Positions 1 to 57,927 of a DNA stretch of 57,927 nucleotides are shown here, piece by piece; the stretch's first letter is position 1, and every line of letters begins with the position of its first letter. Source of the DNA: Sulfurospirillum sp. (GTDB lineage Bacteria; Campylobacterota; Campylobacteria; Campylobacterales; Arcobacteraceae); assembly GCA_030491005.1 (NCBI GenBank), contig JAKZMJ010000029.1, positions 1-57,927 on the forward strand. Direction: 5' to 3'. The notes under the pieces are model-generated. The model ran no database searches and was not told where the DNA came from. It was given only the letters and a program-made list of their open reading frames with translations. The translations under genes and the position numbers were made by a program.

Positions 1-3000
1 TACAATCAGAAGGTGGAGCATCTGGAGCGGTTCATGGTTCTTTACAAGCTGGGGCATTAACTACTACTTATACTGCTTCACAAGGATTATTATTAATGAT
101 TCCTAATATGTATAAAATTGCAGGTGAATTGTTACCTTGTGTATTCCATGTATCTGCAAGGGCTCTTGCTACACATGCATTATCAATTTTTGGAGATCAT
201 TCAGATGTTATGTCTGCAAGACAAACAGGTTTTGCATTTTTAGCTTCAGGTTCTGTACAAGAAGTTATGGACTTAGCAGGTGTTGCTCATCTTGCTACGA
301 TTAGAACAAGAGTTCCTTTCTGTCATTTTTTTGATGGATTTAGAACATCACATGAAGTTTCTAAAGTAGAAGTAATTGATTATTCAGAATACGAAAAATT
401 AATTGATATGGATGCTGTTCAAGCTTTTAGAAATAAATCATTAAATCCAGAGCGTCCTGTTACTAGAGGTACTGCTCAAAATCCTGATATATTCTTCCAA
501 GCTAAAGAAGCTTCAAATAAGTTTTATGAAGCAGTTCCAGCTGTTGTTGATGATTATATGAAGAAAATTTCTAAAGTAACTGGTAGAGAGTATAATTTAT
601 TCGATTACTATGGTGCTTCTGATGCTGATAGAATTATTATTGCAATGGGTTCAGTTACTGAAACAATTGAAGAAACAATTGATTATTTAATTGCTAAGGG
701 TGAAAAAGTTGGTATGATTAAAGTTAGATTATATAGACCATTTGCTCCTGAGTATTTATTAAAAATATTACCAAAAACAGTAACTAAAATTGCTGTATTA
801 GATAGAACAAAAGAGCCAGGATCAATTGGAGAGCCATTATATTTAGATATTAGATCTATGTTTTTTGATATTGATGGACCAAAAATTATCGTTGGTGGTA
901 GATATGGATTAGGTTCTAATGAAACTAACCCATCTCAAATTAAAGCAGTTTATGATATGTTAGCAAGTGAAGTAAAAAATAACTTTACAATTGGTATTAA
1001 TGATGATGTTACTAATCTTTCTCTTGAAATTAAAGAAGAGATTGTTACTGAACCAGCTGGAACTACAAGGTGTATGTTCTGGGGTCTTGGATCAGATGGT
1101 ACTGTTGGTGCTAATAAGTCTGCTATTAAGATTATAGGTGATAACACTGATTTATATGCTCAGGGTTATTTCGCATATGATTCTAAAAAATCATATGGTA
1201 TTACAGTATCTCACTTAAGATTTGGTAAATCTAAAATTAGATCTACTTACTTAATTACAGAATCTGATTATGTTGCCTGTCATAACCAATCATATGTAGT
1301 TCAATATGATCTGTTAAAGGGATTAAGAAAAGGTGGTACTTTTGTACTTAATACTCAGTGGTCTGCTGAAGAATTAAGCGCTAATTTACCAGCTGATATG
1401 AAAAATAAAATGGCAAAAAATGATATTAAACTTTATATTATTGATGCTGTTAAGATTGCTGAAGAAATTGGATTAGGTAATAGAATTAATATGGTTATGC
1501 AAGCTGCATTCTTTAAGCTAACAGAAGTTATTAATGTTGATGATGCTATCGAATACTTAAAAGAAGCCGTTGTTAAAGCTTATGGATTAAAAGGTCAAAA
1601 TATTGTTGATATGAATAATAAAGCAATTGATGCCGGAGTTAATGCTTGTACTGAAGTTGAAGTTCCTGCTGATTGGGCAACTACTACTGAAGGACAAAAA
1701 ATGGCTTCAGATCCTAAAGATGGAGATACTGACTTTATTAAATCAATATTAAGACCAGTTTCTGCTCAAAAAGGAAATGATTTGCCTGTTTCAGTATTTA
1801 ATGGTGTTGAAGATGGAACATTTGAAAATGGATCATCTGCTTTTGAAAAAAGAGCTATTGCAACTAGTTGTCCAGAGTGGCAAGTAGATAGTTGTATTCA
1901 ATGTAACCAATGTTCATTTGTTTGTCCTCATGGAGTTATTAGACCTTTCTTATTAGATGCTGAAGAAGTTGCTAATAAACCAGAAAGTTTTGTAACTAAA
2001 AAGCTATTGGAAAAGGACTAGAGGGATTAGAGTATAAAATTCAAGTTTCAACTCATGACTGTACAGGTTGTGGAGTATGTGCTCAAGTATGTCCATCAAA
2101 AGTTAAGTCTTTAGTTATGAAGCCATTTGCTAGTCATGCTAAAGAAGTTGCTAACTGGGAATATGCTATGTCATTAACTATTAAAGATGATAAAATGCCT
2201 AAAACAACTGTTAAAGGTTCACAATTTGCTCAACCATTATTTGAGTTCTCTGGAGCTTGTGCTGGTTGTGGAGAAACTGCTTATATGAAAGCTGTAACTC
2301 AATTATATGGTGATAGAATGATAATTGCTAATGCAACTGGATGTTCTTCAATTTGGGGTGGATCTGCTCCAGCTACACCATATACAACTAACTCTAAAGG
2401 TCACGGACCAGCATGGGCAAACTCTTTATTTGAAGATAATGCTGAATATGGTTACGGAATGGCTCTTGGTGTTAAAACTGTAAGAAAACAAATTGCTGCT
2501 CAAGCTGAAGTTATTGTAGCTTCAGGTGATGATAAATTAGTTCCTGCATTTACAGCATGGTTAGAAGGTATTAATGATGCAGATGCTTCTAAAGCTGCTA
2601 CAGAGTTAATTAGAAGTGTTGTAGATACAAAGTCAAATAATGCAGATGTACAAAAAGCTTTAGATTTTGTTAAAGCTAATGATGAGTACTTAGTTAAAAA
2701 ATCTGTTTGGATTGTTGGTGGAGACGGATGGGCATATGATATCGGATACGGTGGACTTGACCATGTTCTTGCTTCTGGAGAAAATATTAATGTAATTGTA
2801 TTTGATACTGAAGTTTACTCTAACACTGGTGGACAAGCTTCAAAATCTACTCCTACAGCTGCTGTTGCTAAATTTGCTGCATCAGGTATGAAAGTTAAGA
2901 AAAAAGATTTAGGTATGATTGCTACTACTTATGGATATGTATATGTTGCACAAGTAGGAATGGGAGCTAATCAAGGTCAATTTATTAAAGCTTTAGCTGA

Positions 3001-3352
3001 AGCTGAGTCTTATGATGGACCATCTTTAATTATCTGCTACTCTCCATGTATTGCTCATGGATTAAAAGCAGGTATGAGTTCAGCTCAATATAGAATTAAA
3101 GAAGCAGTAGCTGCTGGTTACTGGCATTTATGGAGATTTGATCCTAGATTAAAAAATCAAGGTAAAAATCCATTCATTCTTGATTCTAAGCCACCTACTG
3201 CAAGTTATCAAGATTTCATCAATGGTGAATCAAGATATACTGTATTAATGAGTCAATTCCCTGATGAAGGAGAAAGACTATTTGTTAAAGCAGAGGAAGA
3301 TGCTAAAGAAAGATATGACAGTTATGTAAGAATGGCTGAAATGAAATATTAA
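1..3352 (+). CDS. por/nifJ: pyruvate:ferredoxin (flavodoxin) oxidoreductase, 5'-truncated by window edge, one frameshift
   Basis: Oxidises pyruvate with CoA to acetyl-CoA and CO2, passing electrons to ferredoxin or flavodoxin; a central enzyme of anaerobes. The frame is open from base 3 and already carries the domain I motif SEGGASGAVHG, so the start lies upstream of the window. Two 4Fe-4S clusters are visible: CIQCNQCSFVCP just before the break and CTGCGVCAQVCP just after it. The C-terminal part has the TPP-binding signature GDGWAYDIGYGG followed by NTGGQ. The frame breaks near 2010-2020, where one base seems missing in GGACTAGAGG; restoring it reads through as one roughly 1120-residue chain, matching single-subunit enzymes of about 1170 residues. 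The break looks like a sequence error. Identification is very secure. Confidence 0.96.
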
Positions 3353-3361
3353 TTTTAACTA

Positions 3362-3395
3362 AAAACGAGGTAGCTTAGCTATCTCGTTTTTGTTT
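3362..3395. terminator. bidirectional terminator between por and the NhaC-type gene
   Basis: Hairpin with arms AAACGAGGTAGC and GCTATCTCGTTT (one G-T pair) and a three-base loop, flanked by A-rich sequence on the left and a T run on the right. It lies in the convergent gap and overlaps the stop codon of the minus-strand gene, so it can end both transcripts. Confidence 0.8.
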
Positions 3396-4709
3396 TGTTG
3401 AAATATAAGCACTGATTAAAGTTATAATAGGAGATATAAAACATAAGAAAGCATATGGTGCATATTTTAAAGTAGAGATACCTGTAATACCAATTATAAT
3501 TAATGAATTTACATTCCAAAATTCAAGTGGTGCTATAATTGTACCAGTATCTGATATGGTTCTAGCTAAAATTTCATTTTTAATATTTAATCTTTTATAA
3601 TCTTTTTTTAGTATTTCACCAGGAACAACAATACCAACAATTTGATCACAAGTTAATGTTGTAAGCATAGTACTTATTAGTCCAGTTTTTAGTATTAATG
3701 AAAATTTAGTATTAGTATTTTTAAGTAATACTGAAAATAAAGGATCAAGTATTTTATTTGACATTAGTAAAGCGTTTAATATTATAGCAGCAGAAACAAT
3801 TAATAGAACTTCGAGCATTGGTATAATACCACCTGCTTTTAGGATATTATCAATAAAAAGATCACCGGTATTTGATTTATATCCAAATAATATATATTCA
3901 ATAAGTTTATTAATAGAAGTATTTTGATAAATAACAGTAATAAAACTACCTACAAAAAATACAATACTCATATTTAATATAACATTTACTTTAAATAATG
4001 CCATTAAAATTATACCTACAGGTATTAGAAATAAAAATAATGAAATTTTATAATTATTAAATAATGTGTTTTGATATCCTTTTAGTAATAAATCATTAAG
4101 ATTAATTGAATGATAGTTTCCAATTAAAAAATATATAATGCTTGTTATAATAATTGTGGGTAATAAAGTTTTAATACAAGATTTAAAATAATCAGAGTAT
4201 TTTATATTGGTAATTTCTAGTGTGAGATTTGTAAGTGCAGATATAGGTGATATTTTATCAGAAATATATGCTCCTGATACTATAGCTCCTAGAAGTATTT
4301 CTTCTGGAATTCCAAATCCCTTCCCAATTCCTAGTAGAGCAATGCCAATTGTGCTAAGTGTACCTAGCCCTGTACCCATAACGGTCGATAAAGCTGCAGT
4401 AGATATAAAAGCAAAAAAAAGAAAATTTACATCTTTGATTACATCAAAAGCAAAATATACCAAAGTAGGTATAATGGCAGATGACATCCAAATGGAAATA
4501 TTTCCTCCTAGTAGAAGTATAATTATATATAGAGATTTACATTGCTTTAAGCCGTTTAATGAAGAGTGTATTGATTTTTTTTTGTCTGTACTTTGGAAAA
4601 ATAAAATAATAATTGAAACTAGAAAACCATAAAATAATGATATTTTTAAAAATACACATAAAGTTATAGATATAACTACTGCTAATATTGTTAATAAAGA
4701 CCTTTTCAT
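3375..4709 (-). CDS. nhaC-like: Na+/H+ antiporter, NhaC family
   Basis: Integral membrane protein of about 445 residues with around a dozen hydrophobic segments. The motif GTGLGTLSTIGIALLGIG followed by GAIVSGAYISDKISPIS is characteristic of NhaC antiporters, which exchange external protons for internal Na+ and in some relatives act as malate-2H+/Na+-lactate antiporters. The ATG at 4709 is preferred to a GTG six bases earlier because GGGGTGA sits five bases before the ATG. The gene follows the HAD-type gene by about ten bases, so the two are probably cotranscribed. Frame intact. The exact substrate cannot be read from the sequence. Confidence 0.85.
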   Translation of the reverse strand: MKRSLLTILAVVISITLCVFLKISLFYGFLVSIIILFFQSTDKKKSIHSSLNGLKQCKSLYIIILLLGGNISIWMSSAIIPTLVYFAFDVIKDVNFLFFAFISTAALSTVMGTGLGTLSTIGIALLGIGKGFGIPEEILLGAIVSGAYISDKISPISALTNLTLEITNIKYSDYFKSCIKTLLPTIIITSIIYFLIGNYHSINLNDLLLKGYQNTLFNNYKISLFLFLIPVGIILMALFKVNVILNMSIVFFVGSFITVIYQNTSINKLIEYILFGYKSNTGDLFIDNILKAGGIIPMLEVLLIVSAAIILNALLMSNKILDPLFSVLLKNTNTKFSLILKTGLISTMLTTLTCDQIVGIVVPGEILKKDYKRLNIKNEILARTISDTGTIIAPLEFWNVNSLIIIGITGISTLKYAPYAFLCFISPIITLISAYISTKQKRDS

Positions 4710-4719
4710 ATTCACCCCA

Positions 4720-5187
4720 TTATTCTCTAAGAGTTGCGATTATTTTTTCTGTATTTAAAAGCATATCAAATGCATCTGATATTGAAGTTACAATAATATC
4801 AGCGCTATTTAATGCTTTAATAGATGCTCCTTCTTTTCCTATTACAACAATTCCAATAGCTGAATATTTAAGCATTTTTCTATCGATGCTACCGTTTCCT
4901 ATTGTTATACATTTATTTTGATCTAATTCTTTCATTAGTTGATACTTAGATTCAATACCACAAGTTTCATCTGTTATAATAACTTTTAAAGGATATTTTT
5001 TTAATTGATTTTCTACAGTTTTAAAAGTATCACCAGTAAATACATATATATTATATAATTTTGATAATTTAACTATGTAATCATATACAAATGGTAAAAC
5101 TTTACCTGAGTTAGCAATGCTACCGTTAAAATCTAAAATTAAATTTTCTATTTTAAATTTTTTATAATTTGGAATATTTATTATCAT
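4720..5187 (-). CDS. HAD-superfamily protein, soluble P-type-ATPase-like (COG4087-like)
   Basis: A 155-residue HAD-fold protein. Motif I reads LDFNGSIA, with the nucleophile Asp but Asn where most HAD phosphatases have the second Asp. Motif II is VFTGDT and motif III/IV is IGNGSIDRKML, which resembles the phosphorylation domain of P-type ATPases. Such stand-alone domains are known as soluble P-type ATPase-like proteins, and their physiological role is uncertain. GGAG stands eight bases before the ATG. The gene lies immediately upstream of the NhaC-type antiporter on the same strand, suggesting coexpression with ion transport. Complete frame. Fold assignment is secure; activity is not. Confidence 0.7.
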   Translation of the reverse strand: MIINIPNYKKFKIENLILDFNGSIANSGKVLPFVYDYIVKLSKLYNIYVFTGDTFKTVENQLKKYPLKVIITDETCGIESKYQLMKELDQNKCITIGNGSIDRKMLKYSAIGIVVIGKEGASIKALNSADIIVTSISDAFDMLLNTEKIIATLRE

Positions 5188-5374
5188 TTTAATCTCCTAA
5201 TGTTAAATTTCTAATATAGTTTTAGAATAAATCATATTTGATATAAAAACAAGCTTAATTTTCATACTTAAATGTAATATAGTAAATAAATATATATAAA
5301 GAATTTATTAATTGTGATATCATAGTTGTATAATAAATTAACTGGAGTTGGTAATGTTTGGGAGGAAAGTATTT

Positions 5375-5857
5375 ATGGGTAAGTTTGTACATCAATATAC
5401 AAGATTAAATACTACGATAACTCAGTCTATAAGATATTTTCTTATTGAAAAAGAAGTAAATAAATGGTTTGGTGATGTAATTAATATTGAAAATAAAACT
5501 GGTGGTAGTTTTAATTTAAAATTATCATTTGAAGATAATAGTTGGATTAGTAATTCTATAATTATAGAAAAGGAATTCGAAAAATTATTAAAATTAGATT
5601 TTCAAGTTCCTGAAAGTATGAAACAATTTTTTGAGTATTCTGTTGTAGATATTTTCTTTATGTTAGGTACAGCTAAAACTGAGTATTGTACAGAAATTCA
5701 TGTTATACATAAAGGATTTTTATTAGATGAAAATACTCTAGAATTTTTTAATAGATTTTGGAAAGAGAAGCTTGAAGTGCTACGAAAGCATTTTAACGGA
5801 GATTGGATAATTGAAGATCGTGATTTAATACTTTCTGTATTAAAGGGCGGTTTGTAG
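5375..5857 (+). CDS. SRPBCC (AHSA1/START-like) domain protein
   Basis: About 160 residues, no signal peptide or membrane segment. The pattern WFGD near the N terminus, alternating beta-strand-like stretches, and a C-terminal helix FFNRFWKEKLEVLRKHF ending near a Trp fit the SRPBCC/AHSA1 helix-grip fold, which binds hydrophobic ligands in a central cavity. The start is the ATG at 5375 because GGGAGG lies eight bases before it; an upstream in-frame TTG at 5348 would put this ribosome site inside the gene. A possible -10 TATAAT is at 5329-5334 without a clear -35. It is 11 bases from truA and likely cotranscribed. Ligand unknown. Confidence 0.6.
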   Translation: MGKFVHQYTRLNTTITQSIRYFLIEKEVNKWFGDVINIENKTGGSFNLKLSFEDNSWISNSIIIEKEFEKLLKLDFQVPESMKQFFEYSVVDIFFMLGTAKTEYCTEIHVIHKGFLLDENTLEFFNRFWKEKLEVLRKHFNGDWIIEDRDLILSVLKGGL

Positions 5858-5868
5858 AAAGGAATACT

Positions 5869-6603
5869 ATGAATTATAAGTTAACAGTTAGTTATGATGG
5901 AAGTCGTTATAAAGGTTGGCAAAAACTTGGCGATACAGATATGACAATTCAAACAAAAATTGAAAATGTATTATTTGAAATGCTTTTTGAACCAGTAGAG
6001 GTTATTGGTTCTGGAAGAACTGATGCAGGAGTTCATTCAGTTGGACAAGTAGCAAATTTTAAAATTGATAAAGATCTTGCTCCAAAAGAATTAAAAGAGT
6101 ATCTTTATAGATATTTACCAGATGATATTGTAGTTACAAGTGTTAAAAAAGTTGATGATAGATTTCATGCTAGATTAAATGCAAATGAAAAAACATATGT
6201 ATATAAAATATATAATAATTTTTATCATGACCCATTTTTAAGAAAGCATGTTCTTCATGTACAAGAGCATTTAGATTTTGAAGCTATGAAAAAAGCTGCA
6301 ATGTATTTTGTTGGTGAACTTGATTTTACTTCATATACAACAGCAAAATCTAAGAAAAAAACAAATGTTAGAAAAGTTATTGATATTGAAATTGTTAAAT
6401 CAGGTTATGAAATAAATATTTATGTAACAGCTGATGGATTTCTTCATAATATGGTTAGAAAAATTGTTGGAACTATACTAGAAGTTGGTTTAGGCAATTT
6501 TGATGCTAAAGATGTAGGAGCAATTATTAGTAATAAAGATAGAGCTAAAACTGGTACAATGGCACCAGCAAAAGGATTATATTTATATAAAGTTAAATAT
6601 TAA
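5869..6603 (+). CDS. truA: tRNA pseudouridine(38-40) synthase TruA
   Basis: Converts uridines 38-40 of the tRNA anticodon stem to pseudouridine. The 244-residue length is typical. Near the N terminus is YDGSRYKGWQ, followed by the catalytic motif GSGRTDAGVHS, whose Asp is the nucleophile conserved in all pseudouridine synthases. A C-terminal GFLHNMVRKIVG motif is also family-typical. AAAGGA lies shortly before the ATG. In many Bacillota truA sits with ECF-transporter genes; here bioY follows but has its own promoter and operator. Frame intact. Confidence 0.95.
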   Translation: MNYKLTVSYDGSRYKGWQKLGDTDMTIQTKIENVLFEMLFEPVEVIGSGRTDAGVHSVGQVANFKIDKDLAPKELKEYLYRYLPDDIVVTSVKKVDDRFHARLNANEKTYVYKIYNNFYHDPFLRKHVLHVQEHLDFEAMKKAAMYFVGELDFTSYTTAKSKKKTNVRKVIDIEIVKSGYEINIYVTADGFLHNMVRKIVGTILEVGLGNFDAKDVGAIISNKDRAKTGTMAPAKGLYLYKVKY

Positions 6604-6610
6604 ATAATTA

Positions 6611-6668
6611 AAAGCGTTGTCAACCGATATAAAAAATAGTTGACAATGCTTTCTTTTCATTGTATTAT
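6611..6668 (+). promoter_or_regulatory. sigma-A promoter overlapped by a BirA-like operator, upstream of bioY
   Basis: A near-perfect sigma-A promoter: -35 TTGACA at 6640-6645, a 17-base spacer, -10 TATTAT at 6663-6668. The -35 lies in the right arm of an inverted repeat with half-sites TTGTCAAC (6617-6624) and GTTGACAA (6639-6646) separated by 14 bases, extending outward to 14-base arms with one mismatch. Biotin repressor BirA of Bacillota recognises TTGTTAAC-type half-sites with this kind of spacing, and bioY is a usual target, so biotin-dependent repression is inferred. The long arms could also end truA transcription. Confidence 0.7.
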
Positions 6669-6700
6669 ATCTTTGGAATAAAAAAATACTAAGGAGATAG

Positions 6701-7278
6701 ATGATGAGAAATACAAAAGTAAGAGATATGGCATTATGTGCGCTATTTGCAGCATTAATTTCAATCGGCGCTATTTATGCAGTACCACTACCAGGTGGGA
6801 TACCATTTTCATTGCAACCATTAATGGCAATGTTGGCAGGAGCTGTACTCGGGTCAAAGCGTGGAGCAATTTCTATGATGTTATATACTTCAATGGGACT
6901 TGTTGGCTTACCAGTATTTGCTAATGGAACTGGTGGTTTTGGAATGATAGCAAAACCTTCTTTTGGTTATATACTAGGATTTATTGTCTGTGCATATGTT
7001 GTTGGTTTAATTGTTGAGAAATCAAAAAAAATGAAGGTAAAGGAAAATATATATTCTTGGCTATAGCTCCATTTGTAGGATTAGCAGTAGATTATATTAT
7101 GGGCGTACCGTATTTGTTTTTTATACTTAAAAAAACTATGGGTGATGCAATGACACCATCACTTGCATTAGCATATGGATTTTGGCCATTTATAATTTTA
7201 GATTTAATTAAAGCATCATTAGTAGTTGGTGTTATATTAACTATTTTACCAAGACTAGAAAAAGAATCTCTAATATAA
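6701..7278 (+). CDS. bioY: BioY biotin transporter, ECF substrate-binding component (frameshifted)
   Basis: Membrane S component for biotin uptake, working with the shared ECF ATPase/transmembrane module, which is not in this window. Residues 1-120 include ALISIGAIYAVPLPG and SLQPLMAMLAGAVLGSKRG, typical of BioY, with the SMGLVGLPVFANG motif after it. The frame shifts near 7040-7060; the second part continues with IAPFVGLAVDYIMGVPYL and ends at 7278, giving about 192 residues in six helices, the normal size. AAGGAG at 6691 serves ATG 6701 or 6704. Controlled by the BirA-like operator just upstream. The single break looks like a sequence error. Confidence 0.9.
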
Positions 7279-7283
7279 TTTAT

Positions 7284-7318
7284 AAAAAAATCGATTGTTA
7301 ATATACAATCGATTTTTT
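7284..7318. terminator. bidirectional terminator between bioY and the beta-CASP hydrolase gene
   Basis: Arms TCGATTGT (7291-7298) and ACAATCGA (7305-7312), extended by A-T pairs, with an A run on the left and a T run on the right. It sits between two convergent genes and can act in both directions. Confidence 0.85.
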
Positions 7319-7324
7319 ATTTAA

Positions 7325-8716
7325 TTAGATTTCTACAATTTCATATAGCTTTGGTATATATGTTTTATAGTTATATTTATTTTCAACTATAATTTGGAAA
7401 GCTTGGGTTACTTTTAAGTCACCATGCATAAGAAATATTTTTTTTGGATGTTTTTTTAGTTTTCCAATCCAGTTTAATAGCTCGGCTTGATCTGCATGAC
7501 CTGAAAATCCTGGAATAGTATAAATCTTAGCTTTATTAGTTATTTCTTTTCCATATATTGAAATTAAAGAATCTTCATTTTTAATTTTCCTACCTAAGCT
7601 TTCTTCACTTTGATATCCAACAAAAATTATAGCTGTTTTTTCATTATCTAAATATGCCTTTAAATGATGGAGTATTCTACCTGCATCACACATTCCACTT
7701 GCAGAAATTAATACTTTTGACTTATCATTTTTATTAAGCATAATGGAATCTTTTGCTTCAGTAATAAATTTTAAATTTTTAAATTCATATGGATGAACTT
7801 TTTCGTTTATATCTTTTATTATATTTTCTTTTACACCTTCTAGATCTTTATTGTAAACTTTTGTTGCATTTATTGCCATTGGACTGTCTACATAAAATGG
7901 TATTTTTAAAAGACTATCACTTGTAGAATTTTTTTCAATTAAAGTCTTTAAACCATAAATTAAATCTTGTGTTCTACCAACTGCAAATGCTGGAATTATA
8001 ATAGTTCCTTTTTTATTAATAGTTTCTTTAATAATATTATATAAATTTTGAAATCTATTATTCATTTCACTGTGTAGTCTATCGCCATAAGTAGTTTCCA
8101 TAAAGATATAGTCAGCTTCAGTTGGTATTTCAGGCGGATTTAAAATTTGAGAATGTTCTGTACCGATATCACCAGAAAATAATAGTATTTTACCATTAAG
8201 TTTTATATATACATGAGTTGAACCAAGTAAATGACCGGCGTTAGCAAAATAAAGAGAAATATCATTATTAATAATAATTTCTTTTCCCATAACTATTGGA
8301 TTGAAAAATGATAATGAGTAATTTGCATCTTCAACAGTATATAGAGGTTCAATAGAATCCAAACCAGCTTTTTTCCTCTTTTTATTTTCATTTTCACATT
8401 CTACTTCATGTATTTTGCCACTATCAGGAAGAAGTATTTCACTTAAAGAGGCTGTAGCTCTTGTTAAGTATACTCTTCCTATAAATCCATCTCTTGTTAA
8501 AATAGGCAATCTTCCTGTATGGTCTATATGTGCATGAGTTAGGACTATAAAATCTAATTCTTGAGGATTAAATGGAAATGGCTCTAAATTTTTTTTGATT
8601 TCAGAGCTATTTCCTTGGAATTGTCCACAATCAATCAAAAATTTATATTTTTCTGTTTGTATAAAATAACAGCTACCAGTAACATTTTGAGCTGCTCCTA
8701 AAAACTGTACTAACAT
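7325..8716 (-). CDS. MBL-fold metallo-hydrolase with beta-CASP and RMMBL domains
   Basis: A 463-residue cytosolic zinc hydrolase. The metal-binding motif THAHIDH is near residue 60, further ligands lie in ANAGHLLGS and SGDIG, and the beta-CASP part holds GRTQD and ISASGMCDAGRILHH. The C-terminal RMMBL motif IPGFSGHADQAEL completes the set. The family includes CPSF-73-like and YsdA/RNase J-related nucleases, so RNA cleavage is plausible, but the sequence does not name a substrate. GGAGGT precedes the ATG, and a -10 TATAAT lies at 8749-8754 on this strand. Frame intact and transcribed alone. Confidence 0.85.
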   Translation of the reverse strand: MLVQFLGAAQNVTGSCYFIQTEKYKFLIDCGQFQGNSSEIKKNLEPFPFNPQELDFIVLTHAHIDHTGRLPILTRDGFIGRVYLTRATASLSEILLPDSGKIHEVECENENKKRKKAGLDSIEPLYTVEDANYSLSFFNPIVMGKEIIINNDISLYFANAGHLLGSTHVYIKLNGKILLFSGDIGTEHSQILNPPEIPTEADYIFMETTYGDRLHSEMNNRFQNLYNIIKETINKKGTIIIPAFAVGRTQDLIYGLKTLIEKNSTSDSLLKIPFYVDSPMAINATKVYNKDLEGVKENIIKDINEKVHPYEFKNLKFITEAKDSIMLNKNDKSKVLISASGMCDAGRILHHLKAYLDNEKTAIIFVGYQSEESLGRKIKNEDSLISIYGKEITNKAKIYTIPGFSGHADQAELLNWIGKLKKHPKKIFLMHGDLKVTQAFQIIVENKYNYKTYIPKLYEIVEI

Positions 8717-9033
8717 AAATACCTCCTATTCTTATCTTTCTTTATTCTATTATATACCAAAAATACAATAGTTAAAACGGTGTTAAGAATAAGAACATTA
8801 TACAAAAATAATAATTTAATTTTTAAAAGAGTACCTTTTATATGGTATTTAAAGTATAATGGTTATGTTAATCTTATAGAAATTAAAGTGAAGTTCTATG
8901 GTATTATTTCGATATTTAACTCAATTGTTTTATTATATAAGACTATAGAGAGTAAATAATCGCACATGTTCTATGTTTAAGATGTGAATTAATAGTAAAA
9001 GGATGTTAAAAAAAATATGAAGATGAGGTCAAA
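8717..9033. other. divergent intergenic region
   Basis: 317 bases of AT-rich sequence between the beta-CASP hydrolase gene and the lipoprotein gene. Apart from a -10-like TATAAT for the minus-strand gene at 8749-8754, no convincing promoter, repeat or small gene is seen. Confidence 0.4.
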
Positions 9034-10407
9034 ATGAATAAGAAACTTATAATGTTATTAATCGTTGTATTTAGTGTGTTATTTGCTTTATATGGGTGCA
9101 GTAAAGATGTCGTAAATAAAGAAGTAAATACTGTTAATACAAAAACAGTAATAGAAGAAAAAACAGAAGACGCTGTAGAAGAAAAAACTGAAGACGCTGT
9201 AGAAGAAAAAAACAGAAGGTGGTGTAGAAGAAAAAACAGAAGTTACTGTAGAAGAAAAAACAGAAGGTGATGTAGAAGTTACTGTAGAAGAAAAAACAGA
9301 AGATACTGTGGAAGATACTGTGGAAGAAATTGATCCAACAGTAAATATAAAAAGACCTTACGATGATGTTGATTACTCTCCCAAGATAAAGTAAATAAAT
9401 TTAAAAATAATCCACCAATTGAAGTTAAAGGTATATATATTACTGCATATACTGCAGGTGGAAAGAATGTTGATAAATATATAGATTTAATTAATAATAC
9501 TGAATTAAATGCAATTGTAATTGATGTTAAAGATGATGATGGTAATATGTTATTTTATTCAGAAGCAGCAGAAAAATATGTACCTATAGCTAATACTAAA
9601 ATTCAAACATCAAATATCAACGCTTTAATGAAAAAATTTAAAGATAATAATATTTATACAATAGCAAGAATTGTTACTTTTAAATCACCGAAATATGCAG
9701 TTAAATATCCTGAACGTGCAATAACTTATAAAAATTCAGGAAAATTATATTATGCAGATGGTGCTTATTGGGCATCTCCATTTGATAAGGAACTTTGGGC
9801 ATATAATACTGCGGTAGCAAAAGAAGCCCTTGAAGTTGGATTTAATGAGATACAATTTGATTATGTTAGATTTCCTGCAACTGGTTCAAAACTTGATAAA
9901 AAATTAGATTTTAAAAATCCAAATAAAAGTTCAAAAACATTTGCAGTACAAGAATTTGTTAAGTACGCAAGAAGTGTACTTAATCCTTTAGAAGGGTATA
10001 TTTCTTTAGATGTATTTGGTTGGACTGCAACTACTACAAATGATTCTGGTATAGGTCAACATTGGGAAGGAATGAGTAATGTTGCAGATTATATGTCACC
10101 AATGGTGTATCCATCACACTATGGTAAAAATAACTTTGGATTAGCTGTTCCTGATGCAAACCCTTATAAAACAGTTTATGCTAGTATGTCTGATGCTATT
10201 GAACGAAATGAAAATATTAAAACACCAGCTAAATTACGACCTTGGTTACAAGGATTTACTGCTAAATGGGTAAGAGGATATATACCATATAGAACTGTTC
10301 AAATAAGAGCTCAGATTCAAGCTTGTATTGATTTAGGAATAGATGATTATATTTTTTGGAATGCATCAAATAATTATCCTGAAGCTTGGTTTAAGGTAGA
10401 AGAGTAA
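9034..10407 (+). CDS. lipoprotein with putative glycosyl-hydrolase-like domain (DUF4015/GHL type), two frameshifts
   Basis: The N terminus is a lipoprotein signal with hydrophobic core and lipobox LYGC (Cys near residue 22), so the protein is likely anchored outside the membrane. A Glu/Lys/Thr-rich repeat linker follows, then a domain starting near PPIEVKGIYITAYTAGG with VIDVKDDDGN, EIQFDYVRFPATG and DVFGWT. These are hallmarks of the predicted TIM-barrel family DUF4015, assigned by homology to polysaccharide hydrolysis without firm biochemistry. The frame shifts near 9210, where one repeat has seven A instead of six, and returns near 9380. A DUF4015 domain plus linker suggests action on cell-wall glycan. 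Domain call is good; substrate unknown. Confidence 0.8.
9154..9322 (+). repeat. 24-base tandem repeats encoding EEKTEDAV-like units
   Basis: About six copies of a 24-base unit coding for EEKTE plus three variable residues, interspersed with 12-base half units (EDTV, EVTV). The repeat forms the acidic linker between the lipid anchor and the catalytic-like domain. The A6/A7 run within one unit is where the first frame break falls. Confidence 0.85.
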
Positions 10408-10436
10408 AAAAATCAAAATTAGTTAGGGGTGGAGAT

Positions 10437-11982
10437 TTGCCTAATAAAAAAAATTCAAATAGAAAAATTATAATAGTTCCAGTATTAGTTATAGTTATAT
10501 TTGTAATTGCAGTTTTTATTTTAGATATTTTAGGATTTGCAGTTGTTAGTAAAATAAAAGTTATTTTTTCTTATATACTATATATTTATATAATTGGTGC
10601 TTGCTTTGTTGTTTTTTTTGAAGAAAAGAATCCTGAAAGAATGATGTCTTGGCTGCTTGTACTTATATTATTTCCTGGATTTGGACTAGCAGCATATTTA
10701 GCTTTTGGTAGGAGCTTTAGAAAAAATTATAGAGTAAAACAAAAAAAAATAAAAGAATGTTCAGATTGGTCAGGTAAGTATAATAGAAAAGATTTATCAT
10801 GTTTAGATGAAATTAATGATAAAATACCTGATATAAATAAGACTTTAATAACTTTACTACAAAAAAATTCAAATACAAATTTATTATTATATAATGAAGT
10901 TAAAATAATGGCAGATGGAGTAATAACATTTTCCTTAATGTTAGAATCATTAGAAAAAGCTGAAAGTATGATTAATTTAGAGTTTTTTATTATTAAAGAT
11001 GATGAATTGGGTAATAGATTTAGAAAAATATTAATAAGAAAAGCAAAAGAAGGTGTTATAGTAAATTTTCTTTATGATGCAGTTGGAAGTTGGAGGTTAT
11101 CAAAAAAATATTTGCAATCTCTAGAAGATGCTGGAGTTAATGTGTTATCTTTTTTACCAGTAATTGCACCTTTTATATCTAGAGAAGTAAACTTTAGAAA
11201 TCACAGAAAAATACTAACAGTTGATAAAAAAGTAGGATTTGTTGGAGGCTTAAATATTGGTGATGAGTATTTAGGGAAAAAAGAATATTTTGGTTATTGG
11301 AGAGATACGCATATAAGGATTAAAGGTGAAGGTGTTTATGCTTTGCAGAATATTTTTATTGATGATTGGGAGTTTTCAGGTGGAATAATTGATGATGATG
11401 CAAAAAGATACTCTGAAATAACAGATATGAAACCATCATTAATGCAAATTGCAGGTAGTGGACCTGATACTGAGAAAAATGTGATTATGCAAGGATATTT
11501 TAAAATGATTGCTTCTGCAAAAGAATATGTCTATATTACATCTCCTTATTTAGTACCAGAAGAAAGTCTTTTAGTTGCACTTAAGACTGCTGCTTTAAGT
11601 GGAGTAGATGTAAGAATAATTATACCATCAATGCCAGATCATTTTATGGTATATTGGGCTGGACAATCATATATTGAAGCTCTTTTAGAAGCCGGGGTTA
11701 AAATATATTACTATAAAGGTGGATTTATTCACTCAAAATCATTGATGGTAGATGATGTTTGTGCTTCTGTAGGCACTGCAAATTTAGATATACGTAGTAT
11801 GGAGTTAAACTTTGAAGTTAATGCATTTATATATGACTCTAAAGTGGTTAAAACAGTTGATTTCAGATTTTAGAGAAGATTTATTACGATCAGAAGTGAT
11901 AGAATTAGAAGAATTTAAAAATAGAAAGGGATATAGAAAAGTCCTTGAGGCATTTGGACGACTAGTATCTCCTTTACAGTAG
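10437..11982 (+). CDS. cls: cardiolipin synthase, phospholipase D family (frameshifted near 3' end)
   Basis: Condenses two phosphatidylglycerol molecules into cardiolipin and glycerol at the membrane. Two or three N-terminal membrane segments precede the EEKNPERMMSWLLVL motif typical of bacterial Cls. Two HKD motifs follow: NHRKILTVD in the first half and IHSKSLMVD in the second. Start is TTG at 10437 with GGTGGAG just before it. The frame shifts near 11865; the true tail continues as FREDLLRSEVIELEEF and ends with RLVSPLQ at 11982, the usual Cls C terminus. The stop codon overlaps the ribosome site of lspA, so the two genes are probably cotranscribed. Confidence 0.93.
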
Positions 11983-11990
11983 GAGGAAAT

Positions 11991-12443
11991 TTGATTTATT
12001 ATTTTTCAATTATAATAATGGTTTTTTTAGACCAAATAGCAAAGCATTTTGCACAAGTAAAGTTATTAAAAGTAAGTACACTACCTCTTATAAAAGATGT
12101 ATTACACTTAACATATGTTGAAAATACTGGTGCAGCATTTAGTATTTTTAAAGATAAGCAAGTATTTTTAATTGGAATTACAATTATGGTTGGTGTTTTT
12201 ATAGTGCTATTACTATTAAAAGCTATTAAAACAAATGAAATATTAGTTTATAGAATTTCTTTATTATTAATACTTGGTGGTGCTATTGGAAATATTATTG
12301 ATAGAGTTAGGTTGCATTATGTAATTGATTTTATTGATTTTAGAATTATAAATTTTGCTATATTTAATATTGCAGATATATTTGTTGTAGTAGGAACACT
12401 ACTATTAAGTTATTCAGTGTTATTTAAAAATGTAAATATATGA
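11991..12443 (+). CDS. lspA: lipoprotein signal peptidase (signal peptidase II)
   Basis: Cleaves the signal peptide of prolipoproteins at the modified cysteine. The 150-residue chain has four hydrophobic helices. Conserved blocks are FLDQIAK, VENTGAAFSIF, GGAIGNIIDRV and FNIADI; the catalytic aspartates are in VIDFIDF and NIADI. Start is TTG at 11991 with a full AGGAGG four bases upstream. It follows cls by nine bases. The upstream lipoprotein gene at 9034 would be one substrate. Frame intact. Confidence 0.95.
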   Translation: MIYYFSIIIMVFLDQIAKHFAQVKLLKVSTLPLIKDVLHLTYVENTGAAFSIFKDKQVFLIGITIMVGVFIVLLLLKAIKTNEILVYRISLLLILGGAIGNIIDRVRLHYVIDFIDFRIINFAIFNIADIFVVVGTLLLSYSVLFKNVNI

Positions 12444-12444
12444 A

Positions 12445-12682
12445 CTACAAACTAGCCTAAAAAGCATAAGGTCATAGTATTCAAAAATGATTGCTATGAT
12501 AGAATAGTCATAACACCCTTGGTGATGTATCAGACCATTTTATCATAGATCATTAGTAGAGTTGAAGTTGGATTTTCTAATTTTTAATAGATTAGCGATA
12601 CACACTAGCTACACTAATGTAAGCAAAGAGATAATTGAAAAATATATCTAAGACTCCCAAGCCTTTAGGCGTGGGAGTATCA
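12445..12682 (+). mobile_element. IS200/IS605-like non-autonomous relic, copy A
   Basis: Non-coding segment sharing several blocks in the same order with copy B at 18940-19205: CATAAG, ATAGT-ATAACACC, AGTAGAGTTG, GAAGTTGGATT and TCTAATT-TAATAGATT. It ends with a strong hairpin (12653-12678, arms ACTCCC and GGGAGT with an inner GCC/GGC stem). Subterminal hairpins are the ends used by IS200/IS605 transposases, and the conserved inside could be a remnant of an omega-RNA-like sequence; both readings are inference. No transposase or TnpB/IscB frame is present. Confidence 0.5.
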
Positions 12683-12694
12683 GATAGTATTTAA

Positions 12695-13552
12695 TTATTT
12701 ATTATTTTTATGACTAGTGTAGAAATTAATAAATCCTGCTATGAAAATTAGTAGGGTACCCCAAATAAAAGAAATGGTTAAGTTTTCACTCCATAATAAA
12801 ACACCTAATATTGTTGAAAAAACAATATTAAAATAAGTATAAATTGATAACTCCGACGCAGGGGCAAAATGATATGCATTAGTCATTAATAACTGTGCTA
12901 TAAGAGCAAAAACTCCAATTGCACAAAGTCTTATCATTTCAAAAGCTGACGGAATTACAAAGTCAGAAAGCATAAGTGGAAATGTTATAATTGTTGAAGT
13001 AAGGCAAAAATAAAATGCTATTGTTGTTGGAGAATCAAATAACCTAAGATATCTTATTGTAGTATAAGCAGAACCTGCAAACATTGCGCCTAGTATACCT
13101 AGTACTGCTGGATAGATATCAATGTTCATCTGTGGTTTAAGTAGTATAAGGAGTCCTATTAATGCTATAAAAATGGCAATAATTTGAGTTATTTTAATTT
13201 TTTCTTTAAGTACTATTGCACTTAAAATTATAACAAAAAAAGGTGAAAGTTTATTTAGAACAACGGCTTCTGAAAGATTTAATAAACTAATTGATTTGTA
13301 ATAAAGAAATACGCCTGTTAAGCCAAAAGCGCATCTTGCAAAAACTAATTTTTTGTTATTAATTTTTAAAATAGTTTTATCTTTAAAAATAAAAAGGGAA
13401 AGTATAATTACACCAATAAAATTTCTAAAAAAAACTTTTTGTACTAAAGGGAACATATTTACTGATTTAACAGTTGTAGCCATAAGTGAAAAAAATAGAG
13501 CTGACATTATTATTAAAAAAATTCCCTTATATTTATTATTAATTAAATTCAT
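12695..13552 (-). CDS. EamA-domain transporter, DMT superfamily
   Basis: A 285-residue integral membrane protein with about ten hydrophobic helices arranged as two EamA repeats. SEAVVLNKLSPFFVIILSAIVLKEKI marks the end of repeat one and SELSIYTYFNIVFSTILG the matching place in repeat two. Members export amino acids, nucleosides or other metabolites; substrate cannot be assigned. GGAGGTACT stands just before the ATG. It is transcribed alone, toward the IS200/IS605-like relic. Frame intact. Confidence 0.88.
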   Translation of the reverse strand: MNLINNKYKGIFLIIMSALFFSLMATTVKSVNMFPLVQKVFFRNFIGVIILSLFIFKDKTILKINNKKLVFARCAFGLTGVFLYYKSISLLNLSEAVVLNKLSPFFVIILSAIVLKEKIKITQIIAIFIALIGLLILLKPQMNIDIYPAVLGILGAMFAGSAYTTIRYLRLFDSPTTIAFYFCLTSTIITFPLMLSDFVIPSAFEMIRLCAIGVFALIAQLLMTNAYHFAPASELSIYTYFNIVFSTILGVLLWSENLTISFIWGTLLIFIAGFINFYTSHKNNK

Positions 13553-13733
13553 AGTACCTCCTTGAGATTGATTCTTAAGAGTATTATAGCATTATTTGAT
13601 TTAAAAGCAATTAATATGTAATACTTATATTGAAATATATTTGTCATAAAATTGTAACTAATAAATTGGATAAAATGTGTTAAAATAAAATGGAGTTTAA
13701 TTATAAACTTTTAAAATGAGAAAGGTGAAATAA

Positions 13734-14729
13734 ATGAAGTATTATGTAAGAATATTTGTAGTATCATTAGTTATATTTGTAGGAGTTTTTTTAGCTGGTT
13801 GGAATATTTTTGTTGATAGTAAGGAAGTGGATAATTCTATAATTGCAACACCAGAATTTGTTCCAACAGTTACTCTTCCAGGTGATAAAAAAATAAAAAA
13901 TAAGGATACTAGTGTAAAAGTAGTAGAAACATCTAAAAATGAACTTGAATTACTTGTTGAAAAAAGTAAAAGATTAAATTTTCTTGTTTTTGCTCATGAT
14001 GGTTCAAGGGCAGATACAATTATGTTTGTAAGTTTTGACCCAGACAGTAAAGATTTAGATATTATTAATATTCCGAGAGATACATTTTGGTTAGTTGAAG
14101 GATTTACTAAAAGAGCTGACCATAAAAAGATAAATTCTGTTTACGGCCATAAGGGTGATAAAGGTGGATCAAAAGGATTAAAACAAGAAATATCAAATAT
14201 GTTAAAAGTACCAGTACATTATTATGTTAAATTTGATTATGATGGTGCAGCAGGTATCATTGATACAATCGGTGGAGTAGAAATAAATGTGCCTTTTGAT
14301 ATGGATTATGATGATGTATGGGCTAAACCTGAACTACATATACATTTAAAAGAAGGTAAACAATTATTAGATGGTAAAAATGCAGTGGATTATTTGCGAT
14401 GGAGAAAAAATAATGATGATGTAAAATCTGATGGTGATTTACCTAGAATATCTAGAATGCAGAATTTTTTTAAAACTGCAGTTAAAAAATCAATAAATTT
14501 AAAATTACCATCAGTAGTTTCAGCAGGTATGAAATCAGTTAGAACAGATATAGAGTTAGGAATTGCTCTTAAATATGCTCAATATGCTGTTGATATGAAT
14601 TCTAGTAATATTTCAACATACCGTTTACCTGGAAAAGCACCTCAAGGGTCTTACTATTATATTGGAGATTCAGAAGCAATTGAAGAACTATTAATTGATA
14701 TTTATTCATCAGATAGAAATGGAGAATAG
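13734..14729 (+). CDS. LCP (LytR-CpsA-Psr) family glycopolymer transferase, paralogue 1
   Basis: LCP enzymes transfer undecaprenyl-linked glycopolymers such as teichoic acid or capsule onto peptidoglycan outside the cell. One N-terminal membrane helix (residues 7-25) precedes a linker and the catalytic domain. Signature pieces are DGSRADTIMFVSFDP, IPRDTFW, KINSVYGHKG, the DTIGGVEINVP block, and LRWRKN with DLPRISRMQNF; the arginines bind the pyrophosphate. A second, similar gene follows after one base, so this is a tandem duplication in one operon. Frame intact. Which polymer it handles is not visible. Confidence 0.92.
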   Translation: MKYYVRIFVVSLVIFVGVFLAGWNIFVDSKEVDNSIIATPEFVPTVTLPGDKKIKNKDTSVKVVETSKNELELLVEKSKRLNFLVFAHDGSRADTIMFVSFDPDSKDLDIINIPRDTFWLVEGFTKRADHKKINSVYGHKGDKGGSKGLKQEISNMLKVPVHYYVKFDYDGAAGIIDTIGGVEINVPFDMDYDDVWAKPELHIHLKEGKQLLDGKNAVDYLRWRKNNDDVKSDGDLPRISRMQNFFKTAVKKSINLKLPSVVSAGMKSVRTDIELGIALKYAQYAVDMNSSNISTYRLPGKAPQGSYYYIGDSEAIEELLIDIYSSDRNGE

Positions 14730-14730
14730 T

Positions 14731-15712
14731 ATGCTTGGTGTTGTGAAAAAAATACTATTAGGAATATTATCATTATTTTTACTTGTGGTAATTGTATTTT
14801 TAGTATTTAAGGTAACTTATAAACCGTCTCATTTAAGAAGAGATGAAGTAGTAGAACATAAAGAAATAAATATAGATAAAATACAAAAAAAAGAAGAAAA
14901 AAAAGAAAAAGTGGAAGTAGTAATTCCACCAACAAAAGAAGAAATATATAAAAAAATGATTGATACAAGTGATATAGTAAATGTATTAGTTTTTGGAACT
15001 GATGGGGCTAGAGCTGATACTTTAATGGTTTTTTAGTTATAGTAAAAAAAATAAAAAGATATCTATAATATCAGTACCACGAGATACAAAAAATATTGTA
15101 GAAGGAAGAAATGCTTTAGGTCAAGATAAAATTAATGCTGTTTATGGATTCGGTGATGGTGATGGTGGATCTGATAATCAAAGAAAAGCAGTTGCAAAGG
15201 TATTAAATATACCAATTCATTATTATATTAAAATAAATTATAATGGAATAAAAGCAATTGTAAATACTATTGGTGGAATACAGACATATGTGCCATTTAA
15301 TATGGATTATGATGATAGCTGGGCAAAGCCTGAATTGCATATTCATTTAAAAAAAGGATCACAATTATTAAATGGAGATAAAGCAATGCAATATTTAAGG
15401 TGGAGAAAAAATAGTAGTGGAAATATTAGACAAGGCGATATTAATAGAATTGGTAGACAACAAAAATTTGTTGTTAAAGTTATAAAAAAATCAATAAAAG
15501 TAAATTTAATAGATGTTATAAATTTATGTTATAAATATGTAAAAACAGATATGGAATTGCAGGATTTACTATATTACGGTAGTGATGTTATTAGTTTTGA
15601 CTTTGATAATATGAATTTGTATACTTTACCGGGTAAAATTGGTAATTATGTTATACAAGATGTAGATGCAACAAAAGAATTAATTGAAAAAATCTATTTA
15701 AATAAAGAGTAA
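14731..15712 (+). CDS. LCP family glycopolymer transferase, paralogue 2 (frameshifted)
   Basis: Close paralogue of the gene just upstream: membrane helix at residues 4-24, Lys/Glu-rich linker, then GTDGARADTLM, VPRDT, KINAVYGFGDG, NTIGGIQTYVPF and LRWRKN. The start is ATG 14731 with GGAG seven bases before it, one base after the stop of paralogue 1. The frame breaks near 15030 in a run of six T, where one extra T gives TTTTTTAG; removing it restores an intact domain of about 326 residues. The DYDD-WAKPELHIHLK stretch is almost identical in both copies, indicating a fairly recent duplication. Confidence 0.88.
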
Positions 15713-15847
15713 TATTTAATTGTTAAAATAGTGAAAGAATCATTAATTAAATAAAAAAATGAGTTATTAGTATAGAATTAATAACAGATAGTAGTAAAAT
15801 TCTGTCGTTTATGTATAGTTTTAAATCTATTATATTTAGGAGAGTTT

Positions 15848-16585
15848 ATGAAAATTTTAATTTTAGATGATGATGATATAATTAGGGAAAGCTTAAATCT
15901 AATTGTTAGTAAAGCATTGCCTAAAGCTGAAATTTTATTAGCATCAAATGGATTAGATGCTTTAACATTAATTAGAAATAATTCTATAGATTTGGTTTTG
16001 TTAGATGTTGAATTAGATGCTGAAAAAAGAAAATTGGGAATAGATTTTGGTAGGCTAATAAAAAAAATATCCAAAAAGACTAATTTTATTGTTGTATCTG
16101 CTTATGATAAATATGCAATCAAATCTTATGAAATTCATCCATATTACTATTTACTAAAGCCTATTGATGAATTAGAGTTGATTAGAGTATTACATGAATG
16201 GATGTTAATGGAAAATTCAAATGGAAAAAATTTAGAAAAAACAGATATAAGCATTAGTATAAAAAAAGGCGTTGCTATAATTCCTTTTGATGAAATCATT
16301 TACTTAGAAAAAGAAAAAAGGGGTAGTAGAATAATAACTAAAAATAAAATATATTGTTCAAATGAGTCATTAGATAATATTCTTTCGAAATTGGATAATA
16401 GGTTTTTTAAAACTTATCAATCCTATATTGTTAATATGTCAAAAATACGATCAATGGAGATTTTGCCCAATAGATCATGGGAAATAGAATTTCGCAGTAT
16501 AGATGATTGTATATTAATAAGTAGATATAAATATAAAGATTTTTTTGAATTGTTCAGGAATATCGACAAAAAAAATAAGATTTAA
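15848..16585 (+). CDS. response regulator with LytTR DNA-binding domain
   Basis: A 245-residue transcription regulator. The receiver occupies residues 1-120, with acidic pocket DDDD at 7-10, phospho-acceptor Asp in LVLLDVEL and the Lys in YLLKPID. The LytTR domain covers roughly 135-240 and includes FDEIIYLEKEKRGSRI and FFKTYQSYIVNMSKI. LytTR regulators of the AgrA/VirR type usually work with GHKL sensor kinases. Kinase-like genes lie at 17199-18402 but are separated from this gene by a dead IS5-type transposase. The short inverted repeat GTTATTA-N9-TAATAAC at 15763-15785 upstream could be a regulatory site. Frame intact. Confidence 0.9.
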   Translation: MKILILDDDDIIRESLNLIVSKALPKAEILLASNGLDALTLIRNNSIDLVLLDVELDAEKRKLGIDFGRLIKKISKKTNFIVVSAYDKYAIKSYEIHPYYYLLKPIDELELIRVLHEWMLMENSNGKNLEKTDISISIKKGVAIIPFDEIIYLEKEKRGSRIITKNKIYCSNESLDNILSKLDNRFFKTYQSYIVNMSKIRSMEILPNRSWEIEFRSIDDCILISRYKYKDFFELFRNIDKKNKI

Positions 16586-16639
16586 TCTGATAGTCATAAA
16601 TTTCAAGATGATTATAATAATAACTTTAAATCATATAAT

Positions 16640-17162
16640 AAAGGTGAACCTGCTAATAGTGTTCGTATAGCTTTAGGTTCTTTGATTATAAAAGAAAACA
16701 AGTATTTGCAATACTTTCTTGGTGTTTTATTAAAAAAAGCAAAAAGATTTTAACTATCATATGTTAAAAGAAATTTGAAAATAATAGAATTGTAAGTGTA
16801 AGTCAACCGTATATACGCCCAATCGTCCGTAGAAAAGCAGGTAAAAATATTGAGTTTTTATCAAAACTATTAACTTCACTTGTAGATGGTTATAGCTTTA
16901 TAGACTATATGAGCTTTGATTGTTTTAATGAAGGTTGTTACTTAAAAGAATTTGTAGAGAAGTATAAAGATAAATTTGGATCTTATGGAGTAGCAAAAAA
17001 AATATAGCTTAGGGCTATAAAATCAAAAACAGGTATAAGGACTAATAGCGAAATATCAATTCATTTTTTTGTAATGAATTTAGGGAGACTCCTTAAATTT
17101 TTGTGCGCTTTTGAAATAATAGTAAACCAATACAATTTAAAGCATCTAATTGTATTGGTCTA
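16640..17162 (+). pseudogene. IS5-type (DUF772) transposase relic
   Basis: Three fragments in shifting frames match one transposase. KGEPANSVRIALGSLIIKE with YLQYFLG is the N-terminal DUF772 region, with the usual intervening segment deleted. VSVSQPYIRPIVRRKAGK with VDGYSFIDYMSFDCFNE and LKEFVEKYKDKFG is the central catalytic region. SIHFFVMNLGRLLKFL is the C-terminal end. Large internal pieces are missing, so this is real decay and not just sequence error. It lies between a LytTR regulator and kinase-like genes that would otherwise form one operon. Exact ends and terminal repeats were not recognised. Confidence 0.8.
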
Positions 17163-17198
17163 AGCATTCAGTAAGCCCTAATTAAGGAGGGATTAATA

Positions 17199-17624
17199 TT
17201 GCATAAACTTAAATTGGTATATATATTTATTGGATTAGCGACAGTTATTATAGCTTTAACTGATATGTTTTATATAACAATAAATAGATATGAAATTATT
17301 ATTAATGCTATGTTTTTTCTGAGGGTATCAATATTACTGGGAATTTTTATAGAAGGCATAAAAATAATAAAAAAAATAGAAAAAACTTTTATTGATATAT
17401 TTGTTAATTCTAATGTTAAATTGGCGGAAGAAAAAATTTTTGAAGATCATAGAGAAATTATTATTGAAAAACATGAAATTGCTAGAAAGCTACAAATTGT
17501 TCAGTCTTACGTTAAAATGAAAAAACTTGATGAACTCGAGAAATTGAAAATTTTGGAAGAAGAAGTAGAATTAAATGGGGTGAATAAAAATAATGAAAGA
17601 GGGATTGGAAGCAGTAAAAATTGA
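17199..17624 (+). CDS. membrane protein with histidine-kinase dimerisation-like (DHp/Spo0B-like) helix
   Basis: A 141-residue protein. Two hydrophobic helices (about 7-25 and 33-55) are followed by a helical region with HREIIIEKHEIARKLQIVQS, which resembles the His-containing phosphotransfer helix of AgrC/Spo0B-type kinases (H-E-I-x-x-x-L-Q-I-V). No ATPase domain is present in this chain. Start is TTG 17199 with AAGGAGGG upstream. It overlaps the next gene, which carries the ATPase, by 32 bases, so the two are translationally coupled and may work as a split kinase. The His assignment is inference from pattern, not a proven family match. Confidence 0.55.
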   Translation: MHKLKLVYIFIGLATVIIALTDMFYITINRYEIIINAMFFLRVSILLGIFIEGIKIIKKIEKTFIDIFVNSNVKLAEEKIFEDHREIIIEKHEIARKLQIVQSYVKMKKLDELEKLKILEEEVELNGVNKNNERGIGSSKN

Positions 17625-18402
17625 TATTATTATTTTTCAAATATTGATAATGATTTATCTTTTTACCTTTGGAGCATATCTGGGTAAAGTGTTTATAATT
17701 CTAATGGTTATTATTATATCAGTTAATTTAATATTTGTAATTTCCCTTATTGAAAAAATACATAAAAAAATTTTATCAGAAAGAGAAATTAAAAATAGAT
17801 TATTGATGTTTTATAAAGGTAAAGATGAATCACTACAGCATATGCTTAATATAAAAGAATTATATATAAAAGGAGATAAAGAAGGGTTATTAAATTATAT
17901 TGCAAAAAGTCAGAGAGAATATAATGATGATTTAATAATATGTAATTTAGAAATTTTAAATATAATTTTAAAAAAATATATATTTATATGTAAAAGAAAT
18001 AATATAAAATTTACTTATAAATTAGAAAAAGATATTAGTAATATTATAAAAAAAACTGCAATTACTCCAGAAGAACTCTGTACAATATTAGGAAACCTTT
18101 TAGATAATAGCGTTGATATTTTATTTAGGAAATTAGATAATAAAGAAATTTTTTTAAGAATTGAAAAAAAAGATTTTAAAGTAATTATTTCTGTTTCAAA
18201 TAATGGTGATAAATTAAGAGAAAGTATTAAAGGAAAAATGTTTAATTTGGGTTTTTCGACAAAATCAAATAATAGAGGAATGGGATTATTTATAGTATCT
18301 AAATTAGTTAGTAGTTTAGGAGCTGTTTTAGATGTATATTCAACGGATAAAGAAACTCGCTTTGAATTAATATTAGATGTATTGGAAAAAAACAACATTT
18401 AA
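17593..18402 (+). CDS. GHKL-type sensor histidine kinase (ATPase part)
   Basis: A 269-residue protein with two N-terminal hydrophobic helices (10-30, 34-55), a helical dimerisation-like segment around 75-110 (LQHMLNIKELYIKGDKEGLL), and a GHKL ATPase domain. The N box is ILGNLLDNSVDIL and the G boxes are FSTKSNNRGMGLFIV. This matches AgrC-like kinases, but the sensory part is far shorter than the usual six or more helices. GGGGTGA lies about 11 bases before ATG 17593. It follows the DHp-like protein and precedes a membrane protein at 18414 that could supply the missing sensor part. Frame intact. Confidence 0.75.
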   Translation: MKEGLEAVKIDIIIFQILIMIYLFTFGAYLGKVFIILMVIIISVNLIFVISLIEKIHKKILSEREIKNRLLMFYKGKDESLQHMLNIKELYIKGDKEGLLNYIAKSQREYNDDLIICNLEILNIILKKYIFICKRNNIKFTYKLEKDISNIIKKTAITPEELCTILGNLLDNSVDILFRKLDNKEIFLRIEKKDFKVIISVSNNGDKLRESIKGKMFNLGFSTKSNNRGMGLFIVSKLVSSLGAVLDVYSTDKETRFELILDVLEKNNI

Positions 18403-18413
18403 TAGGAGGAATT

Positions 18414-18882
18414 ATGTTAAAGGTTAGTTGGATATACTTAATTCATAATATTTTATTAGTAAATGTTTTTTTTACTTATAACAAAATCTATTTTTTGCTA
18501 TAAGGTTACAATAAAAAGAAGTTTAGTATTTATTACATGGATGCAAATTTGTTTTATAATTAGTGATTTTATTGTGCAGCCATTTCTCTCTTTAGAGTAT
18601 AAATATATAGTAATATGTATAGGTTTTTTTATTGGATTTATGTTAATACTAAAATTTAATATTATTTCAACATTTATTGTAATGGGGGTAATAGTTATGA
18701 TAAATACTTTTTTAACAAATATAAATATAATTCTTATGTTATTATTTTATGATAAAAATTATGGAAATGCATTAGATAATAATTTTTTTCAGTATACATC
18801 TTTAATATTATTGTTTTATATTTTTTATTTTATTCTTAAATATTTCAAAGTAAAAATTTTGGAAATATCAATATACAATTAA
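18414..18882 (+). CDS. multi-helix membrane protein downstream of the kinase (frameshifted)
   Basis: The likely start is ATG 18414 because AGGAGG lies just before it and 12 bases after the kinase stop. The frame then breaks in a run of eight T near 18462-18470, and the rest continues in another frame to 18882. The combined product has about 155 residues, nearly all in hydrophobic helices, with no catalytic motif. The family was not recognised. The composition resembles the sensory membrane domain of an AgrC-type kinase without the cytosolic part, so it may be a detached sensor or an unrelated membrane protein. Confidence 0.5.
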
Positions 18883-18939
18883 CTAAGTTTATATATTTGT
18901 ATTTATTAAAATAATATAATAATAAGTTTTAAGTGAAAT

Positions 18940-19205
18940 ACACACTCCTCTAAAGGGGAGGTTCTTCTAAGGGCATAAGTTCACCAGATTCAGTATTTTG
19001 AAAGGATTACTAGGATGAATAGTTATAACACCTTTGTTTGACCCATTAGACTTTGCTCTATCGTATATCATTAAGTAGAGTTGGAGTGTAAGACTCGGTG
19101 TGGTATACATGTAAGCTATTTTATAATTATAAAGATGAAGTTGGATTCTCTAATTGCTAATAGATTTGAGATATGCACTACCTGCTTTAAACAGGTGAGT
19201 TTTAC
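18940..19205 (+). mobile_element. IS200/IS605-like non-autonomous relic, copy B
   Basis: Non-coding segment with a hairpin near each end: CTCC-TCTAAA-GGGG around 18944-18961 on the left, and ACCTG-N7-CAGGT around 19180-19197 on the right. In between it shares ordered blocks with copy A at 12445-12682 (CATAAG, ATAGT-ATAACACC, AGTAGAGTTG, GAAGTTGGATT, TCTAATT-TAATAGATT). Terminal hairpins without inverted-repeat ends point to IS200/IS605-derived miniature elements; the conserved middle may be an RNA such as the omega RNA of TnpB/IscB systems. No protein frame for these enzymes is present. Confidence 0.5.
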
Positions 19206-19330
19206 GCTTAAGTGTATAAAAAATGATAGTAATCTGAAATTAATCTTCAGATTACCGTTAAATAATTTATGTCATATACAATTGCTGGCTATTATAGTTT
19301 TTGATTGCAATAATTATCTTACTTTAGCTT

Positions 19331-19507
19331 TTAAAAAAAAATTTCTTCTATAGATTTATTAAAATAGTCAGCTATTTTTTTTGCTAGAGTTAAAGATGGT
19401 ATTCTATTGCTATTTTCTACGTACCCGTAGTGGCTTTGAGTTATATTTAGTGATTTGGCAACTTCAGCCTGAGTTTTGTCTTTTCGTAGTTCTTTTAGTA
19501 AATTCAT
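19331..19507 (-). CDS. small XRE-family helix-turn-helix regulator (58 aa)
   Basis: A 58-residue protein beginning MNLLKELRKDKTQAEVAKSL and ending IEEIFF. It is almost only a Cro/CI-type helix-turn-helix: KTQAEVAKSLNITQSHYGYVENSNR contains helices 2 and 3, followed by PSLTLAKKIADYF. ATTTAGGAGT lies before the ATG at 19507. It is transcribed divergently from another XRE gene at 19641, sharing an operator-rich gap, like the opposed regulators of phage or conjugative-element switches. No integrase or phage genes are nearby, so it may be a relic or a free-standing switch. The frame is complete and the family match is strong. Confidence 0.85.
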   Translation of the reverse strand: MNLLKELRKDKTQAEVAKSLNITQSHYGYVENSNRIPSLTLAKKIADYFNKSIEEIFF

Positions 19508-19538
19508 ATTATACTCCTAAATAATGTAGTTAATTATA

Positions 19539-19623
19539 ATGTTATACAACAAACCGTTGTTTGTCAACATTTTAATGACATTTTGTTAATCCGATTTATG
19601 AAAATAACTATCTGTTGTATAAT
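19539..19623. promoter_or_regulatory. divergent promoter and operator region of the XRE pair
   Basis: For the minus-strand gene: -35 TTGACA (reads TGTCAA at 19562-19567), 17-base spacer, -10 TAACAT (19539-19544). For the plus-strand gene: -10 TATAAT at 19618-19623 with a weak -35. An inverted repeat TATACAACA (19543-19551) and TGTTGTATA (19613-19621) overlaps the -10 of each gene, and a further CAAAC-N4-GTTTG dyad at 19551-19564 lies in the minus-strand spacer. The three related sites (ACAACA/TGTTGT core) suggest cooperative binding by one or both XRE proteins. Confidence 0.7.
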
Positions 19624-19640
19624 AATAGTGGAGGAATATT

Positions 19641-19964
19641 ATGAGTACAATACTTGGATTACGTATAAGAGAATTAAGAATGGAATCTGATTTATTACAA
19701 AAAGATATAGCAATAAAGTTAGGATTATCTACTAGTGGATATGGTTATTATGAAACAGGACGACGCAGTCCTGATAATGAAATGATAAAGAAATTAAGTG
19801 AATTATTTGAAGTTTCATCAGATTACCTATTGGGTATATCAGAAGATAAGAATAATTTAACAAGATCAACAAACAATAATTTTAAAAATACTTTTTCAAC
19901 AAAGGGTTTAAGTAAAGTAGATATAGAAATAATTCAAGCTATAATTGAGAGATTAAAAAAATAA
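19641..19964 (+). CDS. XRE-family transcriptional regulator
   Basis: A 107-residue regulator. The N-terminal helix-turn-helix spans about residues 5-60 (LRIRELRMESDLLQKDIAIKLGLS, then GYYETGRRSPDNEMIKKLSELFEVSSDYLLG), a layout shared by SinR and phage CI-like repressors. A short linker and a C-terminal helix (KVDIEIIQAIIERLKK) probably give dimerisation. GGAGG precedes the ATG. It is divergent from the 58-residue XRE gene and probably represses one or both promoters. A terminator follows immediately, so the pseudokinase downstream has its own expression or depends on read-through. Confidence 0.88.
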   Translation: MSTILGLRIRELRMESDLLQKDIAIKLGLSTSGYGYYETGRRSPDNEMIKKLSELFEVSSDYLLGISEDKNNLTRSTNNNFKNTFSTKGLSKVDIEIIQAIIERLKK

Positions 19965-19999
19965 GCAAAATGCAGTTTTTAATGCTTTTGCTTATTTTA
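19958..19999 (+). terminator. terminator after the XRE regulator
   Basis: Arms AAAATAAGCAAAA (19958-19970) and TTTTGCTTATTTT (19986-19998) are perfectly complementary with a 15-base loop and end in T-rich sequence. The stem includes the stop codon of the upstream gene. Confidence 0.75.
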
Positions 20000-20024
20000 T
20001 TGAGTAAATCATGTGGGAGTAAAT

Positions 20025-20990
20025 ATGTTTAATATAAAATTGTTGAATGAAATAAAAAATAAAAAATTATTTCCAATAATGAGAATTAATGCTCTTCAAG
20101 GTGGAGTTATGATTAAGTCAGGTAGATATGAAATAATAGAACTTGAAGAAGTGACTAAAGAGGTTTATTTTTATAAATGTCTTGACCATAAAATTGATAA
20201 AGTAGTGACTATTGGAGAATTTTTTCCGCAAGGTTTATTTGGAAGTGATTTAGATTTGCTTTTATTTAGAGATTTTGAAGATAACTTTATACAAATAGAA
20301 AACCCTTCATTTATAAGAAACAAGAATTTTGATATTTTAATAAGCAGTTTTATTGAGGAAGCATATTCCTTAGAAAAACTTTTTAGAGATAGTTCGTTAT
20401 TTAAAATTCGTGAGATTTTTAAAGAACATAATACAGTATATATTGTTATAAATTATAGAGAATGGCCTTCACTTGATACTTTTTTCAAAATGAAGTTTAA
20501 ATTTACTGAAGATGAAATAAATTGGATTACTAAAGAATTATTAAAGGTTATTATAAAATTTCATAATAGTGATATAGTTTATAAGAATCTTTCGCCTAAA
20601 AAAATATATATTAAAAATAATGGAATAGAAATTAATGATATTGATACTTTTAATTTATTAAATTCAAGTAATTTTTTTAAAAAAGAAATAAAAAACGAAA
20701 AATATTTAGCACCAGAAGTAATATCTGGCGATGAAATGATTGGATCATGGACAGATTGTTATTCTATAGGGAAAATACTTTTTGAGTTATTACATTTAAA
20801 GTCTAGTTTTGATGATAAAGTTATGTTGGAAAAATACGATAAAGTTATTAAAAAGTCAACATTATTTCATATTGATGATAGGGTAAATAATTCTGAAGAG
20901 TTTTATAAAATATTATTTGGAGATTTAAGTAAAAAAGATAATTTTTCTGTTTTAAAATTTTTAAAAAAATTTAAATCAAAATTTGATTAA
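20025..20990 (+). CDS. predicted protein pseudokinase (Ser/Thr-kinase fold with lost catalytic residues)
   Basis: A 321-residue soluble protein with the outline of clostridial Hanks-type kinases, whose N lobe typically carries VAIKEYFP and FLEEA. Here the N lobe has VVTIGEFFPQGLF, so the ATP-anchoring Lys is Gly. FIEEAYSLEKL and NTVYIVINY match the helix C and hinge regions. The catalytic loop is YKNLSPKKIYI instead of HRDxxPxN, so the catalytic Asp is Asn, and the DFG position is DID. The APE motif (YLAPEV) and DCYSIGKILFELL remain. All three classical catalytic elements are changed, so a binding or regulatory role is inferred. Start is ATG 20025 with GGGAG five bases before it. Target unknown. 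Confidence 0.7.
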   Translation: MFNIKLLNEIKNKKLFPIMRINALQGGVMIKSGRYEIIELEEVTKEVYFYKCLDHKIDKVVTIGEFFPQGLFGSDLDLLLFRDFEDNFIQIENPSFIRNKNFDILISSFIEEAYSLEKLFRDSSLFKIREIFKEHNTVYIVINYREWPSLDTFFKMKFKFTEDEINWITKELLKVIIKFHNSDIVYKNLSPKKIYIKNNGIEINDIDTFNLLNSSNFFKKEIKNEKYLAPEVISGDEMIGSWTDCYSIGKILFELLHLKSSFDDKVMLEKYDKVIKKSTLFHIDDRVNNSEEFYKILFGDLSKKDNFSVLKFLKKFKSKFD

Positions 20991-21587
20991 TATATATATA
21001 AATAATTAAATAAAATCATATTATTAAGTATGTTTCATGACGTAAATAACCCTCTTCGTGCAAATGACAGTTTTTTTTTTGATAAATGAAATATAATTAC
21101 AATAGATAGCTAATAAAATTTATGTAGGAATATTTATTTGAAGAAGAGAATATTGTTGTAGATAAAGCAGTTGAAAACGCTGATATTTGTTAAAATAATA
21201 CTTTTAAAAGTATAAATTCTAAAAGATGTATAATGATTAGTTTATTTTTGCGTGCCTTACAATAGTAATCGGTTAAATATGTATTAAAACTGCCTATATG
21301 TGCAATGTTATAGAATAAAGTTTTATTATATTATATAATCGAAATGGTCATTTTTATTGGAGTGGAGATTATTATATTAGAGATTATACTAAAATTATTT
21401 ACATAAAAAGGTAAAGTCAAATTTTCTTTTGTAAGTTATTTTTTTTATTCCAAGATATTTGTAGCACCTGAAATAATTAGGCTTGGCAAATATTATAAAA
21501 GTTAATTTGACTGTTATACAAGATGATTATTGGGATTAATAAAGTTATAATTATTATTTTGTATAATTTATGTATCTAGTGGAGAAT
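20991..21587. other. long AT-rich intergenic region, no gene recognised
   Basis: Nearly 600 bases without a convincing gene on either strand. It holds a run of eleven or so T near 21070, a short frame EYLFEEENIVVDKAVENADI at about 21125-21193 without start or family match, and a TTGACTG/TATACAAG-like pair near 21510-21525. It may be remnant sequence of a lost insertion, in keeping with the surrounding mobile-element relics. Confidence 0.35.
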
Positions 21588-21959
21588 ATGAGGCGGATTA
21601 TGAGAGTAGATCAACGATGCAAAAAAATGCTTTTAAATAAATTTTATATAAAGCTTGTAGAAATTAAAGAACAATCAATTGATTTAGATTATGGATTAGA
21701 GATTGTAAAAATAAATAATGGTTTAGCGTTAAAAAATAACTGTGAAGCTGAGCAACTTATGATTTGCTTTCACTATTCTCATTTTACATCAGAGATTAGT
21801 GTTTCAAGAAATGGTATAAGATTTTTATATTCTAGAAAAATGTTGCGTATTAAAAAAAGTAAGGTTCAAGATTTATTGAAAGTTATTTCAGATGATACTA
21901 GATTAAATGGTTGTTATAGAAGTCTTGAAGTTTATATTTGCTATATTCTTTCAAAATAA
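21588..21959 (+). CDS. hypothetical protein
   Basis: About 123 residues, cytosolic by composition, with no family recognised. The sequence mixes charged and hydrophobic positions, contains two Cys near the middle (NNCEAEQLMICFHYS), and looks like an alpha/beta domain. Start is uncertain: ATG 21588 follows GGAG closely, ATG 21600 follows AGGCGG, and an upstream in-frame ATG at 21570 lacks a ribosome site. It lies 60 bases before the atypical LytTR gene on the same strand, so joint regulation is possible. Frame intact. Confidence 0.5.
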   Translation: MRRIMRVDQRCKKMLLNKFYIKLVEIKEQSIDLDYGLEIVKINNGLALKNNCEAEQLMICFHYSHFTSEISVSRNGIRFLYSRKMLRIKKSKVQDLLKVISDDTRLNGCYRSLEVYICYILSK

Positions 21960-22019
21960 AAACTCGATTTTGAGCATAATCATAAAGTTTTATTTAAATA
22001 AGTTGTACTGGAGCTAAAT

Positions 22020-22763
22020 ATGAATGTCTATATCTTAACTGATAAATATAAATATACTAGAATTATTACTATTATAGCTAATAATATATCATCAGAAATA
22101 AAAGTAAGAGAAGTTAATTCTAATATGCCTGTAATAAAAGAATCAATTAAATCTAAAGATATTTTTATTATTGATGATAAATTTTATTTTAATGAAGGAT
22201 TGAAAAATTTTTGCATTTTAAAAGAATTAAAGCAGAGTGTTATAATATTATTAGAAAATAATAGAAATATAGAAAGATATATTGAGTTAAATGTTGAACA
22301 GTATTTTGATGTATTATTTGAATGGAATGATTTAAAACTTATAATTAGTAGAATGTTTGAAGAATACAAAAATAGCATTAACAATATTGGTAAATATAAG
22401 GATTATTCTGTAAAAACTAAAAGTGGTTATAAATATTTTGAATATGATGACATATTATTCTTTGAAAATACAATAAACTCTGTTATTATAAGTACAACGA
22501 ATAATGAATATACTGTAAAAGATAGCTTGGATAGTATTATTGTGGAAATTCCGAACTCGTTTGCTAGGGTTCACGATTCATTTATAATAAATTATTATAA
22601 TATTATAGGAATAAAAGATTATAATAGTAAAGTATACTCTCTTTATTTTGAAGGTAGTGAAAAAATAGCTTATATGAGTAAAAGTAAGTACATAAAATGT
22701 ATTAGTAATTTAAGTGTTGATTACATAATAGAATTTAAAAAGGAAGGACTAATATTTGTTTGA
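22020..22763 (+). CDS. LytTR-domain DNA-binding protein with atypical receiver-like N terminus
   Basis: A 247-residue protein. The C-terminal half has the LytTR fold: VKTKSGYKYFEYDDILFFEN, then the VKDSLDSI and FARVHDSFIINYYNI blocks. The N-terminal 115 residues have the alternating strand-helix pattern of a receiver (VYILTDKYKYTRIITIIA, DIFIIDDKFYF), but the usual N-terminal acidic pair is missing and the phospho-acceptor context is not standard. Regulation by phosphorylation is therefore doubtful. GGAGCTAAAT precedes the ATG. The last eight bases overlap the start of the membrane protein gene, so the two are coupled. No kinase gene is adjacent. Confidence 0.75.
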   Translation: MNVYILTDKYKYTRIITIIANNISSEIKVREVNSNMPVIKESIKSKDIFIIDDKFYFNEGLKNFCILKELKQSVIILLENNRNIERYIELNVEQYFDVLFEWNDLKLIISRMFEEYKNSINNIGKYKDYSVKTKSGYKYFEYDDILFFENTINSVIISTTNNEYTVKDSLDSIIVEIPNSFARVHDSFIINYYNIIGIKDYNSKVYSLYFEGSEKIAYMSKSKYIKCISNLSVDYIIEFKKEGLIFV

Positions 22764-23235
22764 TTTATTAAATCAATTATTACCTAGTGAAGTAAGCGTT
22801 TTTATAATGTCAATGTTGCCTATTATAGAATTGCGTGGCGCAATTCCATTAGGAATTGGATTGGGAATGACACCAATTAAGGCAACTATTATTTCGATAT
22901 TTGGTAATAGCTTAATAGTACCAATATTATTAATAATAATAAATCCTCTATTTAAATATTTTAAAAAACTTAAAAAGCTTAGAGGTTTTGTAACAAAGTA
23001 TGAAGAACGTGCTACGAAAAAAATGGAAAACTATAGAAAATATAGAATGATTGGATTGTTTTTCTTAGTTGCAATTCCCTTACCTATGACAGGAGTATAT
23101 ACAGGTTGTGTTGCTGCAATTATTACGAAGGTAACGTTTAAACATAGTTGTATGGCAATTATTGCTGGTGTAATTTCAGCGGGCATAATAGTGTATTTAT
23201 TATCAAATGGAGTTTATATTCTAATAAATACATAG
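22756..23235 (+). CDS. small multidrug export (Sm_multidrug_ex, COG2426-like) membrane protein
   Basis: A 159-residue membrane protein. The N terminus MSMLPIIELRGAIPLGIGLGM is the family hallmark, followed by hydrophobic helices at about 45-65, 95-120 and 130-155, with FFLVAIPLPMTGVYTGCVAA also conserved. The family is named for putative small-molecule export, but its function is poorly established. Start is TTG 22756 with AGGAAGG eight bases before it, overlapping the end of the LytTR gene, which is likely its regulator or at least cotranscribed. Frame intact. Confidence 0.8.
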   Translation: MFDLLNQLLPSEVSVFIMSMLPIIELRGAIPLGIGLGMTPIKATIISIFGNSLIVPILLIIINPLFKYFKKLKKLRGFVTKYEERATKKMENYRKYRMIGLFFLVAIPLPMTGVYTGCVAAIITKVTFKHSCMAIIAGVISAGIIVYLLSNGVYILINT

Positions 23236-23287
23236 ATAGTACATATTTTATTGATATTACAAGTGTAAAAGAAGAAAGCAGGTTGTT

Positions 23288-24295
23288 ATGAATATTTTAG
23301 TTACAGGTGGTGCAGGTTATATAGGCACTCATACATGTGTTGAATTACTAAATCATGGTCATGATGTAGTAATTGTTGATAACTTTGTAAATAGTGAAAA
23401 AGAATCAATTAAAAGAGTTGAAGAAATAACAAATAAAAAAATAAAATTTTATGAAATTGATATTTTAAATGAAAAAGCCTTAGACTTGGTTTTTAAAAGT
23501 AATAAAATCGATGCAGTTATTCATTTTGCAGGATTAAAGGCAGTTGGTGAATCAGTAGAGTTTCCTCTTAAATATTATAATAATAATATAACTGGCTCAA
23601 TAGTTCTTTTTGAAACTATGAAAAAGCATAATGTGAAGAATATAGTTTTTAGTTCTTCTGCAACTGTATATGGTATGAATAATATTTCGCCATTAACTGA
23701 AGATATGCCTCTTAGTACAACTAATCCATATGGAACAACTAAAATGTTTATAGAAAGGATATTAACTGATTTATATAATTCTGATAACGAATGGTCAATA
23801 GCAATTTTAAGATACTTTAATCCTATTGGAGCTCATCCATCTGGAAAGATTGGGGAGAATCCGAAGGGAATTCCTAATAATTTAATGCCATTTATTACTC
23901 AAGTGGCTGTTGGAAAGAGAGAAAAACTAAGTGTTTTTGGTAATGACTATAATACTCATGATGGTACGGGAGTAAGAGATTACATACATGTTGTAGATCT
24001 TGCGAAAGGTCACTTAAAAGCTTTAGAATATACTATGAATACAAATAAAGTTGAAATTGTTAATTTGGGAACTGGAAAAGGATATTCTGTTCTTGATATA
24101 ATTAAAGCTTTTGAAGAAGGCAATAATTTAAGTATTCCATATGAAATATCTGAAAGAAGACCAGGCGATATTGCTACTTGTTTTGCAAATACCTTAAAAG
24201 CAAAAAAAATATTACATTGGGAAACAAAGAATACTCTACTTGATATGTGTAAAGATTCTTGGAGATGGCAATCAAATAATCCTAATGGATATTAA
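23288..24295 (+). CDS. galE: UDP-glucose 4-epimerase
   Basis: Interconverts UDP-glucose and UDP-galactose (or the N-acetyl forms) using bound NAD. The 335-residue chain starts with the Rossmann motif [11 protein letters not shown], has the SSSATVYG block, the catalytic YGTTK (Tyr and Lys of YxxxK), and [12 protein letters not shown], all canonical for GalE. It stands before two Wzz-like genes and surface-protein genes, which suggests a role in supplying galactose for envelope glycans. GAAAGCAGG is a plausible ribosome site before the ATG. Frame intact. Confidence 0.95.
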
Positions 24296-24434
24296 TATGT
24301 AATTAAGTTTTTAATATATCTTGTAAAAATTATAGAGAATAACCATTTTAAAAATTTAAATGATATGAAATTAGAGTGAATTTTGAGCAAATCTTAAATA
24401 CGTGAAATTTGACGAATTAGTTAAGGGAGGACAA

Positions 24435-25767
24435 ATGGAACAAAATGAATCATATGATGAAATATCATTAAAAGAATTGATATTAATGTTAATAAAACAT
24501 AAAAGGTTGATAATTATATTTACAGTTATAGCTGCAATGTTAGCTGGAATTATTAGTTTGAGTTTAAATAATAATTCTAAGGAGGCTAAACTATTATTTT
24601 CTATTAATCACAGCAAAATTACTGAAGGTCTAAACCCTGATGGAAGTAAATTTGATAAATATGATATAGCTTCTCCATTTATTTTAAATGATTTAATAAA
24701 ATCACTTAAAATGGAAGGTATATTATCTACTAATGATATTAGAAAGAACATAGAAATAATACCCTTAATACCAAAATCAATATCTCAAGAGGGTGAGTTT
24801 GCAATAAAAAAAGAAGGTAAAAGCAATATTTACTATCCAAATCAGTTTTTACTTATTGTGAAAACAGATTATAATATTGATAGTGATTTGGCAATGAAAA
24901 TAGCAAATGGAATAATAGATTCTTATATTAATTATTTTACTAAAGAATATGTTAACTCAAGTCCTGTAATAAATAAAATAATTACTTTTGATTTTGATGA
25001 ATATGACTACTCAGATACATCAATGATATTTCATAATGAATTAGATACTATTATTGATTACAATAGAAATTTAATGAATATAGATTCAGGATATAGATCT
25101 AAAAATACTGGACTTTCTTTTAATGATATTATTCAATCCGTTGGAATAATTGATGAAATTGAATTAAATAGAATAGATTCTTTAATTAGTTCATATAAAC
25201 TTACGAAGGATTCAAAAAAATTAATTGTTTATTATGAATATTTAATCGAGCAATTTAAACTAGAAAAAAATAAGGGTGATAGTTCAGCGGGTATTTTAAA
25301 AGATATGTTAGAAAAAATTGATAGTTCAAGAAATGGTTTAATTCAATCATTATCTGAAAATGCTAGTGAAGAAGATGATAGTTATTTTAGTAGCTTAATA
25401 CTTAAATCTTCATCTTATGCTCTTGATGCATCTACAATACAAGATGATATAGATTATTATGAAAAAGAATTACAAGATATCAAAGATGGCGTAACTTTAT
25501 CTAATATAGATAAAAATGAAGCTATTAAAGAAGTAGAAGGAATTATTAAAGATACCTTTACATATTTGCAGAAATGGATTATTATAACTAACAAAACATC
25601 TAGTGAATTTTATGAAAAGTTAATGACAAGGGCTATAACACCTCTTTCTCCGGCTGAGATTTATACTAGTATTAATATTAAATTAAAATATTATGATTGG
25701 CTTAATATTAGGTTTAATGGTTGGTGTGTTTTATGCAATTTCCAAAGAATATTGGGAAAAAGCTTAG
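24435..25767 (+). CDS. Wzz/chain-length-determinant-like membrane protein 1 (frameshift near 3' end)
   Basis: About 443 residues with a membrane helix near residues 28-48 (LIIIFTVIAAMLAGIISL), a long extracytoplasmic region with coiled-coil-like stretches, and a C-terminal helix. This is the polysaccharide co-polymerase (Wzz) topology. The C-terminal helix MIGLILGLMVGVFYAISKEY appears only after correcting a shift near 25685; the true stop is TAG 25765-25767. Start is ATG 24435 with GGGAGG four bases before it, in preference to an upstream GTG. No C-terminal tyrosine kinase domain is present. The next gene is a paralogue sharing the GLxPDxxxF motif after the first helix. Role in glycan length or export is inferred. 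Confidence 0.75.
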
Positions 25768-25777
25768 GGGGTGAATA

Positions 25778-27109
25778 ATGAAAAAAAGTATGAAAAATAA
25801 GATGAAAATACTAGTTATTAGTTTTGTATTAACAGTTATTTTGGTATTTGTTTATGATATATCTCAAACTAAAGAAGTTACTACTGTTATTAGTCTCCAG
25901 TTTGATGGAATTGAAAAAGGTTTAAGTCCTGATGATACAAGGTTTGAATATAATGAGATAATAAGTGAAGATGTATTAAAAATAGTTGCTGAAAAAGCTA
26001 ATGTTAAATATACTAGTGAATTAAGTGAAATGATATCGATTATTCCTTCGCTTCCAAAAAATATTGTAGAAACTATTAAAACTAAAAGAATTAACGGAGA
26101 GGATTATTTTTATTATCCAAATGAATTTAAAATAGTAATTGTAGCAAATGATAAAATAGGATATAATGAAAAAACTTGCTTATTATTATTGGACTCATTT
26201 AAAGATGGATATGAAGAATACTTTGTAAATAAATATAAGTATCCATTTATTAATTTAAGGGAAATGTTAGGTTATTTTAATGATGTAGGAAATGAGAATT
26301 CTGAAACTGTGGAAAATACTAATAATGGAAATGATTTATTTGATTATTCAAAATATGACTATCCAGAAATAACAAAAGTATTTCAGAATGAATTTAATAT
26401 GATATCTAGTTATTTAAGTGTATTAATTGAAGATGGTCCAGAATTTATATCTAGTAAAGGCCATACCTTTAAAGATTTGAAAGAAACAATTAATTTATCT
26501 AAAAAATTAGATCTTAATCAAATAGATGCATTAGTAAACTCTTTAAGTTTAACTAATGATTTAGATAAGCTAATACTTAAATATAAATATATGGTAAAAA
26601 AATATGAGCTTAATAGTAGTAAAAAGCAAAATCAATATGCAGTATCTGAAGGTATGCTTGCATTATTAGAAAGTAAAGAAAGTTCAATGGTAGTACCAAT
26701 TGCAAATGGAGAGTTAATTACAATAAAGGTATTAGATGATTCTTATGATACAATTGCTTCAGATGCAACTGAATTTAGATTAAAAGCAGGTGGTATAGAT
26801 GAAGAAATAAAATATTTAAAATCAGAATTGGATAAACTTGCTACCTCATTAAGTAGCAGTGAAAAAGTAGTAGAAGGTAAAAAGGAAGTAGATAGCTTAG
26901 TTGTAAATTTAAACGGGAAAATTAAGAAATGGATTTCAATGATTGAAGAATCATCAGTTGAATTTTTTGATGATAAATATAGAGATTCTGTAACTTTAGT
27001 AAAATTTGCTGAAGTTAAGAAAAGTTCTACTAAGAAAAATGTTGCTATTGGTGTATTTATTATGTTTTGTTTATTTATTGTATTAAGTAAAGTAGTTAAA
27101 AATAAGTAG
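25778..27109 (+). CDS. Wzz/chain-length-determinant-like membrane protein 2
   Basis: A 443-residue paralogue of the preceding protein with the same layout: membrane helix at 10-27, motif GIEKGLSPDDTRFEYNEI where the first has GLNPDGSKFDKYDI, YYPNEFKIVI matching YYPNQFLLIV, an Asp/Tyr-rich turn (DYSKYDYPEI against DEYDYSDTSM), and a C-terminal helix (NVAIGVFIMFCLFIVLSKVV). GGGGTGAATA precedes the ATG, ten bases after the first gene's stop. The pair may form a hetero-oligomer at the membrane. No partner polymerase or flippase is adjacent. Frame intact. Confidence 0.72.
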   Translation: MKKSMKNKMKILVISFVLTVILVFVYDISQTKEVTTVISLQFDGIEKGLSPDDTRFEYNEIISEDVLKIVAEKANVKYTSELSEMISIIPSLPKNIVETIKTKRINGEDYFYYPNEFKIVIVANDKIGYNEKTCLLLLDSFKDGYEEYFVNKYKYPFINLREMLGYFNDVGNENSETVENTNNGNDLFDYSKYDYPEITKVFQNEFNMISSYLSVLIEDGPEFISSKGHTFKDLKETINLSKKLDLNQIDALVNSLSLTNDLDKLILKYKYMVKKYELNSSKKQNQYAVSEGMLALLESKESSMVVPIANGELITIKVLDDSYDTIASDATEFRLKAGGIDEEIKYLKSELDKLATSLSSSEKVVEGKKEVDSLVVNLNGKIKKWISMIEESSVEFFDDKYRDSVTLVKFAEVKKSSTKKNVAIGVFIMFCLFIVLSKVVKNK

Positions 27110-27409
27110 TTTGATATTAATGTAAAAATTTATTTGTTTTAAAATTGATATATGTATTTTATGTGGTTATATATGTACTTAAGATGACTATTTATGCATA
27201 TCTATATAAAAAAGAATAGAAATTAGATATAGTAGAACTGTTATACATATAATTTTTTTGGTATATTGCTATACTTATAATTAATATCATAAAGCGGAAA
27301 AACTTGATTTATAGATAAATAAAAGCTTTGTAAATTAAATTCAGAAAATTCATATAGATTAGTTAAAAATGTGTGATATAATATGTAATAGTAGAAAGGA
27401 GTGGTATTA
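27110..27409 (+). promoter_or_regulatory. intergenic region with candidate promoter for the His-rich protein gene
   Basis: 300 AT-rich bases. A consensus -10 TATAAT is at 27377-27382, 28 bases before the GTG start, but no good -35 is seen at 16-18 bases. A ribosome site AAAGGAG is at 27395-27401. No terminator hairpin for the Wzz-like genes was recognised here. Confidence 0.35.
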
Positions 27410-28132
27410 GTGTTAAAAAAGATAATAATTATAATTCTTATAGTTGCCCTAATAGGTTCTATTGTTACATATGTTGCGTATAAAAAAATTGAAGCTAGAT
27501 TTGAAAGTTTTATTTTGAGTGAAGTTGAAAATAGGAACTCTGAATTAAATAAAGCAAGTAATAAAATTATTGCAGATAGCGAAAATATAAAAAATCATGA
27601 TAATACATCAGAGCATAAAAATATAAATGACCATGATGGTATAATGGATCATAAAAGTGAAAATGACCATGATGGTATAATAAACCATAAAAGCGAAAAT
27701 GACCATAATGATATAATAGATCATAAAAGTGAAAATGACCATAATGATATAATAGATCATAAAAGTACAAACGACCATAATGGTGTAATAGACCATAAAA
27801 GTACAATAATAGAAAAAAACTCAGACGTAAAAAATGATACTTCTGTAAAAGAAGAAGTAGCAAAAAAAGAAGAGATATCGAAAGTGGTAAAAGAAAAAAA
27901 GGAAGAAGTAAAGTATGATTATGGTGCTGATAAATCTGAAGCTTTAAAACTTGCAATGTCAAAATTAACTGCACTTCAAATATCTAGATTAATAGAAATT
28001 TCTAGTGGTGGTTTTACAGCAAGTGAGAAACAAGAAGCTAAAGATATGTTTTATAGTAATTTTACTAGTGAAGAACAGAATTGGATTTTAGGAGTATATC
28101 AGAGGTATTACTCAGAAAAAAGTGGAGGTTAA
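27410..28132 (+). CDS. membrane-anchored protein with five His/Asp-rich 12-residue repeats
   Basis: About 240 residues. One N-terminal membrane helix (residues 3-24) is followed by a short helix, five tandem 12-residue repeats of the form NDHDGIIDHKSE (two His and two to three Asp each), a Lys/Glu-rich linker, and a conserved-looking C-terminal domain from about 185 (SEALKLAMSKLTALQISRLIEISSGG). Start is GTG 27410, eight bases after AAAGGAG. The repeats could bind divalent metal such as Zn2+, but this is inference from composition. It sits three bases upstream of an SLH protein gene, so the two are coexpressed. No known family was recognised. Confidence 0.7.
   Translation: MLKKIIIIILIVALIGSIVTYVAYKKIEARFESFILSEVENRNSELNKASNKIIADSENIKNHDNTSEHKNINDHDGIMDHKSENDHDGIINHKSENDHNDIIDHKSENDHNDIIDHKSTNDHNGVIDHKSTIIEKNSDVKNDTSVKEEVAKKEEISKVVKEKKEEVKYDYGADKSEALKLAMSKLTALQISRLIEISSGGFTASEKQEAKDMFYSNFTSEEQNWILGVYQRYYSEKSGG
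27626..27805 (+). repeat. five 36-base tandem repeats within the His-rich protein gene
   Basis: Five consecutive units of exactly 36 bases starting AATGACCAT, in frame, differing at a few positions each. The third and fourth units are nearly identical, as expected from recent slippage or unequal crossing-over. Confidence 0.92.
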
Positions 28133-28135
28133 GTA

Positions 28136-29233
28136 GTGAAGAAAAGTTTAATAATGTTTATTTTTATTTTAGCAATAAGTATTTCATCGATTTCATTTGC
28201 TAATGATTCTAATGATAGTTTGGATAAGGAATATATTAATTTAATAATATCAAAATTTGATAGTTTAGATGCCGCTAAAAAAATTTCTACTGCAAAAAAG
28301 ATAAAAATTTTATTATCTGATGATGTTGGAGTAGAAGTATTATATCTTGAAATTAATAAAAAAAGCCAAAGTCAATTAGATAAATATGGTATAACAGAAT
28401 CGATTTTAAGAAGAAATATAGATTCATTTAAAAACTGGTCTTCTAATGATAGGTTATCATTAATTGATGCTATAGTAGATGATGATAAATCTGAAATAAA
28501 TAGTTTAAATAATAAATACGCTAAATCAGATGAAGATCCATCAAAATCAGATCCATCAAAAGTAGATCCATCAAAAGCAATTACTAAAGAAGAAGCAGTT
28601 AAAGTTTTACTTGATAAAGGTTTTCTTTCTGGAGAAATTAAAGTAATACCAGGTCTAAAAAATAAAACTTTTTTAGATATAAAAAACCATTGGTCAAATA
28701 AATATGTATTGTTTTTAGTTTCTAGGGGAATTATTGAAGGATATAATGAATCAAGTTTTAAACCAGAGGCAAATATATCAAAGGCTGAAGTTATTACTTT
28801 AATAACAAAATTAATAGTAGCTGATGCTAAAAAAATTGATAGATATACTGGTTCTGTATTAGATATAGAATCTAATAATTGGTATGATGATTATATGAAA
28901 CTTGCTTATACATTAAAACTTGTTAAAGCTGATGAATTTGGTAAGTTAAATCCAAATCATTTATCAACTAGAGAAGAAGTTATTGAAATATTGATAAATG
29001 CTATAAAAATTATGAATTTACCAATTAGTGATGACTTAAAAGTTTATAAAGGAAATTTTACTGATTATAATGATGTAGATGATTCTATTAAGGAATCTAT
29101 GACTATAGCTATAAATTTAGGTTTAATTAGTGGTGTAGATAAAGATACTATTGCTCCAAAAGCAGAAATTAAAAGAAGTGAAATAGCTGTTTTAATTAAA
29201 AAATTATATTTATATATAATAGATAAAATTTAA
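28136..29233 (+). CDS. S-layer homology (SLH) domain surface protein
   Basis: A 365-residue secreted protein with a signal peptide ending near ISFAND. Residues 25-130 are helical and of unknown family, a short DPSK-rich linker follows, and three SLH domains occupy about 155-365: TFLDIKNHWSNKYVLFLVSRGIIEGY with FKPEANISKAEV, then the SVLDIESNNWYDDYMKLAYTLKLV unit and the NFTDYNDVDDSIKESMTIAINLGLI unit. SLH domains bind pyruvylated secondary cell-wall polymer. Start GTG 28136 follows GGAGG. It comes three bases after the His-rich protein, suggesting both belong to one envelope assembly. Frame intact. Confidence 0.88.
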   Translation: MKKSLIMFIFILAISISSISFANDSNDSLDKEYINLIISKFDSLDAAKKISTAKKIKILLSDDVGVEVLYLEINKKSQSQLDKYGITESILRRNIDSFKNWSSNDRLSLIDAIVDDDKSEINSLNNKYAKSDEDPSKSDPSKVDPSKAITKEEAVKVLLDKGFLSGEIKVIPGLKNKTFLDIKNHWSNKYVLFLVSRGIIEGYNESSFKPEANISKAEVITLITKLIVADAKKIDRYTGSVLDIESNNWYDDYMKLAYTLKLVKADEFGKLNPNHLSTREEVIEILINAIKIMNLPISDDLKVYKGNFTDYNDVDDSIKESMTIAINLGLISGVDKDTIAPKAEIKRSEIAVLIKKLYLYIIDKI

Positions 29234-29250
29234 TTTTTTAAAATAAGAAA

Positions 29251-29515
29251 TTACTATAAGTAGAAAAATTGTTATACTATATCTATTAAGATTTTGTTTT
29301 AATTAATTTACTAATAGATATTACATAAAATATGAAAGGGCAACCTTTGATATAAAGCGAATTATTATATTTGGAGAATAAGCTATATGGATACGCCGGC
29401 ACTATATTTGGCTATTTTAATTCCTAAGTTGAGTGAACTATCTCTATTTATAGAAATTAAATATCTAAATCAAAAGTGATTTAGAAACACTATTGTAGAA
29501 AAAAGGAGAAAATGA
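29251..29515 (+). promoter_or_regulatory. promoter and long, hairpin-rich leader of the large SLH protein gene
   Basis: A candidate promoter, TTACTA (29251-29256), 16-base spacer, TATACT (29273-29278), lies about 240 bases before the start codon, giving an unusually long untranslated leader. The leader contains AAAGG-GCAA-CCTTT (29335-29348, a GNRA-type loop), an imperfect stem around 29380-29412, and a perfect 8-bp hairpin CTAAATCA-AAAG-TGATTTAG (29465-29484) before the ribosome site. No known riboswitch consensus was recognised. It could stabilise an abundant S-layer mRNA. Confidence 0.4.
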
Positions 29516-32039
29516 ATGAAACTCAAAAAAATTCTAATAGGAGCATTAGTTACATCGATGATTCTATCAAATTCATTAACTGGATTTGCCCAAACGAAAA
29601 ATATTAACACAGTTGAAGAAAATAGCACGATTACTTCTCTTTCAACTGGTAATGATATTTTTGACGAATTATCTAAAAAATTTAAAAAAATGGTTGCAGG
29701 TACAGGTGAAGGTTCTAATTTAACTAAATTTATTTATGTTGGATCTTTTTTAGGAGGTCAGAAAGGAAAGATAGCAAGTGAATTAGTAGAAGAATTTAAA
29801 GGAAATAAAAAATCTATAAAAAATTTAATATCATATGGATTTGATGCTTCTGTAGTTGAAAATATCTTAAATAAGATATATGGTAATAAAACTTTAATTC
29901 TTAATATGGCTAAGGATAGTTCATTAGACTATAATACGCATAAAGCGGCTTTAGAAACATTAGTTAATGATATTTATTTATCATTACCTAAAAAAGTTAA
30001 AACAGAATTAGGTAACTTTGGTAGTGATAAATTAGTAATGTTTAAAGAAATTTTAAAAGTAATGATTGAAGAAACAATTGCTGTTCAAACTAAAAATACA
30101 TCTACTAATGCTATTCCAGATAGAGATTTTGTATTACAAGAATCAGCAAAAACTAAAATGAAAGATAAATTAATTGAATTAAAACATACTGGAGTAAATG
30201 ATAAACAGTGTTCAGATATTGCAGAAATGTTTTATGACTTTGCAAATGTTTCACTGTCTATGACTGAAAAGATGTTAAAATTGGATCCTACGAATAATAA
30301 TGCAATTAATTATGGTTATGAATTAATAATTGCTGCTAATATGATGAAGACTATTCCTTACAATCCTAACTCAGGTGGTTCAGGCGGTTCAGGTGGTGGC
30401 GGTTCATCAACACCTACAACAACAACACCTAAAGTAGATAAAGCTGTTGAAGGAGCTAATAAAAAAGTAAATGCTGTAATACCTGATGCTGGTAAAGAAT
30501 TAACTAAAGAGAAAACTAAAGAAGTAATTAAGTTAGTTGATAAGTTACTAGATGATGCTGCAGTAAATATTAAAAAATCATCTAATCCAGAAAAAGTAAT
30601 TGGACTTATTAATGAAACAATGGATAAAGTAGTTAGTGCTCTTAAGGGTAAAGAATCTATGAAATTAGTTGAAGATTTTGTAGGTTTAGTTGAAGATGCA
30701 TTAAATAATCCAAAATTATCTCAAAGTAAAGCAGAAGAAATGGTTATAGAAGTTCTTTCTGGTACTCTTAATAGTGTTTTAAATAAAGCTGATTTAAGTG
30801 CTGAAGATAAAAATATTGTTAAAGATCAAGCTTTAGGTTTAATAGAAAAAGTTATTAAATCTGCTGGAACAGTTAAAATTAAAAGTTCAAGTAAAGTAGA
30901 TTCTACACTTTCATTTAAAGTTAGTAAAACAACAATTAAAAATGCTATAGCTAATGCATTAGCTGCACAAAAATCTATTGCAGATTCATTAGCTGGTACT
31001 GAATTATCTTTACTTGCTAATAATGTAGAAGTAAATGTTAATATTGAATTACCAGAAGTATCTGAAAATGAAAAAAGTATCTTTAAAATTAGACGGAGAT
31101 GCAATTTCTGCTTTAGGTGAAAGTGGTATGGGATTAACAGTTAAAGCTAAAGGCGTATCATTTAAGTTGCCAGCATCTTTAATGGCTGCAGCTAAATCAG
31201 GATTAACAATTGAAAGCAATCCTGTTTCTGATAAAGATAAAGCTAAATTAAATAGTACTACTAAAAATGGTACTGCTACTGAGTTAAAAACATTAGATTT
31301 ATCAGTTACTGATGGTAAAAAATCTATTAATGGTCAAGTAGAGTTAACATTCTCATTAGCAGACTTAGTTGGTGTAGATTTAGATGCATTAATGGTTGCT
31401 GTATTTGAAGATGGAAAATGGGTTAAATTAAATTATGAAATAGTTGATGGTAATGTTGTATTTACAGCACCTCACTTTAGTATATTCTCATTAATGGAGT
31501 TTAAACCTACATATAATGATATTAATAATATCTGGGCAAAGAAATATATTTATTCACTTACTGCTAGAGGTTTAATAAGCGGAAAGAGTGATACTAAATT
31601 TGATCCAAATGGAGAAATTACAAGAGCTGAATTTGTAACTATTTTAGTTAATTATTTAAATTTAAATGATCCTATTACTGTTAACTTTAAAGATGTAGAA
31701 AAAGGACAATGGTATTCTGAATATGTTGCAAGAGCTGCATATAATGGATTGACTGCAGGAGCTTCGAATGGTAACTTCTATCCGAATGCTGCTATAAATA
31801 GACAAGATATGGCTGTAATGATAGTTCAAGCATTCAAAATTAGAAATGGTTATGTTTTAGCTGGTACAGCTGATAAATTTGCAGATGATAGTAGTATTTC
31901 TGATGCAGCAAAACTTGCTGTATATGCTGCTAAATCAAATGGAATTATAAGTGGATATGCTGATAAGACTTTCGGGCCTTTAAAAACATCTACTAGAGCA
32001 GAAGCTGCAACAATGATTTATAAATTATTAGAGAAATAA
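29516..32039 (+). CDS. large SLH-domain S-layer-type protein (frameshifted)
   Basis: About 840 residues with a signal peptide ending near TGFAQT. The N-terminal part (30-280) is helical and unfamiliar; a Gly/Ser/Thr linker (SGGSGGSGGGGSSTPTTTT) leads to a second helical region, then a beta-rich segment (VSFKLPASL, WVKLNYEIVDG) resembling domains that often precede SLH. Three SLH domains close the chain (NNIWAKKYIYSLTARGLISG, GQWYSEYVARAAYNGLTAG, and SISDAAKLAVYAAKSNGIISGY). The frame shifts near 31070-31080 in an A run and otherwise is open. AAAAGGAG precedes the ATG. The size, the linker and the long leader suggest a major surface protein. Confidence 0.85.
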
Positions 32040-32047
32040 TAAAAATA

Positions 32048-32079
32048 GCTAATGTAGTAAAATAATTTATTACATTAGC
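32048..32079 (+). terminator. inverted repeat, possible terminator or mRNA end structure
   Basis: Perfect 9-base arms GCTAATGTA and TACATTAGC with a 14-base loop, just after the SLH gene stop. It lacks a clear T run, so it may act as a 3' stability hairpin and not as the main terminator. Confidence 0.5.
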
Positions 32080-32089
32080 ATAATTTCAA

Positions 32090-32140
32090 AAACATATCAA
32101 TCAGGATATATAATTTTATTCTGTATTGGTATGTTTTTTT
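32090..32140 (+). terminator. rho-independent terminator after the large SLH gene
   Basis: Arms around AACATATCAAT-CAG and CTG-TATTGGTATGTT, pairing with G-T wobbles, followed directly by eight T. Best candidate for ending the S-layer transcript. Confidence 0.7.
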
Positions 32141-32150
32141 TGATAGCAAA

Positions 32151-32185
32151 AAAACTTAAAATCAATTATGATTTTAAGTTTTTAT
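32151..32185. terminator. bidirectional terminator hairpin
   Basis: Arms AAAACTTAAAATC and GATTTTAAGTTTT with a 6-base loop, A run on the left and T run on the right. It can serve the convergent murC transcript and act as backup for the SLH gene. Confidence 0.75.
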
Positions 32186-32334
32186 ATTTTAGTATAGAAA
32201 ATAATTTTATTTTAAGCCTAAGTATTTCTTGCGAGGTTTGCTTGTAATAACAAATAATATAGTTTAATGTAATTGTATAACATAACTATATACTCTTTAT
32301 AAGGCTTGAATTAAGTCGTTATTTATAGGGTGAA

Positions 32335-33728
32335 TTATATAAGTTGTTTTGAATTAATTATTTTTTCACCAACACTTCTAATATTACCAGCTCCTAAAGT
32401 TAAAATAATATCATTAGGTTGGGCTGTTGCTAATATAAAATCAACAGCAGTATCTAAATCACCAATATACTTGACTTTATTTGTTTCAGAGGCTATTTCA
32501 GCAACTAAATCAGTTGAATGTATAGTTTTATCAGATTCATCTTCACGACCTGGTGGTGAGTATATATCAGTTATAATAATTGAATCAGCATCATTAAATG
32601 CAGTAGAAAATTGAAGCATTAAATTCCTAGTTCTTGAATAAGTGTGTGGTTGGAAAATACATACAACCTTATTATTTGGAATTTTTTTAGCTGCAGCTAA
32701 AACAGATTTAATTTCTGTTGGATGATGAGCATAGTCATCAATTATAGTTGCACCATTATATGTTCCAAGTATTTCAAATCGCCTTCTGACACCAGCATAT
32801 GATTTAACAGATTCAATAATTTTATTAGTTTTAATATTTAACTTATAAGAAGCAGCTATAGTGGAAAGAACATTATAAATATTATGCTTTCCAGGAAATT
32901 TTAATTGGAATGCACCCAATAAATCTTCCTTATAAAAAACTTCAAATTGACTATGTCCATTATCATCAAAAACAATATGTTTTGCTTGGAAAGTACTATT
33001 TGAATTAATTCCAAAAGTTATAACTTCACAATCAACATGAGAAATTATTTTTTTTGCGTTATAATCATCATTATTAATTATTAGAGTTCCATTACTTGGA
33101 ATATTTTTAGCGAATTTAGTAAATGCGCGAATTATATGATCAAGATCTTCAAAATAATCTAAATGATCTTCATCTATATTTAGAATTATTCCAATATTTG
33201 GCTTGAACTCTAAAAAATTTTCCTTGTATTCACATGCTTCTAATAAAAATATAGAAGTATCTCCTATTTGTACATTACTTCCTATAGTAGAAGCAATTCC
33301 GCCTATTAAAATCGTCGGGTTATGGTCTGAATCATTTAAAATAGTAGAAAGCATAGAAGTTGATGTGGTTTTACCATGAGCACCTGCAATTGCAATGCTA
33401 GTATTATATTCAGGCATTAAAACACCAATCATTTCAGCTCTAGTTATTATATCTAGATTCAGTTCTCTAGCTTTAATAAGTTCAATATTGTTATCAGGTA
33501 CCGCTGAAGAATAAACAATTAGATCAGGTCCAATTACATTGTCTTCAACGTGATTAAAGTTTATTGATATTCTCCTAACTTGATTAAGTGGTCAGTTATA
33601 AATGAGCTATTTTGATCAGAACCAGTTACTATATAAGATCTTTTATTTAATATTTCAGCTATTCCACTCATCATAATGCCACCGATACCAACAAAGTGTA
33701 TGTGACGTATTTTTTGTAAATCAATCAT
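32335..33728 (-). CDS. murC: UDP-N-acetylmuramate--L-alanine ligase (frameshifted)
   Basis: ATP-dependent cytosolic enzyme adding L-Ala to UDP-MurNAc, the first peptide step of peptidoglycan synthesis. The N terminus [20 protein letters not shown] binds the UDP-sugar, then [15 protein letters not shown] is the P-loop, [10 protein letters not shown] and [10 protein letters not shown] are Mur-ligase signatures, and [12 protein letters not shown] is typical of MurC. The frame shifts once near 33570; joining the parts gives about 464 residues, the usual length. Start ATG 33728 has GGAG eight bases upstream. As an essential gene, this break is one of the stronger hints of sequence error in the window. 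Confidence 0.94.
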
Positions 33729-33951
33729 TAATATTCTCCTTAAATCTTAAAAAAATCAAGTTTGTCTTTAACTCTAAAAGTATATCATAAAATAGAGAAT
33801 ATAGAAATAGAAACTAAGTAACTAATTATTAATAATGTATTTTTTTGAAATGTTTAGTATATAGAATTAATAATAAAATATAGTAAAAATTACTTTTGAA
33901 ATTAAAACTACAATGTTTTAAAAAAATAAAATAAATAGTTCTCCTAATTAC

Positions 33952-34004
33952 TTGCAAATCAACTTAAAAACGAATATTATTAATATATAAGAAAAAAACA
34001 TTCG
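33952..34004 (+). promoter_or_regulatory. purR promoter with paired PurBox-like sites
   Basis: Promoter: TTGCAA at 33952-33957, 17-base spacer, TATTAT at 33975-33980. A PurBox-like AAAAACGAATATT is at 33966-33978, overlapping spacer and -10, and an inverted partner with TTCGG is at 34001-34005. The CGAA and TTCG cores are 26 bases apart, close to the layout of paired PurBoxes in Bacillus subtilis (AWWWCCGAACWWT in divergent pairs). This predicts that PurR represses its own gene, relieved by PRPP. Confidence 0.65.
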
Positions 34005-34022
34005 GAAAATAGGAGAATATAA

Positions 34023-34839
34023 GTGAATAGATATAAAAGAACCGAAAGAATAGGTGCAATAACTCAAATACTAATATATGTAAATTCACCTAATAAAGTT
34101 TTTACTCTAGCACGGTTTACAGAAATGTTTTTATCCTCTAAATCTACGATAAGTGAAGATATTGTGATATTAAAAGATACATTTGAATCTCAGAAAATAG
34201 GTAAAATTGAAACAATAACAGGAGCAGCAGGGGGAGTTAAATATATACCAATTGTATCTAAAGAAAAAAAGAAAAATATATTTGAATCATTAGTAAAAGA
34301 ATTATCAAAATCAGAGAGAAAATTGCCTGGAGGATATTTATATATTGGAGATATTTTATTTGATCCGAAATATTGTCAACAATTCGGTTCGATATTTGCT
34401 GAAGCCTTTATTAAATCATCTATTGATTATGTTGTTACTGTGGAAACAAAAGGAATACCACTTGCTTTAATGACAGCGCATTCTTTAAATATTCCGTTAG
34501 TAGTATTTAGGAAAAGTTTTAAAACCGATGATGGACCTACAATAAGCATACATTATGCTTCTGGATCTGATGGTAGCTTAAGACTATGTATGCGCCTAAA
34601 AATGTTATGGAGAAAGATTCTAATGTACTTATTATTGATGGATTTATGAGAGCTGGCGGAACAGCTCAAGAATTAAATATTTAGTAGAAGAGTTAAGCTG
34701 TAAAGTTGTGGGGGTTGGTATTTTATTTGATGAAACAACCAACAATAATAAATTAGTTGATAAATATTTTAGTGTTTTTAGTATTTATCCAAGTGAATCA
34801 TCAGATTGTGTTCAAATAAAGTCTGATATGCTTGAATAG
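34023..34839 (+). CDS. purR: pur operon repressor PurR (two frameshifts)
   Basis: Transcription regulator with an N-terminal winged helix (RYKRTERIGAITQILIYVNS, KSTISEDIVILKDTF) and a C-terminal phosphoribosyltransferase-like domain that senses PRPP. The latter contains GGYLYIGDILFDP, VETKGIPLALMTAHSLNIPLV and, after the first frameshift, NVLIIDGFMRAGGTAQE, the PRPP loop. Frame shifts fall near 34590 and 34675; the joined product has about 271 residues, the normal size. Start is GTG 34023 with AGGAGA seven bases before. The neighbourhood purR-spoVG-glmU-prs matches the conserved order in Bacillota. Confidence 0.92.
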
Positions 34840-34983
34840 ATTTGACCCAAAAGTTGATTATTTATAATCAATGTAGGGTTTTGTCAAAAAAAGTTAGAAT
34901 ATTTTAACAATTTAAAGGTATTAATATTTTTTTATAGAATATTATAAAGTAATGAGTAATATCTAATGAAGGAGTGGGGGAAA

Positions 34984-35283
34984 ATGAATATAACAGATGT
35001 TAGAATTAGAAAATTAAAAGATGATGGTAAGATGAAAGCAGTAGTTTCTGTAACTTTTGATGAATCATTTGTAGTACATGATATTAAAATTATTGAGGGG
35101 CAAAATGGATTGTTTGTAGCTATGCCCAGTAGGAAAGTTGGAGAATCTGATTATCGAGATATAGCTCATCCAATTAATTCAGAAATGCGTTCAGAGTTAC
35201 AAAAAACTATTTTTGATGCCTATGAAAAAGCAAAACTTGAGTTAAAAGAGGAACATACATTTTTAGAGAGTAGTTCAGTATAA
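34984..35283 (+). CDS. spoVG: SpoVG family RNA/DNA-binding regulator
   Basis: The mature start is ATG 34984, giving [19 protein letters not shown], the canonical SpoVG N terminus; the upstream part of the frame holds the ribosome site GGAG. The 99-residue protein has [42 protein letters not shown] and a helical tail, all conserved. SpoVG proteins bind nucleic acids and affect septation, sporulation and envelope genes in Bacillota, but do not by themselves prove sporulation. A strong terminator follows. Frame intact. Confidence 0.95.
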
Positions 35284-35287
35284 TATT

Positions 35288-35319
35288 AAAGAGTTCTTAT
35301 TTTTTAAGAACTCTTTTTA
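35288..35319 (+). terminator. terminator after spoVG
   Basis: Perfect arms AAAGAGTTCTTA and TAAGAACTCTTT with a five-base loop and a following T run; separates purR-spoVG from glmU-prs. Confidence 0.9.
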
Positions 35320-35473
35320 TTTTTTTTATAAAATTTTAATTCAAGTATATTAATGATTAATGAATAATGGTATAATGCATTCGTTCTTATTAATGAATAG
35401 AGAGATTTTTTAGATACTTTTACTAAATGATAAAAGTTTACTTTAGTAGACATATACAAGTGTGGAGGATGTA

Positions 35474-36598
35474 ATGGAGAGTATAAATGGACTAATATAT
35501 ACATCAGATGATAATTCTAAAATGAAATCAAAAAAAATATAAAGAAGAACAAATTATCTGTGGTAAAAAAAGTAATTGATATTGTTACTAATGCAGTTTT
35601 AGAATATGGTATTTTACTTGAAAAAGAAGAATTAACTAATGATTTAAAAGAACTTATAATTTTTATGGGTCATGGAGCATTTGTAAATATTGAATTTGTT
35701 TTATCAGAAGTTGAACAATATAAAACTGAAATTACATTATTTAAAGATGGAAATGAAAATGATTTTGTTCTTTATATACCTAAGAATATTATTTTTGAAA
35801 ATATAGATATAATAAAATCAAATTGGAGTGGTATAGAAGAACTTGCTAATAAATTGAGTGATACAATACGAATAATTGATACTAATGAAGTAGTATGCGT
35901 AGAGTCAAAATTAGATTTAAGTATTGTTACTCAAAATATTCAATATGAAATTAATTTGAATATAGTAAATAAAGGAGCTACATTAATAGATTTTGATGCA
36001 ACTTATATAGATTTTGATGTTAAAGTGGGTATAGATACTATTATTTTTCCAAATACATTTTTGAGTGGCAATACTACAATAGGAGAAGATTGTATAATAG
36101 GTCCAGATAGTAGAATTCAAAATTCAATTATTGGAAATAATACAAGTGTAAAAGATAGTACTATTTTAGATAGTAAAGTAGAAAATAATACAAAAGTAGG
36201 TCCATATGCATATATAAGACCAAATTCTAAAATTGGATCAGAAGTAAAAATAGGAGATTTTGTTGAAATAAAAAATGCTGAAATAGGAGATGGAACTAAA
36301 ATATCTCATTTGTCGTATGTGGGAGATGCAGATTTAGGTAAAAATTAATATTGGATGTGGAGTAGTATTTGTTAACTATAATGGAAAAGATAAAAATAGA
36401 TCAGTTATTAATGATAATGTTTTTATTGGATGTAATTCTAATATTGTTGCACCTGTTGAGTTAGAAGAGTATTCATATATAGCAGCTGGAACAACAGTAA
36501 CAAGAAATGTACCTTCAGGTGCTTTAGCTGTTGGTCGAGCAAGACAAAAAAATAAAGACGGTTGGGTTGAAAGAAGAAGTTTAATCAAAAAAAAATAA
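35474..36598 (+). CDS. glmU-like: GlmU-like protein with intact acetyltransferase half and vestigial uridylyltransferase half (two frameshifts)
   Basis: Full GlmU makes UDP-GlcNAc from GlcN-1-P using a C-terminal acetyltransferase and an N-terminal uridylyltransferase. The left-handed beta-helix half is well kept here: NTTIGEDCIIGPDSRI, YAYIRPNSKIGSEVKIGDFVEIKNA, HLSYVGDA, then after a shift near 36345 INIGCGVVFVNYNGKDKN and GCNSNIVAPVELEEYSYIAAGTTVT. The N-terminal half is only about 130 residues instead of about 230. The nucleotide-binding LAAGxGTRMKSK motif reads LIYTSDDNSKMKSK, and no QLGTGHA or GDTPL motif is seen. Start ATG 35474 follows GGAGG; a shift lies in the A8 run near 35535. The uridylyltransferase is probably inactive. 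Confidence 0.8.
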
Positions 36599-36725
36599 TG
36601 AATTATATTTAGATAATGATAGTGTGGTGAACATCATTATTTAATAGTTTATTATTTAATATATTGTATTGTTTTATTAAAGACAATATCAACAAATGTA
36701 GATACATCTATTTAGGAGGAGAAAC

Positions 36726-37678
36726 ATGCATTCTAAGGGTAAGAAAATTAAAATTTTTTCTTGTAATTCAAATGTTAATTTAACAAGAAAATTTGTGGTG
36801 AGTTAGGACTACCAATGGGTAATGTTGAAGTTAAGAAATTTAGTGATGGAGAAATTGCTATAAACTTATCAGAAACAGTAAGAGGGGTAGATGTTTATGT
36901 TGTTCAATCTACAAGTCCACCATCTGTAAATACGTACTTAATGGAATTACTGATTATGATTGATGCACTAAAAAGAGCATCAGCAGGAAGAATTACAGCA
37001 GTAATGCCTTACTATGGTTATGCTAGACAAGATCGTAAAGCTAAAGCTAGAGATCCGATTTCAGCTAAATTAGTTGCTGATATTTTAACAGCAGCAGGAG
37101 CAGATAGAGTATTAACAATGGATTTACATGCATCACAAATTCAAGGATATTTTAATATTCCAGTAGATCATTTATTAGGTGGTCCAATATTAGCTGAATA
37201 TTTCTTAAAAAAGAATATTGAAAATTTAGTAGTTGTTTCTCCAGATTTAGGATCAGTTACAAGGGCTAGAAAGTTTGCCGATAGATTAAATGCACCAATT
37301 GCAATTATTGATAAAAGAAGACCAGAGGCAAATGCAGTTGAAGTTATGAATATTATAGGCGATGTAGCAGGTAAAAATGTAATATTAATTGATGATATGA
37401 TTGATACAGCAGGAACAATTACTCAAGGGGCTTCAGCTTTAATAGAAAGTGGAGCAAAAAGTGTTATAGCTTGTTGTACACATCCCATTTTATCTGGTCC
37501 AGCAATTCAAAGACTAGAAGATTCAGTTATTTCAGAATTAGTAGTTTTAGATACTGTAGAATTAAATGAAGAGGCTAAGAATGTAGATATGATTACTCAG
37601 CTATCAGTAGCTGAAATCTTTGCTGAATCAATTAGAAGAATATTTAATAATGATTCTGTAAGTAAGTTATTTGATTAA
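36726..37678 (+). CDS. prs: ribose-phosphate pyrophosphokinase (frameshifted near 5' end)
   Basis: Makes PRPP from ribose-5-phosphate and ATP, the entry to purine, pyrimidine and histidine synthesis and the signal sensed by PurR. After [18 protein letters not shown] the frame shifts near 36795 (one T probably missing), continuing [20 protein letters not shown]. Conserved blocks are [33 protein letters not shown], the [15 protein letters not shown] loop and the PRPP site [13 protein letters not shown]. The joined chain has about 317 residues, typical. Start ATG 36726 follows AGGAGG. The gene ends with a strong terminator and follows glmU as in other Bacillota. Confidence 0.95.
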
Positions 37679-37701
37679 AAATTAATTTATATTTCTATAA
37701 A

Positions 37702-37738
37702 AATACTATAACATAATATTTGTTATAGTATTTTTTAT
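37702..37738 (+). terminator. terminator after prs
   Basis: Perfect 12-base arms AATACTATAACA and TGTTATAGTATT, seven-base loop, followed by T6. Confidence 0.92.
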
Positions 37739-37823
37739 TGGAATTTTGACATAAGATTTGTTATTATGTATAATTTATATGTATATTAAATTTAAAAAAT
37801 ATTATTGGAGTATTGGTGGAAAT

Positions 37824-38537
37824 ATGTATAAAATAGGAGTTTGTGAAGATAATAAAGTTCTTTGTTTAGAAATTAAAAAAAAATTAATAGACTTATTAAA
37901 TGAAATTGAATTAAGCATAGATATATTTTTTTCTGGAGAAGATTTAGAAAAAAATTTACTTAGTGAAATAAATTATGATTTATTAATACTTGATATAGAA
38001 TTGGGTTTATTAAGTGGAATTGATATAGGTAAAACAATTAGAGGAAAATTAAATAATAATATTACACAAATTATATAAATTTCAGCTAAAAGTAGTTATG
38101 CAATGGAATTATTTCAAATCAGACCATTTGATTTTTTAGTAAAACCAATTGATTTTACTAAATTAGTAGAAGATGTTTTAAAGGTTATAATAATGAGTGG
38201 AATTAAAATTGGTTATTTTGAATTTGTTATTAATAAAAAAAAATATAAATACTCACTTAATAGTATTTTATATTTTGAAAGTAAAGGAAGAAAAATTAAA
38301 ATTGTAACAATCAATGAATCAAAAGAGTTTTATGGAAAAATAAGAAATATTTCCAATGAATTAAAAGAAAAAAATTTTTATTTAATACATAATTCGTATT
38401 TGATTAATTATAATAAAGTTAAAGAACAACGATATGAAAATATAAAATTAATAAACGAAGAAGAAATACCTATTAGTAGAAATAATAGAATTATTATGAA
38501 AGAAGTTTTAATGAATCATATGAAAGGAAGTATATAA
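37824..38537 (+). pseudogene. LytTR response regulator interrupted by an in-frame TAA
   Basis: AgrA-type regulator. The receiver starts MYKIGVCEDNKVLC (acidic pair ED), with phospho-acceptor in LLILDIELG, continues past an in-frame TAA at 38076-38078, and resumes ISAKSSYAMELFQIRPFDFLVKPID with the conserved Lys. The LytTR domain follows (YKYSLNSILYFESKGRKI, FYLIHNSYLINYNKV). Reading TAA as TAT (Tyr) gives a perfect family match, so this is a nonsense change and not an indel. GGTGGA precedes ATG 37824. The cognate kinase directly downstream is also broken, which supports real inactivation, although sequence error cannot be excluded. Confidence 0.75.
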
Positions 38538-38538
38538 A

Positions 38539-39811
38539 GTGGAAGTTTTTAATTTTGAAAGTCAGATATATTTAATATCAAATTTTTTTAGAATTTATGT
38601 TTTATATAAATTTATAAATATTTTTTTAAAAAAAGATTTACAGATATTAAATTTGAATTTATTGCTTTTATTTTAGACTATAATTTACTATTAATAGTAT
38701 ATTATACTTAATTTTTAAATCGCCATTAGTAAATTCCCTAAATAATATAGTAGTATTTTTCCTTTTAACATATTTATATAAAGGAGAAATTAAAATAAGA
38801 ATTTTTATAACTATATTAAATTTTACAATTGGAATGACTTTAGAATCAATAATTTATTTTACTGTAATTAATATGAAATTTCCACACTCAGAAGTTATAA
38901 TGATTACAAATATAATATCTATATTATTAAATTTTATATTTGTATTAATTATAGAAAAAAAGATGAAATATGTATCAGAAGAAGTATTAGAAAATAAATA
39001 TTTTATATCATTACTTTTAATACCTCTAGGAAGTATATTTATATTTGTAGCTAATATATTTTTAACTGAAGGAATTAGTAATACAATTAAAGTTATTAAT
39101 ACTTCAATAATTTTATTGATAAATTTTTTAGTTTTTTCTCTATATACAGGAATATTAAAATCATATAAAAGAGATTTTGATAATAGAATATTAAAACAAC
39201 AAAATAATGCTTATAAGAATCAATTTGAGATAATAAAAGAAAGTCAAGAAAATATTGAAATGCTAAGACATTGATACAGATAATCATATAGCAGCTTTAA
39301 CTGTATTATCAAAAGAAAGTAATAATGTGGAAATATTAAAATACTTAAATAGAATGAGTGATGCAGTAGATGTTGGTAAGGAATATGTAAAAACTGGGAA
39401 TAGAAATATTGATAGTATTATAAATTATAAAGTTCATGAAGCAAGAGTTCATAATATTATAGTAAAGACCCATATAAATATTCCCAAAGAATTTAATATA
39501 TCGAGTTTTGATTTAATAGTTATATTGGGAAATTTAATTGATAATGCAATTGAGGCATTAGATAAAACTATAAATAAAAAATTAGAAATAGAGTTAATTT
39601 TTAAAAAAGGAGTTTTCTATATAAATATCAAAAATGATTTTAATGGAGAGATTATTAAAAAAAATGATTTATTTGAAACTACTAAGAGAAATAAGAAAAT
39701 TCATGGGTTAGGATTAAAAGTGTAAAAAAATTAGTTGATAAATATAATGGAACAATGCGAATAAACTATAGCAAAAATAATTTTATTGTTGAAATAATAC
39801 TTTTCAATTAA
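38539..39811 (+). pseudogene. GHKL (AgrC-type) sensor histidine kinase, multiply broken
   Basis: Start is probably GTG 38539, two bases after the regulator. Hydrophobic helices run through several frame breaks between 38640 and 38830 and continue to about 39160. The dimerisation helix has LRHDTDNHIAALTVLSK with the phosphorylated-His position, split by a shift near 39272. The ATPase part follows: VILGNLIDNAIEAL (N box) and KIHGLGLK, with a last shift near 39723 before KLVDKYNGTMRI and the stop at 39811. At least three to four breaks in one gene, next to a regulator with a stop, suggest decay of the whole two-component system. Confidence 0.75.
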
Positions 39812-39815
39812 AGTA

Positions 39816-39844
39816 AAAAGTAGAAGAAATTCTATTTTTTTTTT
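39816..39844 (+). terminator. terminator after the broken kinase gene
   Basis: Hairpin TAGAA-GAAA-TTCTA (39821-39834), extended by A-T pairs, followed by ten T. Confidence 0.8.
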
Positions 39845-39948
39845 ATGTAAAACTGCAAGTTATTACATTTAGCATGCCATTTAGTACATCTAGGTATAAA
39901 ATTTTAAGATACTGTGGTATTATCAAACATAAAATATCGTAAGGTAAT

Positions 39949-40143
39949 ATGATAACTAAAATCTATAGTATAATTTTTTTTAGTGAAATATTAGGTTTTA
40001 ATAATTTCTCTTTTAGTTTTGATTCATATAAGATTTTTTTCTTTGATTTGCTGATAAGCAATAAAAATATTGTATTAATTGTAAGTATTATTATTGTAAT
40101 ACTTGGAATTGCATTTGTAAAATTATTAGATAATAGTATTTAG
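39949..40143 (+). CDS. small single-pass membrane protein, unknown
   Basis: A 64-residue peptide with a Phe- and Ser-rich N-terminal half (FFSEILGFNNFSFSFDS) and a strong C-terminal hydrophobic helix (NIVLIVSIIIVILGIAFVKLL). GTAAGG precedes the ATG by four bases. It stands alone between the broken kinase and a small exported protein. It lacks the AgrD layout (amphipathic leader, Cys-containing core, acidic tail), so a peptide-signal role is not supported. Might be an orphan membrane peptide or chance frame. Confidence 0.4.
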   Translation: MITKIYSIIFFSEILGFNNFSFSFDSYKIFFFDLLISNKNIVLIVSIIIVILGIAFVKLLDNSI

Positions 40144-40207
40144 ATATAGTATATTATTGTAATAAATTTAAGAAAATTATTTATTATGATTGCATAATGG
40201 AGGTAAA

Positions 40208-40627
40208 ATGAATAAAATAATTTTGGTATTATTACCAATATTAATAATTACATTAGCATTATTTATAAAACCATTTGGGGATTCTTGTGATGGTTATATA
40301 ACTAATGTTAAGTTAAGTCATGTTATAGATCAAAATTCTCATTATTTTAAATGGTATGTTAAAAATTGTTCAGAGGATAAGCTTACATATGAAAAGGGAT
40401 CAATTATGAACTATATTATAAGAAATACTTCTTCAAATAAAATTTATACTTTAAAAGATAAGTTTAATGAAAATATTATTTTATATAATAATGATTTTTT
40501 TGAAAAAACAGTTGTAATAAATAATTTGCCAAAAGGTAATTACTCAGTTGAATTTTGGGCTGCAAGTAGAGAAGGGACAGTTGTTAGAATGAAATTGAAG
40601 TTTGAAATATCTGAAATAGTAAGGTAA
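40208..40627 (+). CDS. small exported or membrane-anchored beta-sandwich-like protein
   Basis: 139 residues. The N-terminal hydrophobic segment (IILVLLPILIITLALFI) acts as signal or anchor. The rest alternates short strands (VKNCSEDKLTYEKGSIMNYIIRN, NNLPKGNYSVEFWAASREG), a pattern like Ig-type BsuPI (intracellular proteinase inhibitor-like) domains that occur in exported proteins of Bacillota; this is a weak resemblance. The start is ATG 40208 with a perfect GGAGGT eight bases upstream. Transcribed alone. Frame intact. Confidence 0.55.
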   Translation: MNKIILVLLPILIITLALFIKPFGDSCDGYITNVKLSHVIDQNSHYFKWYVKNCSEDKLTYEKGSIMNYIIRNTSSNKIYTLKDKFNENIILYNNDFFEKTVVINNLPKGNYSVEFWAASREGTVVRMKLKFEISEIVR

Positions 40628-40747
40628 TTAAGTTTATATTATACTATCATAAAATTATTAGATAAATACTTATTAAATAAATAGGTGTTTTTTAAATTAT
40701 TGTTTTAAAAAAGGGTATATATTAAAAAACTTGTGATAGGAGGAAGT

Positions 40748-41630
40748 ATGAAAAAGTTAGAAAAAGTATTATTAGGAGCCTTTCTAGGAGATGCTTTTGC
40801 TCTAGGTGCACATTGGATTTATGATATAGAAAAAATCAAAAGTAATTTTGGTAATATAGATAAGATTGTTAATCCACTTAAAGATACATATCATCAAGGA
40901 AAAGTTAAAGGTGATTTTACACATTACGGAGATCAAATGTTGATTCTAATGGATTATTTGGGTAAATCAAAAGAATACATACAAAAAGACTATAGAAATT
41001 ATTGGTTAGAAGAGATGAAAGATTTTAAAGGATATATGGATCATGCAAGTAAGGATTCAATTTTTAATCTAAAAGATTTAGATATAGAGGTAGGTTCAAA
41101 TTCTAATGATTTAGCAGGGATTTCAGGGATGGCCATATTTTTATTTTTTAATAAAGATAGTAAAGAAATTTTGAAAAAAAGAATATTAAAAAATGCTAGT
41201 TTAAACCCATGGTAATAAAAAATTTTTAGAAATAGCAGAAACATTATTTGAGATAACTTATGGAGTATTAGAAGGAAAAACACTAGTAAAATCACTCGAT
41301 AATGCATTTGAAATTGCAAGTCCAAGAATAAAAAAAATGATTACAAAGGCAAGAAATAATTTAGATAAAACTCCAGAAGAGGTTGCTTTAGACTTCGGAC
41401 AAAGTTGTCATAGTGGAGAAGCATTTCCATTAACAATTTATTTATTATTAAAATATAAAAATAATTTTAGAGAAGCATTTATAAATAATGTTATGATAGG
41501 TGGAGATTCAGCTGCTAGGGGCATAGTACTCGGAATGATTTTAGGTGGACTTAAAGATTCAGAAATACCAAATGAATGGATTAATGAAATGAATTATTAT
41601 CCTAAAATTAGAAGTTTTATTTTGGGTTAA
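40748..41630 (+). CDS. ADP-ribosylglycohydrolase family protein (frameshifted)
   Basis: Family related to DraG and ARH enzymes that remove ADP-ribose from proteins or small molecules using a Mg2+ pair. The N terminus LLGAFLGDAFALGAHWIYD and the C-terminal metal motif GGDSAARGIVLGMILG are characteristic; FGQSCHSGEAFPLTIY is the middle motif. Two Asp typical of the first metal site appear in GDFTHYGDQM. The frame shifts near 41207 at TTAAACCC; joining gives about 293 residues, standard length. Start ATG 40748 follows AGGAGG. The gene is monocistronic and ends with a convergent terminator. Target unknown. Confidence 0.88.
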
Positions 41631-41641
41631 TTTAAATAAGA

Positions 41642-41671
41642 CAAGTAAAAATTTTAATTAATTTTTACTTG
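41642..41671. terminator. bidirectional terminator between convergent genes
   Basis: Arms CAAGTAAAAATT and AATTTTTACTTG with a six-base loop, overlapping the restored stop of the minus-strand DUF4184-like gene. Confidence 0.7.
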
Positions 41672-42416
41672 CCTTTATATTTTTTCCGGTCTAGTATAGA
41701 TGATATAAAAATACCTATTAATACACCATTTATAAGAGTTACAACATAATTTCCTAAAAATTTAAAGCTAAAATTTCCCAGAATTAAAAAATTACAAGTA
41801 AAGATTATAATTGTTATTAAAATAGTCCTACTGAAATAAATATATTTTCCTTTTATTAGAATATGGTTTTATTTTAGAGTTATTTTTACTCTTATATAAA
41901 AAGAGAATTAACACTAGAAAACCTAGGATAGTACTGCCATGTTGTAGAAATTTATAAATTGGAATATTAAATTTATAAATTTTAATACTCATATTAAGAA
42001 TAGGAAATTTATCAACAAAAAAAACCGTGACTATGTGTAAAATATCCCATAGTACATGTGAAGCCATTCCAATAAAAGATGAATAAATAAATACAATAAC
42101 ATCTTTAAAAGATTTAAGACTCCATTTTGAAATCACATAATTGTAAAACCATTTATCTAAAGGTGAAATCAGATTTAAAATTAAAGATTGTTTAATTAAA
42201 AAGTGAAAAATATACGCAATTAAAAAACATAATGGTAAATTTAAACATAAAAATCCCAAAAAAGTATGACCTATTGTACTAGAAGGATAAAATTTTATAA
42301 AATATTCAAAATCAGGCGCCATACTACCTAAAACCAATCCTGTTAAATCAAAATATTTACTTAGTTTCTTATATAATGGTAAAATAATAGCAGGGATGTG
42401 AAAGTGTAAATGGCAT
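41665..42416 (-). CDS. DUF4184-like membrane protein (two frameshifts)
   Basis: Reconstructed product begins MPFTLSHP, continues ILPLYKKLSKYFDLTGLVLGSMAPDFEYF after a shift near 42390, and has about six hydrophobic helices including VIVFIYSSFIGMASHVLWDI. After another shift near 41845 a further helix (FLILGNFSFKFLGNYVV) and a tail LDRKKYKGK end at 41665. Total about 250 residues, usual for the family. The N-terminal SHP and the MAPDF motifs suggest a metal-dependent-hydrolase-like membrane fold, function unknown. GGGAGG lies before ATG 42416, 14 bases after the flavodoxin stop, so the two genes form an operon. Confidence 0.75.
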
Positions 42417-42429
42417 GGACGCCTCCCTT

Positions 42430-42860
42430 TTATTTTAAAATTAAACTTTTTCCTAGTTCAGTACATATAAATAAATCATCTTCATCAGGTGTTTCATTAA
42501 TTATTAGTCCATCATTAATAAGGTTGGCACCATAATTTTCCATTTTGCTTGTCCAGTCTTGCATCCATTGTCCTTCACCATTCAACTATATGACCCAAAT
42601 AATATAATATTTTTATTTTTTGATAAACTTTCCATTGATTCAATAAATGCTAGCATTGTAGCTTCATCTATTTCTTCACTACCACAAGCTGGGCATCCTA
42701 ATGCTATAATATCAGCCTTTTCAAAATCTGCTTTACTTGCATTTTCAATTCTAATTAAATTTGCATCAGCACCGGAATCATTAGCGCCATTTAAAATAGC
42801 TGTAGCCATCATTTCTGTATTTCCAGTTTCACTAAAATATATAATTGTTATTTTCTTCAT
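42430..42860 (-). CDS. flavodoxin (frameshifted)
   Basis: Short-chain flavodoxin binding FMN and carrying single electrons, able to replace ferredoxin as partner of enzymes such as the por product in this window. The N terminus MKKITIIYFSETGNTEMMA holds the phosphate-binding loop SETGNT. DIIALGCPACGSEEID and FGSYS are the FMN-contacting loops. The frame shifts near 42583; the rest (GEGQWMQDWTSKMENYG, INETPDEDDLFICTELG) ends at 42430, total about 143 residues, which is normal. GGAGG precedes the ATG at 42860. Upstream of the DUF4184-like gene in the same operon. Confidence 0.9.
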
Positions 42861-42950
42861 AGTTTCCTCCTAATTTATAAAACCCTGTTGATAATCGTTA
42901 TCAGTTAACTAGAGTATATATTTAAGATTACTAGTTGTCAATATTATATT

Positions 42951-44069
42951 TTATTTAGGCAAGCTTATTTTAAATATAGTGCCTTTATCTATTGTCACTT
43001 GAAACATATATTTTACCGCTATGTGATATAACAAGTTGTTTACATATTGCTAGACCTAGACCATGCCTTTTCTTTTAGTTTCACGAGCTTTATCACATTG
43101 ATAAAAGTACTCAAATATATGAGGTAAGTTTTCTTTTGATATTCCAATGCCATCATCTTCAATAAAAATTTCATAAGAATAATTTGTTTCTTTTGTATAT
43201 ATTTTAATATAAGTTTGGGTAAACTTAATGGCGTTATTAATTAAATTTTCTAAAACTTGTCCTATTCTAAATTCATCAATATTTAAAACTAAATCTAAAA
43301 TTGGTTTTTCAACAATAAATTCAAAATTGTTTTCTTCAGATGAGAATTCAAGTGTTTTAGTATTAGTGTACTCTGTTAAAAAAGTTGACATAGAAGTTGG
43401 GGCTATATTAACAGTAAACTTTTCAAGCTCTAATTGAGTAAATGTAAATAGGTCATCGATTAAATGATCAAGTCTCATAGATTTAACATGAATAACATTT
43501 AAATAATTTTTAATAGTTTTAGGATTAGTTACAACGCCATCTTGCAGTCCTTCTACATATCCAATAATACTCGTAAGTGGTGTTTTTAAATCATGAGTTA
43601 TACTGGCAATAAGTTCTTTTCTTGAATTTTCATATATTTCTTGTTTCCTAGTTGATATTAGAAGTTTATCTTTCATTGTATCAAACTCTGCACATAATTT
43701 TCCAAATTCATTTTCACCGTGATATTTAATTTTAAAATTTAAATCACCAGATCCTATTCTTTCAGCTGCATAGTTGAGTTCCTTTAATGGAGTTAATACA
43801 AAATCAGATAATAATTTTGATAAAATAAATACCATTCCAGCTAAAGAAATTAGAAATACAGCAAATAATGTTATTATTACATATATAAATTCAGATGAAT
43901 TTTTTCCTTCAACTATGACTTCAATAGAATTAAAATCTATATTTTGGAAAACAGGAACTTTTATAATATTAAATTTAATTAATATTATGGCCATTATTAC
44001 GATTAAAAAAGGAACAATAAATAATGAAGTCAGAGCAAGAGTTAACTTTGATCTGAAGTCAACTCTCAT
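42951..44069 (-). CDS. sensor histidine kinase, HAMP/HisKA type (two frameshifts near 3' end)
   Basis: Membrane kinase with two helices (about 13-33 and 62-85) flanking a short extracytoplasmic loop, then HAMP (TPLKELNYAAERIGSGDLNF), HisKA with ASITHDLKTPLTSIIGY (phospho-His), the N box ENLINNAIKFT and the EDDGIGISKENLPHIF box. Frame shifts near 43070 and 42995 interrupt the last part; the joined end reads HGLGLAICKQL and GTIFKISLPK, stop at 42951. Total about 372 residues. The ATG overlaps the stop of its response regulator by three bases, so they are coupled. Signal unknown; PhoR/WalK-like class. Confidence 0.88.
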
Positions 44070-44765
44070 TTTTTCTCTCCTTTAAATTTATATCCTATGC
44101 CCCATACTGTTTCAATATATGAAGGCCTAGATGGGTCTCTTTCTATTTTTTCGCGTATTTTTCTAATATGAACAGTTACTGTATTAATATCACCATATTC
44201 ATTGTATCCCCAAATTTCATCAAAAATCTTTTCTCTAGATAAAGCTTGATTTGCATTACTAGCAAGGAAATGAAGAATCTCAAATTCTTTTACAGAAAAA
44301 GGAACGATTTCACTATCTAATGAAACTGTGTATGCAGTAGAATCAATTGTTAAACCCTCAAATGATAGTACTTCAGAAGTTTCTTGAGTTACAGATAATT
44401 CATTAAATCTTCTTAATTGTGATTGAACTCTAGCAATTAATTCTCTAGGACTAAATGGTTTAGTTATATAATCATCTGCTCCAAGGCCAAGGCCTATTAT
44501 TTTATCAGTATCTTCTTTTTTTTGCGCTTAATATTAAAATTGGAATATTTGATTTAGAACGAATAGTACGGCAAACTTCAAATCCATCTTTTTTAGGTAA
44601 CATAATATCCAAAATAGCAAGCTGAGGCTTTTCAGATTCAAATAGTTCAAGAGCTTCTTCACCATCGTTTGATGTAATTACTTTATAATTTGATGCGACT
44701 AGATAATCTCTAATTAAATTAGCGATTTCTTTTTCATCTTCTACAACTAATATTTTCTCATTCAT
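44066..44765 (-). CDS. OmpR/PhoB-family response regulator (frameshifted)
   Basis: Receiver domain with EDE acidic pocket (residues 9-11), phospho-acceptor in LAILDIMLPKKDGF and Lys in DDYITKPFSPRE. A shift near 44515 in a T run splits the receiver. The winged-helix domain follows: FSVKEFEILHFLASN, REKIFDEIWGY and NTVTVHIRKIREKIE, ending GIGYKFKGEKK. Total about 233 residues. AAAGGAAAATT precedes ATG 44765. The stop overlaps the start of the kinase, a classic cotranscribed two-component pair. Confidence 0.9.
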
Positions 44766-44968
44766 ATAATTTTCCTTTCTAACATATGGGTTCGTATACT
44801 TATATAATATTTTATAATTTCTAAATTAACAAGAATTAGTATTAATTTTAATAGATATTTAAGCAGATATAAGAGAATTATTAGTATTATATTACATGTT
44901 TCATTTTTTTATGAATTAATTCATAGAATTTGTTATAATTACTATGTAACTATTCTTTGGGAGGGACT

Positions 44969-45912
44969 ATGTCTGATTATCACGAGTTGACTAGAATGAT
45001 GCAAAAAATAAAAAGAGCTGAAGGAAGACTTAAAACATTATTAGAAAATAAACAAGTTTTAGAAAAAAACATAAAATTGCAAGAAGTAAAATTAGAAAAA
45101 GAAAATTTTGATGTAGAAAAATTAGAGGGTCTCTCATTAATTGGATTTGTACATCTTATTAAAGGTACACTAATTGATAAGCTTGATAAAGAAGAAAAAG
45201 AAGCATTGCTTGCTAAAAACAAATATGAATATTTATGTCATGAATTAAGATTTTGTTTAGATGAAATTAATTTATATAGAAAAAAAGTAGAAGAAAAATA
45301 TATAATAGAAAAAGAATATAAAAAGTGTTTAAAATTAAAAGAAAAAGAGTTAGTATGTTTAAATAATTTAGATTCAAAAAAAATAATATTTTAATAGAAA
45401 AAATATGTTATAATAATGAAGTTTTATTAGAAGTTAATGAAGCAATAAAAGCTGGAGATGCTTTATATGAATCTTTTGAATGTATAAATAAATGTTTTGA
45501 AGAAGCAGTGGAATTAGGAGTAGTAGATGTCCTTGATAATGGTTTGCTTGTTTCTGAAGAAAATCAATCAGAAATACAAATTACTAATCAAGCAATGATG
45601 TTAATACAACAATTAATCAGAAAATATCATATTGAATTATTAGATGTTAGTAATATTTACGATTTTAATGTAGATGAAGAGGAAATTTTAACATTTACTG
45701 ACTATTTCTTAGAAGGAATAATGAAAAGAAAGTCAGTAGAAGAAAAATTAGAGATGACAAAAGAAAAAATCGAAAAATCTAAGTTATGTATAAAAAAATC
45801 TATGTGGTCACTTAGAGAATGTAAAGCTATATTGATTGAAGAAATAAAAAGAATAAATGAAGAAAAAATTAATCTTGTTGAAACATTTTTGCTTATTAAT
45901 CAGGAGGAGTAA
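44969..45912 (+). CDS. coiled-coil cytosolic protein, unknown function (frameshifted)
   Basis: About 314 residues, strongly helical and charged. Start ATG 44969 follows GGGAGG. The N half (MSDYHELTRMMQKIKRAEGR, then LEGLSLIGFVHLIKGTLIDK) forms two long coiled coils. A shift near 45393 in an A run joins to NEVLLEVNEAIKAGDALYE and a second coiled coil from 45700 on. The motif EGLSLIGFVHLIKGT followed by KEEKEALLAKNKYEYL is also found in uncharacterised Bacillota proteins known to me only as hypothetical. The stop overlaps the start of the transglutaminase-like gene by one base, so they are coexpressed. Confidence 0.6.
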
Positions 45913-47730
45913 TGAAAAGAGGAATACTTATACTTATATTATTTTTAAATATGACTATTGCTTATGGTGATGAAATAGGAGTAGTTGTTACTTTAAATAA
46001 TGAAGTTATGATATTAGAAGAACCAGCATATATAATTAATAACAGAACATTATTACCTCTTCGCTATATGTTAGAACCTTTAGGATTAGAAGTATCTTGG
46101 ATTAATAAAACTAGAACCATTATAGCAAAAAAAAAAACCTGGACTTTTAATTGAAATGCAAATTGGCAGTAAAGAAGTTAAAGTAAATAATGAATTACTT
46201 ATGATTGATGTGCCTGCAATGATAATAAATAATAGAACTTATATACCTATAAATTTTTTAGTTAAAGCTACGGGTGCACTTGTTAAATGGGATGAAAAAA
46301 CTAGAACAGTATCTATATACACTAAAGATATACCTGAAAATAAAGAAGAATCAATTGGAGATATTTTAATAAAAATATTTAATTATTCAAAAGAAAGTGA
46401 TTTTAAAAATTCTTTTGAAATAAGAGAGGCCTATCACTCGCTAGTAAAGAAACTTGCAAAAATTAAAAAAAAGAGAAAATCAGAAATTAAAATAGTAAAA
46501 ACTGAATTAATAAATTTAGGTGAGTCATTGGGAGTAAATTTACTAAATGAAAGTAGTTTAAATAAGCTATTGGTTGAGCTAGAGCCTGAAATACAAAACT
46601 ATCTTGAGAAGAGTATAGATAATATTAAAGTAAAATATAAATTTAATTTAACATCTAATGGTGATAAAGTTTATAAATCTGAAGTTGATACAGATGATTC
46701 TTTGTATGAGTTTAAAAACGGAATTATTAGAATTGGTTCATTATTAGATTCAGAATATGCTACTATAATTTCTGATAATGGTTTTAGTTATGGTATGTAT
46801 ATTAATCAGTTAAAAAATGGATACCATTATGAGGCACATAGATTAGATTCTCTAATAAAATATTCTATTAGTTTTTATTCTAATGGAGTATTAGATGGTA
46901 TAAGATATGAAGTTTCTTATAGTAACAAAAATATTTTTAAATATAGTTTATTACAAATATACAAAGAAGGAATTGCTACTGATATTGCATACTTAATTTT
47001 CCCTGATGATGTAGAGAGATTTGATAGAGCTGAATTGGGTAGTAGGTCTAAAATAGCCAAAGTAGATAAAAATAAAATACTAACAATATATCCTACTGAT
47101 AGTAAGGGATATTCAAGAGAAGAAAATACTGGTTTTGGTTATAAAAAATTTGAATCAGGTGTTGAATATATAGGTGATTTTTTTGAAGGATCAATTTATG
47201 GAAATGGGCTTTACTATGAGGGAGGTGAAAGTTCAAATTTAGATAGTAATTTAATGGATTTAAGAGCAAATGAGATTATAGAGCAAATAATAACAAAAGA
47301 CCAAACTGATGACGAAAAAATAAAATCAATATATGAATATTTAGCAAGTCATATATTATATGATCCAACCCCTAATGCTAATGGAGATTATAGATCAATG
47401 TCTCATACTGCATATAGCGCTTTAGTTGATGGAATTGCAGTTTGTGATGGTTATTCTGAGGCTTTTAAATATTTGCTTGATAAAGTTGGAATTGAAAATG
47501 TTTTAATTTTTGGTGAAGCAAAGGAAGAAGCATTAAAATTTAAAAATACGATAAATCATGCTTGGAATCTTATAAAAGTTGGAGAAAAGTATTATCATTA
47601 TGATTTAACATGGGATGATGATGATGTAAATAATAAAGTAAGGTATAATTTTTATAAAAAAAATAATGAAGATTTACGAAGTACGCACAAATGGAAAATT
47701 ATAGATTATTCAAAATATTTAACCGACTAA
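45912..47730 (+). CDS. secreted protein: copper-amine-oxidase N-like repeats, MORN-like motif and transglutaminase-like domain (frameshifted)
   Basis: About 605 residues with a signal peptide (ILILILFLNMTIAYGDE). Two copper-amine-oxidase-N-type repeats follow (INNRTLLPLRYMLEPLG with VSW, then INNRTYIPINFLVKATGA with VKW), modules thought to bind cell-wall material. After a helical region comes a MORN-like stretch (YIGDFFEGSIYGNGLYY). The C-terminal 150 residues form a transglutaminase-like domain: Cys in GIAVCDGYSEAF, His in NHAWNLIKVG, Asp in YYHYDLTWDD. A shift lies in the A-run near 46130. It may crosslink or cleave surface proteins. TAA ends 11 bases before the GT2 gene, indicating an operon. 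Confidence 0.78.
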
Positions 47731-47741
47731 ATGGAGGAGTT

Positions 47742-48692
47742 ATGGAGATTAGTATAGTTATACCAGTTTTTAATGAAGAAACAAATATTAGACCATTATA
47801 TAATAGACTTTTAGAAACCATAGAAAAAATAACATTAGATTATGAAATTATTTATGTGGATGATGGTAGTTCTGATACTACATCTGAAGAAGTTAAATTA
47901 TTAAGATTGGAAAATAAAAGAGTTAAATTAATAAGTTTTTCAAGAAATTTTGGCCATGAGATGGCAAATAGTGTAGGTTTTAGAAAAGCATCAGGTAAGG
48001 CTGTTGTTATTATAGATGGAGATTTGCAAGATCCACCAGAATTGATTAAAGATATGTATAATAAGTATAAAGAAGGATTTGATATTGTTTATGCTAAAAG
48101 AATTTCTAGGAAAAAGGAATCTTTTCTAAAAAAAATAACTTCAAAATTATTCTATAGAGTTATGCGATTTATGAGTTATGTAGAATTACCCCTTGATACA
48201 GGTGATTTTAGACTCTTAAGTAGAAGAGTAGTTATTGAAATAAATAAATTAAATGAGCATAATAGATTTTTTAGAGGAATAACTCATTGGGTTGGATTTA
48301 AAATTACATATGTTGAGTTTAATAGAGATGAAAGATATTCGGGTGTAACTAAATATAACTATTTTAAATTAATGAAATTAGCAATTGATGCAATTCTTTC
48401 ATTTTCTTATAAACCCCTTAAAATATTTAGTTTTATAGGATTTAGTATGGCAGGTTTTAGTTTTGTATTTATGTTATATTGGATTGCTTATAAATTGATT
48501 ACTAATAATCCTATTGATGGTTGGACTTCACTTGTTACTATATTATTGTTTTGTTTTGGCATTATGATGATGCAAATTAGCGTATTGGGTGAGTATATTG
48601 CAAGGATATATGAAGAAGTAAGAAGACGACCACTGTATATTATAGCTGATGAAGAAGGCCTAAGTGATGAAGACGATAAAGAAAGAACTTAG
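47742..48692 (+). CDS. gtrB-like: GtrB-type family 2 glycosyltransferase (polyprenyl-phosphate sugar synthase)
   Basis: 316 residues. The catalytic domain has ISIVIPVFNEETNI, EIIYVDDGSSDTT, VIIDGDLQDPPELI (the DxD-like GDLQDP) and DTGDFRLLSRR, characteristic of DPM1/GtrB enzymes that load glucose or mannose on undecaprenyl phosphate. Two C-terminal membrane helices (about 230-255 and 265-295) match GtrB. Start ATG 47742 has GGAGGAG six bases before. The gene overlaps gtrA, its usual partner that flips the lipid-linked sugar. Frame intact. Which sugar cannot be read. Confidence 0.9.
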   Translation: MEISIVIPVFNEETNIRPLYNRLLETIEKITLDYEIIYVDDGSSDTTSEEVKLLRLENKRVKLISFSRNFGHEMANSVGFRKASGKAVVIIDGDLQDPPELIKDMYNKYKEGFDIVYAKRISRKKESFLKKITSKLFYRVMRFMSYVELPLDTGDFRLLSRRVVIEINKLNEHNRFFRGITHWVGFKITYVEFNRDERYSGVTKYNYFKLMKLAIDAILSFSYKPLKIFSFIGFSMAGFSFVFMLYWIAYKLITNNPIDGWTSLVTILLFCFGIMMMQISVLGEYIARIYEEVRRRPLYIIADEEGLSDEDDKERT

Positions 48693-49071
48693 TAGTTATA
48701 CGATATTTGGTGTTTTTACAACGGCAATTGCAATATTATCATATAAGTTTTTTTTACTAATAAATATAAGTTATATTATTGCAACAACATTATCAACAGT
48801 TTTAGCTGTAGTATTTGCTTATATCACAAATCGGAAGTATGTTTTTAAAAGTAAAAATGATATAAAACTTGAAAGTTTTAAATTTTTAATTGCTAGATTT
48901 ATTATTTATTTATTTGAAACAGCATTAATAGTTTTACTAGTTACTGAATTTAAAATAGAAGAATTTATATCAAAAATATTAGTCACAATTTTAGTTATTG
49001 TAAGTAATTATTTAGTAAGTAAGTTTATTATTTTTAGGGATATAAGGAGGAAAAAAATTGAAAAAAATTAA
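48667..49071 (+). CDS. gtrA-like: GtrA family membrane protein (lipid-linked sugar flippase)
   Basis: A 134-residue membrane protein with four hydrophobic helices (YTIFGVFTTAIAILSYKF, IIATTLSTVLAVVFAYI, FIIYLFETALIVLLV and VTILVIVSNYLVSKF). ITNRKYVFKSK and NYLVSKFIIFRD are GtrA signatures. GtrA proteins are thought to flip undecaprenyl-phosphate sugars made by GtrB. It overlaps the end of the GT2 gene; GTG 48664 is an alternative start. The SLH protein gene starts before this gene stops. Frame intact. Confidence 0.88.
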   Translation: MKTIKKELSSYTIFGVFTTAIAILSYKFFLLINISYIIATTLSTVLAVVFAYITNRKYVFKSKNDIKLESFKFLIARFIIYLFETALIVLLVTEFKIEEFISKILVTILVIVSNYLVSKFIIFRDIRRKKIEKN

Positions 49072-50895
49072 ATCTACATGTTTAATGCTGGTTTTATTGC
49101 TTTTATTTAGTAATATTTTTGTTTATGCAGAAGGAATTAATGATATAAGTGAAAATGATTGGTCAGAGCCATATGTTTTCATCAGTTGTTAAAAGTGATA
49201 TTATGCCCCTTTATAAGGGTGATCTTTTTAAGCCACAAGAAAAAGTAACAAAGATGGAAGTTTTAAATGTTATTTATAATCTTGCTCTATTAAAAAAAGA
49301 TGTAACAGTTGAAAAAGCTGATGAATATGTTTTAAAATATCAAAATAATTTTGATGGATTATTAATTCCAAAAAATACAAAAACCATATGGAGCTAATAA
49401 TCATAGAGCTTTGGCATATGCTTTAGAAAAGGGTATATTACGAATTTCTGAATTATCTTTTATTTTTAAAAATGGAAATTTTAATATCGTAAATAAAGTA
49501 GATGCATCAGTTTATATGGAAAAGCTCTAAATATTTATTTAAAAGAAAATGTTAATAAATTTTATGAAATACGTTTTAAAGATGGCAGTGAAATAACACT
49601 TATGGCATGGCCATATATTAATTTTTTAATTGAGAAAGAAATAATTTCAAAAGAAGGGTCAAAAGGTTATTTCTATCCTAATTCAACAATGAATCGAGAT
49701 ATTTTATCTGTATATGCTACAGGATTACTAAATGAATTATTACATTTTAAAGCTGGTGAAAAGAAAAATACATTAGATCCTAGTAAAAATATAGTTGCTA
49801 ACGGTAAAATTTCTATAATACATTATGATAAAAAAGTTATTGAAATACGAAATAAGGAAAATATACTTAAAGTATATGATGCAGTTGATGCTAAGTTTAC
49901 TTTAAATGGTCAAAAAATTACTATACGTAATTTGGAAGCTGGCGTAGATGTAAAGATTAAAACTAATGGACGTAATTTGGTGTCACTAGAGGTAGTTCAA
50001 GAATATGATGTTATTAAAGGTACATTTACTGATTTAAGTGCTCAAAGAGTATTAAAAGGTGAATCTATTAGAGTTGTTGAAGTTAAAATTAATGATGGAT
50101 ATAAATACTATAAATCATTGAATTCTTTAGTAGTAATCAGAGATTTTAAACCATCAAGTATAGAAAAATTACAAATTGGTGATATGATAAAAGTTTATTA
50201 CCAAGGTTTATATGTAAAAAAAAATAGAATCATATTCTCAAAAAGTTGTATTAGATGGAATATTACAAAGGTCTAGTAAATTTAAAAAAGATGACGTTGT
50301 TAGCATTAAGTTATCTAATGGCACTTTACTTGAACAGACGTTAAATCATGATATTTCATTATCTGAAATGGCTGAAGATGCTATTAAAGGTGATATAATT
50401 AAGGTTACGCTTTCAAAGGGAGAAATAATTGCAATTGAAGCAACGGTTTTATCATCAGAGGCATCTGGAAGAATTACTGAGATTCTAATAAGTGCAAATT
50501 CAGAGCTTACTATTTTAAATAGTAAGGGAAAATCAATGAAATATTCAATAAGTAAAGAGGCTATAGTTAAAAATTTAGGTATAGAAGATAGCATAGGATT
50601 ATATGCATTAAGGTTAGATCAAGATGTAACATTTGAACTTAAAGGAGTACTAGTTGATGTGATTTCTATAAATAAAGCAGTTAAAAAAGCTCAATTTAAG
50701 GCTGTGATTACAGAAATACATAAAAACGTTAATATTATTAAAGCTAAAGATGAAAATAATAAAATTTGGTTTGTATCATTAGAAGCAGCAGAACAAAATA
50801 TTTCAGATTTTACAGTAGGTGATAGCGTTTATATTTACGGAGTAGAATTATCAAATGATTTGTTTGAAACAGATTTAATTATTATACTTGAGTAA
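49058..50895 (+). CDS. SLH-domain surface protein (several frameshifts)
   Basis: Start is TTG 49058 with AAGGAGG seven bases before, giving the signal peptide MKKIKSTCLMLVLLLLFSNI and a cut near VYAEG. SLH-type repeats then follow in shifting frames: DISENDWSEPYV with SDIMPLYKGDLFKP, then NNHRALAYALEKGIL, then AWPYINFLIEKEII with FYPNSTMNRD. From about residue 230 a long beta-rich region (repeating units like NILKVYDAVDAKFTLNG and GDMIKVYYQGLYV) runs to the stop at 50895. Breaks lie near 49175, 49390, 49530 and 50235. Total about 610 residues. Placed inside a GtrB-GtrA-GT39 set, it is a candidate glycosylation target. Confidence 0.75.
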
Positions 50896-50901
50896 AGAAT
50901 T

Positions 50902-50943
50902 AATGAGGCAGTCATACTAGTCAGTTTGATTGTCTCATTTTAT
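50902..50943 (+). terminator. terminator after the SLH protein gene
   Basis: Arms AATGAGGCAGTCA and TGATTGTCTCATT (two G-T pairs) with a 12-base loop and trailing T-rich sequence. Its position means the GT39-like gene downstream may be partly insulated from the upstream operon. Confidence 0.75.
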
Positions 50944-50992
50944 ATTAAAGTCGTAAATTACTATTAATAAATTATAAAATAAGGATGGCTAT

Positions 50993-52315
50993 ATGAAAAA
51001 AATTATAAATATTGACAATGTAATAATATTTCTGTTTAGTATTGTTGGATTAATATTAAGAGTTTATTTTATTAATAATATACCAACAAAACAATTATTT
51101 GATTTTCAAACATACTATGATGTGGCTAATAATATATATAATAATTTGGGATTTACATTAGATAATACTCCAATAGCATTTCAGGGAATGGGATATTCTA
51201 CACTTTTAGGATATTACTTTAGAATAGTTGGTGATAATTCGGAAATATTAGCAAAGTATTTAAATGTATTTATGTCAATGATGACTATATATATTGTTTA
51301 TTATATAGTTAGAAAAATGACAAAAAAAAGAGTGATAATATATGTTTCTACTATTTTAACTATTTTCCTTCCAAGTCATATTGCATATTGCAATGCAATT
51401 GGAACAGAAGTAATGTCTGCATTTTTATTATCATTTTTTATAGCTATACAAATAACTGATTTTAATTGTAAAATAAAATATCCAGTACTAGGAGCTGTTA
51501 TAGGAGTTATGGCATTAACTAAACCATTTTTTCTTGCATATCCTATATTAGTAGCACTAGTATTATGGCTAAAATCAAAGAATTTAAAAGATACTTTAAA
51601 AATATTGCTTGTAACAACAGCATTTATGATTTTGATTATATCTCCATGGACTTATAGAAATTATAAAAAGTTTGGTAGAATAATACCAATATCATATAAC
51701 TCTGGTTTTAATCTTTATATAAATAATAATGAAAATAATACTCATGGTGGATGGCAGTCCATGACTGATATATATACTGATAAAGAATTAGATGAAAAAA
51801 TAAAAACCCATATGAGTAAAGTTAATAATAATATAAAATTAGCCTCTGATATAGAGTTAGATTTTAAACCAGCAGCTATTAAATGGATTAAAGAAAATCC
51901 TTTAGAGTTTCTTAAATTAGGAGTTATAAGAATTGATTCTACATATTTTGATGGCACTTGGGATATTGATAGTTGGACTATGAATGGCTATAGAGAAGAA
52001 CTCGAAAAAAAAATAGGCATTAAAGCAATAAGATATACCAACTTTTTAAGATCATCATTTGATATCGTTACAATTACTATTTCTTCATTTGGATTAATGT
52101 TTATAATATTAAATTTTATTAAAATTTTACTTTCTATATTTATTAAAAGAAAAAAAATTGACTATTTAATAAGTATACCCTTTTTAAATTTATCATATAT
52201 ATCTTTGGTTTACTTTGTGTATGAAGGACAACCTCGATATAATTTTATTGTTTTATTTTTATTAATAATTGCAACTAGTATTATAATAGATAAATATGTA
52301 GAAAAATCTAAATAG
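50993..52315 (+). CDS. GT39-like (ArnT/PMT-type) integral membrane glycosyltransferase
   Basis: 440 residues with about ten membrane helices. The first extracytoplasmic loop after helix one carries DFQTYYDVANNIYNNLGF with an acidic residue (Asp of DFQTYYD) typical of the catalytic site of GT-C enzymes, followed by FQGMGYSTLLGYYF. SPWTYRNYKKFG and a late YNFIVLFLLIIATSI helix match polyprenyl-phosphate sugar:acceptor transferases annotated as family 39. Such enzymes use GtrB products flipped by GtrA. GGATGG lies before the ATG. Frame intact. Acceptor unknown; nearby SLH protein is a candidate. Confidence 0.75.
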   Translation: MKKIINIDNVIIFLFSIVGLILRVYFINNIPTKQLFDFQTYYDVANNIYNNLGFTLDNTPIAFQGMGYSTLLGYYFRIVGDNSEILAKYLNVFMSMMTIYIVYYIVRKMTKKRVIIYVSTILTIFLPSHIAYCNAIGTEVMSAFLLSFFIAIQITDFNCKIKYPVLGAVIGVMALTKPFFLAYPILVALVLWLKSKNLKDTLKILLVTTAFMILIISPWTYRNYKKFGRIIPISYNSGFNLYINNNENNTHGGWQSMTDIYTDKELDEKIKTHMSKVNNNIKLASDIELDFKPAAIKWIKENPLEFLKLGVIRIDSTYFDGTWDIDSWTMNGYREELEKKIGIKAIRYTNFLRSSFDIVTITISSFGLMFIILNFIKILLSIFIKRKKIDYLISIPFLNLSYISLVYFVYEGQPRYNFIVLFLLIIATSIIIDKYVEKSK

Positions 52316-52320
52316 TAAAA

Positions 52321-52349
52321 AAGTCTGAAGAAATTCAGACTTTTTTTGA
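52321..52349. terminator. bidirectional terminator between GT39-like gene and darG
   Basis: Arms AAGTCTGAA and TTCAGACTT with a GAAA-like loop, A run before and T7 after; ends both converging transcripts. Confidence 0.92.
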
Positions 52350-52361
52350 TTGTATTATAAT

Positions 52362-53381
52362 TTAGTTTTGAATAATGTATCCAAGTAGTGTTTTTGTAAC
52401 TACTTCCTTCTCATGTAAATAATTCAAACTGTCCAGAATACATTTTTTTGAAAATCTTTTATCTTTATCTTCTGACCAACATTTGAACTCCCGTACTACT
52501 TCAACTTCTGTAAGTACTTTTTCTTCATTGATTAAATAAACAATAGTAGCCATACATTCAAGTGCGTGGTTAGTTTTAATTGAATTAACAAACTTTGCTG
52601 ACTTTATAACATAAGGAACTAAAGATTCTAGCGTTGTATTTACGCTATTACTAATTAGTTTTGTATATAGAATTTTATAAGCTTCATTAGTATTTATCAC
52701 ATTATGAAATTTCTGATATTCTTTAATGTTCTTACTAATAATTGATATTGAATTATCATATGGTCCAAATTTATTTCTTGTAAATTTGAAATAATTTTGA
52801 CCTGATAACACATCTACAAAATAAGCAGTTTTTTGTAATCTTATTGAATCAAATTGTTCTAATTCATTCTTTATTCTCATCAAGATAAGAGCGGAAGTGC
52901 TTAATTTGGGTTCTGCTACTGCTTTTGAACTGTAGTTCCTTGATGGTTCATGTACATTTATCTTAACCTCTTCTGATATTACTGATAACTTCGTTTTAAT
53001 TAATTCTTTTACTTCACTCCATATTAAACCACCATTGCCACTACCTAAAGGTGGAATTGCGATAGATTTTACATCTAATAGATTAATTAATAAGACCAGT
53101 TCATCTAACCCATCATTTATATAAGACATTTTAGATTTCTTACGCCATTTATCTTTTGTTGGGAAATTAATAATCAACTTTCCACTTTCATAATAATGAT
53201 GTAATTTTCCAACTGTTAATTCTTTATTCTTACAAGCTTTTATATATGAAATGTTGTTCTCTGGATATTGTAACTTAAATTGATAAGCAATCCCTTTACC
53301 CATATACCCTTCGCAATTTACAGTGTTTACTAAAGCTTCAACAGGTGATTTTAATAAGTCTCCAGTTATATAGTTAATCAA
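52362..53381 (-). CDS. darG: DarG-type antitoxin: macrodomain ADP-ribosylglycohydrolase with C-terminal toxin-binding domain
   Basis: 339 residues. The macrodomain (1-150) contains GDLLKSPVEALVNTVNCEGYMGKGIAYQFK at the N terminus and IPPLGSGNGGLIW near 110, both characteristic of DarG, which removes ADP-ribose from thymidine in DNA. Residues 165-339 are a helical domain (MRIKNELEQFDSIRLQKTAYFVD, FTRNKFGPYDNSI) of the kind that binds and blocks DarT. Start is TTG 53381 with GAGGTGAT just upstream; the toxin gene ends 30 bases before. Frame fully intact, unlike the toxin. Confidence 0.92.
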   Translation of the reverse strand: MINYITGDLLKSPVEALVNTVNCEGYMGKGIAYQFKLQYPENNISYIKACKNKELTVGKLHHYYESGKLIINFPTKDKWRKKSKMSYINDGLDELVLLINLLDVKSIAIPPLGSGNGGLIWSEVKELIKTKLSVISEEVKINVHEPSRNYSSKAVAEPKLSTSALILMRIKNELEQFDSIRLQKTAYFVDVLSGQNYFKFTRNKFGPYDNSISIISKNIKEYQKFHNVINTNEAYKILYTKLISNSVNTTLESLVPYVIKSAKFVNSIKTNHALECMATIVYLINEEKVLTEVEVVREFKCWSEDKDKRFSKKCILDSLNYLHEKEVVTKTLLGYIIQN

Positions 53382-53410
53382 ATTATCACCTCTCTTCTAC
53401 ATTTATAAAA

Positions 53411-54004
53411 TTAAACCCAAGGTCGTACATCAATATACGGCATTTGATCAACTGATAATTTTTGTAATAGTTTGCTTTCAACTTCTTCTTTTATTTTATT
53501 TGATGAAACACAAATACTTTGAAAATTATTGACATCTATTTTTAATTCAGTAAGACACTCAGCCATTTTCACATGTTTCATATAAACATCTTCAGTTCCA
53601 AGTGCACTCATAGTTTCCCCAATCTATTTGTTCAAATCCATCTACATAATCTAATAAATTGCATTTATCTAAAGATAAAGGGTGAGTTGTTTATTATTTT
53701 AAAAGCATTATTTTTCTGCATCTTCTCTTAATATACATAAGTAAATAAAATCAGTATTTGCATACTCTCTTTTTACCGCTACATCAAAAGATGAGTATGG
53801 ATGAAAATGAAACGGTGTATATTTATCTAATCCTAATAAAGTTCTCTTAGAAATAATATTAGTACTTGCAACATCATTAAATATTAGTCCAGCTTCTAAC
53901 ATACTTTTCCTAGGTAATAAACCATGTTCTATTATACTTTCTAAATTCTCTAGTGCAGTTAAATGATAAAGTAATTTAGTGTTTTTTACATTCTCAAGTC
54001 CCAT
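53411..54004 (-). CDS. darT: DarT-type ssDNA thymidine ADP-ribosyltransferase toxin (frameshifted)
   Basis: The N terminus (TKLLYHLTALENLESIIEHGLLP) is the NAD-binding start of DarT/DUF4433, followed by YTPFHFHPYSSF and YANTDFIYLCI. The frame breaks near 53708 after REDAEK, again near 53655, and again near 53610. In the restored frame come PLSLDKCNLLDYVDGFEQIDW and TMSALGTEDVYMKHVKMAECL, whose Glu in MAE matches the catalytic Glu region of DarT. Total about 200 residues, standard. AGGAGG precedes ATG 54004. The toxin modifies thymidines in single-stranded DNA; the antitoxin gene follows. Breaks may be sequence errors or true toxin loss. Confidence 0.85.
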
Positions 54005-54022
54005 GTGTAATCCTCCTGTCTT

Positions 54023-54060
54023 TAAGTGTATTTAAAATCTATTATTATCATAATACACTT
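54023..54060 (-). promoter_or_regulatory. inverted repeat in the darT leader
   Basis: Perfect 9-base arms AAGTGTATT (54023-54031) and AATACACTT (54052-54060) separated by 20 bases, ending about ten bases before the darT ribosome site. It can be an operator or an mRNA hairpin that affects toxin translation. Confidence 0.55.
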
Positions 54061-54139
54061 AAATTAACAGAATATTCATAATATTATCAATGTTTTATTG
54101 ATTATTAATACCCATTGAAGAATAAAGCTTTATATTACA

Positions 54140-54168
54140 ATTATACAGAACGTTCGTTCTGTTGTCTA
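54140..54168 (-). promoter_or_regulatory. darTG promoter with a palindromic operator filling the spacer
   Basis: On the minus strand: -35 TAGACA (54163-54168), 17-base spacer, -10 TATAAT (54140-54145). The spacer region is occupied by the 18-base palindrome ACAGAACG-TT-CGTTCTGT (54145-54162). The same sequence contains GAAC-N4-GTTC, the core of the LexA/DinR box of Gram-positive bacteria, and also resembles TetR-family operators. Transcription would start near 54133 and leave a leader of about 130 bases before darT. Confidence 0.65.
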
Positions 54169-54635
54169 CATTTTTTTATACTTTCTTATTTACACACTAA
54201 TTTATAAAAAAGATTAGATGTATTTTTTTAACATATCTGAAAGCTTTAAAACGACCTTAAAAAATATTTGTTAGTTTAGTTGTAAGAAATACTTAGAGAG
54301 TTGGTTTGATAGAGGCTGATTTAGTTATAGTGAACAAGGGGCAATGAATATGTTTACAATTATAGTATAGTTTTTAAAAAAGTTTTTTATTAATTTTCTA
54401 TAATATATGGTATTTGATTCTCCATTCGTATACAATGTATCTTAGGAATACTTAATTATTTTTTTTATTTGATTGCTTTAATATGTTTATTACATTTAGA
54501 TTACTAATTAAAAAAATATGTCATTTTTCTTGACAACACCTTTAAAAAGATGTTAGTATATGGTAGTGTTCAGTTTACGAACTATTCAACATATTTTAAA
54601 AATTATGCTAATTAATAATAAAAGGAGATATTTTA
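54169..54635 (+). promoter_or_regulatory. intergenic region with promoter for the exopolysaccharide locus
   Basis: 467 AT-rich bases without a gene. Near the right end is a plausible promoter, TTGACA (54530-54535), 18-base spacer, TAGTAT (54554-54559), followed by a small dyad AGTT-N4-AACT at 54571-54582 in the early transcribed region that could bind the downstream MarR-type regulator. The rest shows nothing recognisable. Confidence 0.55.
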
Positions 54636-55217
54636 GTGACTCAGAGTAATGCTTTATATTCGGATAATGAATTTTTTATTATGGAAGAAATTATTTATAA
54701 TGAAAAAGTAAGTCAACGTGAACTCTCTAGAAAACTAGGATTGTCTTTAGGCACTATTAATGTGTTAATTAATAAAATGATTAAAGATGGAAAAATTAAA
54801 ATGAATCAAGTTTCTCAAAGACAAGTTATGTATATGTTAACACCTACTGGTATAATTGAGAAATCAAAAAAAACACTTTCTTATTTAAAAAGTCATTATC
54901 GTGCTATTTATGAAACTAAGGAAAAGATTAAATTAATTTTGAATGAATTAAATTCAGAATATAAAAATATAATTATTTTTAAATCAAATGATGAAATGGG
55001 TGACTTGATTGAACTTGCCATCACGGAATATAAATCAATTAATAAATTTGATAAAATGGAAATAATTGATGAATCTTTTGACCTTGATAAGTATAAAAAT
55101 ATAGCAAACTCTGTTGTTTTATATTTAATTGAAAATGAAGAAATAATTAGCAAGTTATTGAAAATGAATTGCAATATAAATAATGTTAGAGTTGTTAATT
55201 TGTTTGAAATGTTGTAG
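54636..55217 (+). CDS. MarR/winged-helix regulator of the exopolysaccharide locus type
   Basis: 193 residues. The N-terminal winged helix (about 10-75) has MEEIIYNEKVSQRELSRKLG, LSLGTINVLINKMIKDG and the wing MNQVSQRQVMYMLTPTG, followed by a coiled-coil-like helix and an alpha/beta domain of about 85 residues that is not recognised. Similar two-part proteins open capsule and exopolysaccharide clusters in other bacteria and are called MarR-type EPS-associated regulators. GTG start with AAGGAGAT ten bases before. It is the first gene of the locus, so autoregulation is likely. Frame intact. Confidence 0.78.
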   Translation: MTQSNALYSDNEFFIMEEIIYNEKVSQRELSRKLGLSLGTINVLINKMIKDGKIKMNQVSQRQVMYMLTPTGIIEKSKKTLSYLKSHYRAIYETKEKIKLILNELNSEYKNIIIFKSNDEMGDLIELAITEYKSINKFDKMEIIDESFDLDKYKNIANSVVLYLIENEEIISKLLKMNCNINNVRVVNLFEML

Positions 55218-55231
55218 AGGGGAAGAACCTT

Positions 55232-55490
55232 AGGATTATTTTAAAAATTAGCGTATAAAAAGCGAGGTTTTAAATATGAATTAGAAGAATTATTAAAAAT
55301 AATTGACTCAAAGGTAATTATTGAAATAGCTGGTCTAAAAGAAACCTATAACTTGAAATCACATATAAAAGAAAACATATTGAATTATACAGTGAAAACT
55401 ATTAAACCTGACAATAATAGTGTTTTAATAGAATTAGAGCAAGTCGAAACTTTGGAAAAAAACGGTTATAGTTTTGAAGTTGGAATGTAA
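55232..55490 (+). CDS. small protein of the exopolysaccharide locus, unknown (frameshifted, start unclear)
   Basis: A frame of about 75 residues, KKRGFKYELEELLKIIDSKV to GYSFEVGM, is open to TAA at 55490, and the likely N terminus (RIILKIS) lies in another frame just upstream, with a break near 55255. No good start codon is seen, perhaps due to the break; GGGGAAG precedes the presumed start. The sequence appears to be a small alpha/beta protein (SKVIIEIAGLKETYNL, NNSVLIELEQVE). No family recognised. It lies between the MarR-type regulator and the priming sugar transferase. Confidence 0.5.
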
Positions 55491-55519
55491 TAAATTATTG
55501 TAATTTTGGAGGAATCATA

Positions 55520-56112
55520 ATGTTTTATATGAGAATTAAAAGAATTATCGATTTATTGCTTTCTGTTATAGGTATTATTATTTTATCTCCATTATTTTTA
55601 ATTCTTATTATATCAATAAAACTTGATTCAAAAGGTCCAGTATTATTTTAAACAAAAAAGATTTAAAAAAAATAAAGAACATTTTAATATATTAAAATTT
55701 AGAACAATGAAAATAGACACACCAAAAGATACTCCTACTCATCTTTTAGAAAATCCGAAACAGTGGATTACTAAGGTTGGTAAGTTTCTTAGAAAGACAA
55801 GTCTCGATGAATTACCACAGATTATTAATATCATAAAAGGTGACATGAGTATAATCGGTCCAAGACCTGCTCTTTGGAATCAATATGATCTTATAAATGA
55901 AAGAGATAAATATAAAGCTAATGATGTACCAGTTGGACTCACTGGATGGGCACAAATTAATGGTAGAGATGAACTTGCTATTGATGTTAAAGCAAAGCTT
56001 GATGGGGAATATGTAAAAAAAATAGGATTTGTAATGGATTGTAAGTGTTTTTTTTGGGACTATTGTTAGTGTTTTGGGAATGGATGGAGTGAAAGAAGGG
56101 CAAAGTAAATGA
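55520..56112 (+). CDS. undecaprenyl-phosphate sugar-1-phosphate transferase (priming enzyme, two frameshifts)
   Basis: Transfers a sugar phosphate from a UDP-sugar to undecaprenyl phosphate, the first step of exopolysaccharide or glycan assembly. One N-terminal hydrophobic segment (IDLLLSVIGIIILSPLFLIL) is followed by DSKGPVLF, then after a shift near 55650 FNILKFRTMKIDTPKD, KVGKFLRKTSLDELPQIINI with GDMSIIGPRPAL, and GLTGWAQINGRD. This is the PglC/WbaP catalytic core (DELPQ and PRP motifs). A second shift near 56055 leads to FGTIVSVLGMDGVKEGQ and TGA at 56110-56112. About 196 residues. GGAGG precedes ATG 55520. Overlaps the next gene by four bases. Confidence 0.92.
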
Positions 56113-57286
56113 AGTTATTATTTGTTTGTCAGTATTATTATCCTGAACAATTTAGGATTAATGATATTACAGAAGAGCTTGTAAAATTGGGGCATGATGT
56201 AACTGTTCTAACAGGATTACCTAATTATCCTGAAGGGAAAATACACAAGGATTATCATTTTTTTAAAAGACGAATGAATGTATTAATGGTGTAAATGTAA
56301 AAAGATCTTTTTTATTTGGCAGGAAAAAAGGAAATGTAAACCTTGCAGCAAACTATTTAAGTTTTGCATTCTTTGCTACCCTTAAAGCCCTATTTATAAA
56401 AAAAGATTTTGATCATATTATTGTTTATCAACTTTCGCCAGTGACGATGGCTATTCCTGGGATCTTATTGAAAAAAATAACAAAGAAACCATTAACTATA
56501 TATAGTTTTGATTTATGGCCTGAAAGTATTATTTCTGGTGGGATATCGAATAAAGGAAAAGTATATAGATTATTATATAAAATAAGCAAATATATATATA
56601 AATCAGCAGATCAAGTATTGATAAGTTCTAGTATGTTTAAAGGGTATTTTGAAGATAACTTCATGATAAATGAAAATATTAAACATTTGCCAATTTATGC
56701 TGAAAGTCAATTTGATAATATATCTTTTGTTGAAAATGGTAAATTCGATTTGTTATTTGCTGGTAATCTAGGAGAGATGCAAAGTATAAATACAATAATT
56801 TTGGCGGCTAATGAAGTTAAACATTTAACTGATATTATATTCCATATAGTTGGTGGTGGTTCTTTGAAAGTAAAGTCTGAGGAATTAACGCATAAATTAA
56901 AACTTGAAAATGTCATTTTCCATGGAAGACACGACCTTAGTAAAATGACAGAATTTTATTCGATTGCATATGCATTCCTAGTTACATTAAAGGATAATGT
57001 TGAAATATCTAGAACATTACCTGGTAAAGTACAAACATATATGGCAGCAGGCAAACCTATAATTGGTTCAGTTAATGGAGAATCAAAAGTTGTTATTAAT
57101 GAATCAAACTGTGGTTTATGTTGTAAAGCTGAAGATTATATAGAATTAGGGAAAATTATAAGCGAATTGTCGGCGAACAAACAAAAAGTTGTAGAAATGG
57201 GTAATAATGGTAAAGTGTATTATAAAAAAAACTATTCTAAAAAAAAATTTATGGATGATTTTGTTGGAATGTTATTAGAATTATAG
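56109..57286 (+). CDS. family 4 glycosyltransferase, WbuB-like (frameshifted)
   Basis: GT-B fold enzyme of about 392 residues. The N terminus MKLLFVCQYYYPEQFRINDI with VTVLTGLPNYPEGKI is typical of the WbuB/WcaI group, often N-acetyl-L-fucosamine transferases. A shift near 56275 joins to VNVKRSFLFGRKKGNVN, YSFDLWPESIISGG and the C-terminal nucleotide-sugar site FAGNLGEMQSINTII with EISRTLPGKVQTYMAAGKPI. ATG overlaps the stop of the sugar transferase. The next gene makes a precursor of UDP-L-FucNAc, which supports this donor assignment by context. Confidence 0.87.
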
Positions 57287-57295
57287 GAGAATAAT

Positions 57296-57927
57296 ATGTT
57301 CAAAAATAAAACTTTATTAATAACAGGTGGTACAGGTTCTTTCGGGAATGCTGTAATGAACAGATTTTTAGATACTGATATTAAAGAGATTCGTATATTT
57401 TCTCGTGATGAAAAGAAACAAGATGATATGAGAAAATTATATAAAAATGATAAACTTAAATTTTACATAGGTGATGTAAGAGACTTGTCAAGCGTAAAAA
57501 ATGCAATGTATGGAGTGGATTATATATTTCATGCTGCAGCATTAAAACAAGTACCTTCGTGTGAGTTCTTTCCTCTTGAAGCAGTTAAAACAAATGTATT
57601 AGGAACTGATAATGTTCTTACAGCTGCTATTGAAGGTGGAGTAAAAAAAGTTATATGTTTATCTACTGATAAAGCAGCATATCCTATTAATGCAATGGGG
57701 ATATCTAAAGCAATGATGGAAAAAGTATTTGTAGCTAAATCAAAAACTGTAGATCCTAATAAAACTTTAATCTGTGGAACAAGATACGGAAATGTTATGG
57801 CATCACGTGGTTCTGTTATTCCGTTATTTATAGAGCAGATAAAAAATGGAGAACCATTAACGGTAACTGATCTTAATATGACTAGATTTTTAATGAGTCT
57901 AGAAGATGCAGTTGAACTTGTAATATT
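57296..57927 (+). CDS. capE/fnlA: CapE/FnlA-type UDP-GlcNAc 4,6-dehydratase/5-epimerase (cut by window end)
   Basis: The first 210 residues of an extended short-chain dehydrogenase. LLITGGTGSFGNAVMNRF is the NAD(P) Rossmann motif; FSRDEKKQDDMRKLY, AAALKQVPSCEFFPLEAVKTN and STDKAAYPINAMGISKAMMEK are characteristic of CapE/FnlA, in which the usual catalytic Tyr of YxxxK is Met. The enzyme converts UDP-GlcNAc to a 4-keto-6-deoxy-L-sugar, the first step to UDP-L-FucNAc. GGAG lies before ATG 57296, ten bases after the GT4 stop. The rest of the gene, and probably capF/fnlB and capG/fnlC, lie beyond the window. Confidence 0.92.
   Translation, partial: MFKNKTLLITGGTGSFGNAVMNRFLDTDIKEIRIFSRDEKKQDDMRKLYKNDKLKFYIGDVRDLSSVKNAMYGVDYIFHAAALKQVPSCEFFPLEAVKTNVLGTDNVLTAAIEGGVKKVICLSTDKAAYPINAMGISKAMMEKVFVAKSKTVDPNKTLICGTRYGNVMASRGSVIPLFIEQIKNGEPLTVTDLNMTRFLMSLEDAVELVI

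Follow-up and report, generated by a model that had tools for sequence, protein, structure and literature searches.

In Clostridia and Bacillus, LexA (DinR) acts at SOS boxes of genes such as lexA, recA, yneA, uvrBA and ruvCA. These boxes carry a GAACN4GTTC core with A or C in front of it, and the LexA box published for C. difficile and B. subtilis is of the GAACN4GTTC/T type (PMC4234289). SOS-controlled toxin-antitoxin (TA) loci have also been described, among them Caulobacter higBA and E. coli yafNO, symE, tisB and hokE (PMC2814082). In Caulobacter, the LexA-controlled higBA is found in a single lineage (PMC13384398). Having a LexA box at its promoter does not always make a TA locus inducible: no induction came from the proximal box of E. 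coli yafNO (PMC2814082). A study of DarTG and LexA describes DarT as a cause of SOS and not as an SOS target; the lesions made by E. coli DarT on single-stranded DNA induce SOS (PMC7003065).

Here we analyzed a darTG locus in a stretch of 57,927 nt (referred to as the window). It is predicted to be a LexA-repressed, damage-inducible operon, the palindrome in its promoter being a clostridial SOS box (probability about 0.82). Like the Clostridia and Bacillus SOS boxes, the darTG box has the GAACN4GTTC core with A or C before it, and like the lexA/yneA boxes it lies in the -35/-10 spacer. It is unlike them in preceding a TA operon instead of a repair or division-control gene, and its centre is less A/T-rich than usual (GAAC/GTTC vs AAAT/ATTT). 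The gene order darT-darG and the DarT and DarG family matches are those of DarTG phage-defence/TA systems, and the predicted LexA control would make the locus comparable to higBA, yafNO, symE, tisB and hokE. It most likely joins this known class of SOS-controlled TA loci with an unusual toxin. The toxins of the five loci just named are mRNA interferases or membrane peptides. DarT, in contrast, is a DNA-modifying enzyme and an inducer of SOS in its own right (PMC7003065).

The darTG promoter and its palindrome

The promoter region was found to contain the following features.

54163 to 54168, minus strand: -35 element TAGACA (sequence reading)
54162 to 54146, minus strand: -35/-10 spacer ACAGAACGAACGTTCTG, 17 nt (sequence reading)
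54145 to 54162, minus strand: predicted operator of LexA type within the spacer, the perfect 8-2-8 palindrome ACAGAACGAACGTTCTGT (sequence, PWM score and chance rate, near-copies at SOS genes)
54148 to 54159, minus strand: LexA core GAACGAACGTTC (GAAC-N4-GTTC), matching the C. difficile/B. subtilis LexA consensus in PMC4234289
54140 to 54145, minus strand: -10 element TATAAT (sequence reading)
54005 to 54133, minus strand: predicted untranslated leader of ~129 nt (start point inferred)

An earlier note had described TAGACA and TATAAT 17 bases apart on the minus strand and a palindrome filling the spacer. Sequence reading confirmed the two elements at 54168-54140 and the palindrome as a perfect 8-2-8 repeat at 54145-54162. 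The LexA box is at base 4 of the spacer, and the palindrome ends on the T that opens the -10 TATAAT (minus strand). This promoter is the top match (11/12) within 52250-54750, where promoter-like matches are as frequent as expected by chance (19 vs 19.6). No second promoter scoring at least 9/12 was found on the same strand darT-ward of it, and the promoter with the LexA-type box is the only strong one upstream of darT-darG. From the -10 position, transcription would start near 54133. The predicted darT leader exceeds the usual length; a Shine-Dalgarno sequence AGGAGG is located at 54017-54012 (minus strand) ahead of the darT start at 54004. A search of Rfam families over 52000-55500, including the leader, returned zero matches.

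Perfect 8-2-8 palindromes are common in the AT-rich window (8 vs 4.8 expected), so symmetry alone is little proof of an operator. A LexA-box PWM was built from the 63 boxes that precede lexA and recA in Clostridia. The darTG-promoter site scored 19.8 bits, the highest in the window, and only 0.004 sites with this score or higher are expected per window. In a leave-one-out comparison, 42 of the 63 clostridial boxes scored no higher than the darTG-promoter site and 21 scored above it. Its core and flanks are like those of the lexA and recA boxes of relatives, and it overlaps the promoter elements of the gene that it would control. The GAACN4GTTC string occurs three times in the window (0.17 expected). 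The two other copies are intragenic, at 304-315 inside nifJ (14.2 bits) and at 52927-52938 inside darG (5.7 bits), and are probably due to chance.

Near-copies of the palindrome in Clostridia

GAACN4GTTC/T boxes were found upstream of recA at 21 of 21 Clostridia loci and upstream of lexA at most. The 18-mer of the darTG promoter was compared with 391 Clostridia genomes, allowing up to two mismatches, which yielded 33 matches in 30 genomes. Intergenic near-copies with an intact core adjoin mainly SOS/repair genes, as follows.

L101 (1 mismatch), L102 and L104: lexA/yneA region
L116: yneA adjoining ruvC
L094: Y-family polymerase
L099: rSAM_link_UDG DNA-repair protein
L100: DEXH repair-type helicase
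L108 and L109: intergenic with intact core, no gene assigned

The remaining near-copies are mostly intragenic and look like chance matches. The 15-mer AACGTTCGTTCTGTT is common to the window and the lexA upstream region of one genome (G022, L059). In eleven lexA-region promoters (L042-L045, L049, L050, L052, L053, L057, L061 and L062), the -35/box/-10 layout recurs: TTGACN and TATAAT-like elements are separated by 17-18 nt, and the box is found at spacer base 3-4. The same box position was seen in L101, L102, L104 and L116. On an independent contig (L143), AGAACGAACGTTCTCTATAAT is located just upstream of a lexA-like gene, around 12024-12044; this is a GC-rich contig from a viral collection.

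The earlier note had read GAAC-N4-GTTC as a possible LexA site. That reading is supported by the motif, the spacer layout and the SOS genes beside the near-copies. LexA binding, repression and damage induction at the darTG promoter are inferred from these sequence comparisons.

Origin of the contig

The whole window (1-57927) is most likely a Clostridia contig misbinned with an unrelated genome. The assembly has two truA genes; the copy in the window reaches 56% identity to Clostridia at most, and 31% to the other copy. In tetranucleotide use, three pieces of the window correlate at 0.74-0.76 with each other vs 0.38-0.68 with six stretches of other contigs in the bin. The contig carries a purR of the B. 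subtilis type, and all long darT matches with at least 53% identity come from Bacillota or clostridial bins. The assembly outside the window contig appears to resemble another phylum: its RecA is 60-66% identical to Clostridia RecA, while one Clostridia RecA (L080) shares 71-91% identity with the remaining Clostridia sequences.

No protein with a LexA_DNA_bind domain was matched in the assembly. Its sole S24-peptidase protein matches LexA poorly (22 bits vs a cut-off of 111), and the gene adjoins a DNA adenine methylase-like gene. A second copy of the 18-mer with up to three mismatches was not found in the assembly. We did not treat these absences as evidence against LexA, given that the contig is apparently a contaminant; the apparent misbinning also means that looking for the palindrome at recA and lexA of the same genome, as the earlier note had proposed, does not apply. 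The LexA of the source organism would be like that of its Clostridia relatives.

The darT and darG genes

The operon and its 3' end were read as follows.

53708 to 54004, minus strand: N-terminal section of darT, first 98 codons, then a stop in the assembly (PF14487 positions 1-92, PADLOC DarT)
53612 to 53707, minus strand: middle section of darT, passing through two other frames (frame reading)
53411 to 53611, minus strand: C-terminal section of darT, first frame again (PF14487 positions 147-191)
52362 to 53381, minus strand: darG, intact, TTG start, macrodomain and C-terminal domain (NF048014, PADLOC DarG)
52317 to 52346, plus strand: terminator-like hairpin 3' of darG, in the gap between two convergent genes (sequence)

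The label darTG had been given from the sequence alone. The family assignments are right (PF14487, PADLOC and NF048014), but in the assembly darT has no unbroken frame, a point absent from the earlier note. DarG matches NF048014 with 261.3 bits (cut-off 250) and is also called by PADLOC. For DarT, a complete ADP-ribosyltransferase frame was not found: the family match is limited to both ends, and three mutually cancelling frame changes fall in the stretch from about 53611 to 53707. Other genes of this contig are affected too: nifJ is split in two frames, while murC, purR and glmU are incomplete (96-3352, 32335-33432, 34023-34649 and 35560-36348), which suggests that the contig carries many indel errors. 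The break in darT may thus be a sequence error as well; sequencing error is a fair explanation, as likely as decay of darT, which is possible. At 27401-28132, the window is predicted to encode a protein in which NDHNDIIDHKSE-like units are repeated.

In 16 cellular and 6 viral-contig relatives, the 500 nt preceding darT contained no LexA box, and none was found upstream of darG in L124, L125, L127 and one phage record. The box is not conserved with the darTG module, and the link to LexA is lineage-specific, as it is missing from about 25 related darT/darG loci. The window's darTG differs in this respect from the related loci examined and resembles Caulobacter higBA, whose LexA link is also limited to one lineage. 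Relatives of darTG are also found on Cytobacillus plasmids, and no box was seen upstream of the plasmid and phage relatives examined. A distant Citrobacter darT (L027, 31% identity) is preceded at 574 nt by a weak LexA-like string, which was disregarded because the E. coli-type LexA box differs. An unannotated faecal phage record (L135, MT837167.1) carries a darG 60% identical to that of the window.

Other explanations of the palindrome

The site could be a real LexA box that has no effect on darTG, either as a relic of a lost SOS gene or because it is bound with no change in output, while darTG is decaying. The box is unique to the darTG locus of the window, the leader is long and darT is broken in the assembly, all of which would fit, and the yafNO proximal box is a precedent (PMC2814082). 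However, promoter and box are intact, point in the same direction as darT and have no strong promoter competing with them. Furthermore, darG is intact, and the three frame changes in darT cancel, on a contig where nifJ, purR, glmU and murC are split or incomplete as well, so that decay is no more likely than sequence error. We consider an ineffective box unlikely.

The earlier note had left room for a TetR-family repressor, and a perfect dyad in the spacer would suit a TetR dimer, or another local repressor, as well. No TetR-family gene was seen next to the darTG promoter, though. The closest regulator gene is MarR_EPS-like, 474 bp away and in the opposite orientation. This regulator (54636-55217; 59.6 bits, cut-off 88) lies upstream of polysaccharide genes and has its own TTGACA-type promoter near 54530. 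Inspection of the ORFs neighbouring the near-copies in the 391 Clostridia genomes revealed no recognisable tetR, and the intergenic near-copies are mainly at SOS genes. The TetR alternative found no support at the site or its near-copies and is improbable; as regulator of the darTG promoter, LexA is strongly favoured over TetR by these comparisons.

Autorepression is common among type II TA systems, and a palindrome in the operon's own promoter could serve as an autoregulatory operator bound by DarG or a DarT-DarG complex. One would expect such an operator to accompany the module, yet the site is missing upstream of the approximately 25 related darT/darG loci. In addition, the macrodomain is the sole Pfam match in DarG, with no DNA-binding domain. 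We judge autoregulation very improbable.

A chance palindrome, for which the abundance of 8-2-8 repeats in the AT-rich window could be cited, is hardly credible at a site that occupies the spacer of the region's best promoter and reaches a LexA-box score expected 0.004 times per window.

Predicted regulation and its meaning

Under the LexA reading, a LexA dimer bound to the operator between -35 and -10 would block RNA polymerase in undamaged cells and darTG expression would stay low. Upon damage, RecA filaments on single-stranded DNA would trigger LexA self-cleavage. The loss of LexA would free the operator and darTG would be transcribed.

A positive feedback loop is conceivable because E. coli DarT triggers SOS through its lesions: the lesions would induce SOS, SOS would free the darTG promoter, and more DarT and DarG would be made. 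We put this forward tentatively and regard it as doubtful. If it is true, DNA damage, such as that from an invading or awakening phage, would arm DarTG, and the toxin activity would amplify its own expression.

LexA-controlled TA loci are already known, and those in the papers cited here encode mRNA interferases or membrane peptides. In this locus a DNA-modifying, SOS-causing toxin is under predicted SOS control. If the prediction is true, the sensing of damage and its production would be joined in a closed loop, and there would be a simple, testable answer to the question of when the DarTG defence switches on in this lineage.
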